Shown here: piece by piece, positions 1 to 64,000 of the stretch
How the letters are laid out: each line of letters opens with the position of its first letter
How positions within the stretch are numbered: position 1 is the stretch's first letter
NCBI RefSeq assembly: GCF_900625105.1
Contig: NZ_UYYD01000001.1
Location: forward strand, 434,001-498,000
Direction: 5' to 3'
Source of the DNA: Agathobaculum sp. Marseille-P7918
Lineage (GTDB): Bacteria > Bacillota > Clostridia > Oscillospirales > Butyricicoccaceae
Length of the DNA: 64,000 bases
Program-made: the position numbers and the translations under genes
Notes under the pieces: generated by a model
The model's database searches: none
Told to the model about the DNA's origin: nothing
The model's input: the letters and a program-made list of their open reading frames with translations, nothing else

Positions 1-1439
<1,439 letters not shown>

Positions 1440-1479
1440 GTTCTTGTCCTCACTTTCTTGTCTTTGGGTGTACAGGGAC

Positions 1480-1745
1480 AAAAAAAGCTTCGTCCCTTAA
1501 TCAAAATTAAGAGACGAAGCATAACTCCGCGGTACCACTCTTGTTGCCGCACAAAATGCGGCCCCTCATCGCGTATCCAACAATACGCAGCCCCTGTAAC
1601 GGTGGGCATCCGTTCCCTCCTACCGGCCAAGACGGCTTTCAGCGGACCGCTCCCGGGCGAGTTTCACCGTTTTCCGACGCTGCCTTTCACCAGCCGGCAG
1701 CTCTCTGCGGACAGAAGGACGATTACTTTACCCGTTCATCACCTT
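1480..1745 (-). promoter_or_regulatory. T-box leader of leuA, probably tRNA-Leu responsive
   Basis: Reading the minus strand, the leader carries a Stem I region (AGAGAGCTGCCGGCTGG around 1690-1708), a candidate specifier CTC (Leu) at 1659-1661, the conserved T-box AAGAGTGGTACCGCGG at 1527-1542, and a terminator hairpin at 1487-1520 followed by seven U at 1480-1486. The T-box bulge is UGGU, whose variable U would pair with an A discriminator base, as in tRNA-Leu. Uncharged tRNA-Leu should stabilise the antiterminator and allow leuA transcription. The specifier assignment is by eye and not folded. Confidence 0.92.
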
Positions 1746-1760
1746 TTGCAATATGTTATT

Positions 1761-1789
1761 ATATTATCGTTTGGCCGCGCGCTTGTCAA
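1761..1789 (-). promoter_or_regulatory. sigma-A promoter of leuA leader
   Basis: On the minus strand TTGACA (1784-1789) and TAATAT (1761-1766) are separated by 17 bases. The position just upstream of the T-box leader fits a leuA promoter. Confidence 0.8.
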
Positions 1790-1825
1790 GGGGTATTTTA
1801 ATTTTTTCCTCGCAGGACTGCCGAC

Positions 1826-1854
1826 TTGCGAAGATTGCAGCAATCTGGTATAGT
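1826..1854 (+). promoter_or_regulatory. promoter with palindromic spacer upstream of the symporter gene
   Basis: TTGCGA (1826-1831), a 17-base spacer and TATAGT (1849-1854). The spacer contains the perfect inverted repeat AGATTGC-A-GCAATCT (1832-1846), placed where a bound regulator would block RNA polymerase. The regulator is unknown. Confidence 0.6.
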
Positions 1855-1890
1855 AATAGTTATACTGTAAAAAAAGAGGAGAAACTTCAC

Positions 1891-3087
1891 GTGAAACAAC
1901 TGGGATTACTGATTCGTCTGATCATCGGCATCATCGCCGGTACGCTGATCGGCCTGTGCGGCGGCTGGTTCGGCATCGCGGACTCCACCGCATTCATCGC
2001 CGTTGTGCGTCTGTTTGCCACGTTTACGTCTCTGTTTTCCACCTTCCTTTCCTTCATGATCCCGTTGATCATCCTTTCGTTCATCACTGTGGGCATGGCG
2101 GAACTGGGCAAAAAGGCCAACCGCCTGTTCGGTATCACGCTGCTGCTGGCGTACGGCACCACGGTGGCTTCCGGCTTTCTGACCTTCCTGATCGGCAAGG
2201 CCGTGCTGCCCTCGCTGATCCAGCCCATCACGGGCGACGTGTTGGAAAGCAACGCATTCCAGCCGTTTTTCACGATTGAAGTGGAACCGATCTTCGGCGT
2301 CATGACCGCGCTGGTGCTTTCGTTTGTGCTTGGCATCGGCATGGCCAACCTGCGCGGCTCCTCCCTGCTGGATGTCTGCCGCGATCTGCAGAAGATTGTC
2401 TCGGGCGTACTCAAACGTATCATCATCCCGCTCATCCCGATCCACATTGCGGGCCTGTTCTGCAACATCGCCGCCGAAGGCCGCCTGTTTGCCACGATCA
2501 AGATGTTCGCTTCGCTCTATGTCATCATTATTGTGCTGCAGCTGCTGTATATCGCCTCGCAGTTTGGTCTGGCGAGCATTGTCTGCCGCAAAAACCACTT
2601 CCGCAGCATCAAAAACGTTGTGCCCGCATATTTTACCGCACTGGGCACCCAGTCCTCCGCTTCGACCATTCCGGTGGCGCTCAACTGCGCTTATAATAAT
2701 GATGTCAACGAAGATGTGGCGGACTTCGTCGTCCCGCTGTGCGCGACCATCAACTTAAACGGCGACACCATCTGCCTTGTGCTCGGCTCGATGGGCATCA
2801 TGATCGCCAGCGGCTTAAACCCGACGCTCGCCATGTTCGCGCCCTTTATCATGATGCTCGGCGTGACCATGGTCGCCGCGCCCGGCGTACCCGGCGGCGG
2901 CGTTATGGCAGCGCTCGGCCTGATCACCTCCATGCTGGGCTTCACCGATCCCATGCAGCAGCTGATCATCGCGCTGCACTTCTCGCAGGACAGCTTCGGC
3001 ACGGCCACCAACGTCACCGGCGATCAGGCGATCGCACTGATCGTGGACCGCATCGACCGCACTGGCAGCGAAAAATCCGCTTATTGA
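1891..3087 (+). CDS. dicarboxylate/amino acid:cation symporter (SDF/DAACS family)
   Basis: A 398-residue polytopic membrane protein of the sodium:dicarboxylate symporter family, which imports acidic amino acids, dicarboxylates or serine/threonine with Na+ or H+. The C-terminal half holds the family signatures: a serine-rich hairpin loop (TQSSASTIPVAL), CATINLNGDT in TM7, and the second hairpin region AAPGVPGGGV before the last helix. The GTG at 1891 is chosen because GAGGAG lies nine bases upstream and the hydrophobic first helix starts at once; an upstream extension of the frame lacks family-like sequence. Substrate cannot be read from sequence. It is followed by a PAP2 gene with little spacing. 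Confidence 0.88.
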   Translation: MKQLGLLIRLIIGIIAGTLIGLCGGWFGIADSTAFIAVVRLFATFTSLFSTFLSFMIPLIILSFITVGMAELGKKANRLFGITLLLAYGTTVASGFLTFLIGKAVLPSLIQPITGDVLESNAFQPFFTIEVEPIFGVMTALVLSFVLGIGMANLRGSSLLDVCRDLQKIVSGVLKRIIIPLIPIHIAGLFCNIAAEGRLFATIKMFASLYVIIIVLQLLYIASQFGLASIVCRKNHFRSIKNVVPAYFTALGTQSSASTIPVALNCAYNNDVNEDVADFVVPLCATINLNGDTICLVLGSMGIMIASGLNPTLAMFAPFIMMLGVTMVAAPGVPGGGVMAALGLITSMLGFTDPMQQLIIALHFSQDSFGTATNVTGDQAIALIVDRIDRTGSEKSAY

Positions 3088-3111
3088 TTGGAACAGAAAG
3101 GAGTGCCCGCT

Positions 3112-3684
3112 TTGGAGGTATTGCTTGACATCATCCGGGCGTTTGACTTCGATATTCTGTATGAGATCTCCACACACTGGCGCGGCGGCACCTCCGATAT
3201 CGTCTGGAAGTGCTTTTCCATCCTTGGAAACGGCGGCGCCATCTGGATCGCAGCAGCCATTGTGCTGCTGTTTTTCCGCAAAACCCGGCGTGCCGGCGCG
3301 GCCATGCTGGTGGCCATGCTGATCGGCCTGCTCATCGGCAATGTCTGGCTTAAGGAATGGATCATGCGGCCCAGGCCTTTTGTCACGCACGCCGAACTGA
3401 CTGCCCTGCTCGACCCCGGCGATCAATGGTCTTTCCCCTCTGGACACACCCTGTCCTCGTTTGCCGCCGCAACGGCATTATGCTTCTTCCACCGCAAATC
3501 CGGTGCACTTGCTTACGTTCTGGCGATCCTGATCGCGTTTTCCCGGCTCTATGCCAGTGTGCATTATCCGACCGACGTGCTGGCCGGTCTGCTGCTGGGC
3601 ATTCTGTGCGGCCTTGTTGGCGCATGGCTGACCGACCGCATCATGGACCGCATCCATACCTTACGGCTGAGAAAGGGTGCCTGA
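3112..3684 (+). CDS. PAP2 family membrane phosphatase
   Basis: A 190-residue integral membrane phosphatase of the type 2 phosphatidic acid phosphatase superfamily, which includes undecaprenyl-diphosphate phosphatases (BcrC). The tripartite catalytic motif is present: KEWIMRPRP, PSGHT and SRLYASVHYPTD with the nucleophilic and acid/base histidines. The start is TTG at 3112, preceded by AAAGGAG. The stop codon directly abuts the ATG of the flippase gene, so the two are probably translated from one message. Co-location with a flippase suggests recycling of a lipid-linked carrier, which is inference. Confidence 0.88.
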   Translation: MEVLLDIIRAFDFDILYEISTHWRGGTSDIVWKCFSILGNGGAIWIAAAIVLLFFRKTRRAGAAMLVAMLIGLLIGNVWLKEWIMRPRPFVTHAELTALLDPGDQWSFPSGHTLSSFAAATALCFFHRKSGALAYVLAILIAFSRLYASVHYPTDVLAGLLLGILCGLVGAWLTDRIMDRIHTLRLRKGA

Positions 3685-5103
3685 ATGAATCAATATAAAC
3701 GGCTGTTAAGCAACACCTTTATCTTTGCGATCGGCACGTTCAGCTCCAAGATCCTCGTGATTCTCATGCTGCGTTTCTACACGGGCGTGATGACCACGGA
3801 CGAAATGGGCGTTGCCGATCTGATCGTCAAAACGACCAGCATCCTGTATCCTGTCGTGTCTTTGTCCATCGGACAGGCGATCATCCGCTACGGTCTGGAG
3901 CGTCGTCGCCGCAAAAGCGACGTATTCACCATTGGCCTGATAACCATCCTGTGCGGTTTTATCATTGCGCTGCCCTTCCACCCGCTGCTCGGCCTGGTGC
4001 ACTACAACACCTCGACCGGCGCGACCGGTTCGCTGCTTGAATACCAGTGGCTGATCTATCTGTATGTGCTGACTTCGTGCACGCAGAACGCATGCAGCCA
4101 GTTTATCCGCGCGCTGGGCTATGTGCGGCTGTACGCCATCGACGGCATCTTCCGCACCTTTGTCACGATCCTGCTCAACATCCTATACCTGACGGTGTTC
4201 AAATGGAACATCTTCGGCTATGTGTTTTCGATCATCTGCTCGGACGCACTTTCCACCGTCTGCCTGTTTCTCATTGCAAGCCTGTGGAAATACATCCGCC
4301 TGCGCAGACCGAATTTCTATCTGTGGCGCAGCATGCTGGCCTATTCCCTGCCGCTGGTTCCGGACGCGATCCTCGTGTATATCATCGGCTTTTCCGATCA
4401 GGCCTTCCTTGCCTCGATGCAGGATACCTCGGTCAGCGCGATTTACTCCATCGCTTACCGTGTGCCGACGCTGATCGCGCTGGTTGCGTCCATCTTCGTT
4501 GATGCATGGCAGATTTCCATTGTCAACAATAACTCGCGTGAAGAGCAGATCCAGTTCTTCTCTAACGTCGGCAACACATATAGCTCGATCGTGTTCATCA
4601 TTGCGTCGGGCGGCATTATGTGTGCCAAGCTCGCCATCACGGTGCTCGCGGTGCCCAGCTATTATATCGGCTGGACCTTCATCCCGGTGCTGGCGGTCGG
4701 CGCGGGCTTCAACTGCCTGTCCAGTTTCCAGAAGAGCGTCTATCTGCTGGAAAAACGCACGGTGCCCTCTTTTCTGTCCACCGCGTTTTCCGCGGTTGTC
4801 AACATCACACTCAACGCGCTTCTCATCCCGCGCTACGGCGGTATGGGTGCCGCAACCGCAACGCTGATCAGTTATGTCGTGCTGTTTTTGTACCGCGCGA
4901 TCGACAGCCGCCGCTTTATGCCGGTGCGCTGGAACAAAAAGCGTCTGAGCGGCACGGTATTGCTGCTGTGTGCGCAGGGCGCTCTGATGCTGCTCGAGCC
5001 GCCGCTCTGGCTGCTGTGGCAGCTGCTGTTATTCCTTGTCATATTCCTGCTCAACTGCCGCGAATTGCTGATCGGTGTCAAAAAACTGCTGCACCGCACA
5101 TAA
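3685..5103 (+). CDS. polysaccharide/lipid-linked oligosaccharide flippase (MOP superfamily)
   Basis: A 472-residue protein with about 14 hydrophobic segments. The N-terminus (NTFIFAIGTFSSKILVILMLRFYTG) and the C-terminal half resemble the Wzx/polysaccharide biosynthesis branch of the MOP superfamily, which move lipid-linked glycans across the membrane. The ATG follows the PAP2 stop without a gap, and a strong hairpin terminator lies 13 bases after the stop, so this is the last gene of the unit. Whether it serves capsule, teichoic acid or spore-coat glycans is not visible; it is not a close match to MurJ by eye. Confidence 0.85.
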   Translation: MNQYKRLLSNTFIFAIGTFSSKILVILMLRFYTGVMTTDEMGVADLIVKTTSILYPVVSLSIGQAIIRYGLERRRRKSDVFTIGLITILCGFIIALPFHPLLGLVHYNTSTGATGSLLEYQWLIYLYVLTSCTQNACSQFIRALGYVRLYAIDGIFRTFVTILLNILYLTVFKWNIFGYVFSIICSDALSTVCLFLIASLWKYIRLRRPNFYLWRSMLAYSLPLVPDAILVYIIGFSDQAFLASMQDTSVSAIYSIAYRVPTLIALVASIFVDAWQISIVNNNSREEQIQFFSNVGNTYSSIVFIIASGGIMCAKLAITVLAVPSYYIGWTFIPVLAVGAGFNCLSSFQKSVYLLEKRTVPSFLSTAFSAVVNITLNALLIPRYGGMGAATATLISYVVLFLYRAIDSRRFMPVRWNKKRLSGTVLLLCAQGALMLLEPPLWLLWQLLLFLVIFLLNCRELLIGVKKLLHRT

Positions 5104-5116
5104 ATCCCAAAAAGAA

Positions 5117-5149
5117 AACGCCGGACATTGCGTCCGGCGTTATTTTTTT
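5117..5149. terminator. bidirectional intrinsic terminator
   Basis: Perfect 10-base stem (AACGCCGGAC / GTCCGGCGTT, 5117-5126 and 5132-5141) followed by ATTTTTTT on the plus strand and by TTTTCTTTTT on the minus strand. It separates the flippase and the convergent Rrf2 gene. Confidence 0.9.
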
Positions 5150-5580
5150 CAAATGGAAAAGTCTAACGTCTTGCCGTTGCGGACCAGATCCTCCAACGTC
5201 ACCGAATCCACATACTGATTGACTACATCATACAAGCCGCGCCAGAAATCCAACGTCATGCATTCCTGCGCGCGTGCGCACTCCACAGGATCGTGCTCCA
5301 GGCAAGCCACCGGCACCAAAGCCCCTTCCGTAATGCGCAAAATATCTCCCACGGTATACTCGGCCGGATGCCGGGCCAGCTGATAGCCGCCCTGCGCACC
5401 GCGCGTGGATGTCACAAACCCTGCGCGGGACAGCTGAACGACGATCTGCTCGAGATATTTTGCCGATATTTCCTGCCTCTTGGAAATATCCCGCAACGGG
5501 ATGTAACCGGCTGCATCATGCTGTGCCAAATCGATCATCAGACGAAGCGCATATCTTCCCTTGGTCGAAATCTTCATCAT
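5149..5580 (-). CDS. Rrf2 family transcriptional regulator
   Basis: A 143-residue winged-helix repressor of the Rrf2/IscR family. The N-terminus (MKISTKGRYALRLMIDLA) and the recognition region (GFVTSTRGAQGGYQLAR) are typical. Three cysteines at about residues 93, 101 and 107 lie where IscR-type members bind an iron-sulphur cluster, though the spacing (7 then 5 residues) differs from IscR (5 and 5). The target could be cysteine or Fe-S metabolism, but no such genes are adjacent. Two tandem ATG codons are possible starts. It shares its orientation with the downstream-facing GTPase gene but is separated from it by about 60 bases. Confidence 0.9.
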   Translation of the reverse strand: MMKISTKGRYALRLMIDLAQHDAAGYIPLRDISKRQEISAKYLEQIVVQLSRAGFVTSTRGAQGGYQLARHPAEYTVGDILRITEGALVPVACLEHDPVECARAQECMTLDFWRGLYDVVNQYVDSVTLEDLVRNGKTLDFSI

Positions 5581-5639
5581 GCATACCCCTTTGCAACATT
5601 ATTCCTCAAAAGCCGCCACTTTCCAGCATCTTCCGCATA

Positions 5640-8210
5640 TCATTCCTGCTGCAAACGTGCAATCACGTCCGCGATATGCTGACTGGCCTGCTCCACTTCC
5701 CATTTCAGTTCCGTGGCGGAAATGCGCTCCGCACCGTGTCCCAGAATGATCATCTGCTCCATGCCATCCGACGTGGCAACGCGCACACGGTGCTTGCGGG
5801 AGAGGTCATAGGATGCCTGTTCAATATACATGTCTGCCGTTTCCGCCTCTCTGGTGTAAACAATATGCAGACCATGCCGTTTTTCGATCGAGCCCATACC
5901 CCCTTTGACTTTGTATGCGTCAAACACCACGATCAGGTGGCATTTGCGCACGCTCTGATAGTTGCTTAAAATATTGACCAGCGCTTCGCGCGCTGCGTTG
6001 ATATCCGCAGCCGCCATATTGCGCAATTCATCCCAGGCAAATATGATATTGTACCCATCCACCAGCAGATAATCGTCCGCGCGGATGCGGGTAACATACA
6101 ACTGCTCGAGCGTTTCCGCCTTCTTGCGGCTCTGCTGGAAGGCTTCGAACCCGCGGTCCCGGATCGGACCGTAGGTGCGCTCAAACAGGGCGCGCAGTTC
6201 TTTGTCATCCTCCAAACCGGATGACGCGGAGGCGCGGCACACCGGTTCCGGGTCGGTCTCTGGTTCCTCCTCCGGCTCGAGCCGAACGCCCGCATCCATA
6301 TGCGCATGCGCGCGCACTTCGTCCCACTTGACCACATAGCCCGCGCCATGCGAACAGAACACCGAGTCCGGCGGGTTGTCCGTATCGTGCTCAGGATCAT
6401 AACCACACTGCTCGATCACCTGCGCGGCATTGTGGCAAGGCGCGTACCCTTCCGGCGTGCACACCAGCCGGCCGCGCCCCTTAGTATAGGCTGCGACCTC
6501 GGTCCAGTAGTTGCGCATCGCAGAAACCGGCGCGGTACCGGTCAGCAGCGTGCCGTCCTCCTGTGCCTCAGGCGGCGCAAACGTCCCTTCCATGCGCTGG
6601 ATATCATTCATGGCACGGCCCACGCACTCCTCCGGCAGCGTCAGCCGGAAGGCATAGTACGGTTCGAGCAGCACGCTCTCCGCCTGCATCAGGCCGTTGC
6701 GCACCGCACGATAAGTCGCTTCGCGGAAATCGCCGCCCTCGGTATGCTTGACATGCGCGCGGCCGGTCAGCAATGTGATCTTGATGTCGGTCACCGGCGC
6801 GCCGGTCAGCACGCCGACATGTGTTTTTTCCGCCAGATGCGTCAGGATCAGGCGCTGCCAGTTAAGGTCGAGCGTATCGACCGGACAAATCGTTGCAAAC
6901 TGCAGCCCGCTGCCGCGCTCGCCCGGCTCGAGCAGCAGATGCACCTCCGCATAATGCCGCAGCGGCTCAAAGTGGCCGATGCCGACCGCAGGCGTGGCGA
7001 TCGTTTCCTTATAAACAATGCTGCCTTCATCAAACGTGACCGCAACGCCGAACCGTTCCGCGATCACGCGGGTCAGGATCTCCAGCTGTACCTCACCCAT
7101 GAGCTGCAAGTGGATCTCGCCCAAACGCTCATTCCACACGACCCGCAGCTGCGGGTCCTCTTCCTCCAGCTGCCGCAGGTCTTTCAGCATGGTATGCGCG
7201 TCATATGACGCCGGGAACTGCACCCGATAATTGAGCACCGGCTCCAATACCGGCGGCAGCGCGCCCGCCGCACTGCCCAATCCCATGCCGGGCTTGGTAT
7301 GGGTCAGGCCGGTCACCGCACAGACCATGCCGCTCTCTGCCAGCTCAACCGTCTGAAATTTTTCACCCGAATACACACGGATCTGGTTGACCTTTTCCTG
7401 CCAGCCGCCGTCCTCTTCTCCCGACAGCAACGCGCGCACCGCGAGCGTGCCACCGGTGATCTTGAGGTACGACAGACGGTTGCCCTGTCCGTCGCGTGTG
7501 ATCTTGAACACGCGCGCGCCGAATGTATCGGCATACGCCGGCTGCTGCGTATAGCGCTCCAGTCCGTCGAGCAGAGCGTCCACGCCTTCCAGCCGCAGTG
7601 CAGACCCGAAATAACACGGAAACACTTTGCGCGCACGAACGAGCGAGGCGATTTGCTCCTGCTCCACACTGCCCGTTTCCAGATAGCGTTCGAGCAGTGC
7701 CTCATCACACATGGCGATCTCCTCCGCCATAGTGTCCGGCTGGTCAAAGGCAACGCAGCCGTCCGACAAGCGCTTTTTCAGTTCCGCCATGCGCGCCTCG
7801 CGCGCATCCGGACGGAGGTCCATCTTATTGACAAACACAAACGTCGGCACATGGTGCCGCTCGAGCAACCGCCACAGGGTCTGCGTATGCGCCTGAACGC
7901 CGTCCGTCCCGCTGACCACCAATACCGCATAGTCCAGCACTTGCAGCGTGCGTTCCATCTCCGCCGAAAAATCCACATGGCCCGGCGTATCGAGCAGGGT
8001 CACCGCAGCCGATGGCAGCGAAAGCTCCGCCTGCTTGGAAAAAACCGTGATGCCCCGTTCTCGCTCGATCGCGAACGTATCCAGGAAGGCATCCTGATGG
8101 TCCACGCGTCCCAGCTTTTTCAGTGCCCCCGTCTGGTACAGCAGCGCCTCGGACAAGGTCGTTTTGCCTGCGTCCACATGCGCCAGAATACCGATGACAA
8201 ATCGTTTCAT
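5640..8210 (-). CDS. TetM-like translational GTPase fused to a Rae1/YacP-type NYN ribonuclease domain
   Basis: An 856-residue protein. Residues 1 to about 640 form an EF-G/TetM-type GTPase: P-loop AHVDAGKTT (10-18), switch region ERERGITV, DTPGH, NKMD, then domains II-V. At domain IV (about residues 483-492) the sequence reads TGRAHVKHTEGG, so the TetM tip motif YSPVS used to displace tetracycline is absent. After an acidic linker (EPEEEPETDPEP), residues about 714-856 match B. subtilis Rae1/YacP: LLVDGYNIIFAW (Asp 718), VVFDAY (Asp 764), TREAETADMYIE and VATSDGMEQ. Rae1 cleaves mRNA in the ribosomal A site. The fusion suggests a factor that enters the A site through its GTPase body and delivers a nuclease there; this is inference. 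Tetracycline resistance is not supported. Confidence 0.88.
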   Translation of the reverse strand: MKRFVIGILAHVDAGKTTLSEALLYQTGALKKLGRVDHQDAFLDTFAIERERGITVFSKQAELSLPSAAVTLLDTPGHVDFSAEMERTLQVLDYAVLVVSGTDGVQAHTQTLWRLLERHHVPTFVFVNKMDLRPDAREARMAELKKRLSDGCVAFDQPDTMAEEIAMCDEALLERYLETGSVEQEQIASLVRARKVFPCYFGSALRLEGVDALLDGLERYTQQPAYADTFGARVFKITRDGQGNRLSYLKITGGTLAVRALLSGEEDGGWQEKVNQIRVYSGEKFQTVELAESGMVCAVTGLTHTKPGMGLGSAAGALPPVLEPVLNYRVQFPASYDAHTMLKDLRQLEEEDPQLRVVWNERLGEIHLQLMGEVQLEILTRVIAERFGVAVTFDEGSIVYKETIATPAVGIGHFEPLRHYAEVHLLLEPGERGSGLQFATICPVDTLDLNWQRLILTHLAEKTHVGVLTGAPVTDIKITLLTGRAHVKHTEGGDFREATYRAVRNGLMQAESVLLEPYYAFRLTLPEECVGRAMNDIQRMEGTFAPPEAQEDGTLLTGTAPVSAMRNYWTEVAAYTKGRGRLVCTPEGYAPCHNAAQVIEQCGYDPEHDTDNPPDSVFCSHGAGYVVKWDEVRAHAHMDAGVRLEPEEEPETDPEPVCRASASSGLEDDKELRALFERTYGPIRDRGFEAFQQSRKKAETLEQLYVTRIRADDYLLVDGYNIIFAWDELRNMAAADINAAREALVNILSNYQSVRKCHLIVVFDAYKVKGGMGSIEKRHGLHIVYTREAETADMYIEQASYDLSRKHRVRVATSDGMEQMIILGHGAERISATELKWEVEQASQHIADVIARLQQE

Positions 8211-8232
8211 AGTTTCCTTCTCATCTGTTGAT

Positions 8233-8261
8233 TTATTATATTATATCAAAAAAGTAGTCAA
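8233..8261 (-). promoter_or_regulatory. candidate promoter of the TetM-Rae1 fusion gene
   Basis: Minus strand TTGACT (8256-8261), 17 bases, TAATAA (8233-8238), in an AT-rich stretch just upstream of the start codon at 8210. Other registers of the -10 (TATAAT with a 15-base spacer) are possible. The rest of the divergent 8211-8458 gap holds no gene; a sporulation sigma promoter for the spore protein is expected there but I could not place it convincingly. Confidence 0.5.
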
Positions 8262-8458
8262 AGCACAAGTCATTCCAGACTTTGCTCGTGCAGAACAATT
8301 TCCCCTGTCTGGATACTAAAATTCAAATTTTTGCACATGATTTGCGCATCATTTTCCATGTAGAGCAGCAATTACATCTTATATTGCCGTCTTTTGCGCA
8401 CAAAATACTATCAGCAAAACCCCAAACACAAAAACAAACGAAAAAGGAGAGAAAAAAC

Positions 8459-8674
8459 ATGACTAACACGAAAAATGGTTCGAATCAGGGTATGGTTCCG
8501 GAAGCGCGCGCGGCAATGGATCGCTTTAAGATGGAGGCGGCAGCCGAGGTTGGCGTCAACCTGAAGCAGGGCTATAATGGTGATCTGACTTCTCGTCAGG
8601 CCGGCTCGATCGGCGGTCAGATGGTCAAGAAGATGATCGAATCCTACGAGCAGTCCATGGCAAATCAGGGCTGA
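8459..8674 (+). CDS. alpha/beta-type small acid-soluble spore protein
   Basis: A 71-residue DNA-binding protein that saturates and protects spore DNA. Family hallmarks are the central stretch KMEAAAEVGVNL, which covers the region cut by germination protease, then GYNGDLTSRQAGSIGGQMVKKMIESYE. The ATG at 8459 follows AAAAAGGAGAGAAAAAAC, a strong ribosome binding site. It is a single-gene unit followed by an intrinsic terminator. This is one of the clearest pieces of evidence that the organism forms endospores; expression in the forespore under sigma-G is expected from family knowledge. Confidence 0.95.
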   Translation: MTNTKNGSNQGMVPEARAAMDRFKMEAAAEVGVNLKQGYNGDLTSRQAGSIGGQMVKKMIESYEQSMANQG

Positions 8675-8687
8675 TCTGAGGCAATAG

Positions 8688-8729
8688 AAAGCGCGCGGCT
8701 TCCGTAAAGCGGAAACCGCGCGCTTTTTC
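8688..8729 (+). terminator. intrinsic terminator after the spore protein gene
   Basis: Long hairpin AAAGCGCGCGG...CCGCGCGCTTT (8688-8723) with an inner CTTCCG/CGGAAA pairing, followed by TTTTTCTTAA. Confidence 0.9.
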
Positions 8730-8746
8730 TTAATTTTTTTGGCAAA

Positions 8747-10459
8747 TCAGCCGCGCCATGCAGCGAAAATCTGCTCCGCATCGGTTGCGCTCGGTGCCGC
8801 AACCAGCTTGTCTGCCAGTTCCTTGCACTCCGCGTACGAATGCGCTGCCAAGTCGGCCTTGGCCGCCAGCATGGCGGAAGCGGACATGGACAGGTTGGTT
8901 ACGCCCAAACCGCAGAGCACCGGCGCCATGCCCGGCGTACCGGCCATCTCACCGCAAACACCGACTTCGATGCCATTCTCGTTGGCTGCCTTAGCGGTCA
9001 TGCCGATCAGGCGCAGCACGCCCGGATGCAGGGGGCGATACAGATAAGAAATCTTTTCATTGATACGATCCACCGCGCAGGAATACTGAATCAGGTCGTT
9101 GGTGCCGATCGAGAAGAAATCGACTTCCTTGGCCAGCATGTCCGCACAAACCGCAGCGACCGGAATTTCCACCATGATGCCGACCTTGACGTCCGGATTA
9201 TGCTCCACGCCTTCGGCAGCCAGCAGATCCTTGGCCTGCTGCAGAATCTGCTTTGCGTTGCGGATTTCCTCAATGGAGGAGATCATCGGGAACATGATGC
9301 GCAGATCGCCGTACTTGGCCGCACGCAGCAGCGCGCGCAGCTGGGTCAGGAACAGGTCGGTCTTGTTCAGGCAGATGCGGATTGCACGGTAGCCGAGGAA
9401 CGGGTTCTGTTCCTTCTCCAGCTCCAGTGCGGGCACTTCCTTATCGCCGCCGATATCCAGCGTACGAATGATGACCGGCTTGCCCGCCATGGTCTCGCAC
9501 GCCTTCTTGTATGCTTCAAACTGCTCTTCCTCGCTCGGCAGATCGTCGCGGTCCATAAACAGGAACTCCGAGCGGAACAGGCCAACGCCTTCGCCGCCCA
9601 GCTCTGCCACGCGGACTGCGTCGTCCGGCGTGCCGATGTTGCCCTCGATCACGATGCGGCGGCCGTCGCTCGTCGCACCCTGACGATCCTTGAACTTGGC
9701 CAGCATCGCCTTGCGCTCGTCCTCCGCCTTTTTCTTTTCGGCAAACTGTGCCAGCGTCTCCGCATCCGGATCGACAACCACTTCACCTGCCACGCCGTCG
9801 AGCAACAGATCCGAACCGTCTTCGATGTCATCCACCTTGTCGCCTGCACCCGCGATGGCCGGAATGCCCATCGAGCGCGCCATAATCGCGGAATGGCTGG
9901 TACGGCCGCCAATGCGGGTGATAAAGCCGACCACGGGCTTGGAACCGATCTTCGCGGTATCCGACGGGGTCAGATCGTTGGCAATAATGATGCAGGGCTC
10001 GGTGATCGTGTCGATCGCGTTATCCGCAATGCCCTTGAGGTTCTTGAGAACGCGCTTGGAAATATCGCCGATATCGGCTGCGCGCGCCTGCATATATTCA
10101 TCATCCATCGCGCGGAACATCGCCTGGAAATTCTCGCAGTTGACGAAGCAGGCATACTCTGCGCAGACCTTTTCTTCCTCTACCAGATTGGTCATACCCT
10201 CGACAAAATCCGGATCGTCCAGCATGAGCAGGTGCGCATCGAAGATTTCCGCTTCGGCCGCACCGATATTTTTCTCCGCCTCATCCCGCAGCAATTCAAT
10301 CTGCTTTTTCGCATGCTCTACGGCGTCGGTCACACGCTTCTGCTCGGCCTCGACGTCCGTGATACTATCCTTGACGACCGTCAGATCCTCTTCCTTGATT
10401 ACCAAGGCTTTGGCGTGCGCAAGGCCCTCCGACACGCCAATCGCTTTAAACTTGAACAT
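8747..10459 (-). CDS. ptsI: phosphoenolpyruvate-protein phosphotransferase, Enzyme I of the PTS
   Basis: A 570-residue cytoplasmic enzyme that moves phosphate from phosphoenolpyruvate to HPr, energising PTS sugar uptake. The phosphorylated His lies in GGRTSHSAIMAR (His 189 from the chosen start, the same number as in E. coli). The PEP-binding barrel shows GVGLFRSEFLF, FFSIGTNDLIQY and the catalytic Cys in GVCGEMAG. AGGAGG stands eight bases before the ATG at 10459, which favours it over the ATG two codons earlier (10465). The gene stands alone; no ptsH is adjacent. It has its own good promoter. Confidence 0.96.
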   Translation of the reverse strand: MFKFKAIGVSEGLAHAKALVIKEEDLTVVKDSITDVEAEQKRVTDAVEHAKKQIELLRDEAEKNIGAAEAEIFDAHLLMLDDPDFVEGMTNLVEEEKVCAEYACFVNCENFQAMFRAMDDEYMQARAADIGDISKRVLKNLKGIADNAIDTITEPCIIIANDLTPSDTAKIGSKPVVGFITRIGGRTSHSAIMARSMGIPAIAGAGDKVDDIEDGSDLLLDGVAGEVVVDPDAETLAQFAEKKKAEDERKAMLAKFKDRQGATSDGRRIVIEGNIGTPDDAVRVAELGGEGVGLFRSEFLFMDRDDLPSEEEQFEAYKKACETMAGKPVIIRTLDIGGDKEVPALELEKEQNPFLGYRAIRICLNKTDLFLTQLRALLRAAKYGDLRIMFPMISSIEEIRNAKQILQQAKDLLAAEGVEHNPDVKVGIMVEIPVAAVCADMLAKEVDFFSIGTNDLIQYSCAVDRINEKISYLYRPLHPGVLRLIGMTAKAANENGIEVGVCGEMAGTPGMAPVLCGLGVTNLSMSASAMLAAKADLAAHSYAECKELADKLVAAPSATDAEQIFAAWRG

Positions 10460-10479
10460 AGCCATATCCTCCTACTTTC

Positions 10480-10496
10480 TTGTATTTCTTATACAA
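10480..10496. repeat. inverted repeat in the ptsI leader
   Basis: TTGTAT-TTCTT-ATACAA, six-base arms in the untranslated leader between the ptsI promoter and its ribosome binding site. It could be an operator or a small hairpin; the regulator is unknown. Confidence 0.4.
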
Positions 10497-10521
10497 AAAC
10501 CATATGCATTTCTTAAAATAC

Positions 10522-10550
10522 ATTGTATAATATTTACGCTCCCCCGTCAA
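10522..10550 (-). promoter_or_regulatory. sigma-A promoter of ptsI
   Basis: Minus strand TTGACG (10545-10550), exactly 17 bases, TACAAT (10522-10527). Predicted leader of roughly 55 bases. Confidence 0.8.
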
Positions 10551-10670
10551 GGGCACAGAACCTTTTTCAGAAAACTTATAAGAATTGAAAATTTTCCGTG
10601 CCGAAACAGCGGTTTTCTGCTATACTTATACCATTCCAAACATGATCATCATACAGGAGGAATGACAACC

Positions 10671-11981
10671 ATGGCAAATCGCTGCACCCATATTCCCGAA
10701 ATCATGCTGCCTCGTGAGGGCACGGATCTTTCCAAATGGGCAGTTATCGCCTGCGACCAATATACGTCCCAGCCTGAATACTGGGCCGAGACCGACCGCA
10801 CGGTCGGCGACGCTCCCTCGACGCTGCGTCTGACGCTGCCCGAGGTCTATCTGGAACAGGACGACGTTGCCGAGCGCACCGAAAAGATCCACCGCACCAT
10901 GCAGGCGTACGTCGCAGACGGCACGCTGCGCACCCTGCCCGCCGGCGTTATTCTGACCGAGCGCTGGTCTGGCGGCTCTTGCCCGCGCCGCGGCATTGTG
11001 CTCGCGGTCGATCTGGAAGCTTATGAATACACCCCGGGTTCGGCTTCGCTCATCCGCCCGACCGAAAAGACCGTGGTCGAGCGCATCCCGCCGCGTCTGA
11101 AAGTCCGTCAGGGCGCATGCATGGAGCTGCCGCACATCATGATCCTGATCGACGACCCCGACCGCAAGATCATCGAGCCGCTGTTTGACAAAACCGCGTC
11201 GTTTGAAAAGGTTTATGACACCGACCTGATGCAGAACGGCGGCCATATCACCGGCTGGTTCATCCCGAAGGGCGCCCAGACCGATGAAATCGAAGCCGGG
11301 CTGGAATCCCTGTGCGACCGCGAGACCTTCAACCGCAAGTACGGCTGCACGGATGCACAGGCGCTGCTGCCCTACGCGGTCGGCGACGGCAACCACTCGA
11401 TGGCGACCGCCAAGGCCTACTGGGAGCAGGTCAAGGCCGGTCTCTCTCCCGAGGAACAGGAAAACCACCCCGCGCGCTATGCGCTGGTCGAGGTGGTCAA
11501 CATCCACGACGAAAGCCTGATTATCGAGCCGATTCACCGTATCCTGTTCGGCGCGGACGCCGACGAACTGCTCAGCGGCCTGACCGCGTTCTATGCCGCG
11601 CAGGGCTGCAAGGCCTATGTTGCGGACGAAGCACCTGCGGACGCCGCCGCGCACATCTTCCCGTTCTGCGCCGCGGACAAGGCCGGCGTGCTCGTGGTGG
11701 AGAACCCCAAGTGGTCCATTCCGGTCGCGACCATGCAGACCGCGCTCGACGCCTATCTGGAAGCGCATCCGTCTACGCGCATCGACTATATCCACGGCGC
11801 GGATGTGGTGTGCAATCTGGCCGAAAAGCCTGGCAATCTGGGCTTTATCCTGCCGGACATCGCCAAAAACGATCTGTTCCGCGGCGTTGTCTTTGACGGC
11901 GTGCTGCCGCGCAAGACCTTCTCCATGGGCGAAGCGCACGAAAAGCGCTACTACATGGAAGCCAAGACGATCGTCAAGTAA
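10671..11981 (+). CDS. DUF1015 family protein
   Basis: A 436-residue cytoplasmic protein of the DUF1015 family, found widely in bacteria and without an established biochemical role known to me. Recognisable features are the N-terminal RCTHIPEIMLP, the VIACDQYTSQPEYW region and a conserved central GDGNHSMATAKAYWE that looks like an active-site or ligand-binding segment. The ATG at 10671 lies ten bases after AGGAGG; an ATG one base after that sequence is too close. A weak extended -10 promoter (TGCTATACT near 10617-10626) precedes it. It is monocistronic, ending in a strong terminator, and its last eight bases overlap the convergent gene. Confidence 0.85.
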   Translation: MANRCTHIPEIMLPREGTDLSKWAVIACDQYTSQPEYWAETDRTVGDAPSTLRLTLPEVYLEQDDVAERTEKIHRTMQAYVADGTLRTLPAGVILTERWSGGSCPRRGIVLAVDLEAYEYTPGSASLIRPTEKTVVERIPPRLKVRQGACMELPHIMILIDDPDRKIIEPLFDKTASFEKVYDTDLMQNGGHITGWFIPKGAQTDEIEAGLESLCDRETFNRKYGCTDAQALLPYAVGDGNHSMATAKAYWEQVKAGLSPEEQENHPARYALVEVVNIHDESLIIEPIHRILFGADADELLSGLTAFYAAQGCKAYVADEAPADAAAHIFPFCAADKAGVLVVENPKWSIPVATMQTALDAYLEAHPSTRIDYIHGADVVCNLAEKPGNLGFILPDIAKNDLFRGVVFDGVLPRKTFSMGEAHEKRYYMEAKTIVK

Positions 11982-12588
11982 TTTCCCCGGACTCTGCGGA
12001 CGCAGCCTCATCGGCTGCGTCCTTTTTTGTCCAGTCGAGCACCGCCTCGTCCGCTTCCACGCGGCACAGCACGAACGCAGGCGCAAGGGCGAACGGCCGG
12101 TCGGGCGCAAACGCACAGTGCAGGCGGATGCCTTGCTTCATGCGCTCCGCGCACACTTCCCCACTGTCCAGCAGCGCGTCCAGCACGCTGTCCCCTGTCC
12201 GCAGGGACGGCTCCGGCGCGGGCGGCGCATCCGACATCGGTTGTTCACGCTGCGGCGCCGGGTCGGCCGCCTTCTTCGGTCCGTCCATCTGCTCCGGTGC
12301 GTCCGGCGGGCGCGGACGTTCGGCCAGATAGAACGCCATGGGCGGCCCGTCCGCACAGCCCGCAGCCTTGAGCGTCTCACGCGACAGATGCCGCCGCAGC
12401 TGCAAACGGCCGTTTTCCGGCGCGGGCAGACCGACCAGCAGCGGCGCTCCGCCTGTTTCCCCATAGCAGCGCAGCAGCGGCGCATCCGGCGGCAGAACGC
12501 AGTCCACTTCAACCTGTACGCCGTACGCATCCGGCTCCCACAGCAGCCAACCCGCCCGCTCTCCCGCATATGTGACTTCAGCCCGCAT
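11974..12588 (-). CDS. hypothetical protein with a Pro/Ala/Asp-rich linker
   Basis: A 204-residue protein I do not recognise. The first 85 residues look like a compact beta-rich domain (RAEVTYAGERAGWLLWEPDAYG, then LLVGLPAPENGRLQLRRHLS). A low-complexity Pro/Asp/Ala stretch follows (about 95-130), then a second region (LRTGDSVLDALLDSG ... IRLHCAFAPDRPFALAPAFVLCR) and an acidic tail. There is no signal peptide or membrane segment. The ATG at 12588 is chosen because GGGAGG stands nine bases upstream. It lies just downstream of the mazF terminator, so it should have its own promoter. Its 3' end coincides with the terminator of the convergent DUF1015 gene. Confidence 0.6.
   Translation of the reverse strand: MRAEVTYAGERAGWLLWEPDAYGVQVEVDCVLPPDAPLLRCYGETGGAPLLVGLPAPENGRLQLRRHLSRETLKAAGCADGPPMAFYLAERPRPPDAPEQMDGPKKAADPAPQREQPMSDAPPAPEPSLRTGDSVLDALLDSGEVCAERMKQGIRLHCAFAPDRPFALAPAFVLCRVEADEAVLDWTKKDAADEAASAESGEIT
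11998..12028 (+). terminator. intrinsic terminator of the DUF1015 gene
   Basis: Perfect 10-base stem GGACGCAGCC / GGCTGCGTCC with a five-base loop and six T, lying inside the 3' coding end of the convergent hypothetical gene. Confidence 0.9.
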
Positions 12589-12605
12589 CGGCCCGCACCT
12601 CCCAA

Positions 12606-12643
12606 ACAAAAAAACGCGTATCCTAAATCAGGATACGCGTTTT
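12606..12643 (-). terminator. intrinsic terminator after mazF
   Basis: Stem ACGCGTATCC / GGATACGCGT (12614-12623, 12631-12640) extended by A/T pairs, followed on the minus strand by a run of T (12606-12613). Confidence 0.9.
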
Positions 12644-12659
12644 GCATTGCCGATATGCC

Positions 12660-13022
12660 TCAGCCCTGCACCGAGCCGAGACCGAAACTGACCGCCAACG
12701 CTTCATCCACATGACGCATCGCTTTCTCGTCCAGCGACCCCATTTTCTCGCGCAGCCGCCGCTTATCCAGCGTACGGATCTGCTCGGTCAGGATGATGGA
12801 ATCCTTGGTCAGGCCGTAATTGGGGGCGCCGAGCGTGATATGCGTCGGCATTTTGGCCTTGTTGATCTGCGATGTAATGGCGGCGGCGATCACGGTCGGG
12901 CTGTACCGGTTGCCTACATTGTTCTGTACGATCAGCACCGGGCGGATACCGCCCTGCTCACTGCCGACCACCGGACTGAGATCGGCATAGTAAATATCTC
13001 CCCGTTTGATGCTGGTATCCAC
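12660..13022 (-). CDS. MazF/PemK (EndoA-type) endoribonuclease toxin
   Basis: A 120-residue protein of the MazF family, sequence-specific mRNA interferases. Family features: N-terminal [31 protein letters not shown] with the conserved Arg and Gly, then THITL and [16 protein letters not shown] with the conserved Glu-Gln-x-Arg. The start is GTG at 13022 with GGAG upstream. In B. subtilis ndoA follows alr with the antitoxin gene ndoAI between them; here alr precedes mazF by 152 bases but no antitoxin frame is visible in the gap or after the gene. A terminator closes the unit. Confidence 0.92.
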
Positions 13023-13042
13023 GTTGGTTCACACTCCGATGA

Positions 13043-13073
13043 AATAGATTTGCGGTTTGTCCGCAAACCTATT
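13043..13073. repeat. long inverted repeat immediately upstream of mazF
   Basis: AATAGATTTGCGG and CCGCAAACCTATT (13-base arms, one mismatch that can form a G-U pair in the minus-strand RNA) around a five-base loop, about 20 bases before the mazF start. It has no T run, so it is more likely an operator or a leader hairpin than a terminator. A TATAAT box lies just upstream on the minus strand (13092-13097). Confidence 0.65.
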
Positions 13074-13174
13074 TTCCCCGCGCAGAGAAAAATTATAACA
13101 GCCGTCTGTCAATTCGCACCTGTGCGGGCGGGAAATTCTTCCCGTTTCATCTTATGCAGCGCACCGCCCGGTGG

Positions 13175-14296
13175 TCAGCCCAAATAAAACCGGGGCACGC
13201 GGCTGCTCGCCGCGCAGATAACTTCGTACGAAATCGTGCCCGCAGCTTCGGCGACATCCTCCGCCGTCCAGACCCCCGGCCCGAACACGGTTACCTCGTC
13301 GCCGCGGTGCACATCCACGCCGTCCGGCACGCGCACCATGCACATATCCATGCAGATGCGGCCGAGCACGGGCGCCTTGCGCCCGCCGAGCACCACATGC
13401 GCCTTGCCCGAACCCGTGCGCAGGAAACCGTCCGCATAACCGATCGAAACCACCGCCACGCGGGTCGGCTCGTCCGTTTCATAGGTGCGGCCATAGCTGA
13501 TTGTGGTGTGCGCCGGGATATCGCGCACTTGCACCACGCGCGCCTTGACCGTCATGGCGGGCCGCAGATCCAGCATGGGCGGCACGGACGTGTCCGGGCG
13601 ATACCCATACAGGATGATGCCCGCGCGCGTCATCGTGCAGTGCATGCTCTCATAGCTCTGGATGGCGCCGCTGTTGGCACAGTGCCGCAGCGGCAGTTCC
13701 AGACCGTGGGAAGCCAAATCATTGCACACATCCGCAAACCGCTGATACTGCAATGCGGTATATGCCTCGCCTTCCGGCACATCGGCAACCGCAAAATGGG
13801 TAAAAATCCCCTCGGAAACCAGCCCCGGCAGCGCGGCGCAAGCCTCAATGCGCTGCACGGTCCGCTCGCGCTCCCACCCCGGGAAGCCAAGGCGGGTCAT
13901 GCCGGTATCCAGTTTATAGTGCACGGTCAGCTTTTCGCCCGTGCGCACCGCCGCATCGCTGAGCAGCTGCGCGGTCTCCTCGTCATACACGGGCGCGGTG
14001 ATATGCTCGCGCGCAATGGTGTCCATATCGGCTTCGTCCACATAACCCAGAATCAGAATGGGCTTTGTGATGCCGTTTTCACGCAGTTCCACCGCTTCCG
14101 GCACGGTTGCCGCCGCGAAATACGGCGCGCCCATCGCTTGCAGACGCTGCGCGACCGGCACGGCGCCGTGTCCGTATGCGTCCGCCTTGACCACGCACAG
14201 CACAGGCGATTTCGCCTGCTGGCAGATCACACGGTAATTGTGTTCGATCGCGCCCAGATCCACTTCGGCCCAGGTGCGGTGTTTGCTCGGTTCCAT
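13175..14296 (-). CDS. alr: alanine racemase
   Basis: A 373-residue PLP enzyme interconverting L- and D-alanine for peptidoglycan and, in spore formers, for control of germination. The PLP-binding lysine is in VVKADAYGHG (Lys 37) and the catalytic tyrosine region reads ISYGRTYETDEP followed by SIGYADGF. Length is normal. It lies 19 bases after a GerS-like lipoprotein gene and upstream of mazF. In C. difficile gerS and alr2 share an operon, so this alr may be a sporulation-linked copy. Confidence 0.96.
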   Translation of the reverse strand: MEPSKHRTWAEVDLGAIEHNYRVICQQAKSPVLCVVKADAYGHGAVPVAQRLQAMGAPYFAAATVPEAVELRENGITKPILILGYVDEADMDTIAREHITAPVYDEETAQLLSDAAVRTGEKLTVHYKLDTGMTRLGFPGWERERTVQRIEACAALPGLVSEGIFTHFAVADVPEGEAYTALQYQRFADVCNDLASHGLELPLRHCANSGAIQSYESMHCTMTRAGIILYGYRPDTSVPPMLDLRPAMTVKARVVQVRDIPAHTTISYGRTYETDEPTRVAVVSIGYADGFLRTGSGKAHVVLGGRKAPVLGRICMDMCMVRVPDGVDVHRGDEVTVFGPGVWTAEDVAEAAGTISYEVICAASSRVPRFYLG

Positions 14297-14315
14297 AGTT
14301 TGTTCATCCCCAGAT

Positions 14316-14891
14316 TTATGTTTCCCGGTACTCTGTCACCTGAATTTGCAGCACCCGCTCGCCGTCCGCGTACAGTTCGGCGCAGACCGGCTGATAGTCC
14401 TGCTCGGTGAGCCATACCTGTTTTTCCACCTTCCCATCCTCGCCGTTCTGCTCATACCGCAGCACCAGCAGTTTGACGCCGTCCGCGCTTTCCGTCCAGA
14501 TCTGAGTCGGCTCCGCGCGGCGCAGATCGTCCAGCAGGCAGAACCACGCGTCGGCAGGGGTCAACCCCTTGCGCTGCGGCATCGCGTCATCGAGCGCAAG
14601 GCCGTCGTATTGCAGCGTGAAGGAGGCACTGTCCGTGCCCGCGATCGTGCCGCCGATCCCGGCAAGGCTTTCGGGCGCGGTGATGATGAAGGTGTCGTTA
14701 TCCTCCTTATTATAAACGTAATCCTCCTCATATTCCAGTACGGATTGCTCCAGATCGGATAAAATTTTCAGATGCACTTCCATTCCGGCGAGTTCCTCAA
14801 AATGCGTGCGCACGGAAGTCCCGTCCGCCGCCGCACCGCCGCAGCCGGTCAAAACCGCCAGCAGCAGCCCCATGCAAAGCACCCGTTTCAG
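14316..14891 (-). CDS. GerS-like lipoprotein, probable germination factor
   Basis: About 191 residues. A lipoprotein signal (LLLAVLTGCGG) is followed by a soluble domain with a LolA-like look. Placement directly upstream of alr matches the gerS-alr2 order of C. difficile, where GerS is needed for cortex hydrolysis during germination; this and the lipobox are the basis of the call. The start is unusual: the good site GGGAG stands seven bases before CTG (14891), giving M-K-R-V-L-C with the basic residues a signal peptide needs. The first standard codon, GTG at 14882, is too far from that site and gives no positive charge. Confidence 0.65.
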   Translation of the reverse strand: MKRVLCMGLLLAVLTGCGGAAADGTSVRTHFEELAGMEVHLKILSDLEQSVLEYEEDYVYNKEDNDTFIITAPESLAGIGGTIAGTDSASFTLQYDGLALDDAMPQRKGLTPADAWFCLLDDLRRAEPTQIWTESADGVKLLVLRYEQNGEDGKVEKQVWLTEQDYQPVCAELYADGERVLQIQVTEYRET

Positions 14892-14892
14892 G

Positions 14893-15771
14893 TCACCACT
14901 CCCTTGTATTATACCGTTTGAGCAGGCCGGGCAGCTCCTGCAGCATGTCGCCCGGCGTCATGCCGTATTCGCTCAGCCGGTTTGCCGCCGCGTCTCCCGC
15001 GCGGCCATGCAGCCACGCGGCCGCACAGGCCGCCTGCACCGGTGCGATCCCCTGTCCGCACAGCGACACCAGCATGCCCGCCAGCACGTCCCCGCTGCCG
15101 CCCTTGGCCATACCGGGATTGCCCGAATGGTTGCGGTATATGGCGCCGTCCGGCGCAAAAATACGCGTGCGATGGCCTTTATAAAGCAAAATGCAGCGGT
15201 TTTCCTGTGCAAAAGCGGACAGTTCCCCGGTTTCCGGCTGTTTCAGGCCGCTCAGGCGTGCAAACTCCGCCGCATGCGGGGTCAGCACGACCGGCTGCGC
15301 CGTCTGCCGTAATACATCTTTATGCGCGGAAATTGCGTTTATGCCGTCCGCATCCAAAACCACCGGACAGACTGCGCTTTGCAGCAGGCTGCATACGATC
15401 TCCGTGACCGCTTCCGACCGCCCGAGTCCGCAGCCCACGAGCACCGCGTCCGCCCGCGCAGCCAGTGCGGTCAGTAGTGGCAGCGCTTCGCGCGACAGCA
15501 TTCCGTCCGCGCCGCACGGCATCGGCCGCACGACCGGCTCGTTCAGCTTGACCGCCAGCACCGGCCACGCCTTCTCGGGCGTCGCCAGCGTCACCACGCC
15601 GCTGCCCATGCGCACCGCACCCTGCGCGGCAAAATAGGCCGCGCCCGTATAGCCCGCCGAACCGCACACGCACAACACCCGTCCGAACGCGTTTTTATCC
15701 GCGTCCGGCTGCCTGCGCGGCAAAATCCCATCCACATACGCCTGATCGATCTCAATAAACTGCTCTTGCAT
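14893..15771 (-). CDS. nnrD: ADP-dependent NAD(P)H-hydrate dehydratase, dehydratase domain only
   Basis: A 292-residue metabolite-repair enzyme that restores NADH/NADPH from their hydrates. Ribokinase-fold features: GRVLCVCGSAGYTGAAYFAAQGAVRMGSG near the N-terminus, VLDADGINAIS, VLTPHAAEFARL and the catalytic GMAKGGSGDVLAGM. The N-terminal epimerase domain (NnrE) found fused in many bacteria is absent, so epimerisation must be done elsewhere or spontaneously. It heads a probable nnrD-gerS-alr unit; its stop lies one base before the next candidate start. Confidence 0.92.
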   Translation of the reverse strand: MQEQFIEIDQAYVDGILPRRQPDADKNAFGRVLCVCGSAGYTGAAYFAAQGAVRMGSGVVTLATPEKAWPVLAVKLNEPVVRPMPCGADGMLSREALPLLTALAARADAVLVGCGLGRSEAVTEIVCSLLQSAVCPVVLDADGINAISAHKDVLRQTAQPVVLTPHAAEFARLSGLKQPETGELSAFAQENRCILLYKGHRTRIFAPDGAIYRNHSGNPGMAKGGSGDVLAGMLVSLCGQGIAPVQAACAAAWLHGRAGDAAANRLSEYGMTPGDMLQELPGLLKRYNTREW

Positions 15772-15811
15772 GCCGCATCCGCTCCTGTTCCTGCCGACTC
15801 TGTCTGCCTCC

Positions 15812-15841
15812 AGCATAGCACCGCGCCGCGCCCGGCGTCAA
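15812..15841 (-). promoter_or_regulatory. promoter of the nnrD-gerS-alr unit
   Basis: Minus strand TTGACG (15836-15841), 18 bases, TATGCT (15812-15817) preceded by TG (extended -10). Confidence 0.65.
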
Positions 15842-15918
15842 GTTTGACGCGGGATTTTGACCGCTCTCCGGTCCCGTTTGCCGCGCGCCGGAATACAATG
15901 AACCGAGGAGGTGATTTT

Positions 15919-16491
15919 TTGCCCATCCGTATTTTCATCGATCCGGGACACAACCCGACCGGCCCGAACACCGGCGCGGAGGGAAACGGCCTGCGCGAGC
16001 AGGACGTCAACTATGAGGTCAGCATGTATCTTGCCGACCTGCTGCGCGCCGACCCACGCTTTTCCGTGCGGCTGAGCCGCAACAGCCCGACCGAGATCCT
16101 CGGCACGAGCAACGCGACCAGCCTTGCCACGCGCGTGAACATGGCCAACAGCTGGCCGGCGGATTACTTTATCAGCATCCACTGCAATTCCAACGTCAAC
16201 CCCGCCATCAACGGCACCGAGGTCTACGTTTATCAGCAGAACACGCAGCCCTACTGGCTGGCGCAGCATGTGCTGCAAGGAATCGTCAACCGCGTCGGCA
16301 CCAAGGACAACGGCGTGCGGCTTAATCCCAGCCTATATGTGCTGCGCCGCACCCGCATGCCCGCCATTCTGGTCGAACTGGCTTATCTGAGCAACGAAGC
16401 AGACGCCCAAAAGCTCCAAAACGACCCCTATGGCTTCGCGCAGGGGATCTATAACGGTATGCTCAGTTACTTCGGGCTCAGTCCCTTATAA
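15919..16491 (+). CDS. N-acetylmuramoyl-L-alanine amidase (Amidase_3)
   Basis: A 190-residue single-domain zinc amidase that cuts the bond between MurNAc and L-Ala in peptidoglycan. Zinc ligands and catalytic Glu are visible: IFIDPGHNPTGPNTG (His), a Glu in the LREQDVNYEV region, YFISIHCNSN (His) and ILVELAYLSN (Glu). No signal peptide or wall-binding domain is present, as in mother-cell lytic enzymes such as CwlC. The TTG at 15919 is chosen because AGGAGG lies seven bases upstream. The gene is divergent from nnrD. Confidence 0.92.
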   Translation: MPIRIFIDPGHNPTGPNTGAEGNGLREQDVNYEVSMYLADLLRADPRFSVRLSRNSPTEILGTSNATSLATRVNMANSWPADYFISIHCNSNVNPAINGTEVYVYQQNTQPYWLAQHVLQGIVNRVGTKDNGVRLNPSLYVLRRTRMPAILVELAYLSNEADAQKLQNDPYGFAQGIYNGMLSYFGLSPL

Positions 16492-16496
16492 ACGCA

Positions 16497-16526
16497 AAAA
16501 GGTCTTGCCGCAAAGGCAAGACCTTT
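16497..16526. terminator. bidirectional intrinsic terminator
   Basis: Stem AAAAGGTCTTGCC / GGCAAGACCTTTT with a short GCAAA loop between the convergent amidase and SDR genes. Confidence 0.88.
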
Positions 16527-16540
16527 TCCTTATTCCGTTT

Positions 16541-17254
16541 TCAGAATCCGCCCGTCACGCCGAGCACCTCGCCGGTAATGAACGAAGCGCGCTCCGAACA
16601 GAGGTACAACACGCTCTGCGCCACCTCGTCCGCGGTGCCGATCCGGCAGAGCGGCGTTTGCGATGCCAGCTCGCGCATGGTTTCCCGGCTGTGCATGGCG
16701 TTCATGTCCGTATCGATCACGCCGGGCGCCACACAGTTGACCCGGATCCCGCTCGGCCCGAGCTCCTGCGCCAGCGATTTTGTCAGCCCGATCAGCGCCG
16801 CCTTGCTTGCCGCATAATGGCTCTCGCAAGAGGCGCCCATCTGGCCCCAGATAGACGAGATCGTCACGATGCTGCCACGCTTGTGGTGCAGCAGGTCAGG
16901 CAGCGCGGCACGGATGGTGCGCACCGCGCCCATCAGATTGACGTCCAGCATGCGCTGCCAATCCTCGTCCGTGATGTCCTGAAACAGCTTCTGCTCCGCA
17001 ATGCCCGCGTTGCATACCACGGCATCCGGCGCACCGAAATGCCCGCGCACCTCGCTGTACGCGCGGCTGACCGCCTTATCGTCATGCAGGTCGGCGCACA
17101 GCGCCAATGCACCGGTCTGATCCGCCAGCGCACCGGCCAGTTCGCGGCTCACCTGATAGGTAAACGCGACCTGCCAGCCCGCCGCGGCAAACGCATGCAC
17201 GCATGCGGCACCGATGCCGCGCGAACCGCCGGTGATAAAAACCGTCTGTGCCAT
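16541..17254 (-). CDS. short-chain dehydrogenase/reductase, FabG-like
   Basis: A 237-residue SDR enzyme: cofactor motif TGGSRGIG at the N-terminus, NAG in VVCNAGIAEQ, catalytic Ser in ISSIWG, and YAASK (Tyr and Lys). The C-terminal ASFITGEVLGVTGGF is typical of 3-oxoacyl-ACP reductases. No other fatty-acid genes are adjacent, so the substrate is uncertain. Its start overlaps the pfkA stop by one base, making it the last gene of the murB-rapZ-whiA-dnaE-pfkA unit. Confidence 0.9.
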   Translation of the reverse strand: MAQTVFITGGSRGIGAACVHAFAAAGWQVAFTYQVSRELAGALADQTGALALCADLHDDKAVSRAYSEVRGHFGAPDAVVCNAGIAEQKLFQDITDEDWQRMLDVNLMGAVRTIRAALPDLLHHKRGSIVTISSIWGQMGASCESHYAASKAALIGLTKSLAQELGPSGIRVNCVAPGVIDTDMNAMHSRETMRELASQTPLCRIGTADEVAQSVLYLCSERASFITGEVLGVTGGF

Positions 17255-18228
17255 CAGATCGCAACCGTCTGCTGGGCTTCAAACAGGCACTGGTTGAGGT
17301 CCTTTTTACGGGACAGGCCCTCTTCAATATCGATATCGGTCACCTGATTGTCATTGGAAACCACAACACGGTTGGTCTTGCCTTCCATCAGAGCGCGCAC
17401 CGCGGCATATCCCATGCGGGTCGCCATAACACGGTCCTGCGCCGTCGGCGAACCGCCGCGCTGGATGTGACCCAGAATGGTCACACGGGTATCGATGCCG
17501 GTCGCCTCGTGGATCTGGTCGGCAACGTCCTGCGCGGAGCCGTAGCCCTCCGCCACGATGATGATATGGTGGTTACGGCCTTTGATGCGACCGATGCGCA
17601 TCTTCTCCACGATATCGGTATCGAAATCCAGCTCACGCTCGGGCAGGCAGATCGCGGTCGCGCCAACCGCACAGCCAACATGCAGCGCCAGATGGCCCGC
17701 GCGGCGTCCCATGACCTCAACCACCGAGCAGCGCTCGTGCGACTGCATGGTATCGCGCAGTTTGTCGATGCATTCGATCGCCGTGTTGCACGCGGTATCA
17801 AAGCCGATCGTGTAATCCGTGCAGACGATGTCGTTGTCGATCGTGCCGGGCACGCCGATGCACGGCACGCCCTTGCGGGACAGCGCCTGCGCGCCGCGGA
17901 ACGTACCGTCGCCGCCGCAGCAGATCAGGCCGTCGATGCCGAGGTATTTGCAGGTATCCGCAGCCTTCTGCAGACCTTCCTCGGTCATCATCTCCTTGCA
18001 GCGCGCGGTATACAGCATTGTGCCGCCGCGGCGGATGATGCCGTCCACGCTGCGCGCACCCATCTCGATGATGTCGCCGTTGATCAGGCCGCTGTATCCG
18101 CGCCGGATGCCGAGCACGGAAATATCATTTGCGGATGCGGTTCGAACGACCGAACGAATCAATGCGTTCATACCGGGGGCATCGCCGCCGCTGGTGAGTA
18201 CGCCAATTCTGCGAATCTGCTTGTCCAT
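17254..18228 (-). CDS. pfkA: ATP-dependent 6-phosphofructokinase
   Basis: A 324-residue glycolytic enzyme making fructose 1,6-bisphosphate. Motifs: GVLTSGGDAPGMNALIR (ATP site), CGGDGTFRGA, the catalytic PGTIDNDI with the base Asp, and VEVMGRRAG for substrate binding. The Gly in GGDGT is that of ATP- rather than PPi-dependent enzymes. A 51-base gap separates it from dnaE upstream, with GGGAGG before the ATG. Confidence 0.96.
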   Translation of the reverse strand: MDKQIRRIGVLTSGGDAPGMNALIRSVVRTASANDISVLGIRRGYSGLINGDIIEMGARSVDGIIRRGGTMLYTARCKEMMTEEGLQKAADTCKYLGIDGLICCGGDGTFRGAQALSRKGVPCIGVPGTIDNDIVCTDYTIGFDTACNTAIECIDKLRDTMQSHERCSVVEVMGRRAGHLALHVGCAVGATAICLPERELDFDTDIVEKMRIGRIKGRNHHIIIVAEGYGSAQDVADQIHEATGIDTRVTILGHIQRGGSPTAQDRVMATRMGYAAVRALMEGKTNRVVVSNDNQVTDIDIEEGLSRKKDLNQCLFEAQQTVAI

Positions 18229-18279
18229 AATGAGCCTCCCTGTATCAAACCATAAAAAAATTTAAGGCTAATAATTCTT

Positions 18280-21200
18280 CTATTTTATTATAACATCCTC
18301 TTCCCCCAATAGGAAGCGTAATTTTTCGAGAAACGGAACATCCGGCTGGCACCAGTATCGCCGCGCTGCGAGCGTTTTCTTTTTCGTGTCCGTCGGGTAC
18401 AGATAAACCGGTGTATCACCCGGCTGCGTGACCAGAATCGACTTGATCTGCGGCCATTCGTCGCTCTGCATGCTGGAGATGCGCAGATACAGCTTTTGCG
18501 GCGCCAGCTTTGCCGCCTGCGCGTCGGTGTAAACCGATTGCTGCGGATGCTCGCGCGACTGCATGCTGTCCACGGCCGCTTCGGTCAGCGGCTGCGCTTC
18601 ATTGAGAAGGATTTTGGGCGCTTCGTCCTCGCGCGCATCGATCTTACCGGTCAGCAGCACCGCGCTGTCCTCGGTCAGATAGGCGCCGCACTGCTGGAGC
18701 GAGCGCGGGAATACCACCAGTTCAATGGCGGCAGACTCGTCCTCCACCGTGACATACGCCATCATCGAGCCATTTTTAGTGGACTTAAGCCGCACCGCCG
18801 TGATGACACACGCCAGATGCACGGTCATGCCGTCCTTATACTTGGGCTGCGCGTTTTCACCGGACAGGTCGTCGATGATCTGCCGGACGGAAGCTGCCTG
18901 CGCCCGGCGCGCCAGATCGCGATATTCGTCCATCGGATGGCCGGACAGGTACAGGCCGGTCGTTTCCTTCTCCATCGCGAGCAGTTCACGCTTGGAGACC
19001 TCCGGGATGTCAGGCAGCGCGATCTGCGTATCCTGCACCGCGTCGTTGCCCATGCCGAACAGGTCCATCTGCCCTTCAATGTTCTTTTTGCGGCTCTGCG
19101 CGATCGCATCCACCACCGCGCCCGCGATCTGGATCAGCTGGCTGCGGCGGTAACCCATGGAATCAAAGGCACCGGCTTTGATCAAACTTTCCAGCGCGCG
19201 GCGGTTGAGTTCACGGTCATACATGCGCTCGCAGAAGTCCTGGAACGAGGAGAACAGTCCGCCCGTCTCGCGCTCGGACACCAGCTGCTTCATAAACGAG
19301 CGGCCAACGCCCTTGACGGCGGCCAATCCGAAGCGGATATCGCGCCCGGAAACCGAAAATCCGTCAAACGACTCATTCACATCGGGCGGCAGCACGGAAA
19401 TGCCCATTTCGCGCGCAGCCTGAATATATTCCGAAATCTTATCCGAAGAGTCAAGCACGCTGGTCAGCAGCGCCGCCATATATTCCCGCGGATAATGACA
19501 CTTGAGGAAAGCTGTACGGAAGGAAACCACCGCATAGCACACCGCATGCGCCTTGTTGAATGCGTAGTTGGCGAAATCCATGATCTCGTCGAACAAGCTC
19601 GCGGCAACGTCCTCCGGTACGCCGCGCTTGACCGCGCCGTCGATGCCGAGTTCCGCATTGCCGTGGATGAAGTTGACGCGCTCCTTTTCGAGCTCCTTCA
19701 TCTTCTTTTTGCTCATCGCGCGGCGCACCATATCCGCCTTGCCGAGCGAATAGCCCGCGAGGCTCTGGAACACCTGCATGACCTGTTCCTGATAGATCAT
19801 GCAGCCGTAAGTGACCTTGAGGATGGGCTCGAGCAGCGGATGCTTATAAGTCACCTTTTCCGGGTGATGGCGGCACTCGATATACCGCGGGATGGACTGC
19901 ATCGGTCCCGGCCGGTACAGCGCCACGACCGCGGTGATATCCTCGATGGATTCCGGCTGCAAGCCGGTGACGACGTTGGTGATGCCCGCGCTTTCCAGCT
20001 GGAACACGCCCATCGTCGAGCCGCGGCCGAGCATTTCGTAGGTCGCCTTGTCGCTCATGTCCACCTTTTCGATGCTGAAATCCGGCACATGGCGGCGGAT
20101 CATCTTTTCCGCGTCCGCGATGACTGTCAAGTTGCGCAGGCCGAGGAAGTCCATCTTGAGCAGGCCCAGTTCTTCGAGCGTGGTCATGGTAAACTGCGTG
20201 ACCATCTGCTCATCGTTGCGCGCGAGCGGCACATAGGTGTCCACCGGGTCCTTGGTGATGACGACGCCCGCCGCGTGCGTGGACGCATGGCGCGGCATGC
20301 CTTCAAGCGCGCGCGCCGTGTCGATCAGCTCGCGCACCTGCGACTTCTCGTCATACATCTTTTTGAGTTCCGGATTGACCGAAAGCGCCTTGTCGATCGT
20401 GATGTGCAGCTCATTCGGCACCTGCTTGGCAACCACATCGACCTCGTTATACGGAATGTTGAGCGCGCGGCCGACGTCGCGGATCGCGCCGCGCGCCGCC
20501 ATCGTACCAAAGGTGACGATCTGCGCGACACGGTCCTTGCCGTACTTGTTAGTGACATATTCAATTACCTCGGGGCGGCGCACATAACAGAAATCCACGT
20601 CGATATCCGGCATGGACACGCGCTCCGGGTTGAGAAAGCGTTCAAAGTAAAGCGAATAATGGATGGGGTCCAGATCGGTGATGCCCAGGCAATAGGACAC
20701 GATCGAGCCCGCCGCCGAACCACGGCCCGGTCCAACCGGGATGCCCTGCCGCTTGGCGTAGCCGATAAAGTCGGACACAATCAGAAAGTAATCGACAAAG
20801 CCCATGCGCGAAATCATGTCGATCTCGTACTGCAAGCGCTTGCGCACCGTGCCGTCATCGTTCGGATAGCGCACGGCAAAGCCCTCGTCGCACAGCTTTT
20901 GCAGATACTCGAGTGCGGTATACCCTTCCGGCACGTCAAATTCCGGCAAATGATATTTGCCGAACTCGAATTCGACCTGACACCGCTCGGCTATCTTGAC
21001 CGTATTTTCCAGCGCCTCCGGATGATCCGGGAACAGCGCCGCCATCTCGTCCGCGTCCTTGATGTAAAATTCTTGCGTCTCGAACTTCATGCGCGTGGGA
21101 TCGTCCACCGTTTTGCCCATCTGAATGGACATCAGGACGTCCTGAATGCGCGCGTCCTTTTTGGTCAGGTAATGCGCGTCATTGGTCGCGACCAGACCGA

Positions 21201-21795
21201 TACCCAGCTCTTCCGCGAGCTGGAACAGCCCTTCGTTGACCTTTTTCTGCACCGCGATGCCGTGATCCTGCACTTCCAGATAAAAATGATCGCGGTCGAA
21301 AATCTCGAGGAACTGCTCGCACAGCTCATAGGCGCCGTCCATATCGCCCTCGGCCAATGCGCGCGGAATCACGCCCGCCAGACACGCCGACAGGCAGATC
21401 AAGCCCTCGCTGTGCTGCCGCAGCAGCTCCATATCGATGCGCGGTTTCATGTAAAACCCTTCGGCAAAACCGAGCGAGACCATATGGATCAGGTTGCGGT
21501 AGCCGGTCATATTTTCGCACAGCAAAATCAGGTGGCTATGCCACTCACCGTTTACATAGCTGCGGTCAAAGCGGGAGCGCGGCGCCAAATAGACCTCGCA
21601 CCCGATGACCGGATGGATGCCCTTGGCCTTGCAGGCGCGGTAAAAATCGATCACGCCGTACATGACGCCGTGATCGGTTAGTGCGCACGCGGTCTGGCCC
21701 AGCGCCGCCACACGGTCCACCAGCCCCTCGATGCGGCATGCGCCGTCGAGCAGGCTGTATTCACTATGCACATGCAGATGCGCAAATGGTACCAT
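18280..21795 (-). CDS. dnaE: DNA polymerase III alpha subunit, DnaE1 type
   Basis: A 1171-residue replicative polymerase subunit. The N-terminal PHP domain (HLHVHSEYSLLDGA, ALTDHGVMYG), the catalytic palm (GPGRGSAAGSIVSY and the PDIDVDFCY aspartates), thumb/fingers (YRPGPMQSIPRY, YGCMIYQEQVMQVF), a helix-hairpin-helix region (GLAAVKGVGRSFM) and a C-terminal OB domain are all present. It lacks the proofreading exonuclease insertion of PolC. Its ATG abuts the whiA stop. The order rapZ-whiA-dnaE-pfkA is a known Firmicute arrangement. Confidence 0.97.
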   Translation of the reverse strand: MVPFAHLHVHSEYSLLDGACRIEGLVDRVAALGQTACALTDHGVMYGVIDFYRACKAKGIHPVIGCEVYLAPRSRFDRSYVNGEWHSHLILLCENMTGYRNLIHMVSLGFAEGFYMKPRIDMELLRQHSEGLICLSACLAGVIPRALAEGDMDGAYELCEQFLEIFDRDHFYLEVQDHGIAVQKKVNEGLFQLAEELGIGLVATNDAHYLTKKDARIQDVLMSIQMGKTVDDPTRMKFETQEFYIKDADEMAALFPDHPEALENTVKIAERCQVEFEFGKYHLPEFDVPEGYTALEYLQKLCDEGFAVRYPNDDGTVRKRLQYEIDMISRMGFVDYFLIVSDFIGYAKRQGIPVGPGRGSAAGSIVSYCLGITDLDPIHYSLYFERFLNPERVSMPDIDVDFCYVRRPEVIEYVTNKYGKDRVAQIVTFGTMAARGAIRDVGRALNIPYNEVDVVAKQVPNELHITIDKALSVNPELKKMYDEKSQVRELIDTARALEGMPRHASTHAAGVVITKDPVDTYVPLARNDEQMVTQFTMTTLEELGLLKMDFLGLRNLTVIADAEKMIRRHVPDFSIEKVDMSDKATYEMLGRGSTMGVFQLESAGITNVVTGLQPESIEDITAVVALYRPGPMQSIPRYIECRHHPEKVTYKHPLLEPILKVTYGCMIYQEQVMQVFQSLAGYSLGKADMVRRAMSKKKMKELEKERVNFIHGNAELGIDGAVKRGVPEDVAASLFDEIMDFANYAFNKAHAVCYAVVSFRTAFLKCHYPREYMAALLTSVLDSSDKISEYIQAAREMGISVLPPDVNESFDGFSVSGRDIRFGLAAVKGVGRSFMKQLVSERETGGLFSSFQDFCERMYDRELNRRALESLIKAGAFDSMGYRRSQLIQIAGAVVDAIAQSRKKNIEGQMDLFGMGNDAVQDTQIALPDIPEVSKRELLAMEKETTGLYLSGHPMDEYRDLARRAQAASVRQIIDDLSGENAQPKYKDGMTVHLACVITAVRLKSTKNGSMMAYVTVEDESAAIELVVFPRSLQQCGAYLTEDSAVLLTGKIDAREDEAPKILLNEAQPLTEAAVDSMQSREHPQQSVYTDAQAAKLAPQKLYLRISSMQSDEWPQIKSILVTQPGDTPVYLYPTDTKKKTLAARRYWCQPDVPFLEKLRFLLGEEDVIIK

Positions 21796-22689
21796 TTAGT
21801 CCTCCTTAGACGCAAATTCTGTAATTTTCTTGAGCCGGTGGCTCAGTCCCGGCTTGGAGATCGGCGGATCGAAGCGCTGCGCCAGTTCTGCCAGCGTATC
21901 GGTCGGATAGGCAAGCCGCAGGCGCACGGTCTCGCGCAGGTTTTCCGGAAATGCCTCTTCGCCGTGCGTATCCAACACCGTGCGGATGGCCGCGATCTGC
22001 CGCGCAGCCGCGTCCGCGGTTTTGACAAGGTTGGCCGTCTCACAATTGACCTGCCGGTTGATCGTATTGCGCAGGTTTTTCTCCACCTTGGCTTCCATCA
22101 GCGCCATCGCCGCGTGCGGCGCGCCGATGCGCGTGAGAAAATCCTCCACGCTTGCGCTGTCCTTGAAATACAGCAGGCAGCTGCCGCCGCGATGCGCCAG
22201 CTTAGGCGACAGCCCCAGATCCAGCATCAGGCTCATTTCCTCGCCCGCGAGGCTCTGATGTCCGCTTTTCATCTCCAAATGGCTTTTCTTTTCCGGCCCC
22301 GCAACCGTGCCCGCCATCAGGAATGCGCCGCGCAAAAAAGACGCAAGACAGCATGCCTCTTCCAGCTCGTTGCGGTTGAGGTGATAGGTGACGTGGCTTT
22401 TGCGGTCATAACCCAGTGCATCGAAAATGCGGCCGATCTGCGCTGACTGGTCGAGCACGATCTGATATTTTCTGCCCTGCCGTTGCGGTTCGCACTCGAC
22501 AAAAAACGCGCGCTGCAGCAAAGCCTGCAAGCGGCGCGCAACCACGGCGTTCTCCGTGGACAGCCGGATCTCCCGGTGCGAGAAAACCGACGCATGCAGC
22601 AATGCGCCGTACGCCTCCGCCCGCGTGCAGCACGCACGCTGCATCGACACACGGCACAGCTCATTTTTTACTTCGCTTGAAAAGGACAT
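21796..22689 (-). CDS. whiA: DNA-binding protein WhiA
   Basis: A 297-residue protein with an N-terminal homing-endonuclease-like (LAGLIDADG-derived) fold, recognisable at CCLASFLRGAFLMAG and HRGGSCLLYFKD, and a C-terminal helix-turn-helix around LAELAQRFDPPISKPGLSHRLKKI. WhiA acts in chromosome segregation and division in B. subtilis and as a sporulation regulator in Streptomyces. It lies 25 bases after rapZ; the yvcK gene normally between them is absent. Confidence 0.95.
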   Translation of the reverse strand: MSFSSEVKNELCRVSMQRACCTRAEAYGALLHASVFSHREIRLSTENAVVARRLQALLQRAFFVECEPQRQGRKYQIVLDQSAQIGRIFDALGYDRKSHVTYHLNRNELEEACCLASFLRGAFLMAGTVAGPEKKSHLEMKSGHQSLAGEEMSLMLDLGLSPKLAHRGGSCLLYFKDSASVEDFLTRIGAPHAAMALMEAKVEKNLRNTINRQVNCETANLVKTADAAARQIAAIRTVLDTHGEEAFPENLRETVRLRLAYPTDTLAELAQRFDPPISKPGLSHRLKKITEFASKED

Positions 22690-22714
22690 ACCTTATGTTC
22701 CCCGTTTTCCCGTC

Positions 22715-23572
22715 TCAGCGCTGATAATCGCGGTGCATGGTAACCACGCCGTAGTCATGGCCGCGCAGATGCTCGCTGAGCGCTTCGGCGATTGCGACCG
22801 AACGGTGCTTGCCGCCCGTGCAGCCGATGCTGATGATGACATTGGACTTGCCTTCCGCCATATACCGCGGCAGCAGAAAATCGATCATGCTGGTCAGATG
22901 CCCCATCAGCGCATCCGCCGTACCGCCTTGGAACACATAATCCCGCACATCCGGGTCGGTGCCGTTTTTCTCGCGCAGGCTCATCTCGTAATACGGGTTG
23001 GGCAGGAAACGCACGTCGAACACCAGGTCGGACTCGGGCGGAATGCCGTACTTGAAGCCGAACGACTGCACGATCACCTCGAACGCGCCGGTGCCTTCCG
23101 TGCCAGAAAACAGCGCAAGCAGACGCTCGCGCAGGCCGGCGGCGGACAGACCGGTCGTATCAACAATGAAGTCCGCGCGGTTGCGCAGCGCGGCCAGCAT
23201 GTTGCGCTCCTTTTCGATCGCCGCGGTCATGGACACGCCCTTTTCCATCAGCGGATGCTTGCGGCGCGTCTCCTTGAAACGGCGGATGAGCGTCGGCGTA
23301 TCCGTATCCAGAAACAGGATGCGGTAATCGCAGCCCATGGTCTTGATCGAATCCAGTGAATCAAACAGCTGCTGGAAATCGCCGCCCGCGCGCACATCCG
23401 TGACCAGCGCGACCCGCTCATACCGCTCGGTCGCGGCAAGGCAGATCTCCGCAAAGCGCGGAATGAGTGCGATCGGCAGGTTATCCACGCAGTAATACCC
23501 CAAATCTTCGAACGTTGCGACCGCGCGGCTCTTGCCCGCGCCCGACATGCCCGAAACAATTAAAAAATACAT
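22715..23572 (-). CDS. rapZ: RapZ/YvcJ family nucleotide-binding protein
   Basis: A 285-residue P-loop protein. Walker A GMSGAGKS lies at residues 8-15, followed by YYCVDNLPIALIP; the C-terminal half carries the conserved FKYGIPPESDLVFDVRFLPNPYY and the final IGCTGGKHRSVAIAE. E. coli RapZ is an adaptor for RNase E decay of GlmZ; the Firmicute role (YvcJ) is less defined and touches competence and cell wall. It follows murB by 31 bases. Confidence 0.95.
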   Translation of the reverse strand: MYFLIVSGMSGAGKSRAVATFEDLGYYCVDNLPIALIPRFAEICLAATERYERVALVTDVRAGGDFQQLFDSLDSIKTMGCDYRILFLDTDTPTLIRRFKETRRKHPLMEKGVSMTAAIEKERNMLAALRNRADFIVDTTGLSAAGLRERLLALFSGTEGTGAFEVIVQSFGFKYGIPPESDLVFDVRFLPNPYYEMSLREKNGTDPDVRDYVFQGGTADALMGHLTSMIDFLLPRYMAEGKSNVIISIGCTGGKHRSVAIAEALSEHLRGHDYGVVTMHRDYQR

Positions 23573-23603
23573 CTATGCCATCTCCCTTGTCCGGCAAAAC
23601 GCA

Positions 23604-24518
23604 TCATCGAACGATGCGAACCTCACATTCCAGCTCCACGCCGAACTTTTCACGCACACGCTGCTGCACCAGCTCGATCAGGCGCAGCATTTCGTCGCAA
23701 GTCGCGCCGCCGCGGTTGATCAGAAAGCCCGCGTGCTTCTCCGAAACCTGCGCCGCGCCGACCGAAACGCCCTTAAGCCCCGCGTCCTCGATCAGCCGGC
23801 CGGCAAAATAGCCCTCCGGCCGCTTGAAGGTCGAACCCGCGGACGGGTAATTGAGCGGCTGCTTATCGCGCCGGCGCTGTGCAAAATCATTCATCTTATC
23901 CAAAATCGCCGCCGGATCGCCCGGCTGCAAACGCATGGTCGTGCGCACGACCGTCCAGTCCGGATGCGCGCGGAACGCACTGCTGCGGTAGCCGAAGCAA
24001 TGTTCGTCCCCCGTCAGTGTGCGCAGGTTGCCCTCGCCGTCCAGATACTCGGTTTTTTCCACAATGCCCGCCATCTGACCGTCATATGCGCCTGCGTTCA
24101 TAAACACCGCGCCGCCTACGCTGCCCGGAATACCGCCGGAGAACTCCGCGCCGGTCAGTCCCGCGCGCTGCGCGCGCCGCGCCACACGGCCGAGCAGGGC
24201 GCCCGCCTGCGCCACCAGCGTACCATCCTCGCCCGCGCGCACATCATCCATTTCGGTCGTGCAGATGACCGCACCGCGGTATCCCGCGTCCGCGACCAGC
24301 ATATTCGAACCGTTGCCGAGCACCAAAAACGGCACGCCGCAGCGGCGGATCGCCGCAAGCGCCCCGGCCAGCTGTTCGGTGGTTTTGGGGCTGATAAACA
24401 GATCGGCAGGACCGCCGATGGCAAACGTCGTGTGGCGGCTCATCGGCTCGTTGGCCACAACTTCTATTTCCGGCACGGCTTCCCGCAGCGCCGCCATGCA
24501 ATGATTGATCTTTTCCAT
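23604..24518 (-). CDS. murB: UDP-N-acetylenolpyruvoylglucosamine reductase
   Basis: A 304-residue FAD enzyme that completes UDP-MurNAc synthesis. FAD-binding features: RHTTFAIGGPADLF, FLVLGNGSNMLVAD, EFSGGIPGSVGGAVFMNAGAY and the YRSSAF segment; the catalytic Ser is in YPSAGSTFKRPEGYFAG (type II MurB). The ATG at 24518 has GGAGG five bases upstream, which decides it over upstream in-frame codons. It is first in the murB-rapZ-whiA-dnaE-pfkA-SDR unit. Confidence 0.96.
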   Translation of the reverse strand: MEKINHCMAALREAVPEIEVVANEPMSRHTTFAIGGPADLFISPKTTEQLAGALAAIRRCGVPFLVLGNGSNMLVADAGYRGAVICTTEMDDVRAGEDGTLVAQAGALLGRVARRAQRAGLTGAEFSGGIPGSVGGAVFMNAGAYDGQMAGIVEKTEYLDGEGNLRTLTGDEHCFGYRSSAFRAHPDWTVVRTTMRLQPGDPAAILDKMNDFAQRRRDKQPLNYPSAGSTFKRPEGYFAGRLIEDAGLKGVSVGAAQVSEKHAGFLINRGGATCDEMLRLIELVQQRVREKFGVELECEVRIVR

Positions 24519-24620
24519 ACTATCCTCCATTTGATCTGACCAATATGTCAACACAGTATGCCGCAGCGGCAGGCTTGCAACAGCGCCGCACAGCAGCAGT
24601 ATATCATCTTGTTCGCAAGT

Positions 24621-24649
24621 ATTATACAAAATGAGAACGTAAAGTGCAA
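24621..24649 (-). promoter_or_regulatory. promoter of the murB-dnaE unit
   Basis: Minus strand TTGCAC (24644-24649), 17 bases, TATAAT (24621-24626); leader of about 100 bases to murB. Confidence 0.65.
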
Positions 24650-24652
24650 ATC

Positions 24653-24680
24653 AAAGGCGCCCCTTTTGGGGCGCCTTTTT
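24653..24680. terminator. intrinsic terminator after the lipoprotein gene
   Basis: Perfect stem AAAGGCGCCCC / GGGGCGCCTTT with a TTTT loop. The T tract is stronger on the plus strand (TTTTT) than on the minus (TTTGATTT). It separates the DUF512-der-plsY-gpsA-lipoprotein unit from the murB promoter. Confidence 0.75.
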
Positions 24681-24685
24681 CCGGT

Positions 24686-25174
24686 TTATTCTTCCTGCGA
24701 ATCTGCATCACCCAGCAGCGGCGCGCCTTCCTGCAGATCGGCAACCGCCGATTCCATCAGGGTCTGCATCTGCTCGGACGACTCCTGCAATGCCGTCTGG
24801 TCGGTCTCTCCGAGCGCATCCACCAGCAGATCGATATACTCGATCAGCGATTGGCAGCCGGACTGCAGCTTTGCATGTCCCGCCGCATAGCTTTCCGGCG
24901 GATCGATCGCCATGAAATCCTGCAGCGGCGTTTTCAGCTCATCGAGCAGTTCCTTGGTCTGCTCGACATCCGTGCCGTCAATCTCGGACGCACGGTCCTG
25001 GATCTCGCTGATTTCCGTGCTGAGCGTTTGAACCGCCTGCTGGTATTCCTCCTTGGTCAGACCGGAGGCCGTATCTTCCTCCTGCTTGCTGTCCGAACCG
25101 CACGCCGCCAGCGAAAATACCATTGCCGCGGCCAGCAGCAGCGCCGACAGACGCTTTCCCATCCCGTTTTTCAT
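24686..25174 (-). CDS. small secreted lipoprotein of unknown function
   Basis: A 162-residue protein with a lipoprotein signal (KRLSALLLAAAMVFSLAAC) and an acidic, mostly helical mature part (YQQAVQTLSTEISEIQDRASEIDG, ELLDELKTPLQDFMAIDPPESYAAGHAKL). The helical repeats suggest a four-helix bundle like those of extracellular binding lipoproteins. AAGGAG precedes the ATG at 25174, which favours this start. It is the last gene after gpsA with a 20-base gap. Function unknown. Confidence 0.8.
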   Translation of the reverse strand: MKNGMGKRLSALLLAAAMVFSLAACGSDSKQEEDTASGLTKEEYQQAVQTLSTEISEIQDRASEIDGTDVEQTKELLDELKTPLQDFMAIDPPESYAAGHAKLQSGCQSLIEYIDLLVDALGETDQTALQESSEQMQTLMESAVADLQEGAPLLGDADSQEE

Positions 25175-25194
25175 CTTCTGTCTCCTTCCGGCCG

Positions 25195-26208
25195 TCAGTG
25201 CACCCAAACTTCCTCATGCTCGCCGCGCCGCGGACGGCCCAGCAGCAGACGGCTCGCCTCGGTAGCGGGCAGGCCGTTGTACAGCACTTCATACATTGCC
25301 TCGGTGATCGGCATGGACACGCCCTGCTGCTGCGCAAGGTGATAGCCCGCCTCGGTCGCGTAATAGCCCTCGACCGTTGCGCCGACCTCCTTCATGGCCT
25401 CCTGCACGTTTTTGCCCTGTCCGATCAGGATGCCTGCACGGCGATTGCGCGAGTGCATCGAGCAGCAGGTGACAATCAGGTCGCCGACACCCGACAGACC
25501 CGCAAAGGTCTCCTGCCGCGCGCCCAGCTTGACGCCCAGCCGCGCGATTTCAGTCAGGCCGCGGGTCATAAACGCCGCCTTGGAGTTGTCGCCCAGACCG
25601 AGTCCGTCCGCAATGCCCGCGCCCAGCGCGATGATGTTCTTGAAAGCGCCGCCCAGCTCGCAGCCGATGATGTCCGCCGAGGTGTAAACCCGGAAAAACG
25701 TATCGTTCATAAATGCCGCCTGCGTCAGCTCCGCCGCCGCACGGCTGTGCGACGCCGCCACGATCGCGGTCGGCACCCCGCGCGAAACCTCCTCCGCGTG
25801 GGTCGGGCCGGTCAGCGCGACCACCGGATTGTTGCCGTGCATCACGCGGTCGATCGTCTCGGAAAAGCGGCAATAGCCATGCTTGGAGTCCAGACCCTTG
25901 CCGACGTTGACGATCACCGTCCCGGCCGGTACAATCGCGGCCAGCTGCTCTGCCGTGGACGCCACCGCAAAGCTCGGCACCGCCATGACAACAAGATCCG
26001 CCTGCGCCGCGCCCGACATATCAGTTGTGATTGCAATGCCCTCCGGAATCTTGACGCCCGGCAGCAGCTTTTCGTTCGCACGCTCGCGCAGCAGCAGGTC
26101 ACATTCCTCCTGCAGATAGGTCCACGAGGTCACTTCATGTCCGTTGCCGTGCAGCAGCATCGCAAGCGCGATGCCCCAGCCGCCGGTGCCCAGTACAAAA
26201 ACCTTCAT
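25195..26208 (-). CDS. gpsA: glycerol-3-phosphate dehydrogenase [NAD(P)+]
   Basis: A 337-residue cytoplasmic enzyme reducing dihydroxyacetone phosphate to sn-glycerol 3-phosphate for phospholipids. N-terminal Rossmann motif VLGTGGWGIALA, GLTGPTHAEEV-type loop (ALTGPTHAEEVSRG), catalytic Lys in GAFKNIIALGAGIADGL, and GLSGVGDLIVTC near the C-terminus. Its start overlaps the plsY stop by four bases; the two act in consecutive steps. Confidence 0.96.
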   Translation of the reverse strand: MKVFVLGTGGWGIALAMLLHGNGHEVTSWTYLQEECDLLLRERANEKLLPGVKIPEGIAITTDMSGAAQADLVVMAVPSFAVASTAEQLAAIVPAGTVIVNVGKGLDSKHGYCRFSETIDRVMHGNNPVVALTGPTHAEEVSRGVPTAIVAASHSRAAAELTQAAFMNDTFFRVYTSADIIGCELGGAFKNIIALGAGIADGLGLGDNSKAAFMTRGLTEIARLGVKLGARQETFAGLSGVGDLIVTCCSMHSRNRRAGILIGQGKNVQEAMKEVGATVEGYYATEAGYHLAQQQGVSMPITEAMYEVLYNGLPATEASRLLLGRPRRGEHEEVWVH

Positions 26209-26849
26209 TTTCCGTTCTCCTCTCCATTGCCTTCGGATTTTTCAATGGTTTTCTTGCTTTTGAAGGAAAACTTATTTTCCTCGCCGCGCAGGATGCGCGC
26301 GATGTTGGATCGGTGCATAAAGATGACCGCCACCGCCATGCCGAATGCCATCGCGGTCAGCACCGGGTCATCATAAAACACCAGTGTTGTGATCGGGAAG
26401 CTGATCGCACCCAGAATCGAACCGAGGGAAATCCAGCGGGTCAACGCCACGGCAAGGAAAAACAGCGCAAATGCGATCAGGAAAATGCGCCAGTCAAACA
26501 ACAGCAGCATGACCGCACCGACCAGCACGCCCTTGCCGCCGCGGAAGCCGAAATACAGCGGGAACATATGTCCCAGAATGACGAAAATACCCGCCACCAG
26601 CTTGCCGACCGGGCCGGCCAGCATCGCGCCGATCGACACGGCCGCCGCACCCTTGGCGATATCGCCCAGCAGCACAAACAACGTCTTGCCCGCGCCCATG
26701 GTGCGGTACGCATTGGTCAGGCCCGCGTTGCCGCTGCCGTAATTGCGGATATCCTTTCCCAGCGTGACCTTGCTGACGATAATCGCAAAGCTCAGCGAGC
26801 CAAGCAGATAGGCGCAAACCGCAATGATGGCAAAATGCGTCAGTGTCAT
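26205..26849 (-). CDS. plsY: acyl-phosphate:glycerol-3-phosphate acyltransferase
   Basis: A 214-residue integral membrane enzyme that starts phospholipid synthesis using acyl-phosphate. Five hydrophobic segments and the three loop motifs are visible: GSGNAGLTNAYRTMG, FRGGKGVLVGAV and a C-terminal region with MHRSNIARILRGEENKF. It directly precedes gpsA, whose product supplies its substrate. Confidence 0.95.
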   Translation of the reverse strand: MTLTHFAIIAVCAYLLGSLSFAIIVSKVTLGKDIRNYGSGNAGLTNAYRTMGAGKTLFVLLGDIAKGAAAVSIGAMLAGPVGKLVAGIFVILGHMFPLYFGFRGGKGVLVGAVMLLLFDWRIFLIAFALFFLAVALTRWISLGSILGAISFPITTLVFYDDPVLTAMAFGMAVAVIFMHRSNIARILRGEENKFSFKSKKTIEKSEGNGEENGK

Positions 26850-26884
26850 ATCCTTTTCCCCCAGTTTCAGTGATGATTACGGCT

Positions 26885-28210
26885 TTAGTTCTTGTCCCCG
26901 CGCTCACGGATCACCATGCGCACCGGTGTACCGGTCAGGCCGAACACCTCGCGGATCTGGTTTTCCAGATAGCGCTGATAGGAAAAATGGAACAGCCGCG
27001 CGTCGTTGCAGAAGCAGACAAATGTCGGCGGGCAGGTGGACGCCTGCGTCATATAGAAGATGCGCAGGCGGCGGCCCTTGTCGGTCGGCGGCTGTACGCG
27101 CGCCGTCGCCTCGGCCAGAATGGAGTTGAGGCGGCCGGTCGGGATGCGCATGTGATTCTGCTCATATACCTCGTGGATCAGGCCGAACAGCTTATCCACA
27201 CGCTGGCCGGTCTGCGCCGAGATGAACAGCACGGGCGCATACGGCATATAAGCCAAGCCCTCGCGCACGCGCAGCGTGTACTCCTTCATGGTGGAGCCGT
27301 CCTTTTCGACCAGATCCCACTTGTTGACCACAATGATGCACGCTTTGCCCGCGTTATGCGCTTCGCCCGCGACCTTGGTGTCCTGTTCGGTCACGCCCTC
27401 GGTCGCGTCGATCATAATGACGCACACATCCGCGCGCTCGACCGCGAGCAGCGAACGCATGACCGAGTATTTCTCGATCTTTTCATCCACCTTGCTCTTC
27501 TTGCGGATGCCCGCGGTGTCGATAAAGGTGAATTTGCCGTGTTCGTTGTCCACATTGGCGTCCACGCTGTCGCGCGTCGTACCCGCGACGTTGGAGACAA
27601 TCACGCGCTCCTCGCCCAGCACGCGGTTGAGCAGGCTGGACTTGCCGACATTCGGCTTGCCGATGAGCGCGACACGGATGCGTTCCTCGTCCTCTTCGTT
27701 TTCGTCCGCGGGCGGAAAATGCTCATACGCGGCGTCCAGCAGCTCGCCCATGCCGTAGCCATGCAGGGCGGAAATGCCGTACGGCTCGCCCAAGCCCAGA
27801 TTATAGAATTCGTAAAACTCGGGTTCGGGCTGGCCGGGCTTGTCGCACTTGTTGACCGCCAGCACAATCGGCTTGCCCGAGCGCAGCAGCATGGCCGCCA
27901 CGTCCTGGTCGGCGGCGGTGATGCCGGTGCGCAGGTCGGTGATGAAAATGATCACGTCCGCGTGCGAGATCGCGGTCTCTGCCTGATAGCGCATGAACTG
28001 CAAAATCTCATTGTCATTGTTCGGCTCGATGCCGCCGGTGTCGATGATGGTAAAATCCCGGCCGCGCCAGTCGCTTTCCGCGTACAGACGGTCGCGCGTG
28101 ACGCCGGGCGTATCCTCAACGATCGACAGGCGCTTGCCCGCCAGTCGGTTGAACAGCTGGCTTTTGCCGACATTCGGCCGGCCCACGATCGCTACGATCG
28201 GTTTTGGCAT
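26885..28210 (-). CDS. der: ribosome biogenesis GTPase Der (EngA)
   Basis: A 441-residue protein with two tandem GTPase domains and a C-terminal KH-like domain, needed for 50S assembly. First G domain: GRPNVGKSQLFN, DTPGVTRD, DTGGI, NKCD. Second: GKPNVGKSSLLNRV, NVAGTTRD, DTAGI, NKWD. The C-terminus ends in GTPVRMVIRERGDKN, as in family members. It lies between DUF512 and plsY, a conserved Firmicute order. Confidence 0.97.
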   Translation of the reverse strand: MPKPIVAIVGRPNVGKSQLFNRLAGKRLSIVEDTPGVTRDRLYAESDWRGRDFTIIDTGGIEPNNDNEILQFMRYQAETAISHADVIIFITDLRTGITAADQDVAAMLLRSGKPIVLAVNKCDKPGQPEPEFYEFYNLGLGEPYGISALHGYGMGELLDAAYEHFPPADENEEDEERIRVALIGKPNVGKSSLLNRVLGEERVIVSNVAGTTRDSVDANVDNEHGKFTFIDTAGIRKKSKVDEKIEKYSVMRSLLAVERADVCVIMIDATEGVTEQDTKVAGEAHNAGKACIIVVNKWDLVEKDGSTMKEYTLRVREGLAYMPYAPVLFISAQTGQRVDKLFGLIHEVYEQNHMRIPTGRLNSILAEATARVQPPTDKGRRLRIFYMTQASTCPPTFVCFCNDARLFHFSYQRYLENQIREVFGLTGTPVRMVIRERGDKN

Positions 28211-28240
28211 ATGGTTTCCCTCCTTATTGATCCGGGGGTT

Positions 28241-29545
28241 TCAGTCTTCAAAGATTTTGGCGAGCAGGTCCGCGCCGTCGATCTCGACCGGCACGACCGG
28301 CACGCCGATCGCTTCCGCGACCTGCTGCGGGGTGTAATCGTCCAGAAATACATCGCCGCCATCGCGCAGCATGTTGGCAGAGATCAGCACACGCTCGCCC
28401 AGCGCGCGGCCTTTCAGCTGCGCGACCAGATCCTGCCCGGTGATCAAACCCGCGACAGACACGCGCGACCCGAAAAAGTCGTTGCGGATTTCCACCACTT
28501 TTCCATTCAGATTATCGCATTTTGCGGCCGCTTCGTCAAGTAAAACCGCCATCGACGGCGCAGCCGCCGTACCGGTCGCGATCGTAAAGGGACGCGCCGT
28601 GCGGCCTTCGTAATCGGGCAGCGCCAGACGGAACTCCTCCATAAACAGCGGCAGCATGCCGATGCCGTTTTCAAACTGGGTGAAATCCTCATAGTATTCG
28701 GTGTCCGGCAGCGGGCGCTCGGCCTTGAGATACAGCTCGTCGCCGCACCAGACCAGCCGCGTGCCGATTTCGCGCAGGCACTCGTCCGCGAACGGCTCGA
28801 CGATATCGAGAATGCCCTCCGCCGCCGCTTTGTCGGTCGGCTCGAGCGGATACAATCCCTCACGATGGCGCGTCATGCCGAACGGCACGACCGAAATCGT
28901 GTTGACCGCGGGATACAGCGCCTTGAGGTCGCGCAGCGAGCGGCGAAGCTCTTCCCCGTCGTTCAACCCCTTACACACAACCAGCTGGCAGTTCATCTGG
29001 ATGCCGCCCTCGGCAAAACGATCCATAATTTTGAGTGCTTCGCCCGCGCGCGGATTGCGCAGCATCTTGACGCGCAGCTCTGGATTGGTCGTCTGCACCG
29101 AGATATTGACCGGCGAAATATGCATGCGCAGGATGCGGTCCACATCCGCCTCGGACAGGTTGGTCATCGAGATATAGTTGCCCATCAGGAAGGACATGCG
29201 CGCATCGTCATCCTTGACGTAGAGCGTTTTGCGCATGCCGCGCGGCAGCTGATCGATAAAGCAGAACACGCACTTATTCGAGCACTGCTTCATGCCGTCC
29301 ATCAGGTAATGCTCAAAATTCAGCCCCAGCGGCTCGCCCTCGCGTTTGTGCACACGCACCTCGCGCAGCGTTTTGCCGTCTGCCTCCAGCACCTGCAAAC
29401 GGAGCGCAGCGTCATAACTGTAAAATTTGTAATCCAGCACATCGCGGATCGCGGTGCCGTCGATCTGCACCAGAGTCTCCCCTGCCTGAAGTCCCGCGCG
29501 CTCGGCCGGGCTGCCCGCGTCCACACTGACGATTTTCGACGCCAT
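28241..29545 (-). CDS. DUF512 protein: PDZ plus radical-SAM-like Fe-S domain
   Basis: A 434-residue protein of the clostridial DUF512 family. Residues 1-60 form a PDZ-like domain (SVDAGSPAERAGLQAGETLVQIDG). A cysteine motif CSNKCVFCFIDQLP (C-x3-C-x2-C) and the following barrel-like region resemble radical SAM enzymes, and the C-terminal DUF512 part reads FENGIGMLPLFMEEF. No reaction is established to my knowledge. The ATG at 29545 follows AAAGGAGGG. The constant link to der suggests a ribosome- or RNA-related role; this is inference. Confidence 0.88.
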   Translation of the reverse strand: MASKIVSVDAGSPAERAGLQAGETLVQIDGTAIRDVLDYKFYSYDAALRLQVLEADGKTLREVRVHKREGEPLGLNFEHYLMDGMKQCSNKCVFCFIDQLPRGMRKTLYVKDDDARMSFLMGNYISMTNLSEADVDRILRMHISPVNISVQTTNPELRVKMLRNPRAGEALKIMDRFAEGGIQMNCQLVVCKGLNDGEELRRSLRDLKALYPAVNTISVVPFGMTRHREGLYPLEPTDKAAAEGILDIVEPFADECLREIGTRLVWCGDELYLKAERPLPDTEYYEDFTQFENGIGMLPLFMEEFRLALPDYEGRTARPFTIATGTAAAPSMAVLLDEAAAKCDNLNGKVVEIRNDFFGSRVSVAGLITGQDLVAQLKGRALGERVLISANMLRDGGDVFLDDYTPQQVAEAIGVPVVPVEIDGADLLAKIFED

Positions 29546-29641
29546 ACAGCGCCCTCCTTTCGGTCTGTTCCTCACTTTCCGCGCTCTGCGCGGCATATTT
29601 TCCTCGTTTGGCGCACGCCGCGGCCAAACAGGATGAGAAGC

Positions 29642-29680
29642 AAAAAAAATGGAGAAGTCGTTGCCGCCTTCTCCATTTTC
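29642..29680 (-). terminator. intrinsic terminator after rpmF
   Basis: Minus strand AAAATGGAGAAG / CTTCTCCATTTT with a ten-base loop and a run of eight T. Confidence 0.88.
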
Positions 29681-29695
29681 TGTTCTGTTTTCGCC

Positions 29696-29881
29696 TTACG
29701 CTTCCTTAACGGCGACAACCTCACGGCCGTTGTAATAACCGCAAGCCTTGCACATTCTGTGAGCCAGCTTCATCTCGCCGCAGTGCGGGCACTTGGTCAT
29801 GCCGGGCAGAGAGAGCTTCCAATGAGAGTTACGACGCTTGTCACGACGGGCCTTCGATACCTTTCTCTTCGGTACTGCCAT
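29696..29881 (-). CDS. rpmF: 50S ribosomal protein L32, zinc-binding form
   Basis: A 61-residue ribosomal protein starting [23 protein letters not shown]-type. Two Cys pairs (CPHC and CKAC) form the zinc ribbon, so it is the zinc-containing paralogue. AGGAGG precedes the ATG. It follows yceD, the usual partner. Confidence 0.97.
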
Positions 29882-29929
29882 GGTGGATACACCTCCTACT
29901 CTATCTTCTTTATTTTTTATTTACGAACT

Positions 29930-30445
29930 TCAGTTGCGCTCGTCCTTATCGGAATCGAGCAGGGCGCGCAGCGCGGCAAAACGCGGATCGATCTGTTTGC
30001 TTTCGCAATCGCAATCGACCTCGTTGCGGTCGGCGCCGCAATGCGGACACAGCCCCTTGCAATCCTCTCGGCAGAGATAAGTCATCTCCACTTGCAGGAT
30101 CAGCGCAGGCACCATCACATCCGCCGGGTCCACGCTGTCACCGGTCAGCACGAAAAGATCATCCTCTTCCTCCGCATCCGGGTCGTCCGTGAGGACGGTA
30201 TCGACCTCGGCACGAAGCGGAATATCCAGAGGCTTGAGACAGCGCGCACAGGCGGTGGAGTAGATCGTTTCGATCGTTCCCGTAAGCCGCAGTACGCCGC
30301 TTTCACCGGAAACCTCGCCGCTGATCTGAACCGGACTTTGAAACGGCTTGGCGCCGTACAGAGTCTCTTCCCGCAGGTCGATCGTTTCGGAAAACGGAAT
30401 CGACGCATGCTGGGATGCGGTCAGTTTTTTCAAATCAATCTTCAT
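29930..30445 (-). CDS. YceD/DUF177 family protein
   Basis: A 171-residue protein of the DUF177 family, which accompanies rpmF and is linked to 23S rRNA processing in bacteria and plastids. It shows the conserved YSTACARCLKPLDIPLRAEVD region and a second Cys cluster (CREDCKGLCPHCG, then CDCES), suggesting metal binding. It is co-transcribed with rpmF from a consensus promoter just upstream. Confidence 0.9.
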   Translation of the reverse strand: MKIDLKKLTASQHASIPFSETIDLREETLYGAKPFQSPVQISGEVSGESGVLRLTGTIETIYSTACARCLKPLDIPLRAEVDTVLTDDPDAEEEDDLFVLTGDSVDPADVMVPALILQVEMTYLCREDCKGLCPHCGADRNEVDCDCESKQIDPRFAALRALLDSDKDERN

Positions 30446-30469
30446 GTCAACCTCACATGGTACTAAGAT

Positions 30470-30499
30470 AGTATACTACACCCAATCCCGCTTTGTCAA
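30470..30499 (-). promoter_or_regulatory. sigma-A promoter of yceD-rpmF
   Basis: Minus strand TTGACA (30494-30499), 18 bases, TATACT (30470-30475), about 25 bases from the yceD start. Confidence 0.75.
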
Positions 30500-30617
30500 C
30501 CAAAAAATACGGCAAAAAGACGCATTTTTCTGTCCGGCGCGGGCACTTCCCTTTTCCGGTAAAATGCGGTATACTGAATGCGCTACCTCATTCCATTTCA
30601 GAAAAGGATATTGTATC

Positions 30618-31589
30618 TTGAGAGAATATTATATCACAAAAAACGACAGCGGGCAACGGCTGAACAAATTTCTCGAAAAAGCGGTGCCGCTGCTGTCCGG
30701 CGGCATGATGCACAAGTACCTGCGCCTCAAGCGCATCAAGGTCAACGGCAAGCGCACGGAAGCCGCCTACCGTCTGTGCGAGGGTGACGCCGTGCAGCTG
30801 TATCTGAACGACGAATACTTCGACGCCCCGCGCGAGGAGGAAGCTTTCCGCCGCATCACCCGGCCGCAGGTGAGCATCGTCTATGAGGACGAAAACATCC
30901 TGCTGGCCGACAAAGCGCCCGGCATGGTCGTCCACGCGGACGAGCACGGCGACCAGAACACCCTGATCGCGCATATCCAGGCCTATCTGTTCCAGTCCGG
31001 CGCGTGGAACCCGGAGGACGCGGCTTCGTTTGCGCCCGCGCTGTGCAACCGCATCGACCGCAACACAGGCGGCATCGTCATCTGCGCGAAAACCGCCGAG
31101 GCGCTGCGCATCCTCAACGACCGCATCAAGGACCGCGAGCTGGAAAAGCGCTATCTGTGCGTGGTGCATGGCAAACCGCAGCCGCCCGCGGGTCTGATCG
31201 AGAACTTCCTGCGGCGCGACGAAAAACGCAAGCAGGTCACGCTGCACAAGACGCGCGTTCCCGGCGCAAAAACCGCCAAAACCCGTTACCGCACGCTGGC
31301 GACCCACGGCAAGCTGTCGCTGGTCGAGTGCGAACTGCTGACCGGCCGCACGCACCAGATCCGCGCGCACATGGCGTCCATCGGCTGCCCGCTGTTGGGC
31401 GACGGCAAATACGGCACCAACGAGCGCAACCGTCCGTACGGCGAAACCGGCCAGCTGCTGTACGCGTATTCGCTGACCTTCCGCTTTGCGGAGGACGCCG
31501 GCGCCCTTTCCTATCTGAACGGCCGTACCTTCCGCGTGGGACGCATCCCCTTTGTGGAAAAGTATTTCCCCGATTTCGTGATCTCATAA
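30618..31589 (+). CDS. RluA family RNA pseudouridine synthase
   Basis: A 323-residue enzyme that isomerises uridine in rRNA or tRNA. An N-terminal S4 RNA-binding domain (SGQRLNKFLEKAVPLLSGGMMHKYLRLKRIKVNG) is followed by the catalytic domain with the Asp in NRIDRNTGGI and the GRTHQIRAHMASIGCPLLGDGKYG motif. The start is TTG at 30618, in frame with the S4 domain, with AAGGA upstream. Target sites cannot be read; RluC or RluD-type is likely. It is monocistronic. Confidence 0.92.
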   Translation: MREYYITKNDSGQRLNKFLEKAVPLLSGGMMHKYLRLKRIKVNGKRTEAAYRLCEGDAVQLYLNDEYFDAPREEEAFRRITRPQVSIVYEDENILLADKAPGMVVHADEHGDQNTLIAHIQAYLFQSGAWNPEDAASFAPALCNRIDRNTGGIVICAKTAEALRILNDRIKDRELEKRYLCVVHGKPQPPAGLIENFLRRDEKRKQVTLHKTRVPGAKTAKTRYRTLATHGKLSLVECELLTGRTHQIRAHMASIGCPLLGDGKYGTNERNRPYGETGQLLYAYSLTFRFAEDAGALSYLNGRTFRVGRIPFVEKYFPDFVIS

Positions 31590-31601
31590 ACAACAGCCAA
31601 A

Positions 31602-31629
31602 AGAGCCGCAGGCATTGCCTGCGGCTCTT
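31602..31629. terminator. bidirectional intrinsic terminator
   Basis: AAAGAGCCGCAGG / CCTGCGGCTCTTT stem with a CATTG loop between convergent rluA-like and deacetylase genes. Confidence 0.85.
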
Positions 31630-31637
31630 TGTTGGTA

Positions 31638-33455
31638 TCAGGTAAATTCGGTCGGTTTGTATGTGCCGTCCTCGATCTGCTGGGCGACCTTTTCGGTCAG
31701 TCCGTTATAGACCACGCCCGGCTCGAGCGTGATGCCCTTGATCGCCGCCAGCTCGGAAACCGTGACAAACGCATAGGTCTTGTCGGTCTTCTTTTGCAGG
31801 TCGTCAATCGCGGAAAGCGCGCCTTCCACCGAGGTCGGATACAGATCGTGCATCAGCACAACCGAACCATCCGACGCACTCATAATTGCGTCATGGACAC
31901 TCTGCTTGTTGCGGTTTTTCCAGTCCTGCGTATCCACGCTCCAGTTGATGATCGGCAGGCCGAGTTCCTTGGCAACCGCCTTGACATCACTGTTGACACC
32001 GCCGCCTACCGGACGGAGCACGGTCGGCGCCTGTCCCGCCTTTTCCTGAATGGTGCTCGTGGCGGAGGTGATCTCCTGCCGGATGCCATCCTTGCTCAGG
32101 CCGGTCAGATGCTGCATCGGATGCGTCATCGTATGGTTGCCCAGTTCATGTCCTTCGGACACGAGCCGCGGCAGCGTGCTGCTGAACATATTGACGCGGT
32201 TGCCGACCATAAAGAAGGTCGCGTGCGCACCGCGTTCCTTGAGGCCGTCCAGCAGATATGCTGTCAAGCCGTTGGGATATCCGTCGATCGCGCCGGTCGG
32301 GCCGTCGTCAAATGTCAGCGCAATGTAGACATCCGCATCCGGGATATCCCCGCCGACCGCCTGCGTCAGGCCGTTGGTCTGACCGGACAGATAGGCCTTC
32401 TGGCTGTCAAAGCCGTCCAGCGACGTAACGGCAAAGACAAAGGAGCCGTCATCCAGAGCGGTGTAGGTCTTATTCAGCAAGGCTGCAAACAGCGGGGCGG
32501 ATACATAAAACCGCCCAGAATCGGAATCGGTATAAGCACTGATGTCGTCGCCTCGCACCCGTTTTCCGTCCACCTTGGTCTTGCCGTTATCCCGCACCGT
32601 GGACTCGAGGCCGTTGAACGAAACCGTCCATTCATTATCCCCGTCAAAGGTTGCGGTACCTCCCAGCGCGTTCATCGCCGCGTCGAGCGGCACATATTGT
32701 ACTCCGTCCTGCTCCACCACGGGCAGACCGCGATGCGAGCCGTCTTCCTTCATCTGCAGGACGTCGCCCTGATATTGCAGCTTGTCCGAACCCGTGCGCA
32801 TCAGCACACTGTCAGATGCGAGCTGCTGCTCGGAAGGACCAAGCTCGGCGAGCGCTTCGTCCGCGATCTTGCCCAGACGCTCATCGTCCAATTCCTTTTT
32901 GGACTGCGAAACCACGACCAGATCGCCCATATTCGCGTCCAGTTCGCCCACCTGCCAGGAAAATGCCTGACAGATATCGCGCACCGGTACATAAGTCGTC
33001 CCATCCTTGATCACCGGCGCCGCCGAAATGGTTCTCGACTCGTCATTGAACTGAATGGTTTTGCTGTCCACCTGCGCGCGCAGCGTATCCTTACGCGCCG
33101 TGATCACAGCGGTTTTGCTGCTGTCCTCCCAGGACAGTTCCAGCCCCAGATTATCACAAAGAGATTGTGCCGATACAAAAACATTCCCATTGGTATCGCG
33201 ATACGGAGCCGCGCCGCTCAAATCGACCGTCCGGCCATCCGAGAATGCACGGGTGTTGTCAATCTGGTACACCAGCTGATTCCGATCCCCACCAAAAATC
33301 GCGCTGGAAATGCCCTTGACAACGTGAAATGCTACCGGTACCGCAATGATCACCACCAGAATCAGGGCGACCAGCACCCCATAATGGCTGTTGCGACGAC
33401 GGTGACGGTACCGATGGCGCCGGTATGTCGACCGGTACGCCGATTGATATGTCAT
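31638..33455 (-). CDS. membrane-anchored polysaccharide deacetylase with stalk domains
   Basis: A 605-residue protein. An Arg/His/Tyr-rich cytoplasmic tail (residues 1-24) precedes one membrane helix (VLVALILVVIIAVPVAFHV). Two copper-amine-oxidase-N-like beta domains follow (FVSAQSLCDNLGL... and YVPVRDICQAFSW..., plus a third similar stretch YVPLDAAMNALGG). The C-terminal NodB domain has motif 1 TFDDGP, motif 2 HTMTHP, motif 3 RPVGGG (usually RPPYG), motif 4 DTQDW and motif 5 LMHD. It probably deacetylates peptidoglycan or another wall polymer outside the cell. An extended -10 (ATGCTATAAT, 33511-33520) lies upstream. Confidence 0.9.
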   Translation of the reverse strand: MTYQSAYRSTYRRHRYRHRRRNSHYGVLVALILVVIIAVPVAFHVVKGISSAIFGGDRNQLVYQIDNTRAFSDGRTVDLSGAAPYRDTNGNVFVSAQSLCDNLGLELSWEDSSKTAVITARKDTLRAQVDSKTIQFNDESRTISAAPVIKDGTTYVPVRDICQAFSWQVGELDANMGDLVVVSQSKKELDDERLGKIADEALAELGPSEQQLASDSVLMRTGSDKLQYQGDVLQMKEDGSHRGLPVVEQDGVQYVPLDAAMNALGGTATFDGDNEWTVSFNGLESTVRDNGKTKVDGKRVRGDDISAYTDSDSGRFYVSAPLFAALLNKTYTALDDGSFVFAVTSLDGFDSQKAYLSGQTNGLTQAVGGDIPDADVYIALTFDDGPTGAIDGYPNGLTAYLLDGLKERGAHATFFMVGNRVNMFSSTLPRLVSEGHELGNHTMTHPMQHLTGLSKDGIRQEITSATSTIQEKAGQAPTVLRPVGGGVNSDVKAVAKELGLPIINWSVDTQDWKNRNKQSVHDAIMSASDGSVVLMHDLYPTSVEGALSAIDDLQKKTDKTYAFVTVSELAAIKGITLEPGVVYNGLTEKVAQQIEDGTYKPTEFT

Positions 33456-33510
33456 TTTCCATTCATTCCTTCCTACCTGTTTATTGATTGTATTGGTTCT
33501 CTATTGGTTT

Positions 33511-33540
33511 ATTATAGCATTAAATCCTAGATACAAAAGT
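33511..33540 (-). promoter_or_regulatory. candidate promoter of the deacetylase gene
   Basis: Minus strand TATAAT (33511-33516) with an upstream TG (extended -10); the -35 region is poor (TTTTGT). Confidence 0.5.
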
Positions 33541-33559
33541 TACAGTACCGTTAATTTTC

Positions 33560-34459
33560 TTACCGTTGTTCCAATTCTTTTCCAGCGGCGTTCATCGCGT
33601 CGGAAAGCATCTGAACACCGACGCCCAGCAGATGCGGTCCCACATACGCACCCAGCGTGCAGTCGATCTCGCCCTCCATCAAATGCAGATGATCCGGCAG
33701 GCTTTTCTGCGCCATTTCCCGGATTTCTTTGAGCTCGGCCAGCGAATCCCCGTGCGCCACTGCCAGATTGAACGGCACGCCGCGCGGCACCAACGCCGTC
33801 GCCAGCTGCACCATTTTCTGCATGGCGGCCTTCCGTCCGCGGATTTTGGCTACATTGATCAGTTCTCCCTCCGGCGTAAAGGAAATGATCGGCTTGATCT
33901 GCAAAAGCGTTCCCGCCACGGCTGCGATCTTGCCGATGCGTCCGCCCTTCTGTAAATATTCCAGCGTGTCCACACAGAAAAACACATGGGTATCCCGGAT
34001 GAGCGCCGGCATTGCGCGCAGCAGCTCGGTCCACGTCCAGCCTTCCTCGATCCAGCGCGCAGCCTGAATCACCGTCATGCCGATGCCCAGCGAACCGCTC
34101 AGCGTATCGAACGACACCACTTCCAGCCCCACGGTCTGTTCGCCGATCAGGCGCACCAGATTGCGCGTGCCGCTCAGACCGCCGGACAGATTGATCGCCA
34201 GCACCTTGGTGTAACCGGCCTGTTTGATGCGTGCAAACGCCTGTTCCACCATATCGCCGCCCGGCAGCGTGGTCTTGGGGATTTCCTGCGGCAGCCGGCG
34301 GTACACCTCGGTGGGCGTAATATCCACACCGTCCGCATATTCGCCGTCCGAAAAGATCAGCTTGAGCGGCACGACATAAATATCATACCGACGCACCAGT
34401 GCCTGCGGGATGTCCGCACAGGAATCCGTCAGCAATGCAATTTTCTGTTGATTGATCAT
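33560..34459 (-). CDS. DegV family fatty-acid-binding protein
   Basis: A 299-residue DegV protein; family members bind fatty acids for the FakAB kinase. Features: N-terminal KIALLTDSCADIP, the TTLPGGDMVEQAF loop (TS/TT substrate-site), GLSGTRNLVRL, and FCVDTLEYLQKGGRIGK. The ATG at 34459 has AAAGGTG upstream and is preferred over the GTG at 34468. The gene lies 12 bases after a zinc-ribbon gene and is probably co-transcribed. No fakA is nearby. Confidence 0.93.
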   Translation of the reverse strand: MINQQKIALLTDSCADIPQALVRRYDIYVVPLKLIFSDGEYADGVDITPTEVYRRLPQEIPKTTLPGGDMVEQAFARIKQAGYTKVLAINLSGGLSGTRNLVRLIGEQTVGLEVVSFDTLSGSLGIGMTVIQAARWIEEGWTWTELLRAMPALIRDTHVFFCVDTLEYLQKGGRIGKIAAVAGTLLQIKPIISFTPEGELINVAKIRGRKAAMQKMVQLATALVPRGVPFNLAVAHGDSLAELKEIREMAQKSLPDHLHLMEGEIDCTLGAYVGPHLLGVGVQMLSDAMNAAGKELEQR

Positions 34460-34471
34460 CTCATTCACCTT

Positions 34472-34660
34472 TTACAAATCTTCGCCGGCACTCCAATTGA
34501 TCAGATGCGGCGAGGGCTTGGGTTCAGTTTGCCCCGGCGGCGCAACTTTCACACCGAAGAAATCGTACCACTGTCCGCAGGCATCGCATTGCCATGCCGT
34601 GGCTCCTGTTTCATCCATGATATAAATTTCGTTTCCACATTCACAGGTTAAAATCGTCAT
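34472..34660 (-). CDS. small zinc-ribbon protein
   Basis: A 62-residue protein with two Cys pairs, CECG at residues 6-9 and CDAC at 25-28, with Trp and Tyr around the second pair (WQCDACGQWYDFFG), forming a likely zinc ribbon. Function unknown. GGGAAACGG precedes the ATG. It lies directly upstream of degV. The 34661-34881 gap holds a candidate -10 (TATACT) and the terminator of the collagen-like gene, and no other gene. Confidence 0.75.
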   Translation of the reverse strand: MTILTCECGNEIYIMDETGATAWQCDACGQWYDFFGVKVAPPGQTEPKPSPHLINWSAGEDL

Positions 34661-34815
34661 GCCGTTTCCCTTCTTTTGTCTGCCGTTTTTTTCGGCAAAC
34701 GGATGTTTATGGAATATGTATAGTATACCATACGCATCGTTGGAAGTCGAACATATTTATCTGTTTTTCGGTAAAAGTCCATCGTTTTCAGCATTTTTAT
34801 CCAGAAAAACCAAAA

Positions 34816-34850
34816 CAAAGCCCGGCCGTCTAAGCGGCCGGGCTTTGTCG
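34816..34850 (-). terminator. intrinsic terminator after the collagen-like gene
   Basis: AAAGCCCGGCC / GGCCGGGCTTT stem; on the minus strand it is followed by TGTTTTGGTTTTTC. The gene stop is about 30 bases upstream. Confidence 0.78.
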
Positions 34851-34881
34851 GACGGGAAACCGTCGCGGCAGCTGCCAATAA

Positions 34882-35685
34882 TCAGCTGGGAATACTCCCG
34901 TTTCGGGTCACAGTTGCGGAAATATTGCTGTACAAAAAGCCGTTTGCTGTACTGACCACTTGCAGGGTCGCCGGTACAGACGAAACCGCGAACGGAATGG
35001 TAAACGACTGATTGACTACATCGTTTGCATTGGAAAAGTTATGCTGCGCTGCAGCCCCCGGCAAGCCGGTGCCATTGAGTTGGGCAACCGTACTGAGGTT
35101 GAGCGGGAAGCTGACACTTTTACCGGGCGAAAAGCTGCCGTTAAACGCAAGCGTATACACGCCCGGCTGACTGATCGTGAAATTGGGGCTGTTTGTTGTA
35201 TGGCTGACCGACGTACCATAAGACAGCGCATTGCGGTCAAACAGCAGCGGCGTTTGGCCGGTACCAGACTGCGGCGGCGTAGAATAAGCCGACAACAGCT
35301 GCACATCCGAACCCGTACCGGCCGGGCCGGTTGCACCAGTTGCTCCCGTTGCGCCGCTCGGGCCAGTGGGGCCTGTCGGGCCAGTTGAGCCGCTCGGGCC
35401 GGTAGGTCCTGTCGGGCCGGTTGCGCCGCTCGGGCCGGTGGGGCCTGTCGGGCCGGTTGCACCGCTTGGGCCAGTCGGGCCTGTCAGACCGGTTGCGCCG
35501 CTCGGGCCGGTGGGGCCTGTCAGACCGGTTGCACCGCTCGGGCCGGTGGGTCCTGTCGGACCGGTGGCACCGCTGGGACCAGTGGGTCCGGTCGGACCAG
35601 TGGGTCCGGTCGGACCGGTGGCTACATTGTTTTCTGCACAACTTGCCCCCACAGCAGTCTGCTTCTGATTACGATTCTGATGCAT
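34882..35685 (-). CDS. collagen-like protein with BclA-type C-terminal domain
   Basis: A 267-residue protein. After a polar 23-residue N-terminus with one Cys, residues 24 to about 122 are Gly-X-Y repeats built from the 12-residue unit [12 protein letters not shown]. The last 140 residues form a beta-rich domain ([51 protein letters not shown]) like the trimerising C1q/TNF-like head of Bacillus BclA. Such proteins form filaments on the exosporium or cell surface. No signal peptide is visible. The start lies inside the last 17 bases of the recombinase gene without a ribosome binding site, so expression may depend on coupling or may be altered. Confidence 0.85.
35320..35616 (-). repeat. 36-bp tandem repeats encoding Gly-X-Y
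   Basis: About eight degenerate 36-base units encoding [12 protein letters not shown]. Units share long identical stretches with the second collagen-like locus at 63785-64000. Confidence 0.9.
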
Positions 35686-37312
35686 TTTGATATGGGTCTG
35701 CGAAAGTCAGTGCAATGGTAACTGCACCGTTGCGATGCACATCAATCGTATCCACCAGTTCCACCAACATTCCGCGCTCCAAGCGGTCAATATTCCCGTA
35801 CTGCTGAAAAGTCGCCCACTTTATATGATCCTGTCCGTCGCCGTTTGCCAGCGCTCGCTGTTCTTCCTGCTGGGCTGCAATTACCGCCTGCAGCTGCGTA
35901 ATCTGTGTTTCCAGTGTTGCCTTGATTCTCCGATATGCCGCTTCATCCATCTCTCCCATGCGCCAATCCAAATACAGATGATCCCGAGCGGCTATCCGCT
36001 TCTTTAATTCTTTTTGCTTGGCATCCAGTAAATCACGAACCCGTTTGGAACGCTCATGACGAATCGGCTCCCTGCGGATGATGTCAATCAGTTCAGCCGG
36101 ATCACCCATCAATGCAATCTGCGTCTGCAGGACGTGCAGTACGATCTTCTCAAGACAATCTGCACGAATGGTATGCTTTGTGCAGGCGGTTTTAGATTGT
36201 CGAGAATAGGTTGTGCAGCAATAATATACATGGTTTTTCGCACTTTTGCGCGTCATTGCCCTGCCGCAGTCTGCACAGCGCACCAGCCCGGAAAACAGGT
36301 ACACCGTTTTTTGTCCCGGCGCAGTCCTTGTATCCCGCCGATGCAGCGACTGTGCCTTGTCAAAGGTGGCCCGATCGACAATCGCCTCGTGAGTATTCTG
36401 CACGATATACCAATCCTTTTCCTCGGTTCGCACCCGCTCATGCACCTTATAGCTGATGACTTTCTGCCTGCCCTGCACCATATTGCCGATGTACATTTGA
36501 TTGAGCAGTATATTCCGCACCGTCTTGTCATTCCAAAGGCCGTCGTTTTGTTCTGTCTGCGGACTGCGGAAGTGTAATCCACTCTGCCGCTTATAGCCGG
36601 CCGGATTGGGAACGCCCAGTTCGTTGAGATGTCTGGCAATGCCGTTTTTGCTCATGCCGTCGTGCACAAACCAGCGGAAAATATCCCGCACAACTTCCGC
36701 AGCCGGTTCGTCAATCATCAGACGATTTTTATCGTCCGGCCGTTTCATAAAGCCATATGGTGCAAATGCACCGATAAACTCGCCTTTTTTCCGCTTGGTA
36801 TCAAAAGTGCGGCGCACATCCACGCTGGTTTTATAGGCATACTGCTCATTTAGAAAGCCGGTAATGCTGACTTCCAGGCTGTGCACTACCTCGGGATTGA
36901 GAAATGTATCAATATGCGGCTCGTAGAGAGAAATAAATCGCGTATCATACAGCGGGATAAATTCTTCCAGAAACTTCCCCTGATTGGCGCTGTTGCGAAA
37001 CGCACGGGAAAGGTTTTTTGTGACGATGCAATTAATTCTTCCTTGCTTTACGTCCTCGACCAAGCGGAGAAATTCCGGGCGGGTATCATCCGAGGTGCCC
37101 GTCCGTCCATCGTCCACATATTCGTCAATGATATCGTAGTCACCGCTAAAATATCTTGGGATCTGCTCGTCGAGAATCTTTCGCTGATTCGTAACGCTCT
37201 CACTTTCGCTGTTGCCGTCATCCCGGGAAAGGCGGATATATTTCCCAACTCTCCAAATCTTTCGCGGAACCGGCATATCCTCAGCCGCCCTGCTGCGTCT
37301 GATACGCGCCAA
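35669..37312 (-). CDS. large serine recombinase
   Basis: A 547-residue site-specific recombinase. The resolvase domain starts with [10 protein letters not shown], the nucleophile being Ser 29, followed by [26 protein letters not shown] and the [12 protein letters not shown] segment. A recombinase domain ([27 protein letters not shown]) is followed by a zinc ribbon (CADC...CC...C), a coiled coil (residues about 420-490) and a C-terminal tail. This is the TnpX/phage-integrase type that moves mobile elements. All parts are intact. It lies 31 bases after a DUF6870-like gene and runs into the start of the collagen-like gene. Confidence 0.95.
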
Positions 37313-37343
37313 TGTGCCCCCTCCTTGTTTCGTCCAACCACCA

Positions 37344-37724
37344 TCATCGCTCCAGCCGCAGAAAATACATCTTCAGTTTTTCACGCAGATCCGGTTCCCC
37401 GGACGCAAATCGAATTCTGACCGGTGTTGTCCCACACAAAAAGCAATATGGATCCCTGATTTGATTCAGGTAGTCACGCAGGCGTTCTTCGGCCGGCAGT
37501 GCTGTGTCCACGCGGACATCCTTCAGACGGGTAAGCGATTGCTGTGCTGCGGTTACGGCAGCCATATCATGCGGTTGAGTTCGTTGTGCCATGGTCAAAG
37601 TATCACACTCCTCTCTCCGCAGCATATGCCGTACGGCCTGTCCGATATCTGCCGGTCGTGCCATCGGCCGCAATGACATAAGCAAAATGATATCGTCCTG
37701 TCCAAGACTTGGATTATATTCCAA
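37344..37724 (-). CDS. small DUF6870-like protein of mobile elements
   Basis: About 126 residues from the TTG at 37724; internal ATG codons give shorter forms and no clear ribosome binding site decides. The C-terminal half, LKDVRVDTALPAEERLRDYLNQIRDPYCFLCG followed by VRIRF and LREKLKMYFLRL, resembles small proteins (DUF6870) that accompany recombinases in clostridial conjugative or mobilisable elements. The CFLC pair may bind metal. It probably forms a two-gene unit with the recombinase. Family assignment is from memory. Confidence 0.6.
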   Translation of the reverse strand: MEYNPSLGQDDIILLMSLRPMARPADIGQAVRHMLRREECDTLTMAQRTQPHDMAAVTAAQQSLTRLKDVRVDTALPAEERLRDYLNQIRDPYCFLCGTTPVRIRFASGEPDLREKLKMYFLRLER

Positions 37725-37733
37725 GCCTTTTTT
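37701..37733. repeat. clustered TCCAAG/CTTGGA inverted repeats with T tract
   Basis: TCCAAG-A-CTTGGA-TTATAT-TCCAAG, so two overlapping inverted repeats share the middle arm; six T follow on the plus strand. It could be a weak plus-strand terminator or part of a recombinase site. The surrounding stretch 37725-37916, between the DUF6870-like start and the cbiK stop, holds no convincing gene. Confidence 0.4.
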
Positions 37734-37916
37734 ATCGCAGCCGTCCTATCGCCCTACAAATCAGCAAAACTGCAACGCCTATCTGATTCATCTGTACGGG
37801 TCTTATGAAGCCAAACGGTGGGGCGGAAAATATATCTACCAGGGTTTTCCTATCCCGCTGCGCCGTTCCGATATGATCATGTCAGCACGGCGCTTGCTTT
37901 TCTTGCATGCGATCGC

Positions 37917-38696
37917 TCACATGGCTTCCGCCGCGCGGCAATGGCTGGCGAAAATCTCCCCGACCGCGTCCAGCTCGCCCAAACCGCGCAGATGGGTTTC
38001 GACCGTGTAACCCTCGCTTTCCAGGCGACTCTTCCAGCTGTCGTCCTCGTCGCCCGCCAGATCATTGTGCGCGTGGTCGCCCGCCACGATCATCAAGGGC
38101 GCAAGGTGCACATGCGTGACCTCGTGCGCGTCCAGCCGCGCGAGCACATAGTCCAGATGCGGGAAGCCTTCGACCGTGCCGACATACACCCGCTCGGCGC
38201 GGTGGTAACGGAAACAGTTTTCCACCAGCGCATACGCGGCGTTCGCCGGATGCTCGGTGCCGTGCCCCATGAACACAAACGCCTCATCCTCCGCAAGGCG
38301 CGGCATCTCGACCAGCAGCGCACGCGTCAGGCGCAGATAATCCTCGGTGTCCCACAGCAGCGGCCGCCCGATCAGCAGACGCGCAAACCGCCCGCAAAAC
38401 GGGCGCAGCTGCGCGACCAGTTTTTCATATTCCTGCCCGAAAATGACGTGCAGGCTCTGGCAGCGGACTTCTTCATATCCTTCCGCAGCCAGCTGCTCCA
38501 TCAGTTCCTCGGGCGCTGGGATGTGCACGCCTTCCTCCCGCTCGATCTTGCGGGCGACGAGCCCCGAGGTGAACGCGCGGAAAAAGTCGTGATCCGGAAA
38601 CGCCGCGCGCAGCCGTTCCTCAATCTTTTCGATCGCGCAGCGCGCCTCCGGATAGGTCGTGCCGAAACTGACGACCACCAGTGCTTTTTTGCCCAT
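37917..38696 (-). CDS. cbiK: anaerobic sirohydrochlorin cobaltochelatase
   Basis: A 259-residue enzyme inserting Co2+ into sirohydrochlorin, the first step of the anaerobic B12 branch. N-terminal KALVVVSFGTTYPEAR is typical of CbiK. Metal-binding histidines appear in FMGHGTEH and APLMIVAGDHAHNDLAG. No signal peptide, so cytoplasmic rather than a periplasmic CbiK. The ATG at 38696 follows the cbiC coding region with a two-base overlap arrangement. It is the last gene of the B12 unit. Confidence 0.95.
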   Translation of the reverse strand: MGKKALVVVSFGTTYPEARCAIEKIEERLRAAFPDHDFFRAFTSGLVARKIEREEGVHIPAPEELMEQLAAEGYEEVRCQSLHVIFGQEYEKLVAQLRPFCGRFARLLIGRPLLWDTEDYLRLTRALLVEMPRLAEDEAFVFMGHGTEHPANAAYALVENCFRYHRAERVYVGTVEGFPHLDYVLARLDAHEVTHVHLAPLMIVAGDHAHNDLAGDEDDSWKSRLESEGYTVETHLRGLGELDAVGEIFASHCRAAEAM

Positions 38697-38697
38697 A

Positions 38698-39336
38698 TCA
38701 GAATCCCTCCCGTTTGACCAGTTGATACAGCAGCGCGTTGACAATGGCGGCGGCGACGTTCGAACCGCCCTTGCGCCCGCGCGCGATGATGTACGGCGTG
38801 TCTCCGCCGAGAAACAGTTCTTTCGCCTCGACCACATTGACAAACCCCACCGGCACGCCGATGACAAGCGCGGGCTGCACCGCGCCCTCGCTTATCAGCT
38901 CGTGCAGGCGGATGAGCGCGGTCGGCGCGTTGCCGATCGCGAAAATCAGCGGGCCTTCCAACTTTGCCGCGTGCTCCATCGAGACCGTCGCGCGCGTTAC
39001 GCCGCGCGTCTTGGCCTCGTGCGCGACCTGCTCATCCGCCATCAGGCACAGGGCGCGCCCGCCCAGTTTGGCAAGCGTCGCTTTGCTGATCCCGGACAGC
39101 GCCATGTTGGTGTCGGTAACAATGGTCGCGCCCGATGCAATCGCTTCTTTCGCCCGCTCAACGACGTTTTCCGAAAAGCACAGGTTGTCTGCGTAGTCGA
39201 AATCCGCTGTCGTATGGATCACGCGTTTTACCACCTCGGCAACGCCGGGTGCGAAGGTGCGCGCACCGAGTTCCGCCGTGATGATCTCGAAGCTGCGCTT
39301 TTCGATCTCCGCCGGCGCCATGCGTCCGTTTACCAT
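38698..39336 (-). CDS. cbiC: cobalt-precorrin-8 methylmutase
   Basis: A 212-residue enzyme moving the C-11 methyl to C-12 to make cobyrinate. It shows the RSFEII start, RVIHTTADFDYADNL with the catalytic His, TDTNMALSGI, and PVGFVNVVEAKELF. The start overlaps the cobO stop by seven bases. Confidence 0.95.
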   Translation of the reverse strand: MVNGRMAPAEIEKRSFEIITAELGARTFAPGVAEVVKRVIHTTADFDYADNLCFSENVVERAKEAIASGATIVTDTNMALSGISKATLAKLGGRALCLMADEQVAHEAKTRGVTRATVSMEHAAKLEGPLIFAIGNAPTALIRLHELISEGAVQPALVIGVPVGFVNVVEAKELFLGGDTPYIIARGRKGGSNVAAAIVNALLYQLVKREGF

Positions 39337-39860
39337 TCGATCCCCTCCCTTGCGGTTACGCCGTCGTCAAAGGGGTGGCGGCGCTTGACCATCTCGGTGA
39401 TATAGTCCGCGCGCGCCTGCAAGGCTTCGGACGGATCGCGTCCGGTCAGCACGACCTCGAGCGTGGCCGGGCGGCTATCCAAAAAGTCCAGCACAGCCTG
39501 CTCGTCCAGAAAGCCACAGGAGATCGCGGCGCACACCTCGTCGAGGATGAGCAGTCCCGCACCCTCGCGCACGGCAAAACCGGTCGCCGCGGCAAAGGTA
39601 CGCTGCACGGCGTCTGCCGTTTGCTTTTTCTCGTCGTCCGTCATCTGGAAGGAGAATTTGCGCACCGGATTGGCCGCGAGCATAGTCACGGTTTCCAGTT
39701 TTGCCAGCGCGCGGCACTCGCCCGAGGTGCCGTCCTTCAAAAACTGCGCCAGCACCACCTTGCCGCCGCGTCCGGCAAACCGCACGGCAAGCCCGACCGC
39801 CGCGGTCGTCTTGCCCTTACCGTCACCGCAGTACAGGTGCACACAAGCCTTATTGTTCAT
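39330..39860 (-). CDS. cobO: cob(I)yrinic acid a,c-diamide adenosyltransferase (BtuR/CobO)
   Basis: A 176-residue ATP:corrinoid adenosyltransferase. The P-loop variant GDGKGKTTAAVG is near the N-terminus; LLILDEVCAAI and LTGRDPSEAL are typical CobA/CobO motifs. It attaches the 5'-deoxyadenosyl ligand before cobyric acid formation. Overlaps cobQ by four bases. Confidence 0.95.
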   Translation of the reverse strand: MNNKACVHLYCGDGKGKTTAAVGLAVRFAGRGGKVVLAQFLKDGTSGECRALAKLETVTMLAANPVRKFSFQMTDDEKKQTADAVQRTFAAATGFAVREGAGLLILDEVCAAISCGFLDEQAVLDFLDSRPATLEVVLTGRDPSEALQARADYITEMVKRRHPFDDGVTAREGIEW

Positions 39861-41359
39861 GCTTTTCCCTCCAAAATCCGGTAAATCAAATCCATATCGA
39901 GCGCCTGCCGAACCGCGTCCGCCAAGCGGTCATACTCTCGCTCTTTGTATTGCGCCGTATCCAGCGCCCCATCTTCCAGCGACACGCCCTTGCGTGCGGC
40001 CAGCGCCTGCGCAAGCCGCTGCGCAACGCGCGGTGCGTCAAACACACCGTGCAGATAAGTGCCGTACGCGTTTTGCGCCTGACACCCATCCGCAACCTCT
40101 GTGCCATCCGCGCGGGTGAGCACGGCAAACGGCTGCGCGGACTTATCGCGCGTGGTCTCTCCCATGTGGATTTCATAGCCCTCGACCGCCGCGCCGGACA
40201 GCCCCGCGAGCACGCCGGACAGGCTTTCCACCGTGCCGCGCGCCTGCGTGGTCATTTTGCGCGGGCGGAACACGGTGTCCACCGGCAGCAGGCCGATGCC
40301 GCGCAGACTGCCGCCGCCCTCGGTGTTTTCCGGGTCGGACACCGTGCGCCCCAGCATCTGAAAACCGCCGCACACGCCGAACACCGGCGTGCCCGCCGCG
40401 TGCTGCTTGAGGATCTGCGCCTCCATGCCGCTCTCGCGCAGCCATTTGAGGTCAGAGAGCGTTGCCTTGGTGCCGGGCAGGATGATGAGATCCACGCCCA
40501 CAAGCTGCGCGGGCTTGTCTGCGTAAGATACGCCCACACCCGGAACTCTGTCCAGAGAGGCGAAATCCGTAAAATTGCTCAGCCGCGGCAGCCGCACGAC
40601 CGCGATGCGCACCGCTGCGCTGCGTGCGTCGCTGTCCAGCCGCTCGGATAAGCTGTCCTCGTCGTCGATATCAAAATGCCCATAGGGCACTACGCCCGCG
40701 ACCGGCTTACCGGTCAGTTCTTCCAGCTGGGCAAGGCCGGGACGCAAAATTTCCACATCGCCTCGGAATTTGTTGATGATGAGAGCCCGGATGCGCGCCT
40801 GCTCGTCCTCGTCGAGCAGTTTGACCGTGCCGTAAAGCGAGGCGAACACGCCGCCGCGGTCGATGTCGCCGACGAGCAGCACGGGCGCGTCCACCAGCTT
40901 TGCCAGCCCCATATTGACGATATCGTCCTGCTTGAGGTTGATCTCCGCGGGACTGCCCGCGCCTTCGATCACGATGATATCATACTCGGCGGCAAGGCTG
41001 TCATACGCGTCTTTCACAACCGGGATGAGCGCTTTTTTATCGCCCCAGTAATCGCGGGCGGTGCGGTTGCCGCGCGCCTGACCCATGACGATCACCTGCG
41101 AGCCGACGTCGCTCGTCGGTTTGAGCAAAATCGGGTTCATGCGCACATCGGGCGCGATGCCGGCGGCCTCAGCCTGCACTACCTGCGCGCGGCCCATCTC
41201 GCCGCCGTCCGCTGTAATATAGGAGTTAAGCGCCATGTTCTGCGCCTTAAAGGGTGCTACGCGCCAGCCGTCCTGCCGGAAAATGCGGCACAGCGCCGCG
41301 CAAATCAGGCTTTTCCCTGCGTTCGAGCAGGTGCCCTGCACCATGATGCACTTTGCCAT
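39857..41359 (-). CDS. cobQ: adenosylcobyric acid synthase
   Basis: A 500-residue glutamine amidotransferase (CbiP) that amidates four carboxylates of adenosylcobyrinate diamide. The N-terminal dethiobiotin-synthetase-like ATPase shows GTCSNAGKSLICAALCRIF and the C-terminal class I amidotransferase has the nucleophile Cys in VFGVCGGFQMLGR and the His-Glu region near the end. The frame stays open upstream, but the conserved start is the ATG at 41359, which overlaps the cobD stop. Confidence 0.96.
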   Translation of the reverse strand: MAKCIMVQGTCSNAGKSLICAALCRIFRQDGWRVAPFKAQNMALNSYITADGGEMGRAQVVQAEAAGIAPDVRMNPILLKPTSDVGSQVIVMGQARGNRTARDYWGDKKALIPVVKDAYDSLAAEYDIIVIEGAGSPAEINLKQDDIVNMGLAKLVDAPVLLVGDIDRGGVFASLYGTVKLLDEDEQARIRALIINKFRGDVEILRPGLAQLEELTGKPVAGVVPYGHFDIDDEDSLSERLDSDARSAAVRIAVVRLPRLSNFTDFASLDRVPGVGVSYADKPAQLVGVDLIILPGTKATLSDLKWLRESGMEAQILKQHAAGTPVFGVCGGFQMLGRTVSDPENTEGGGSLRGIGLLPVDTVFRPRKMTTQARGTVESLSGVLAGLSGAAVEGYEIHMGETTRDKSAQPFAVLTRADGTEVADGCQAQNAYGTYLHGVFDAPRVAQRLAQALAARKGVSLEDGALDTAQYKEREYDRLADAVRQALDMDLIYRILEGKA

Positions 41360-42414
41360 CAGGTTTCCTCCTTCCGAATATCGTCCAGCGCCGCGAGCAG
41401 CGACTTGCTTTCTTCTCTCGTCTTGACCGCCGTGCGGTAGTATCCGCGCGCAAGGCCGCGATAATTGGCGCAGTCGCGGATGAGAATGCCGCGCCGCGCG
41501 AGCTTGTCCTGCAAATCTGTATCCCGCGCACGCAGCAACAGGAAATTCGCCTCGCCCGGGCAAACCCACAGCCCACGCGCGGTGAGGCTTTCTGTCAGAT
41601 ACGCCCGCTCCGCCGCGATGCGCGCAGCAGTCTGACGGGCGTAGTCCCGCTCCCCCGCACACGCGACCGCGCATGCCTGCGCGACCACCGACACGTTCCA
41701 CGGCTGTCCCGCACGGTACAAGCCTTCGATCAGCGCCGTGTCCGCGGTCATGCACCAGCCAAAGCGCACGCCCGGCACGGCGTACATCTTGGTGTACGCC
41801 CGCAGCAGCACGAGCGACGGAAACTCGTCCAGATATGGCGCGAGCGTCTCGCCGCCCGGTACAAAATCGAGAAAGCACTCGTCCACGATCAGCCGCGCGC
41901 CGATTTGCGCGCACCGCACGGCAATGTCCCGCAGCAGCGCAGGATCGATCGTGCGTCCGGTCGGGTTGTTGGGATTGCACAGATAAACCGCATCCAGATC
42001 GGGCGTAATATCCTGCAAAATCCGTTCCGTAACCGCAAAATCCTCGTCCGCGCGCAGTGTATGGAAGCGCAGCTCCGCACCCGCGAGCGTGCGCTCGTAC
42101 TCAGCAAAGGTCGGCGCGAGCAGCAGCGCGGTTTTGGGCCGCAGCACGGCCGCGAGCCGGTCGAGCACATCCGCTGCGCCGCTGCCGCAATAGATACGGT
42201 CGGGCGCAACGCCCTCGGCTTCCGCGATCGCCTGCCGCGGCGCGCGGCAGAATGGGTCGGGGTACTGCGTGCAGGCCTCGATCGCGTCCCGCATCGCCTG
42301 CCTGACGCGTTCCGGGATGCCATACGGGTTAATATTGGCCGACAGATCGACCGGTACGCTGCCAAAGCGTGCAGTGTAGGAATATACGTCGCCGCCGTGT
42401 ACATATTCGGGCAT
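41359..42414 (-). CDS. cobD: L-threonine-O-3-phosphate decarboxylase
   Basis: A 351-residue PLP enzyme (aminotransferase fold) that makes (R)-1-amino-2-propanol O-2-phosphate, the linker of the nucleotide loop. It shows VHGGDVYSY at the start, NPNNPTGR, DECFLDF and the PLP lysine in LRAYTKMYAVPGVRFGW. The ATG at 42414 is chosen because AGGAGG stands six bases upstream. Histidinol-phosphate aminotransferase is the main look-alike; context settles it. No threonine kinase (PduX) gene is present in the window. Confidence 0.93.
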   Translation of the reverse strand: MPEYVHGGDVYSYTARFGSVPVDLSANINPYGIPERVRQAMRDAIEACTQYPDPFCRAPRQAIAEAEGVAPDRIYCGSGAADVLDRLAAVLRPKTALLLAPTFAEYERTLAGAELRFHTLRADEDFAVTERILQDITPDLDAVYLCNPNNPTGRTIDPALLRDIAVRCAQIGARLIVDECFLDFVPGGETLAPYLDEFPSLVLLRAYTKMYAVPGVRFGWCMTADTALIEGLYRAGQPWNVSVVAQACAVACAGERDYARQTAARIAAERAYLTESLTARGLWVCPGEANFLLLRARDTDLQDKLARRGILIRDCANYRGLARGYYRTAVKTREESKSLLAALDDIRKEET

Positions 42415-42427
42415 GGGGTTCCTCCTT

Positions 42428-43396
42428 TTATCCAAGCGGCGGCCAGGCCAGCATCAGCCGCACCACTGCGCACAGCACAAGCGCAAGCACGCTCGCCATG
42501 CTCATCAGATCGCAGGTCTGTAAAATATCCGTGCGCCGCACCACACGATCCGGGTCGCCAAACGACGCTTTTTTCACCGTTTTGCCGAAGTAGCTTGCGT
42601 CCCCACCGAGCTGGATATGCAGCGCGCCCGCGCAGGCCGACTCAGTTTGTCCGGCGTTCGGGCTTTTGTGACCGTTCCGGTCGCGCCGGAACACGCGCAG
42701 CGCGTTGCGGTTGTCCAATCCCAGCATACCCGCCGCCGCAATCAGGCAAACCGCAGACAGGCGCGCCGGAACCAAGTTGAACACATCGTCCATGCGGGCG
42801 GAAAACTTGCCGAAATACTCGTATTTGTCGTTGTGATACCCCACCATCGAGTCCAGCGTGTTGACCGCCTTGTACAGCAGTCCCAGCGGCGCGCCGCCGA
42901 TAAGCAGGAACACGAGCGGCGCGACCACGCCGTCGGTCGTGTTCTCCGCGACCGTCTCGACCGCGGCCTTGATGACGCCCGCCTCGTCCAGTTCTCCCGT
43001 GTCGCGGCCAACATACATGGCAATCGCCTTGCGGCCATCGTCCAGCGACTTACCGAGCGCCGCATGCACATGCTTTCCCGCGTCGGCCAGGCATTTTCGG
43101 GCCAGAATCAGCCAGCACAGCAGCGACTCCGCCGCAAACCCCAGCCAGAAGTTGACCCCGCGCAGCCAGCGCAGCGCAAAAAACGGCGCGGCAAAGCTGA
43201 CGCCGCAGACAATGAGCCACAGCAGCACGCCCGCCGCGGTTTCGCCGCCGCGTGTCTTGGGAAACAGTCGCCGCAGCACTTTTTCGGTGATCGACACCAA
43301 CCGCCCGATCAGGCAGGCGGGATGCAAAGCGGTGTTCGGGTCGCCCAGCAGACTATCAAGCAGAAAGCCGAGCAGCACGGCACAGGTCAGGTACAT
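42428..43396 (-). CDS. cbiB: adenosylcobinamide-phosphate synthase
   Basis: A 322-residue integral membrane protein joining the aminopropanol phosphate linker to cobyric acid. Typical features: LLDSLLGDPNTALHPACLIG, a SLDDGRKAIAMYVGRDTGELDEAGVIKAAVETVAENTTDGVVAP-type central region (conserved EN-TDGVVAP), MVGYHNDKYEYFG and the HKSPNAGQTESACAGAL motif. The ATG at 43396 lies inside the end of the upstream gene. Confidence 0.95.
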   Translation of the reverse strand: MYLTCAVLLGFLLDSLLGDPNTALHPACLIGRLVSITEKVLRRLFPKTRGGETAAGVLLWLIVCGVSFAAPFFALRWLRGVNFWLGFAAESLLCWLILARKCLADAGKHVHAALGKSLDDGRKAIAMYVGRDTGELDEAGVIKAAVETVAENTTDGVVAPLVFLLIGGAPLGLLYKAVNTLDSMVGYHNDKYEYFGKFSARMDDVFNLVPARLSAVCLIAAAGMLGLDNRNALRVFRRDRNGHKSPNAGQTESACAGALHIQLGGDASYFGKTVKKASFGDPDRVVRRTDILQTCDLMSMASVLALVLCAVVRLMLAWPPLG

Positions 43397-43722
43397 GATT
43401 TTTCTCCTTTGATATATTGCGGCAGTCCTGCCGTCACGCGCACGACCGCGTCCGCTTGCTCGGCCAGCGCGCAGCACAGCCGCCCGACCGCCTCGCGGTA
43501 CGCTTCGTCCGCGCGGTCGATCGGCACAACACCGCAGCCGACCTCGTCGCAGGTAACCGCGCAGCCGCGCAAAGCTTCCAGCAGCGCCATCGGGTCGCGC
43601 CCGGCGGCGAGTTCGTCCCGCACGCGCTCGTGCAGGTTTTGGACGAGCGGCAGTGCGGGATACAAACGCTTCGAGAGCGCCGCCTTGCCCTGGTGCGCCC
43701 CGCCAATGATGAGTATGGTCAT
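43387..43722 (-). CDS. short CobU-family protein
   Basis: A 111-residue relative of adenosylcobinamide kinase/guanylyltransferase. It keeps an N-terminal P-loop-like GGAHQGKAAL and the C-terminal block CDEVGCGVVPIDRADEAYREAVGRLCCALAEQADAVVRVTAGLP-type sequence, but lacks the middle third that contains the guanylylation region of full-length CobU. A full-length cobU lies 0.8 kb upstream in the same unit. Its stop overlaps the cbiB start and its start overlaps the cobS stop, so it is kept in the operon and is not obvious debris. Function, perhaps a separate nucleotide-binding step, is inferred only. Confidence 0.75.
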   Translation of the reverse strand: MTILIIGGAHQGKAALSKRLYPALPLVQNLHERVRDELAAGRDPMALLEALRGCAVTCDEVGCGVVPIDRADEAYREAVGRLCCALAEQADAVVRVTAGLPQYIKGEKSCT

Positions 43723-44507
43723 AGTATGAGTCCTCCTACCGCGGCACAGGCGAGTGCCAAAAGCTCAGCGACCGAAATGCCAAAGCCCGCCAGGTCGCCC
43801 GTGATGCCGCCGAAAATGCGGCGAGTCAATTTCTCATGCGCGCCGTACCACACAAGCAGCACGACCGCCCAGACCATAGCTGCATTCAGGCCGCGCGGCA
43901 CGGCATGCACCAGCAGTCCGGCGACAGCCAGATAGACCACAAGTTCAATGAGCAGCATGATCGCAACCGCTTTTTTATCACTATTCTCAGCAAACAGATG
44001 CGCCAAACCGCTGTCCTTGGCGCAGGGCGTCAGCACGACCTTGCAGCCGCCCATGCAGCGCGCGATCGCAAATCCGGCAAGTGCGAGCGGCAGCAGCGCG
44101 GGGCGCGCATAGATCTGCGCAAAGCAGCCGGTTTCCGCCAGCAGAAAGGCGATCAGCCACATCGGGCCGAACGCGCCGACATGCGGATCTTTGAGAATAG
44201 AAAGCCGCTTTTCGCGGTCGCCGTACGAGCAGAGCGCGTCGCAGGTGTCGCACAGGCCGTCCAGATGGATGCCGCCCGAGACAAACAGCGGAAGAAGCGC
44301 CGCGCCGACTGCGTAAAACAGGCTCTCGGCGGCAAAGTGCGTGCAGAACCAAAACCACAGCCACTCGAGCACGCCGATCAGCACGCCGACCAGCGGCAGA
44401 AAAGACAGCGCCCAGCGCATCGTGCGCTTTTCCCACTGCACCTGCGGCACGGGAATCGCGGAATACATCGAAAACGCGACCAGCAGGCCGCTCCACGCGC
44501 TTTTCAT
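43719..44507 (-). CDS. cobS: adenosylcobinamide-GDP ribazoletransferase
   Basis: A 262-residue membrane enzyme that joins alpha-ribazole(-5'-phosphate) to AdoCbi-GDP, finishing the corrinoid. It has about six hydrophobic segments and the conserved GGIHLDGLCDTCDALCSYGDREKRLSILKDPHVGAFG-type acidic motif (HLDGL.DT.DAL). Overlaps cobU upstream and the short CobU-like gene downstream by four bases each. Confidence 0.95.
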   Translation of the reverse strand: MKSAWSGLLVAFSMYSAIPVPQVQWEKRTMRWALSFLPLVGVLIGVLEWLWFWFCTHFAAESLFYAVGAALLPLFVSGGIHLDGLCDTCDALCSYGDREKRLSILKDPHVGAFGPMWLIAFLLAETGCFAQIYARPALLPLALAGFAIARCMGGCKVVLTPCAKDSGLAHLFAENSDKKAVAIMLLIELVVYLAVAGLLVHAVPRGLNAAMVWAVVLLVWYGAHEKLTRRIFGGITGDLAGFGISVAELLALACAAVGGLIL

Positions 44508-45034
44508 ACGTCTTTCTCCCCTTTCAGCGGCAGCAGGATGCCGCAGACCGACTCATAGACCGCCGCCGCCCGCGCTGCCAGTGCGCGGTTGAGCGCTGCA
44601 AGATCGCGGATATACTGCACGGTCTCGGACGGATACGTTACGCCATCGGAAAAAATCTCGTCGGTCACCACGACCAGCGTTTCGCAGCAGTCTTGCAGAT
44701 GTGCAATGCCTGCAAGGATGCTGCCGAACGCCGCGTCGCCCGCGCCTTCAGGCGCGAACCGCTCGTTTGCCAGCAGATTGCCCAAATCCTCCAGCAAAAT
44801 CCCGTCATAATGCCGGGGCAATGTCAGCCCCGCAAGGTCCGTCGGACGCTCCACCGTCTCAAAGCCCTTGCCCTGCCGCAGCGCGCGGTGCCGCGCGATG
44901 CGCGTCTGCGCCGCCGCACCAAAGGGCTGCATGGTCGCCAGATACAGCCGGGAGGACGGAGCATGCGCGCAAAGCAGCCGCTCCGCATGTGCGGATTTCC
45001 CACTTGCCGCTCCGCCGGTCACTAAAATCAGCAT
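44504..45034 (-). CDS. cobU: adenosylcobinamide kinase/adenosylcobinamide-phosphate guanylyltransferase
   Basis: A 176-residue bifunctional enzyme that phosphorylates and then guanylylates adenosylcobinamide. The P-loop GGAASGKSAHAE, the YLATMQPFG segment, RIARHRALRQ with the guanylylated His, and ILLEDLGNLLANE are in place. It differs from the usual NEVG-V motif with TDEIFSDGVTYPSETVQYIRDL, which looks altered relative to typical CobU and may be complemented by the short paralogue. Confidence 0.92.
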   Translation of the reverse strand: MLILVTGGAASGKSAHAERLLCAHAPSSRLYLATMQPFGAAAQTRIARHRALRQGKGFETVERPTDLAGLTLPRHYDGILLEDLGNLLANERFAPEGAGDAAFGSILAGIAHLQDCCETLVVVTDEIFSDGVTYPSETVQYIRDLAALNRALAARAAAVYESVCGILLPLKGEKDV

Positions 45035-45065
45035 TTTTTTGCATCTATCCTCCCACTTTTTTGCA

Positions 45066-46124
45066 TCAGGTCAGTGGTTGATAGGCTTCTATCCCCACTT
45101 CGTCAAAACTGGGCATGCCGTCATAGGCCGCGAACACCAGATCGAGCAGGCTGACCGCCGCGACCGCGCCCGTGCCTTCGCCCAGCCGCATCCCCGCTGT
45201 AATAAACGGGTGCAAACCGAGTTCGTTCAGCAGCAGCGCGCCCGCCGGCTCCTCCGAGCGGTGTCCCGCGATCAGATAATCGCGCACGATTGGGCATAGC
45301 CGCACTGCAACCAGCGCCGCTGCGCACGAGATCACGCCGTCCAGCACCGCGGGCAAGCCGCAGGCGGCCGCGCCCAGGTACAGCCCGGCAAGCCCCGCGA
45401 TATCCAGCCCGCCGACCTTGTGCAGCACGTCGATCGGGTCAGCTGGATCAGGACGATGCAGCGCGAGCGCGGTCTCGATCGCGCGCACCTTGCGGCAAAG
45501 CCCTTCCGAGGACAAGCCCGCGCCGCGGCCGGTCACGGTCTCCACGGCCTCACCGGTCAAGGCGGCGGTCACGGCGGCGCTCGTCGTCGTGTTGCCAATG
45601 CCCATTTCGCCGCCGCAGAGCAAATCGTATCCCTCAGCGGCACACCGCTCGGCCATCTCGATGCCGACCTCGACCGCGCGCACGGCCTGTTCCCGCGTCA
45701 TGGCAGGCTCTTTTGTCATATCCGCCGTACCATACCGGATTTTGCGGCGCAGAATGCGATCTCCCTGCACGTCGCGCGCCACGCCGATGTCCACCGGGAA
45801 GCTGTCCATGCCGATATGCCGCGCCATCAGGCAGACCGACGACTGCCCGCGGCCCATGTTTTCGGCCACGGCCGCGGTCACCTCCTGCCCGCACTGGGTC
45901 ACCCCCTGCGCGACCACACCATTGTCCGCGCAGAACATGACGACCGCCCGCTTTGCGATCGACGGGCGCGGCGTGCGCCGGATGGCGGCAATCTGCGCGA
46001 CCGCCTCCTGCAGCAATCCCAGACTGCCCAGCGGCATGGCGATATCGCAAAAGCGCTGCCGCGCCGCTGCGCGGCTGTTCTCGCACGGCGGATGCACCGC
46101 CGCGATCGTCTGCTGCAAATCCAT
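45066..46124 (-). CDS. cobT: nicotinate-nucleotide-dimethylbenzimidazole phosphoribosyltransferase
   Basis: A 352-residue enzyme that activates the lower-ligand base to alpha-ribazole phosphate. Motifs: MPLGSLGLLQE, FCADNGVVAQGVTQCGQEVTA, GEMGIGNTTTSAA and the catalytic Glu in RLGEGTGAVAA. No bluB or anaerobic bza genes lie in the window, so the base may be imported or made elsewhere. Confidence 0.96.
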   Translation of the reverse strand: MDLQQTIAAVHPPCENSRAAARQRFCDIAMPLGSLGLLQEAVAQIAAIRRTPRPSIAKRAVVMFCADNGVVAQGVTQCGQEVTAAVAENMGRGQSSVCLMARHIGMDSFPVDIGVARDVQGDRILRRKIRYGTADMTKEPAMTREQAVRAVEVGIEMAERCAAEGYDLLCGGEMGIGNTTTSAAVTAALTGEAVETVTGRGAGLSSEGLCRKVRAIETALALHRPDPADPIDVLHKVGGLDIAGLAGLYLGAAACGLPAVLDGVISCAAALVAVRLCPIVRDYLIAGHRSEEPAGALLLNELGLHPFITAGMRLGEGTGAVAAVSLLDLVFAAYDGMPSFDEVGIEAYQPLT

Positions 46125-46130
46125 GGTGTT

Positions 46131-47471
46131 TTATCCTTTCCGCGCCGCGCGGCGCACAAAATTCTCGGCAAATGCCGGATTCGACCGAAAATACAAATGC
46201 GGGAAACCGGCATACAGCGTATCTGTCGCGTGAACGCACGCCCATGCACGTCCGTTCGGCTTTTGGGCGTCAAAATCCGCACCCTCGTCGGTTGAGACCG
46301 CATAGTGGAACTCATGCGCGCGGATCTGCCCGCCCGCGCGGCACAGCAGGTTATCCCGCCGCGCAGTCAGTGTCACATAGCCGAAAGGCTGGAGTTTTTT
46401 CGTCAGCTTCGCGTCCGCGTCGAGCACACCCGCCATTTCCGCGCCGTCCAGCGTGCGGTGCAGATACAAAAAGCCGCCGCACTCCGCGATCGTCGGCAGG
46501 CCGCCCAGCACCGCATTGTGGATGCTGTCCCGCATGGTGCGATTGGCGGCAAGCTGCGCTTTGTGCACCTCGGGATACCCGCCGCCGAGGTACAGTCCGT
46601 CGATCCTTTCGGGCAGCGCCCGGTCGGTCAGCGGCGAAAACGGCACCAGTTCCGCGCCGAGCGCGCGCAGCACGTCCAAGTTATCCGCATAGTAAAAGCA
46701 AAACGCCTTGTCCCGCGCGACCGCAATGCGCACCGGCTGATCCACCACCGGCACAAGCGGCGCACTTTGGTCTGCCAACGGCGGCGCGGTGCGCGCCAGC
46801 GCCAGCAGCCCGTCCAAATCCAGCCCGGTTTCCGCTGCATCGGCCAGCCGGTCGAGCTTATCCGGCAAATCCCCGATCTCGGTCGCGGTCACCAAGCCCA
46901 GATGCCGGTCGGGGATTTCGCTCTCCGGCACAGGCGGCACAAAGCCGAACACCGGCAGCCCCGCCTGCTCGGCAATCGCGCGATAAAACGGATACATTCC
47001 CGCGGACACGCCGTTCAAGATCACGCCGGCAAGCGTATTGGGCGCAAACTCGCGAAAGCCCTTGATCTCGGCCGCGAGCGACAGCGACTGTCCGCGTGGT
47101 CGGGCGATCAGCACGGACGGCGTGTCCGTCGCCCGAGCCAAATGTGCTGCCGACGCTATGTCGGTGTTGCCGGACACGCCGTCGTAAAATCCCATCACGC
47201 CCTCGATGATGCCGACGCCGTCCGCCGGGACATGGCGTGCCAGCTGTCCGCGCACCTCGGTTTCGTCCACAAAGAACAGGTCGAGGTTGCGGCTGGGCAC
47301 ACCGAGCGCCTCGGTGTGGAACATCGGATCGATATAGTCCGGCCCGCACTTGAAGGCCGCGAGCGGCACGCCGCGGCGCTGCAGCGCGCGCAGCAGCGCG
47401 GTCGTGACCGTGGTCTTGCCGCAGCCCGAGCCGGTGCCTGCCAGCAGCAGGCGAGGCGCACTATTCTGCAT
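46131..47471 (-). CDS. cbiA: cobyrinate a,c-diamide synthase
   Basis: A 446-residue ATP-dependent amidase acting on carboxylates a and c. N-terminal GTGSGCGKTTVTTAL P-loop, FKCGPDYIDPMFH, GVMGFYDG; amidotransferase nucleophile Cys in TIAECGGFLYLH, and REHEFHYA-like RAHEFHYAVS at the C-terminus. It overlaps cbiET by 11 bases. Confidence 0.96.
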   Translation of the reverse strand: MQNSAPRLLLAGTGSGCGKTTVTTALLRALQRRGVPLAAFKCGPDYIDPMFHTEALGVPSRNLDLFFVDETEVRGQLARHVPADGVGIIEGVMGFYDGVSGNTDIASAAHLARATDTPSVLIARPRGQSLSLAAEIKGFREFAPNTLAGVILNGVSAGMYPFYRAIAEQAGLPVFGFVPPVPESEIPDRHLGLVTATEIGDLPDKLDRLADAAETGLDLDGLLALARTAPPLADQSAPLVPVVDQPVRIAVARDKAFCFYYADNLDVLRALGAELVPFSPLTDRALPERIDGLYLGGGYPEVHKAQLAANRTMRDSIHNAVLGGLPTIAECGGFLYLHRTLDGAEMAGVLDADAKLTKKLQPFGYVTLTARRDNLLCRAGGQIRAHEFHYAVSTDEGADFDAQKPNGRAWACVHATDTLYAGFPHLYFRSNPAFAENFVRRAARKG

Positions 47472-48654
47472 CGTCTCCCCCTCCCGACAGGATAAAGACC
47501 GGGTTGAGCGCAGTCAGCATGGTGTACGGCCCGACGGCCTTGCCGCGCGATGCCGCCAGCTGCGAGACCTCGATATTTGCAAAGCCGAGATCGAGGAGCG
47601 CATGCCGTGCTTCCTCCAGCGTTTCCAGCGCGATCGCGGTGACCACCACGCGCACGGCTGGATTTTTCTCCTTGGCGAGCGCCAAAATACGCCGCATCCC
47701 GCCGCCGCTGCCGCCAACGAACACACAGTCCGGCGCGGGCAGCGCTTCGAGCGCTTCCGGCGCGCGTCCCGCAACGATCTGCACATTATAACCGCCCAGC
47801 TTGCGGCGGTTTTCGTCCAACAGCGAAAGCGCTTCGTTGTTCCGCTCGACCGCATAAACAAGGCCGTCGCACGCGCGGCGCGCAAGTTCAAGCGTCATTG
47901 CCCCCGTGCCCGCGCCCACGTCCCAGACCGTATCACGCGGCTGCACGGCCAGCCTGCCGCACACCGTCCAGCGCACTTCCTCCTTGGTCATCGGCACCTT
48001 TGCGCGCGTAAACATGCTGTCGCGCAGAGGCTCGGCCGCGTTTACCGCATCCAGATGCTCGATCAGCAGCACCGCCAGATCGCCGCAGGTCCGCGCCGCG
48101 AGGTCCGCCGCCGTGCCGTGCACGATGCGCTCCGTTTCAACACCGAGGTTTTCGCCCAAATGGACGGTCAGACTGCCAAGCCCCGCATCCACGAGCGCGC
48201 GGCACACGGTCTGCGCGTTCTGCACCCCGCCAGTCAGCGCAAACACCTTTTTGTGATAGCTGACCGCGCCAAGAATGCTGCCTGCGCGCCCGTGCAGGCT
48301 GCGCACGCAAGCGTCGTCATAGGGCACGCCAACCTTCGCGCAGAAGTATTGCAGACTGGACAGGCCGCAAATGAGCCGCACATCCCCGTATGACAGCAGT
48401 TGCTCCCGCAACCGCGCGGCGGCGCTGAAAAAGCCCACATCGCCCGACACCAGCACAGCGACCGTGTCGCCTCCGGCCTGTACCGCCCGCGCAGCCAACT
48501 CTCCGAAGGGGCAGATGACCGCTTTTGCATTCAGCGCGGCGAGCCGCGCAGTTGCCAGCACCGCGTCGGCCTCGTCCAGCGCGCGGCGGGCCTCACCGGT
48601 CAGCGTGTCCAGCGTACCCATCCCCGCGCCGATGATAAAAAAGAGGCGATTCAT
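47461..48654 (-). CDS. cbiET: CbiE-CbiT fusion: cobalt-precorrin-7 C5-methyltransferase and C15-methyltransferase/decarboxylase
   Basis: A 397-residue fusion. Residues 1 to about 200 are the tetrapyrrole methylase CbiE (FFIIGAGMGTLDTLT, LVSGDVGFFSAA); the rest is the Rossmann-type CbiT (VPMTKEEVRWTVCGRLAVQPRDTVWDVGAGTGAMTLELARR-type SAM site, VFVGGSGGGMRRIL). The ATG at 48654 follows AAAGGAG. A 244-base gap separates it from hemL, the largest within the cluster. Confidence 0.95.
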   Translation of the reverse strand: MNRLFFIIGAGMGTLDTLTGEARRALDEADAVLATARLAALNAKAVICPFGELAARAVQAGGDTVAVLVSGDVGFFSAAARLREQLLSYGDVRLICGLSSLQYFCAKVGVPYDDACVRSLHGRAGSILGAVSYHKKVFALTGGVQNAQTVCRALVDAGLGSLTVHLGENLGVETERIVHGTAADLAARTCGDLAVLLIEHLDAVNAAEPLRDSMFTRAKVPMTKEEVRWTVCGRLAVQPRDTVWDVGAGTGAMTLELARRACDGLVYAVERNNEALSLLDENRRKLGGYNVQIVAGRAPEALEALPAPDCVFVGGSGGGMRRILALAKEKNPAVRVVVTAIALETLEEARHALLDLGFANIEVSQLAASRGKAVGPYTMLTALNPVFILSGGGDDAE

Positions 48655-48898
48655 TTTCGTTCTCCTTTCGGTAAAAGCTGTAGCACCCGCGCCCCTCTGG
48701 GGCAAACAACCGCGAAAGTTGTTCTGATCCCGCGAGGTGGGCGGCAGGCGGAAGCAGGAAACGCATTTTGCGCGCGCAGCGCGCCCTCAAGGGAAAGAGG
48801 GTGATTGACAAGAGGGAGAAAACCGCAGGTTGTCGCCCTCTTGCCCGCCTGCGGCGCGCAGCCGCACCGTTCCTGATGAACGATACAGTACGACACTG
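48655..48898. repeat. gene-free 244-base gap with hairpin-rich sequence, possible dispersed intergenic repeat
   Basis: The only long gap between cbiM and cbiK. It holds several short GC-rich inverted repeats (for example GCGGC/GCCGC near 48852-48870) and CCTCTTT/AAAGAGG-type stretches, with no convincing frame or promoter. Similar-looking text is familiar from intergenic repeats in related genomes, but that is memory and not checked. Confidence 0.35.
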
Positions 48899-50179
48899 TT
48901 ATAATGCCGCAAGGCTTTCGTCCGCCGCCTGTACGGTAAACTGCAAATCCTTCTGCGTGTGCGCAGACGAGACAAACATCGCCTCGAACTGGCTGGGCGC
49001 CAAATACACGCCGCGTAATAACATTTCATTAAAATACTTTGCGTATTGTTTTGTGTCGCTCGTCTTAGCAGCGGCAAAACAGTCCACCGGCGTGTCGGTG
49101 AAATACGGACACAGGAGTGAACCGACCTGATTGACCCACATTTTGACGCCGTGCTTGTCCGCGCTCGCGCGCAGGTGGTTGGCGATATACTGCGCCGATG
49201 TCTCCATCACGGTGTAAATCTCCGGATGGTCGGTCAGGATTTGCAGCTGCGCGAGTCCCGCTGCCATCGCGACCGGATTGCCCGACAGCGTGCCCGCCTG
49301 ATAGACCGGGCCGCACGGCGCCACCTGCTCCATGAGCGCGCGGCTGCCTGCGTACGCGCCGACCGGCATGCCGCCGCCGATGATCTTGCCGAAGGTCACG
49401 AGATCCGCGCGCACGCCGAAATACTCCTGCGCGCCGCCCGCGGCCAGTCGGAAACCGGTGATGACCTCGTCAAAAATCAGTAGTGCGCCGTGCTTGTCGC
49501 ATAAAGTACGCAGCCCCTGCAAAAAGCCGTCTTTCGGCGGGACAACGCCCATGTTTGCCGCGACCGGCTCGACGATGACCGCCGCGACCTGTCTCGGATT
49601 CGCGTCCAGCAGGCGCTCGACCGACGCAAGGTCGTTATACTGCGCCATCAGCGTATCCTGCGCCGCGCCTTTCGTCACACCCTTGGAATCCGGCTCGCCC
49701 TGCGTGAGCGCGCCCGACCCCGCGCCGACTAGCATGGAATCCGAATGGCCGTGATAGCAGCCCTCAAACTTGATGATCTTGTCGCGTCCGGTCGCGCCGC
49801 GCGCCAGACGCAGCGCGCTCATGACCGCCTCGGTGCCAGAGTTTACCATGCGCACCATTTCGATGTTCGGCACCATTTCGACCATCTTTTCCGCCATCTC
49901 GACCTCCAAAGCGGTCGGCGCGCCGAACGACAAACCGTTCACCATGCGGTCATACACGGCTTTGAGGATATCCGGATGGCTGTGGCCGAGCACCATCGGC
50001 CCCCAGGAGCCGACATAGTCGATGTATTCCAGCCCATCCTCGTCCAGCACATGGCTGCCCAGTCCCTTGACGAGGAAACGCGGGTTGCCGCCCACCGCGC
50101 GGAACGCGCGCACCGGCGAGTTGACCCCGCCCGGCAGCACTTTGACCGCGCGCGCAAACAGTTCTTCCGATCGGGTCAT
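48899..50179 (-). CDS. hemL: glutamate-1-semialdehyde 2,1-aminomutase
   Basis: A 426-residue PLP enzyme making 5-aminolevulinate in the C5 pathway. It shows KVLPGGVNSPVRAF at the start, YVGSWGPMVLGHSHP, VNSGTEAVMSALRLARG, FDEVITGFR and the PLP lysine in VTFGKIIGGGMPVGAYAG. The ATG at 50179 overlaps the hemB stop. Confidence 0.97.
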   Translation of the reverse strand: MTRSEELFARAVKVLPGGVNSPVRAFRAVGGNPRFLVKGLGSHVLDEDGLEYIDYVGSWGPMVLGHSHPDILKAVYDRMVNGLSFGAPTALEVEMAEKMVEMVPNIEMVRMVNSGTEAVMSALRLARGATGRDKIIKFEGCYHGHSDSMLVGAGSGALTQGEPDSKGVTKGAAQDTLMAQYNDLASVERLLDANPRQVAAVIVEPVAANMGVVPPKDGFLQGLRTLCDKHGALLIFDEVITGFRLAAGGAQEYFGVRADLVTFGKIIGGGMPVGAYAGSRALMEQVAPCGPVYQAGTLSGNPVAMAAGLAQLQILTDHPEIYTVMETSAQYIANHLRASADKHGVKMWVNQVGSLLCPYFTDTPVDCFAAAKTSDTKQYAKYFNEMLLRGVYLAPSQFEAMFVSSAHTQKDLQFTVQAADESLAAL

Positions 50180-51165
50180 CAGCCGATATCCCCCTTTCGG
50201 ATCGCGTCCGCCAGCTCGCAGGCGTAGTAAGTAATCAGGATATCCGCGCCCGCGCGGAAGATCGACACCGCGCTCTCGCACATCACGCCGTATTCGTCGA
50301 TCAGACCGGCTTTCGCCGCCGCCTTGATCATCGCGTATTCGCCCGAAACCGCATAAGCCGCCACCGGCAGTTCAAACCGTTGCTTGCACTGGTAAACCAG
50401 ATCCAGATAGCTCATCGCGGGCTTGATCATCAGGATGTCCGCACCCTCCTGCACATCGAGCGCGCACTCGCGCATGGCCTCGCGGCTGTTGTGCCAGTCC
50501 ATCTGATAGGAGCGGCGGTCGCCGAAGGCCGGGGCCGAGCCCGCCGCGTCGCGGAACGGGCCATAAAATGACGACGCATACTTCGCCGCATAGGACATGA
50601 TCGGCACGTTAACAAAACCCGCTTCATCCAGCGCCTGCCGGATCGCGGCAACGCGGCCGTCCATCATATCCGAAGGCGCTACCATATCCGCGCCCGCCTT
50701 GGCATGGCTGACCGCGATCTGCGCAATGCGCGCGATCGTCTGGTCGTTGTCCACATAGTCGCCGCACAGGATGCCGCAATGGCCGTGGCTGGTGTACTCG
50801 CACATGCACACATCGGTGATGACGTACATCTCGGGCGCCAGCTCCTTGATCTTGCGGATGCCCTGCTGCACGATGCCGTCCTCCGCCCACGCACCCGAGC
50901 CAATCTCGTCCTTGTTTTTCGGCAGACCGAACAGGATAACGCGGCTCACCCCGTGCATATGCGCCTGCTCCACCATGCGGTACAGCTGATCGGGCGAATA
51001 GTGATACTGACCGGGCAGCGAGGGAATTTCCTCGTAAATGCCCTCGCCCTCCTGCACAAAGATCGGCCAGATCAGGCTTTCAGGCGAAAGGCGCGTCTCG
51101 CGTACCATGCGGCGCAGGCCGTCCGACGTGCGCAGGCGGCGCGGACGAATGGAATCATTGAACAT
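50179..51165 (-). CDS. hemB: porphobilinogen synthase (5-aminolevulinate dehydratase)
   Basis: A 328-residue enzyme condensing two 5-aminolevulinates. The two active-site lysines appear in MSYAAKYASSFYGPFR and ADILMIKPAMSYLD. The metal site reads VCMCEYTSHGHCGI, with the Cys triad of the zinc-dependent form. Overlaps the cobA-hemD stop by 11 bases. Confidence 0.97.
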   Translation of the reverse strand: MFNDSIRPRRLRTSDGLRRMVRETRLSPESLIWPIFVQEGEGIYEEIPSLPGQYHYSPDQLYRMVEQAHMHGVSRVILFGLPKNKDEIGSGAWAEDGIVQQGIRKIKELAPEMYVITDVCMCEYTSHGHCGILCGDYVDNDQTIARIAQIAVSHAKAGADMVAPSDMMDGRVAAIRQALDEAGFVNVPIMSYAAKYASSFYGPFRDAAGSAPAFGDRRSYQMDWHNSREAMRECALDVQEGADILMIKPAMSYLDLVYQCKQRFELPVAAYAVSGEYAMIKAAAKAGLIDEYGVMCESAVSIFRAGADILITYYACELADAIRKGDIG

Positions 51166-52654
51166 TGTTTATCTCCTCCTTGATACAGGCGACCAAGTCG
51201 TCAATCGTTGCGTTTTTCGATACTTTCACATTGGCAAAGTATTTTCGGGCTGCATCCGCGGTCTGCGCGCCAATGCAGCAGGCCGTAACGCCCTTGTAAT
51301 CCGCGGCACCCACCGCTTGAGCAAAGCCCTCGACCGTCGAGACGCTGGTGAACGTCACCGCGTCGATTTTGCCGCTCTCGAGCAGACCGCGCAGCGCATC
51401 CGCCTTGTCGCAGCGGTGAACCGTGTCATACAGCGGCACATCGGTAACTTGAATGCCTGCAGCGGCGAGCTTTTCGGGTAAAATCCGCCCGCCCTGCTCC
51501 GCGCGCAGCAGCAGCGTCGAACCGCCCTGCGGCATCACGTCCACAAGCGCATGCGCCAGATGCTCCCCGTCGTACTGCGTGGGAACAAGGTCGGCGGTCA
51601 GCCCGTAAGCGGCGAGTGCGGCCGCCGTGCCCTTGCCGATGACGGCGATTTTCATACTGTACAGCGCGCGCAGATCACGGCCGAGCCCCCGCAGCGCATG
51701 CACCGCCGCGGGCACGCCCGCCGGGCTGGTGAACACCGCCCAGTCGTGCGGCTGCTGCAAGGCATCCGCCAGCGGCTGCGTGTCCGTGCGCTGGGCCGTC
51801 TCGATGCACGGCGCTTCGATGACGTTTGCCCCCAGAACGCGCAGTTTGTCCGCGAGTGTGCCCGCCCGCTCGCGTGGCCGGGTGACAACGACCGTTTTGC
51901 CATGCAGCGGCAGCGGTGTGAACCAGTCGAGCGCATCGCTCAGGCTGCACACCCGTCCGACGATAATCAGCGCCGGGCTTTGCAGCCCCGCCGCGCGCAC
52001 GTTTGCCGCAAGGTCGGACAGCACGGACACCACTTTGCGCTGCGTGCCGCGCGCGCCGTTTTCAATGACGGCGGCGGGCATTTCGGGTGACATCCCCGCG
52101 CGCAGCAGGCCGTCCGTCACCTGCTCAAGCGCGGTCAGCCCCATCAGAAACACCAGCGTGCCGTCCAGCCGCACCAAACTGTCAAAGTCGATGTTCAGCG
52201 TCTTGCCCGCGCGCGCATGCGCCGTGATGATGTGCACCGACGAGGTAAAGTCCCGGTGCGTCACCGGGATGCCCGCAAACGCGGGCGCGGCCAGCGCGCT
52301 CGTCACGCCCGGAATCACCCGGAACGGCACATGGTTTGCCAGCAGATGCTCGCACTCCTCGCCGCCGCGGCCGAACAGGAAGCAGTCGCCGCCCTTGAGC
52401 CGCACGACGTTCTTGCCCTCGCGCGCCAGCCGCACCAAAATGTCGTTAATTTCATGCTGCGGCACGGGATGATGGTTATTTTCCTTGCCGACCGACACCT
52501 TTTCCGCCTGCGGCGGGATGAGGTCAAGGATATCCTCGCCCACCAGCCGGTCATATACCACTGCGTCCGCTCGCGCGAGCGCCTGCGCGCCCGCCGTCGT
52601 CAGCAGTCCTTTATCGCCCGGCCCCGCGCCGACCAGCGTTACCGTTCCTGTCAT
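51155..52654 (-). CDS. cobA-hemD: fused uroporphyrinogen-III C-methyltransferase and uroporphyrinogen-III synthase
   Basis: A 499-residue fusion. Residues 1 to about 250 are SUMT (VTLVGAGPGDKGLLT, VVRLKGGDCFLFGRGGEE, GIPVTHRDF), making precorrin-2. Residues about 255-499 are HemD (VVVTRPRERAGTLADKLRVLGANVIEAPCIE, VFTSPAGVPAAVHAL, TFTSVSTVEGFAQA), cyclising hydroxymethylbilane. The fusion couples ring closure to methylation and is common in Firmicutes. Confidence 0.96.
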   Translation of the reverse strand: MTGTVTLVGAGPGDKGLLTTAGAQALARADAVVYDRLVGEDILDLIPPQAEKVSVGKENNHHPVPQHEINDILVRLAREGKNVVRLKGGDCFLFGRGGEECEHLLANHVPFRVIPGVTSALAAPAFAGIPVTHRDFTSSVHIITAHARAGKTLNIDFDSLVRLDGTLVFLMGLTALEQVTDGLLRAGMSPEMPAAVIENGARGTQRKVVSVLSDLAANVRAAGLQSPALIIVGRVCSLSDALDWFTPLPLHGKTVVVTRPRERAGTLADKLRVLGANVIEAPCIETAQRTDTQPLADALQQPHDWAVFTSPAGVPAAVHALRGLGRDLRALYSMKIAVIGKGTAAALAAYGLTADLVPTQYDGEHLAHALVDVMPQGGSTLLLRAEQGGRILPEKLAAAGIQVTDVPLYDTVHRCDKADALRGLLESGKIDAVTFTSVSTVEGFAQAVGAADYKGVTACCIGAQTADAARKYFANVKVSKNATIDDLVACIKEEINNVQ

Positions 52655-53514
52655 GCCTCTCCCTCCGCTTGATGCCTCAGTTGCAGCGCGAGCGTGCGAC
52701 CGAGCGCAGCGGCCTCTGTCCGCCGTCCGGTCACCGCGCCGCGCGCCATATGCGTTTCATCTGCCGTCACATACAGACCTCGCAGATGCAGCGTGTCATC
52801 CTGCACCTCGGCATACGCCGCGACCGGCGCGAAACACCCGCCGCCGAGCGTTTTGACAAACGACCGTTCGGCGGCTGCGCAATCGCGCGCGTCCGCGTCG
52901 TCCACCAACCGTGCTGCGTCCTCGTGTTCGCCCGCGCGGCCCTGCACGGCCAAAATGCCCTGCCCCGCCGCGGGGATGATCTCGTCCGGCGAAAAATACC
53001 GGCTGATACGCCCTTCCAGCCCCAGTCGCTGCAGCCCTGCCGCCGCGAGCACCAGCGCGCCGTATGCGCCGCCGTCCAGCTTCGCCAGCCGCGTCTGCAC
53101 GTTGCCGCGCACGGGCTGCACGTCGATCTCAGGAAACAACTGTTTCAGCTGCACCCGCCGCCGCGCGGACGAACAGCCAATCGGCTTAGTTTTATCCCAC
53201 TGTCCGCTCTCGGGCATCACGAGCGCATCGCGCGCGTCGGCACGCTTGGTAAACGCCACGAGCGGCAGACCGTCCGGCTGCTCCATCGGCACGTCTTTCA
53301 GGCTGTGCACGGTCAGATCGACCCGATGGTCGGCCAGCGCGCGGTCGAGTTCCTTGACGAACAAGCCCTTGCCGCCAACCTGATCAAGCGTTTTGTCGAG
53401 CACCATGTCGCCCGTGGTTTTCATTGTGATGAGTTCACAGTCGCCCAGCGCGCGGCAGACCTCCTCGGCCTGCACCACCGCAAGGCGGCTGTCCCTGCTG
53501 CCAACCCGGATCAT
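52651..53514 (-). CDS. hemC: hydroxymethylbilane synthase
   Basis: A 287-residue porphobilinogen deaminase: RVGSRDSRLAVVQAEEV start, DHRVDLTVHSLKDVP, RRRVQLKQLFPEI and the dipyrromethane cofactor Cys in LGGGCFAPVAAYAE. Overlaps the cobA-hemD start by four bases. Confidence 0.97.
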   Translation of the reverse strand: MIRVGSRDSRLAVVQAEEVCRALGDCELITMKTTGDMVLDKTLDQVGGKGLFVKELDRALADHRVDLTVHSLKDVPMEQPDGLPLVAFTKRADARDALVMPESGQWDKTKPIGCSSARRRVQLKQLFPEIDVQPVRGNVQTRLAKLDGGAYGALVLAAAGLQRLGLEGRISRYFSPDEIIPAAGQGILAVQGRAGEHEDAARLVDDADARDCAAAERSFVKTLGGGCFAPVAAYAEVQDDTLHLRGLYVTADETHMARGAVTGRRTEAAALGRTLALQLRHQAEGEA

Positions 53515-54716
53515 GTCATTCCCTCCAATACCGCGCGGATGCGCTTTGCCGCCGCCGCCGTTTTGCCGTGCGCCGTGCCGTCCGACACCACGCCCGCAAT
53601 CAGTCCCCCGCCCTCACAAACGGCGGGGAAGAAAAAGGTCGATTCCGCTGCGCAGTCGGCCACGCTGCACGGGATCTGCCTTGCTGCGCAGTCTGCTGCG
53701 ATGCGGTGGTTGACTGCGCGGTCGTTCGTCGCCGCGACTGCCAGAAAAGCCCCCGAAAGATCGCTTTTCTCGTAGCCGCGGCGATGGTCAACCGCGATAT
53801 CGGACGGGCTTTCCGGCGCCACCACCGTCACCGCCGCGCCAAAGCGCCGTAAAATGCCCACGCGCCGCGCAGCAATCGCACCCGCGCCGAATACGACGCA
53901 ATGCTTGCCCGCAAGCGACACAAACAGCGGAAAACGCGGCGCAGTTTCCGGCTGTGCCGGTGTGGGTACCTTCCAACCGAAGCGCAGCGCGAGAAAGTCC
54001 TGTATTTCACAAAGCGTTTTGCCCTGCTCCTCACGCGGACGGGCAATGACCAGCACGGTCGCGCCGACCTCGCGCGCGGCCGACAGCTTTTCCGCGAAAC
54101 CGCCCGCTTTTCCGGTGTCCTTGGTGACCAGAATGTCCGAGTGCGTCTGCCGCAGCAGCGCGGCGTTCATTTCGTGCGAAAACGGCCCCTGCATTGCGAT
54201 CACCTGCGCACCCGCAAAGCCGAGCGCCGCGCACTGCTCGAGCACGGCAGCGCTCGACAGCACGCGCACAATCAGCCGCTCGCGATAGCCCTCGACCGCT
54301 GCAAACGCCGCCAGCTCCTTACTGCCGGTCGTCAACAGCGCACGGCCGGGATGCGCATTCAGCCAGCACACGGCAGCCGCCGTATCCGGCACGGTGACGA
54401 CGCCCTCGCTGTCCAGCTGGGGACGCAGCAGGCGTTCATACTGCGCGCCGGTCTGCGTGCAGGCCGCACGCAGGTTATCCGACACCAGCGCGGCATACGG
54501 ATGCGTCGCATCCACCAGCAAGGTATCCGCGTCCAGCACCGCTGCCATCGCGTCCGCATCCAGACGGCCCTCGTGCACCGTGATACCGGCGAGCGGTTCC
54601 ATGACCGCCGCGCCGTAGTCGGTGGCGACGTATACGTCCGAGTTTCCGCCGCAGGCAGACACAAACCGGCACAGCGCGTGCCCCTCGCTCGTGCCCGAAA
54701 AAATCACAAGCCTCAT
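53511..54716 (-). CDS. CbiJ-SirC fusion: cobalt-precorrin-6A reductase and precorrin-2 dehydrogenase
   Basis: A 401-residue two-domain protein. Residues 1 to about 245 match CbiJ/CobK (LVIFSGTSEGHALCRFVSA, LLVDATHPYAALVSDNL, LLTTGSKELAAF, VIAMQGPFSHEMNAALL, LVTKDTGKAGGF). Residues about 265-401 match the SirC/CysG N-terminal dehydrogenase (HCVVFGAGAIAARRVGILRRFGA, LAVAATNDRAVNHRIA, NVAD-like CSVADCAAESTFFFPA). The C-terminal part is short and lacks the dimerisation/ferrochelatase region of CysG. One polypeptide thus serves an early step (precorrin-2 to sirohydrochlorin) and a later reduction. Confidence 0.9.
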   Translation of the reverse strand: MRLVIFSGTSEGHALCRFVSACGGNSDVYVATDYGAAVMEPLAGITVHEGRLDADAMAAVLDADTLLVDATHPYAALVSDNLRAACTQTGAQYERLLRPQLDSEGVVTVPDTAAAVCWLNAHPGRALLTTGSKELAAFAAVEGYRERLIVRVLSSAAVLEQCAALGFAGAQVIAMQGPFSHEMNAALLRQTHSDILVTKDTGKAGGFAEKLSAAREVGATVLVIARPREEQGKTLCEIQDFLALRFGWKVPTPAQPETAPRFPLFVSLAGKHCVVFGAGAIAARRVGILRRFGAAVTVVAPESPSDIAVDHRRGYEKSDLSGAFLAVAATNDRAVNHRIAADCAARQIPCSVADCAAESTFFFPAVCEGGGLIAGVVSDGTAHGKTAAAAKRIRAVLEGMT

Positions 54717-55441
54717 ACGCCGCGATACCCCCGCGGCGTGACCATGCGCCCGTTTATCACACGCGTGCGGCTGTTGCCGATGAACACGGTCGTCAGCATG
54801 TCGGCCGACGCATCGCGCAGCGCACCGAGCGTCGTCAAAGTATATGTTTCGCCGTCACGGCCGATGTTGCGCACCATGCCGCACACGGTGTCGGGTGACA
54901 TGGTTTCCAGCAGGATGTCGCACGCGCGAAGCAAGTGACCCGTGCGCTTTTTGCTTGCCGGGTTATACAGCGCAATGCAGAAATCGCCCTGTGCCGCGCC
55001 GCGCAGGCGCTGCTCGATGACCTCCCACGGGGTCAGCAGGTCGGAGAGCGAAATACAAGCGAAATCGTTGGTTAGCGGCGCGCCCAGCACCGCCCCGCCC
55101 GATAGAGCCGCCGTCACGCCCGGAATGACCTCGATTTCGATTTCCGGGTCGTCCGCGCACACCTCGAAAAGCAGTCCTGCCATGCCGTACACGCCCGCGT
55201 CACCCGACGAGACAACCGCGACCGTATGCCCGGCTTTCGCCGCGTCGCGCGCCGCCGTGCAGCGGTCCACCTCGCGCGTCATGCCGGTCTGGATGCGCGT
55301 TTTGCCCTCGATCAGCTCCGCGATCAGGTCGAGATACAGCCCGTACCCCGCCACGCAGTCGCACTGCTCGAGCGCGCGCACCGCGCGCAGCGTCATCTGC
55401 TCCGCGCCGCCAGGCCCGATGCCGATGCAATACAGCTTCAT
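54713..55441 (-). CDS. cbiH: cobalt-factor III C17-methyltransferase
   Basis: A 242-residue tetrapyrrole methylase responsible for ring contraction in the anaerobic route. CIGIGPGGAEQMTLRAVRAL start, CVAGYGLYLDLI, VVSSGDAGVYGMAGLLFE, FCIALYNPASKKRTGHL and IGNSRTRVINGRMVTPRGY. The ATG at 55441 overlaps the hemA stop. Confidence 0.95.
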   Translation of the reverse strand: MKLYCIGIGPGGAEQMTLRAVRALEQCDCVAGYGLYLDLIAELIEGKTRIQTGMTREVDRCTAARDAAKAGHTVAVVSSGDAGVYGMAGLLFEVCADDPEIEIEVIPGVTAALSGGAVLGAPLTNDFACISLSDLLTPWEVIEQRLRGAAQGDFCIALYNPASKKRTGHLLRACDILLETMSPDTVCGMVRNIGRDGETYTLTTLGALRDASADMLTTVFIGNSRTRVINGRMVTPRGYRGV

Positions 55442-56643
55442 CTGCCGCTCCCCTTTCTCATATGCGCAAGGCATGCCTCCAGCCTGCCCGCGTCCACCAA
55501 ATCCTTCATGCCGCCCAGCAGCAAATCCACCGTTTTGCCCACCGCAAGCTCGAGCAGTCCATCAATATCGCCGTCGCGGTACAGTGCATCATACGCATGG
55601 TCAAAGTGCAGACGGTCGAGCGCGGTGTCCTTGACCGCAGCGATCACGGGCAGTGCCTGCCGGTAGGCATACCAGCGGTAAAACTCGGCCTGCTCCTCAT
55701 CCAGAATACGCTCCGCCGCCTGCTTTGCCGCCTCGTTGCGGCTATTGTCCAGATCACCCAGATCGTCCAGATTGTACAGCGTCACGCGCGCATCTTCCGC
55801 GACCGTCTGCTCGATATCGCGCGGCATGGCGAGGTCGAGCAGCAGCCGCGGCGGCTGCCGCAAATCACGAATCTGCTGCGCGGTGAGTGTAAAATGTGGG
55901 CTGGTCGTCGCGCTGACCGCGAGGTCCGCGCCTTCCAGCACCTCACACCGCCGGTCATACGGGAAGGTATCACACCCGGCAGGGACGATGGTCTCGCCGT
56001 GACGGTAGCTGCGCAGCGTCACCGTCACCGCGCAGCCCTGCGCCCGCAAGGCGGACGCGGCCAGCCGCCCCATCTCGCCGTTGCCGATGACGACCGCGCG
56101 CTTGCCTTCGAGCGAGCCGAAAAAGTCCTGCGCCCGCCGCACGCCCGCCGCAGCCGCCGACGCGGGCACGCCGGTGAGTTTAACCTCGGTGCGCACGCGC
56201 TTGCCCGCGGTCACCGCGCGGCGAAACAGCGTGTCCAGCACACTGTCCATGGTCTGCGCCTCACGCGCAAGCGCCGCCGCGTCACGCACCTGCGTCAAAA
56301 TCTGATCGTCCCCGAAGATCTGGGACTCCAGTCCCGCCGCGACCGCCATCAGATGCTGCACGCACGCCTTGTCCGTGCGCGTCACGCTCAGACCGCGAAA
56401 CACCGCAACGTCAAACCCCGCCGCGCGGGCCAGCATGGCGAGCGGGTCGGTGGGCGCGCCTTCCTCGCCCTGCACATATAGTTCGGTGCGGTTGCAGGTC
56501 GCCAGCAGCACACATCCTCGAACGCCCGGCGTTTCCGCCAAGCGCGGCAGCAGCGCCTGCACCTGTCCGCGCACGAACGACACACGCTCGCGCTGCGCCA
56601 GCGGCGCATGCACAAAATCTATCCCCGTCATCGTGAGGTTCAC
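55438..56643 (-). CDS. hemA: glutamyl-tRNA reductase
   Basis: A 401-residue enzyme making glutamate-1-semialdehyde from Glu-tRNA, the first step of the C5 pathway. The nucleophile Cys is in LLATCNRTELYV, and a Rossmann domain (AVVIGNGEMGRLAASALRAQGC) follows. The C-terminus has the dimerisation helices. The start is probably GTG at 56643, whose GTGA overlaps the cbiG stop and which has GGAGG ten bases upstream; an ATG at 56631 is the alternative. Confidence 0.94.
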   Translation of the reverse strand: MNLTMTGIDFVHAPLAQRERVSFVRGQVQALLPRLAETPGVRGCVLLATCNRTELYVQGEEGAPTDPLAMLARAAGFDVAVFRGLSVTRTDKACVQHLMAVAAGLESQIFGDDQILTQVRDAAALAREAQTMDSVLDTLFRRAVTAGKRVRTEVKLTGVPASAAAAGVRRAQDFFGSLEGKRAVVIGNGEMGRLAASALRAQGCAVTVTLRSYRHGETIVPAGCDTFPYDRRCEVLEGADLAVSATTSPHFTLTAQQIRDLRQPPRLLLDLAMPRDIEQTVAEDARVTLYNLDDLGDLDNSRNEAAKQAAERILDEEQAEFYRWYAYRQALPVIAAVKDTALDRLHFDHAYDALYRDGDIDGLLELAVGKTVDLLLGGMKDLVDAGRLEACLAHMRKGSGR

Positions 56644-57689
56644 TGTTTTTTGTCCTCCCACTCTTGTTTCTCAAAACAGGCGCGCCAGTCCTGCTGCGCC
56701 AAAGCGACCGTCACGCCATCCCGCGCGGTTTTGCGGCAGATGAGCGCGCCGCCCGACGCAGCGCACACCGCCGCGCGCTCGCATACGTTGTCCACGCCGA
56801 CCGTGCGCGCGACAAAATCGGACGGCGTAAAGTCGCCCGGCACGCTTTGCAGCGTCTCCGCCGAAAAGGCGGTCAGCGACAGGCCGTGCGTTTCGCAGAA
56901 GTGCAGCAGCCCCGGCTCGTTTTGCTTTACGTCGATGCTCGCGACGCCGCGCACCGCTTGCCATGGCACACCTGCGGCATCCAACGCCGCCTGTGCGGCG
57001 GCTTCGATCATCTTTTGCGCCGTCCCCTTGCGGCAGCCGATGCCAAGAAACACAATCCGCGGCACCAGATGCAGCGTATGCGCAAAGGGCGCGGCCCCGA
57101 TATCAAAACCGATCACAAAGCCGCTTTCCGGTGCGCCATGCAGCGTCACCTGCGCGGGCAGACGGCCATCGACCGGAAAATCCGACTTCAGACCGATCGA
57201 CTCGCCGCGCAGCAGCGCGCCCGAAACATATTTAATGTTCTGCGGGTCGACGACAGCACAGTCATGCGCCGCCGCCCAGGTATCGACCGCGAACGCCGCA
57301 CGGCTGTCGGTCGCGGTCGTGATGACCGTCGTTGCGCCGAGGCCGTCCGCCAGCCGTTCGGCCAGCGCGTTTGCGCCGCCAAGGTGGCCGGACAGAATCG
57401 GAATGACGAACCGCCCGGCCTCGTCAATGACCAATACCGCCGGGTCAAACGCCTTGCCCGCAAGATACGGCGCGACCGCGCGCACCGCGATGCCCGCCGC
57501 ACCGACAAACACGATCAAATCACAGTCCACCATCGCCTGCTGCGCAAAGCGTGAAAGCTGCGTGCCCGCAAGCGATGGGTCCACCGTGCGGGCGTACCGC
57601 TCGGTGAGAAAATCCGGCAGCAGCGAGGCTGCTTTTTCCGCAGTCTGCGCGCCGATTTCGGTAAACGAGACAAACTTCGCGTGCTTCAT
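56640..57689 (-). CDS. cbiG: cobalt-precorrin-5A hydrolase
   Basis: A 349-residue enzyme opening the delta-lactone and releasing acetaldehyde. N-terminal FVSFTEIGAQTAEKAASLL, the central LIVFVGAAGIAVRAVAPYL, SGHLGGANALAERLA, and a C-terminal GIGCRKGTAQKMIEAA domain. The ATG at 57689 overlaps the cbiF stop; the open frame upstream is not part of it. Confidence 0.95.
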   Translation of the reverse strand: MKHAKFVSFTEIGAQTAEKAASLLPDFLTERYARTVDPSLAGTQLSRFAQQAMVDCDLIVFVGAAGIAVRAVAPYLAGKAFDPAVLVIDEAGRFVIPILSGHLGGANALAERLADGLGATTVITTATDSRAAFAVDTWAAAHDCAVVDPQNIKYVSGALLRGESIGLKSDFPVDGRLPAQVTLHGAPESGFVIGFDIGAAPFAHTLHLVPRIVFLGIGCRKGTAQKMIEAAAQAALDAAGVPWQAVRGVASIDVKQNEPGLLHFCETHGLSLTAFSAETLQSVPGDFTPSDFVARTVGVDNVCERAAVCAASGGALICRKTARDGVTVALAQQDWRACFEKQEWEDKKQ

Positions 57690-58441
57690 TGGCTCGCCTC
57701 TCGGAAGCCCGTGGTGAACGACGGGTCGTAGAGCTTGGACCGGTCGTAGTCGTCGCCCAGAAAGCCGCCGACCGTAATCAGCGCGGTTTTGGTCACGCCC
57801 TCGCGCGCGGCAGCCGCGGCAAGGCCGCTGACCGTCGTGCGAATGACCTTTTCGTCCGGCCACGTCGCCTTGTAGACGATCGCGGCGGGCGTTTCGGGCG
57901 CATAGCCGCCCGCGATCAGCCGCGCGGACAGTTTTTCCAACTGCCCTGCGGACAGAAAAATCACCATGGTTGCGCCATGCGCGGCAAGGGCGTCGATCTG
58001 CTCTTTTTCCGGCACGGGCGTGCGCCCTTCCATGCGGGTCAGAATGACCGTCTGGCTGACGTTCGGCAGCGTGTACTCGGCTTTGAGCGCCGCCGCCGCG
58101 CCGCAGAACGAGGAAACGCCCGGGCAGACCTCGTAGTCCAGCCCCAGCCGGTCGAGCGCGTCCATCTGCTCTCGGTGCGCGCCGTATACGCATGGATCAC
58201 CCGTGTGCAGCCGCACCACCGTCTTGCCCGCCTGCGCTGCGGGCGCCATGACGGAGATCACTTCTTCCAGCGTCATCTTGGCGCTGTCGTACACCGCGCA
58301 GCCGTCCTTTTTGTAATCCAGCAAGGTGGGATTGACCAGCGAACCCGCATACACGATCACATCCGCTTCACCCAGCAGCTTCGCGCCGCGCACGGTGATC
58401 AGGTCGGGCGCGCCCGAGCCTGCGCCGACAAAATAGATCAT
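57686..58441 (-). CDS. cbiF: cobalt-precorrin-4 C11-methyltransferase
   Basis: A 251-residue SAM-dependent tetrapyrrole methylase: YFVGAGSGAPDLITVRGAKLL, VVRLHTGDPCVYGAHREQMDAL, CPGVSSFCGAAAAL, and VYKATWPDEKVIRTTV. Four-base overlaps on both sides. Confidence 0.96.
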   Translation of the reverse strand: MIYFVGAGSGAPDLITVRGAKLLGEADVIVYAGSLVNPTLLDYKKDGCAVYDSAKMTLEEVISVMAPAAQAGKTVVRLHTGDPCVYGAHREQMDALDRLGLDYEVCPGVSSFCGAAAALKAEYTLPNVSQTVILTRMEGRTPVPEKEQIDALAAHGATMVIFLSAGQLEKLSARLIAGGYAPETPAAIVYKATWPDEKVIRTTVSGLAAAAAREGVTKTALITVGGFLGDDYDRSKLYDPSFTTGFREASQ

Positions 58442-59130
58442 GCCTGCCCCTCCTTCACCAGAATGATGGAAAAATACCCGGTCGGGTCGTCAAGCGCTGC
58501 CAAATCGGTGACAATGCGCTCACCCTCCATGCCGCACCGCTCAACGAGCGCCGCGTTTGCCAATTCCCCGCGCGCTGCCAGCTTGTCGCGCACCTCGAGA
58601 GTGGACTTGCCCGCCTTCATCAGCACGCGGCTGCCGGGCAAGTCGAGCGCCTCGTCCAGCCCACCGTGCGAGGCGGGGATGATATGCAACATTTCGCTGT
58701 CCTCACACAGCGCGCGGCCGAGCGCGGCCGCCGCCGCGCAGAACGAGGGCACGCCCGGCACGATCTGCGTCTCATAGCCCCGCGCCTGCACGCGCCGCAG
58801 CACATACCAGCAAGTGGAATACACGGTCGGGTCGCCGAGCGTTAGGAACGCGACCGATTTGCCCGCGTCCAGCTGCGCGCAGATCTCGTCCGCCGCGCGA
58901 TCGTGGCACGCGTCGCGCTTTGCCTTGTCGCGCGTCATGGGCATCTCACAATGCAGCACCGGCTTGTCCCCGATATACTGCGCCGCGATCTGCAGCGCGG
59001 TCTGCTCGCCCGCGCCCGACTGCGGCACGGCGATGAGATCGCTCTCGGAAATCACGCGGATCGCCTTGGCCGTCAGCAATTCCGGGTCGCCCGAGCCGAC
59101 GCCCACGCCATACAACATTCCTTTGCTCAT
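58438..59130 (-). CDS. cbiL: cobalt-factor II C20-methyltransferase
   Basis: A 230-residue methylase: LYGVGVGSGDPELLTAKAIRVI start, VAFLTLGDPTVYSTCWYVLRRV, VPGVPSFCAAAAALGRALCE, and the C-terminal YFSIILVKEG. The ATG at 59130 overlaps the cbiD stop in an ATGA arrangement, and the conserved motif begins five residues later. Confidence 0.96.
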   Translation of the reverse strand: MSKGMLYGVGVGSGDPELLTAKAIRVISESDLIAVPQSGAGEQTALQIAAQYIGDKPVLHCEMPMTRDKAKRDACHDRAADEICAQLDAGKSVAFLTLGDPTVYSTCWYVLRRVQARGYETQIVPGVPSFCAAAAALGRALCEDSEMLHIIPASHGGLDEALDLPGSRVLMKAGKSTLEVRDKLAARGELANAALVERCGMEGERIVTDLAALDDPTGYFSIILVKEGQA

Positions 59131-60263
59131 ACTGTCTCCTTTAACCGCTCGCACAGCGCCCGTGCACCGGGCGACTGCGCCAAAATCCCGTATTGTCCCG
59201 TAAAGAGGATAAACTCCGCGCGCGCCTTGCCGCGCAGCCGCAGCTGGAGCCGCTCACTGATCGCCTTGCCGATACGCGCCATCACTGCGTCCCGCAAGCC
59301 GGCCTTGTCCAGCAGTTCGATGCAGGCATCGACCGAAACCGCGTCCATCAGCCCTTCGAGCGTCTCGCGCCCCGCGCCGCAAAGCGCCGCGTGCGCGGTG
59401 AAAATCTCCTGCCGCCCGTCCGCGACCGACGAATGTGTGTTCATCACGCCTGCGGCGAGTTTGACCAGCTTGCCCGCGTGGCCGACCAGCAGAATGTTCG
59501 CAAAGCCACGGAACGCCGCGTGGTCGAGCGTCTCTCCGATGTAGTTCGAGCACTTGACTGCACGCTTCAAATCCAGCCCCAGCGTGTCGCGCGCAAAGTC
59601 CGTACCATAGTTGCCCGGACACAGGAAAGCAATGCGCTGCCCGGCGGCGTACAGGCTGTCCAGCTCCAGCCGGATGGTATCGACCAGCGCCTTCTCGCTC
59701 ATCGGCTCGACCACGCCGCTCGTACCAAGGATCGAGATGCCGCCTATCACGCCCAGATGCTCATTATAGGTCTGTTTGGATAATTTTTCCCCGTTTTCCG
59801 CGGAAACAACCACCGAAAAGCCACCGGTATAGCCCGCCTGCTGCGCGGCACGTTCGACCGCTGCCGTGATCTGTGCGCGCGGGCCGGGATTGATCGCCGC
59901 CTCACCCGCGGGCACGGAAAGCCCGGGCCGTGTCACGTGCCCGACGCCTGCACCGCCCGTAATGGCAACGCCCTGCGCCGCACGCCGCACCGCCGCCGAG
60001 ATGCGCACACCATTTGTCACATCCGGGTCGTCGCCCGCATCCTTGCGCACCGTGCAGACCGCCGCGCTGTCCTCCCAGCGCGGCTGCTCGACCGGCAGAT
60101 AGAAGGTCAGCCCAGCCGGGGTTTGCAGGGCGATCTCGGACGGGGCTTGCCCCGTCAGCAGCAGCAGCGCCGCGGCTTGCGCCGCCGCCGCTGCGCACGA
60201 ACCCGTCGTCCAGCCACGGCGCAACGCCTGACCGCCTTGGTAAGTTATTTGCTCCATCGCCAT
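59127..60263 (-). CDS. cbiD: cobalt-precorrin-5B C1-methyltransferase
   Basis: A 378-residue SAM-dependent enzyme. LRRGWTTGSCAAAAAQAAAL near the N-terminus, DDPDVTNGVRISA, VGHVTRPGLSVPAGEAAINPGPR, GGISILGTSGVVEPMSEKAL and LVGHAGKLVKLAAGVMNTHS are all hallmarks. A second ATG two codons in is an alternative start. A 65-base gap lies between it and cbiN. Confidence 0.96.
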   Translation of the reverse strand: MAMEQITYQGGQALRRGWTTGSCAAAAAQAAALLLLTGQAPSEIALQTPAGLTFYLPVEQPRWEDSAAVCTVRKDAGDDPDVTNGVRISAAVRRAAQGVAITGGAGVGHVTRPGLSVPAGEAAINPGPRAQITAAVERAAQQAGYTGGFSVVVSAENGEKLSKQTYNEHLGVIGGISILGTSGVVEPMSEKALVDTIRLELDSLYAAGQRIAFLCPGNYGTDFARDTLGLDLKRAVKCSNYIGETLDHAAFRGFANILLVGHAGKLVKLAAGVMNTHSSVADGRQEIFTAHAALCGAGRETLEGLMDAVSVDACIELLDKAGLRDAVMARIGKAISERLQLRLRGKARAEFILFTGQYGILAQSPGARALCERLKETV

Positions 60264-60328
60264 CCGGCTTCACCTCCCCGCAGACAGCAGAAGCAGGACG
60301 GACCCGCAAGCCCGCCCTGCCCGGTTTC

Positions 60329-60661
60329 TCATTGCTCTTCCTGCGCAGCACGCGCGTTTTCCTGCTTTTTCCGCTCGACAAAGCGGCCGAGGAAAAACGC
60401 GATCACGCCCACGCCCACGCCGGTCTGCACGCAGAACAGCAGGCTTTCCAGCTCGCCCGGCAGTTCCCCGCCGAGCAGCTGCTCAAAAACAGGCGTCGCC
60501 CAAGGCTCGTATTCCTCGCCCGTGATCTCCGCCACCTTTTCGCTGCCCGCGTCGTCCGAGCCGCCGAATTCCGCGCCGCGCAAGGCAAGCACCGGCGTGA
60601 CGATCAGCGCCACGCACAGCAGCAGCAAGACAACGATCAGCGTTCTGTCCTTTTTCGTCAT
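60329..60661 (-). CDS. cbiN: cobalt transport protein CbiN
   Basis: A 110-residue membrane protein with two helices ([20 protein letters not shown] and [19 protein letters not shown]) flanking an extracytoplasmic loop with [20 protein letters not shown]. CbiN is the accessory part of the cobalt ECF transporter and contacts CbiM. Its start overlaps the cbiM stop by four bases. Confidence 0.94.
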
Positions 60662-61407
60662 GCGCCCGCCTCCTCAAATCCGACCGCGCGCAGTTCGGGC
60701 TGCGCATAAGCTTCGAGTGCAATCATAATAATGACGGTCAGCACCCCTTCGAGCACCGCCAGCGGCAGCTGAGTCGGCGCAAACACGCCGAGAAACTCGA
60801 TTACCGAACCGGGAACGCCGCCGGTCGCGGACGGATACGCGACCGCCAGCTGCACGCTGGTCACGCAATAGGTGACAAGGTCGCCCAGCGCCGCCGCCAG
60901 AAAGACCGACACCTTTTTGTTGACCTTGAGCCGCAGGCACAGCTTATAAATCCCAAAGGAGACAAACGGCCCCGCGACCGCCATGGAAAAGGTGTTGGCG
61001 CCCAGCGTGGTCAGGCCGCCGTGCGCGAGCAGGACCGCCTGAAACAGCAGCACGATCACGCCCAGAACAGACACCGCCGCCGGGCCGAACAGGATCGCAC
61101 CCAGCCCCGTGCCGGTCATATGCGAACACGAGCCGGTCACCGACGGGATCTTGAGCGAAGAGATCACGAAGATGAACGCGCCCGCCATGGCCACCAGCGT
61201 AATTGCACGCCGCTCGCGCGCCACGGTTTTCTTGATCGAGAAATACCCCGCCAGCACAAACGGCAGCGCGATCACGCCCCACAAAATGCACATGGACGGC
61301 GGCAGAAACCCCTCCATGATGTGCATTGCGCCCGCTGCCGGCACAACGCCGCACAGCAGCGCGGCACAGGCGGTCAGTCTCACCAGTTTTCGTTGTTTTT
61401 GTGTCAT
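60658..61407 (-). CDS. cbiM: cobalt ECF transporter S component CbiM
   Basis: A 249-residue membrane protein that binds Co2+. After a cleavable-looking N-terminus ending at AGA, the mature chain starts [17 protein letters not shown], whose Met-His-Ile supplies the metal site. About six helices follow with the [21 protein letters not shown] motif. The ATG at 61407 has AAAGGAG upstream. It is first in the riboswitch-controlled unit. Confidence 0.95.
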
Positions 61408-61570
61408 ATTTTTCTCCTTTCCCGCGAAAAACTGCGGATACAAAAACACGCCGTATCCCGATGCATCCCACGCATCAGGCCGGCGCGAAGCGCCCGCCTC
61501 CCCCTTGCCGGAGAGCCGGGCTGACGCACAACCGGCCATCGCTCGTAGCCGTATGCGCTTCCATCCCAAA

Positions 61571-61740
61571 AGGCAGGTATTCTGGCTTGGGCGTCCTCGC
61601 GCGCCGCCGGTCTTCCCGGACCTTCCGATCCAGTGACGTATTCGGCTTCGCGCTCTTCCCTTACAGCGGCGGGACCGCAGAGGAATTGCACCTCTTTCCC
61701 TATTCTCCTGCCGGAGAAAATGGCAGGCACCTTTTGGTAT
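61571..61740 (-). promoter_or_regulatory. cobalamin riboswitch upstream of cbiM
   Basis: Minus strand, 5' to 3': AGGTGCC (61726-61732), AGGGAAAGAGGTGCAATTCC, the B12 box-like GCGGTCCCGCCGCTGTAA, then GTCACTGG and the closing GCCAGAATACCTGCC (61571-61585). Order and spacing are those of the AdoCbl class. A leader of about 160 bases continues to cbiM and holds a GGCGC-TTC-GCGCC hairpin as part of a possible expression platform; I cannot tell transcriptional from translational control. Confidence 0.95.
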
Positions 61741-61770
61741 CCGGTATATCTTGCCGGAAGAAGCAGTTTC

Positions 61771-61799
61771 ATTATAGCATGCGGACTATCGCTCCGCAA
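61771..61799 (-). promoter_or_regulatory. promoter of the riboswitch-cbiM unit
   Basis: Minus strand TTGCGG (61794-61799), 17 bases, TATAAT (61771-61776) preceded by TG (extended -10). It starts about ten bases after the cbiO stop, so the riboswitch transcript has its own promoter. Confidence 0.75.
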
Positions 61800-61808
61800 G
61801 GCAAATGC

Positions 61809-62636
61809 CTACTTTTCGTCAAGAAGCCGTGCGAGAGCGTCCGGCGAACGCGGACAGGCCGCATCCGGCGGCACCAAATCCCGCGCGCGCAGCGTGTCCC
61901 AAACCTCCATCAGCAACGGACGGCGCAGATGCGCCCGCCGCAGCACGTCGGCATCCGCCAGCACCGCCTGCGGCGTGCCGTCCGCGAGAACGCGCCCCGC
62001 GCAAAACACCACCGCGCGCGTCGCCCAGCGAAAAGCGAAATCCATGTCGTGCGTGGAGATCAACAGCGTGCGTCCCTCGTCCGACAGGCGGGCGAGCACA
62101 CGCTCCAGCCGTTCCTCTCCGGTCGGGTCGAGCGACGCGGCGGGTTCGTCAAACAGTAATATCTCACTCTGCATCGCCAGTATATCCGCGATTGATACGC
62201 GTTTTTTCTCCCCGCCGGACAAATCGTGCGGCGGGCGGGCGCGGAAAGGCTGCAACTCCATGTAATCCAGCGCATGATCGACCCGCCGCGCGACCTCGTC
62301 CCGCGGCAGGCGCAGGTTCATCGGCCCGAAAGAGACCTCAGCGGCGACGGTCGAGGCGATGATCTGGTCATCCGCGTTCTGGAACACGATCCCGACCCGC
62401 TCGCACAATTTTTTGCGTGCTTTGCGGTCCACCGGCTTGCCGTCCAGCAGGATCTGGCCGCTCTCGGGCGCCAGCACCCCGTTCAGGCACAGGAAAAACG
62501 TGGATTTGCCCGCCCCGTTCGGACCGAGCACCGCGATGCGCTCGCCTGCATACACATCGAGCGACACGCCGTCCAGCGCGGGCGCGCCGGAATCATAACA
62601 AAACCGCAGGTCTTTCGCCTGCAAAATCGGCTGCAT
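61809..62636 (-). CDS. cbiO: cobalt ECF transporter ATPase CbiO
   Basis: A 275-residue ABC ATPase: Walker A GPNGAGKST, Q-loop QNADDQII (with the CbiO-type extra Q/D), signature LSGGEKKR, Walker B LLFDEPAASLD and the switch His in STHDMDF. It powers CbiMNQ. The ATG at 62636 follows AAAGGAGG, 17 bases after cbiQ. Confidence 0.96.
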   Translation of the reverse strand: MQPILQAKDLRFCYDSGAPALDGVSLDVYAGERIAVLGPNGAGKSTFFLCLNGVLAPESGQILLDGKPVDRKARKKLCERVGIVFQNADDQIIASTVAAEVSFGPMNLRLPRDEVARRVDHALDYMELQPFRARPPHDLSGGEKKRVSIADILAMQSEILLFDEPAASLDPTGEERLERVLARLSDEGRTLLISTHDMDFAFRWATRAVVFCAGRVLADGTPQAVLADADVLRRAHLRRPLLMEVWDTLRARDLVPPDAACPRSPDALARLLDEK

Positions 62637-62653
62637 CCGTCTTTCCCCTCCTT

Positions 62654-63439
62654 TCACACAGCGGCAAGCGCCAAAAGCGCCGCCCAAAACAACAGCATCC
62701 AGAGCACCTGCGCCCCGCGCACCGGTTTTTCCTCCGCAAGGAAGCGCAGCTCCCCGTCATATCCGCGCGCGGCCATCGCGTCCGCATAGATGCGCGACCG
62801 TCGCAGCGACAACACCAGCAGATTGCCCGCCGTACCGCCGAACGACCGGCATGACGTGCGAAAATCCCGCCAGCCCAGCCGCGCGCCCGCGGCCTGTCGC
62901 ATGCGCCCGTACATATCCAGCAGCACGAACACAAAGCGATAGATCAGGTACATCAGCTCGCACAAAAGCGGCGGCAGATGCGCGCGGCGCAGCACATCTA
63001 CGAGCTCGCAGGCAGTGGTCGTCAGCGCAAGCAGATACATCGCACTGACCGCGCCGAGCGCCTTGAGCACCAGCGCCGCGGCAAACCGCACACTGTCCGC
63101 GTCGGCGCACACATAGAACCACGGCAGACGCAGGTTCCAGTCGCCGGCGGGTGCGAAGACGATATCGCACGCAACCGCCGCGCCGCCCAGCAGCAAAAAG
63201 GCAAGCGGCACCAGCAGCAAGCCGAAATAGTCCCGCAGCGGCAGCCTTCCCTTCCCCTTTTGCAGCGCCGCCAGCACGAGAATGACCGCCGCGGACACCG
63301 CAGGCCGGTCGGCAGCCAGACACAGGATGAGCGTTCCCACCGCCAGCACGGTCTTAAACACGGGATTCCACCTGCGCATGCCGGACTGATAGGCCAGCCG
63401 GTCGATCGAACGCGGTCCGTGTGCATGCCGGTGCGCCAT
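62654..63439 (-). CDS. cbiQ: cobalt ECF transporter T component CbiQ
   Basis: A 261-residue membrane protein with about five helices. The coupling motif with the conserved Ala-Arg-Gly is in SRIYADAMAARGYDG. N-terminal sequence is His/Arg-rich (HRHAHGPRSIDRLAY). The ATG at 63439 has GGGAGG upstream and follows a consensus promoter by about 30 bases. Confidence 0.94.
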   Translation of the reverse strand: MAHRHAHGPRSIDRLAYQSGMRRWNPVFKTVLAVGTLILCLAADRPAVSAAVILVLAALQKGKGRLPLRDYFGLLLVPLAFLLLGGAAVACDIVFAPAGDWNLRLPWFYVCADADSVRFAAALVLKALGAVSAMYLLALTTTACELVDVLRRAHLPPLLCELMYLIYRFVFVLLDMYGRMRQAAGARLGWRDFRTSCRSFGGTAGNLLVLSLRRSRIYADAMAARGYDGELRFLAEEKPVRGAQVLWMLLFWAALLALAAV

Positions 63440-63472
63440 ACCGCACGCCTCCCTTCCGTTGCAATATGTGAC

Positions 63473-63501
63473 ATTGTATCGTCTGCGCCGCACTTTGTCA
63501 A
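63473..63501 (-). promoter_or_regulatory. consensus sigma-A promoter of cbiQO
   Basis: Minus strand TTGACA (63496-63501), exactly 17 bases, TACAAT (63473-63478). The predicted leader is too short to hold a riboswitch. Confidence 0.88.
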
Positions 63502-63549
63502 CGAAAGAAAACCGTGCATTTGGACAAGCAGGCTCGATTCGATCAGCGC

Positions 63550-63711
63550 TCAGCCGCGCCAATCAGCTTCTTCACAGTAAATGTTTTCCGTTGTTTTGCA
63601 GCAGACATGGAACATTCTTGCCTGCCCTCTGCCCAGCGGCAGCGCACCAAAGCGGCACCGTGAAATGCCGATCCGATCGGTAAACACGCCGGTTTCATTC
63701 TGGCACAGCAT
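63550..63711 (-). CDS. possible small Cys-rich protein
   Basis: A 53-residue frame (ATG at 63711) with four cysteines: MLCQNETGVFTDRIGISRCRF near the start, then FHVCCKTTENIYCEEADW. Residue composition looks more protein-like than the other frames, which is why I list it. There is no good ribosome binding site and no family I recognise. It starts within the 3' end of the upstream collagen-like frame and could instead be decayed or frameshifted coding sequence. The rest of 63440-63715 holds only the cbiQ promoter. Confidence 0.3.
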   Translation of the reverse strand: MLCQNETGVFTDRIGISRCRFGALPLGRGQARMFHVCCKTTENIYCEEADWRG

Positions 63712-63715
63712 CCTG

Positions 63716-64000
63716 TCACCGCCAATGATAGTCCATTTTTATGACTCCCTTGTTTTGCTTGGGTTGTGCATAAAATACAGCATCCGTCGCTCCGGTCGCA
63801 CCACTCGGGCCGGTGGGGCCTGTCGGGCCGGTTGCACCGCTCGGGCCGGTTGCGCCGCTCGGGCCGGTTGCACCGCTCGGACCGGCGGGTCCGGTCGGGC
63901 CGGTTGCACCACTCGGACCAGTGGGTCCTGTCGGGCCAGTTGCACCGCTCGGGCCGGTGGGTCCAGTCGGGCCGGTCGCACCACTCGGGCCGGTGGGTCC
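63716..64000 (-). CDS. collagen-like protein, C-terminal part, continues beyond the window
   Basis: A frame of 94 codons plus stop, open to the window edge. Residues up to 63785 are Gly-X-Y repeats ([12 protein letters not shown] units with two shortened GPSGAT units). The protein then ends after only 22 non-collagen residues ([20 protein letters not shown]...), without the jelly-roll head found at 34882. The absence of a trimerisation head suggests a truncated or rearranged gene, or a different architecture with its folded domain at the N-terminus. Same strand as the first collagen-like gene. Confidence 0.75.
63785..64000 (-). repeat. second block of Gly-X-Y coding repeats
   Basis: Tandem 36-base and 18-base units. 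Stretches of about 38 bases are identical to parts of the repeat block at 35320-35616, in the same orientation. Confidence 0.88.

Follow-up and report, generated by a model that had tools for sequence, protein, structure and literature searches.

The window analysed here, a 64,000-nucleotide stretch of the genome of Agathobaculum sp. Marseille-P7918, includes one open reading frame of 856 amino acids on its minus strand (positions 5640..8210, with an ATG start, the stop codon within this span and no internal stop). Its product joins an EF-G-type GTPase to a C-terminal NYN_YacP/Rae1 domain that carries all four catalytic-type aspartates; all parts of the gene described below lie on the minus strand. 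An Rrf2-type regulator gene (5149-5580) adjoins it downstream on the same strand, with a terminator-like hairpin behind (5117-5141), and no recurrence of this neighbour stood out at the other loci examined. Upstream, a small acid-soluble spore protein gene (8459-8674) is divergently oriented. Elsewhere in the window, a MazF/PemK-like gene adjoins an alanine racemase gene (12660-13022 and 13175-14296, both minus strand). The two Rfam matches of the window, a T-box leader (1507-1748) and a cobalamin riboswitch (61555-61749), both minus, do not lie near the fusion gene, and an RNA leader for it was discarded on that ground; a defence system was likewise set aside, as PADLOC returned no match. Promoter-like sites occurred at the level of shuffled sequence (2 vs 1.8) and terminator-like sites slightly above it (6 vs 3.4). 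When the flanking open reading frames of 101 loci were clustered, no gene recurred as a partner at more than 11 of them; the larger clusters consisted of the gene itself or of overlapping frames.

The EF-G-type translational GTPase body (residues 1-600; 6411..8210) carries the motifs LAHVDAGKTTL, ERERGIT, DTPGH and NKMD. A Pfam search assigned GTP_EFTU to residues 5-222 (E 3e-50) and matched EFG_III, EFG_IV and EFG_C (the last at 513-596), with EF-G_D2 slightly under its cut-off (25.7 vs 27). NYN_YacP (PF05991) was found at residues 715-851, scoring 157.3 bits where 24.6 would suffice (E 4e-46). An earlier sequence-only reading of this DNA had described a complete translational GTPase with a C-terminal Rae1-type domain and had proposed such a domain search; the intact frame and the matches to EF-G-type profiles and to NYN_YacP bear this description out. 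The 50 Foldseek matches listed for the predicted model are EF-G/EF-2-type chains, and a second look at the fold search, with matches that span model residues 1-608 only, is uninformative on the NYN part.

The same reading had placed the GTPase in the ribosomal-protection (Tet) family, and here our data disagree. Against the NCBIfam Tet models the protein scores far below the cut-offs (NF012153, 418.8 vs 775; NF033148, 267.3 vs 1100), which Tet(M), Tet(O) and a second protein of the same genome pass for their own models; against the EF-G model TIGR00484 it reaches 280.3 bits with a cut-off of 659.4. All five Tet-type sequences aligned (Tet(M), Tet(O), an OtrA-like protein, TetB(P) and the genome's own) have an NPFxA loop and an SPxSTPADF tip, the latter reading SPSTTAADF in the OtrA-like protein. 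Neither is found in the aligned window protein, which also has the tip without YSPVS that had been noted before, and the QYGHV loop of EF-G, which also has its own kind of tip, is missing as well, GHFEPLRHYAEV standing at that place. For the GTPase part, identity lies at 28.7-33.1% with the five Tet-type proteins, at 29.4% with the EF-G of this genome and at 24.5% with EF-G2, and it reaches 46.1-51.1% with four unfused and 53.5-61.0% with two fused relatives; the GTPase part of a Monoglobus protein with an NYN domain (WP_320690501.1) is 57.3% identical. The label "TetM-like" is right for no more than the overall fold and the best generic profile match: the identity to Tet is about that to EF-G. 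Membership in the Tet ribosomal protection family was rejected on the scores and the two missing tip loops. Judging from profiles and alignments, the GTPase of the fusion is not a Tet protein and belongs to a distinct EF-G-type subfamily. Outside the window, the same genome encodes a protein of 644 amino acids (L110; G000:C12:77020-78870) that scores 1285 bits against the cut-off of 1100 for Tet(M/W/O/S) and is probably a real ribosomal protection protein.

Two signatures in domain IV set this subfamily apart. The loop I signature GHFEPLRHYAEV (residues 412-423; 6942..6977) and the tip or loop III signature GRAHVKHTEGGDFR (residues 483-496; 6723..6764), of the form HxKHTEGGDF, are present in fused and unfused relatives and in none of the Tet or EF-G sequences compared. 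The tip residues H489, T490, G492, G493, D494 and F495 are kept in 67 of 67 fused rows (a second fused set, made up of 66 of 80 loci selected by start motif and a length of 830-960 residues, plus the window protein). Directly behind the body, overlapping its end, lies a conserved C-terminal extension of 50 residues (588-637; 6300..6449), which is predicted to be folded (block pLDDT 86-93). The tip columns and the extension are conserved across 51 fused and 18 unfused sequences, in an alignment made without L099, the split L074 and the frame-cut loci L001, L011, L025, L027, L030 and L031; the genome of L030 has no other row in it. Within the extension, Y589, C592, Y604, D609 and S616 occur in all 69 sequences, C619 in 68 and H637 in 66; these counts come from alignment columns, as a strict text pattern overlooked many members. 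Divergent tips were seen in the fused L082 (KHTEPPDF) and the unfused L103 (HTVGGDF). Most unfused relatives terminate within a few residues of H637, whereas the fused ones run on into the linker and the NYN domain. Tet(M), Tet(O), TetB(P) and the Tet-type protein encoded in the same genome have no such extension. The near-invariant C592, D609, C619 and H637 (within 6300-6449) might form a metal site. We define these proteins as the Clostridial HTEGGDF-tip GTPases by GHFEPLRHYAEV, HxKHTEGGDF and an extension with C592, D609, C619 and H637, all of which the window protein has in the comparison of 51 fused and 18 unfused members. L103, an unfused member with the HTVGGDF tip, is encoded on a Ligilactobacillus plasmid and is the sole plasmid member that was read. 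In total, 44 Ligilactobacillus plasmid records were matched; those listed are from L. salivarius and mostly annotated as tetracycline resistance, a label that is probably wrong for these members.

A linker of residues 638-712 (6075..6299) joins the two parts. It is modelled mostly at low confidence, with pLDDT below 50 at 648-668 and 681-710 and a weak helix at 667-680, and among the 67 fused rows it varies from 63 to 142 residues. The linker had been called acidic, which is true of the window protein (25% D/E, 16% K/R) but does not characterise the family, as most of the 67 rows have similar shares of D/E and K/R. A conserved motif, DKELRALFERTYG in the window protein (residues 669-681; 6168..6206), resembles DxELxxIFxRTYG and is kept by most of the 67 rows, with E671 in 96%, Ile at 675 in 96%, T679 in 85% and G681 in 84%; position 675 is Leu in the window protein. 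These are column frequencies, substituted for a strict pattern that matched 29 of the 67 rows only. The motif might serve to bind a partner from the ribosome or from RNA decay. Being long and mostly of low confidence, the linker would allow the nuclease to reach the A site but does not imply that it does so.

The nuclease domain proper occupies residues 713-856 (5643..6074). The C-terminal 145 residues match YacP/Rae1 of Bacillus subtilis (PDB 5mq8, 5mq9) with E 5e-25 over 139 aligned residues. The motifs LLVDGYN, VVFDA, ETAD and ATSD reported from the letters alone are indeed present, and Asp-718 and Asp-764 had been numbered correctly. The four catalytic-type aspartates, D718 (6057..6059), D764 (5919..5921), D793 (5832..5834) and D815 (5766..5768), are invariant in 67 of 67 fused rows in one set and, in the other, in every one of 48 fused and 26 stand-alone domains. 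This latter set, used for the NYN and tail tables, holds 48 of the 51 fused rows, L082, L087 and L094 having been missed by the start pattern and restored for the NYN tree.

At the very C-terminus fused and free domains differ. All 26 free Rae1 proteins end in a LEKxR-like tail that reaches 65-69 residues past the last catalytic-type Asp, counted inclusively. The pattern used is a loose one, applied to the final 14 residues of free proteins and the final 25 of fused ones. It was found in one of 48 fused domains (L097, inside a short tail) and, in the second set, in six of 67: three times in an earlier helix, twice in partial form (L159, L184) and once as a true LEKLRR (L170). The last 25 residues of the window protein hold no such tail, and the protein ends 42 residues from D815, inclusive. 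Altogether 18 of 55 fused proteins, that of the window included, have fewer than 50 residues between this Asp and their end, and at least seven changes between long and short tails are seen on the GTPase tree. In B. subtilis Rae1 residues 162-166 read EKLRR, and R166P is, in the available text of PMC6613710, among the rae1 suppressors classed by its authors as loss of function. Free Rae1 proteins from genomes with the unfused GTPase as well (G145, G189, G336 and G121) retain the tail. The tail is conserved in the free proteins examined and lies outside the Pfam definition of NYN_YacP; on these alignments we file the window protein as a variant with an NYN_YacP domain, not as a typical free Rae1. 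We read the tail loss as docking handed from the tail to the GTPase, a reading drawn largely from one event together with repeated shortening. Such decay after fusion, with its seven or more length changes, suggests a nuclease that depends on its GTPase partner.

Phylogenetic trees of both halves fit one fusion event. In the GTPase tree (79 rows, with SH-aLRT support only), the family separates from four Tet rows at a support of 100; all 55 fused rows fall into one group with a support of 95, which excludes 17 of the 18 unfused rows. Three members inside this group have no NYN part: L168, whose frame breaks off within the extension, L103 from the Ligilactobacillus plasmid, and L176 from a contig filed as Bifidobacterium. 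The latter two have probably lost it. In the NYN tree, a branch with support 100/99.9 separates 52 fused domains and the free L024 from 25 free ones; the fused rows alone as a strict clade are not the best tree, yet this topology was not rejected (p-AU 0.169). L024 (genome G243) is a free NYN gene with the tail kept, coded alone, away from rlmB and with no adjoining GTPase. It may have become detached from a fusion, or it may be related to the domain that entered the fusion.

The survey of fused against stand-alone Rae1 proposed in the sequence-only reading shows that, across the sampled genomes, the fusion substitutes for free Rae1. In the window's genome, which is 99.17% complete, the fused copy is the sole YacP match. 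At E <= 0.001, YacP was matched in 249 of 391 Clostridia genomes, once in 244 and twice in five; the GTPase part was matched in 185 at E <= 1e-60. Sorted into classes by E-value ranges of the YacP and GTPase searches, not by gene-by-gene reading, 131 genomes (about one third) hold a fusion-clade GTPase, and 130 of these have a YacP match; the one that does not, G131, has a GTPase frame of 605 residues. An extra free YacP above the cut-off occurs in just one of the 131 (G330). As for the other genomes with two matches, G133 has two fusions, and in G136, G201 and G242 the second match lies under the cut-off. A YacP domain is present in 119 of the 260 other genomes, some of these being weaker-scoring or contig-cut fusions. 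GTPases in the unfused range occur in 20 genomes, 13 with YacP in a short frame of its own (four of which, G262, G268, G372 and G389, were classed as unfused without a reading of the GTPase) and seven without YacP. In these seven the GTPases were read and are unfused, and a recheck for YacP at E <= 10 in five (G029, G034, G078, G207 and G334) gave nothing over the cut-off. Since the unfused GTPase exists without YacP in seven genomes and together with one in 13, it has an independent function. Another 84 genomes have YacP but no match to the GTPase, and 122 of 391 lack both parts at the thresholds used. A further 34 genomes in the low range are unclassified, 22 of them with YacP, and at least one (G137, with a frame of 937 residues) looks fused. 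In a wider sample of 398 genomes of the phylum, there were 39 GTPase matches at E <= 1e-120; going by frame length only, the 29 at E <= 1e-230 divide into 23 in frames of at least 857 residues and six in frames of 651-674.

Gene neighbourhoods were compared as well. The free rae1 gene of L010 stands in the order mrnC-rlmB-rae1-sigH (names assigned by eye). In the window's genome no rae1 adjoins rlmB, which is followed by a same-strand gene for 775 residues without a Pfam match, and the fusion gene lies away from rlmB.

The architecture is already in print as a sequence observation. The accessible text of Atkinson 2015 (PMC4342817) reports the gain of a YacP-like NYN RNase domain by Tet proteins in ten species of Clostridiales, proposes a resistance mechanism and names an rRNA RNase ability for testing; it also quotes the older prediction of rRNA or tRNA maturation for YacP-type NYN domains. 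For free Rae1, the passages available to us describe an A-site mRNA endonuclease (PMC6613710, PMC12320835) with known cut sites that serve as controls (PMC11780869). S1025, named in PMC11780869, and the bmrCD leader are known targets of Rae1. Among the papers listed by full-text literature searches there was no experimental study of the fusion, in line with the earlier statement that generic database names, here the RefSeq "translation factor GTPase family protein" (WP_320690501.1), exist for it but no known experiment. The accessible part of a review on ribosome protection proteins (PMC8161019) yielded no mention of it, and Condon 2018, by its title on Rae1 distribution, may mention it. Beyond what the consulted portion of Atkinson 2015 (PMC4342817) holds, our analysis adds the replacement of free Rae1, the origin of the fusion, the unfused sister group and the tail loss.

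As the fusion stands in for free Rae1, and both domains and the catalytic-type residues are real, a ribosome-linked nuclease is the natural reading; this much of the original proposal survives, its Tet-family membership does not. On balance, we favour as the best reading an A-site mRNA endonuclease whose docking has passed to a dedicated GTPase, and hold this with moderate confidence. We infer ribosome binding, the A-site location, cleavage, the order of steps and the role of GTP. A Rae1 domain would have been joined, probably once, directly behind the C-terminal extension of a pre-existing non-Tet EF-G-type GTPase, and the fusion would then have supplanted the free rae1 gene. The GTP-bound factor may dock at the GTPase centre of a paused ribosome and place domain IV, with its HxKHTEGGDF tip, in a vacant or blocked A site. 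The flexible linker would next let the nuclease reach and cut the A-site mRNA. GTP hydrolysis would finally free the factor; the ribosome, now on a cut-short message, would be left to tmRNA-type rescue, and the mRNA would decay. We advance more tentatively, as a possibility somewhat short of probable, that the protein is a GTP-timed factor, in which a domain IV tip of its own kind inspects the A site and GTP hydrolysis is coupled to mRNA cleavage, and that its unfused sister may either bring in a nuclease in trans or work on paused ribosomes by itself. A strict view of the GTPase as a delivery device is weakened, since the same GTPase exists unfused and seven of the 20 unfused-range genomes are without YacP. 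Against the favoured reading it also counts that the tail difference goes back mostly to one evolutionary event, with at least one fused protein (L170) still having a true LEKLRR, that no neighbour gene recurs widely, that 122 of the 391 genomes lack both parts, and that the fused NYN rows alone do not form a clade in the best tree.

The alternative that fares best is one of co-localisation only, in which a helper EF-G-type GTPase and a housekeeping Rae1, both ribosomal, act separately and GTP has no part in cleavage. It would accommodate an unfused GTPase with the same tip and extension that also occurs in genomes without YacP, a long linker mostly of low confidence, and the presence of L103 and L176 within the fusion clade without the NYN part. 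The decay of the tail after fusion, which suggests that the nuclease leans on its partner, and the rarity of an extra free copy, found in that one fusion-clade genome only, speak against it, and we regard it as unlikely. Antibiotic resistance of the Tet type, supplemented by a nuclease for rRNA or mRNA, the mechanism suggested in the portion of Atkinson 2015 available (PMC4342817), is highly improbable: a generic Tet model is indeed the best NCBIfam match (418.8 bits), but the protein falls far under the Tet cut-offs and has neither Tet tip loop, a separate protein of the same genome exceeds the Tet cut-off (1285 vs 1100), and 244 of the 249 YacP-bearing genomes have a single YacP match. Similarly remote is rRNA or tRNA maturation, with the GTPase as an assembly factor and the NYN domain trimming rRNA or tRNA, which would agree with the older prediction quoted in the accessible text of PMC4342817 and with the free rae1 beside rlmB and mrnC in L010, but is opposed by experimental work that, in the passages available, puts Rae1 on A-site mRNA (PMC6613710, PMC12320835) and by the position of the fusion away from rlmB in the window's genome.

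The strongest new content of the analysis is that a gene filed as Tet-like seems to be the cell's Rae1 in roughly a third of the sampled Clostridia (131 of 391 genomes), borne by a separate GTPase subfamily. If true, this would remove a misleading resistance label, hint at the way in which Rae1 gets to the A site, and make GTP-coupled cleavage of mRNA on the ribosome open to experiment. A GTP-driven mechanism of message cutting is plausible. The comparison also brings to light an unfused GTPase subfamily that carries a tetracycline-resistance annotation in most of the L. salivarius plasmid records listed.

In comparison with known systems, the fusion has the same architecture as the Clostridial "Tet proteins with NYN domain" described in the available text of Atkinson 2015 (PMC4342817), which were, however, filed as Tet, and shares its GTPase and NYN architecture with the RefSeq "translation factor GTPase family protein" (WP_320690501.1). 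With Tet(M), Tet(O) and TetB(P) it has the EF-G-like domain order in common, and a generic Tet model is its best NCBIfam match; unlike them it is without NPFxA and SPxSTPADF, is 28.7-33.1% identical, and bears a C-terminal extension missing from them. From EF-G it differs by an identity of 29.4%, a replaced QYGHV loop and a score of 280.3 against the cut-off of 659.4. Finally, it belongs with Rae1/YacP of B. subtilis (5mq8/5mq9) to the NYN_YacP family and shares all four aspartates with it, but its NYN domain is carried on a GTPase, has shed the LEKxR-like tail and is encoded away from rlmB.
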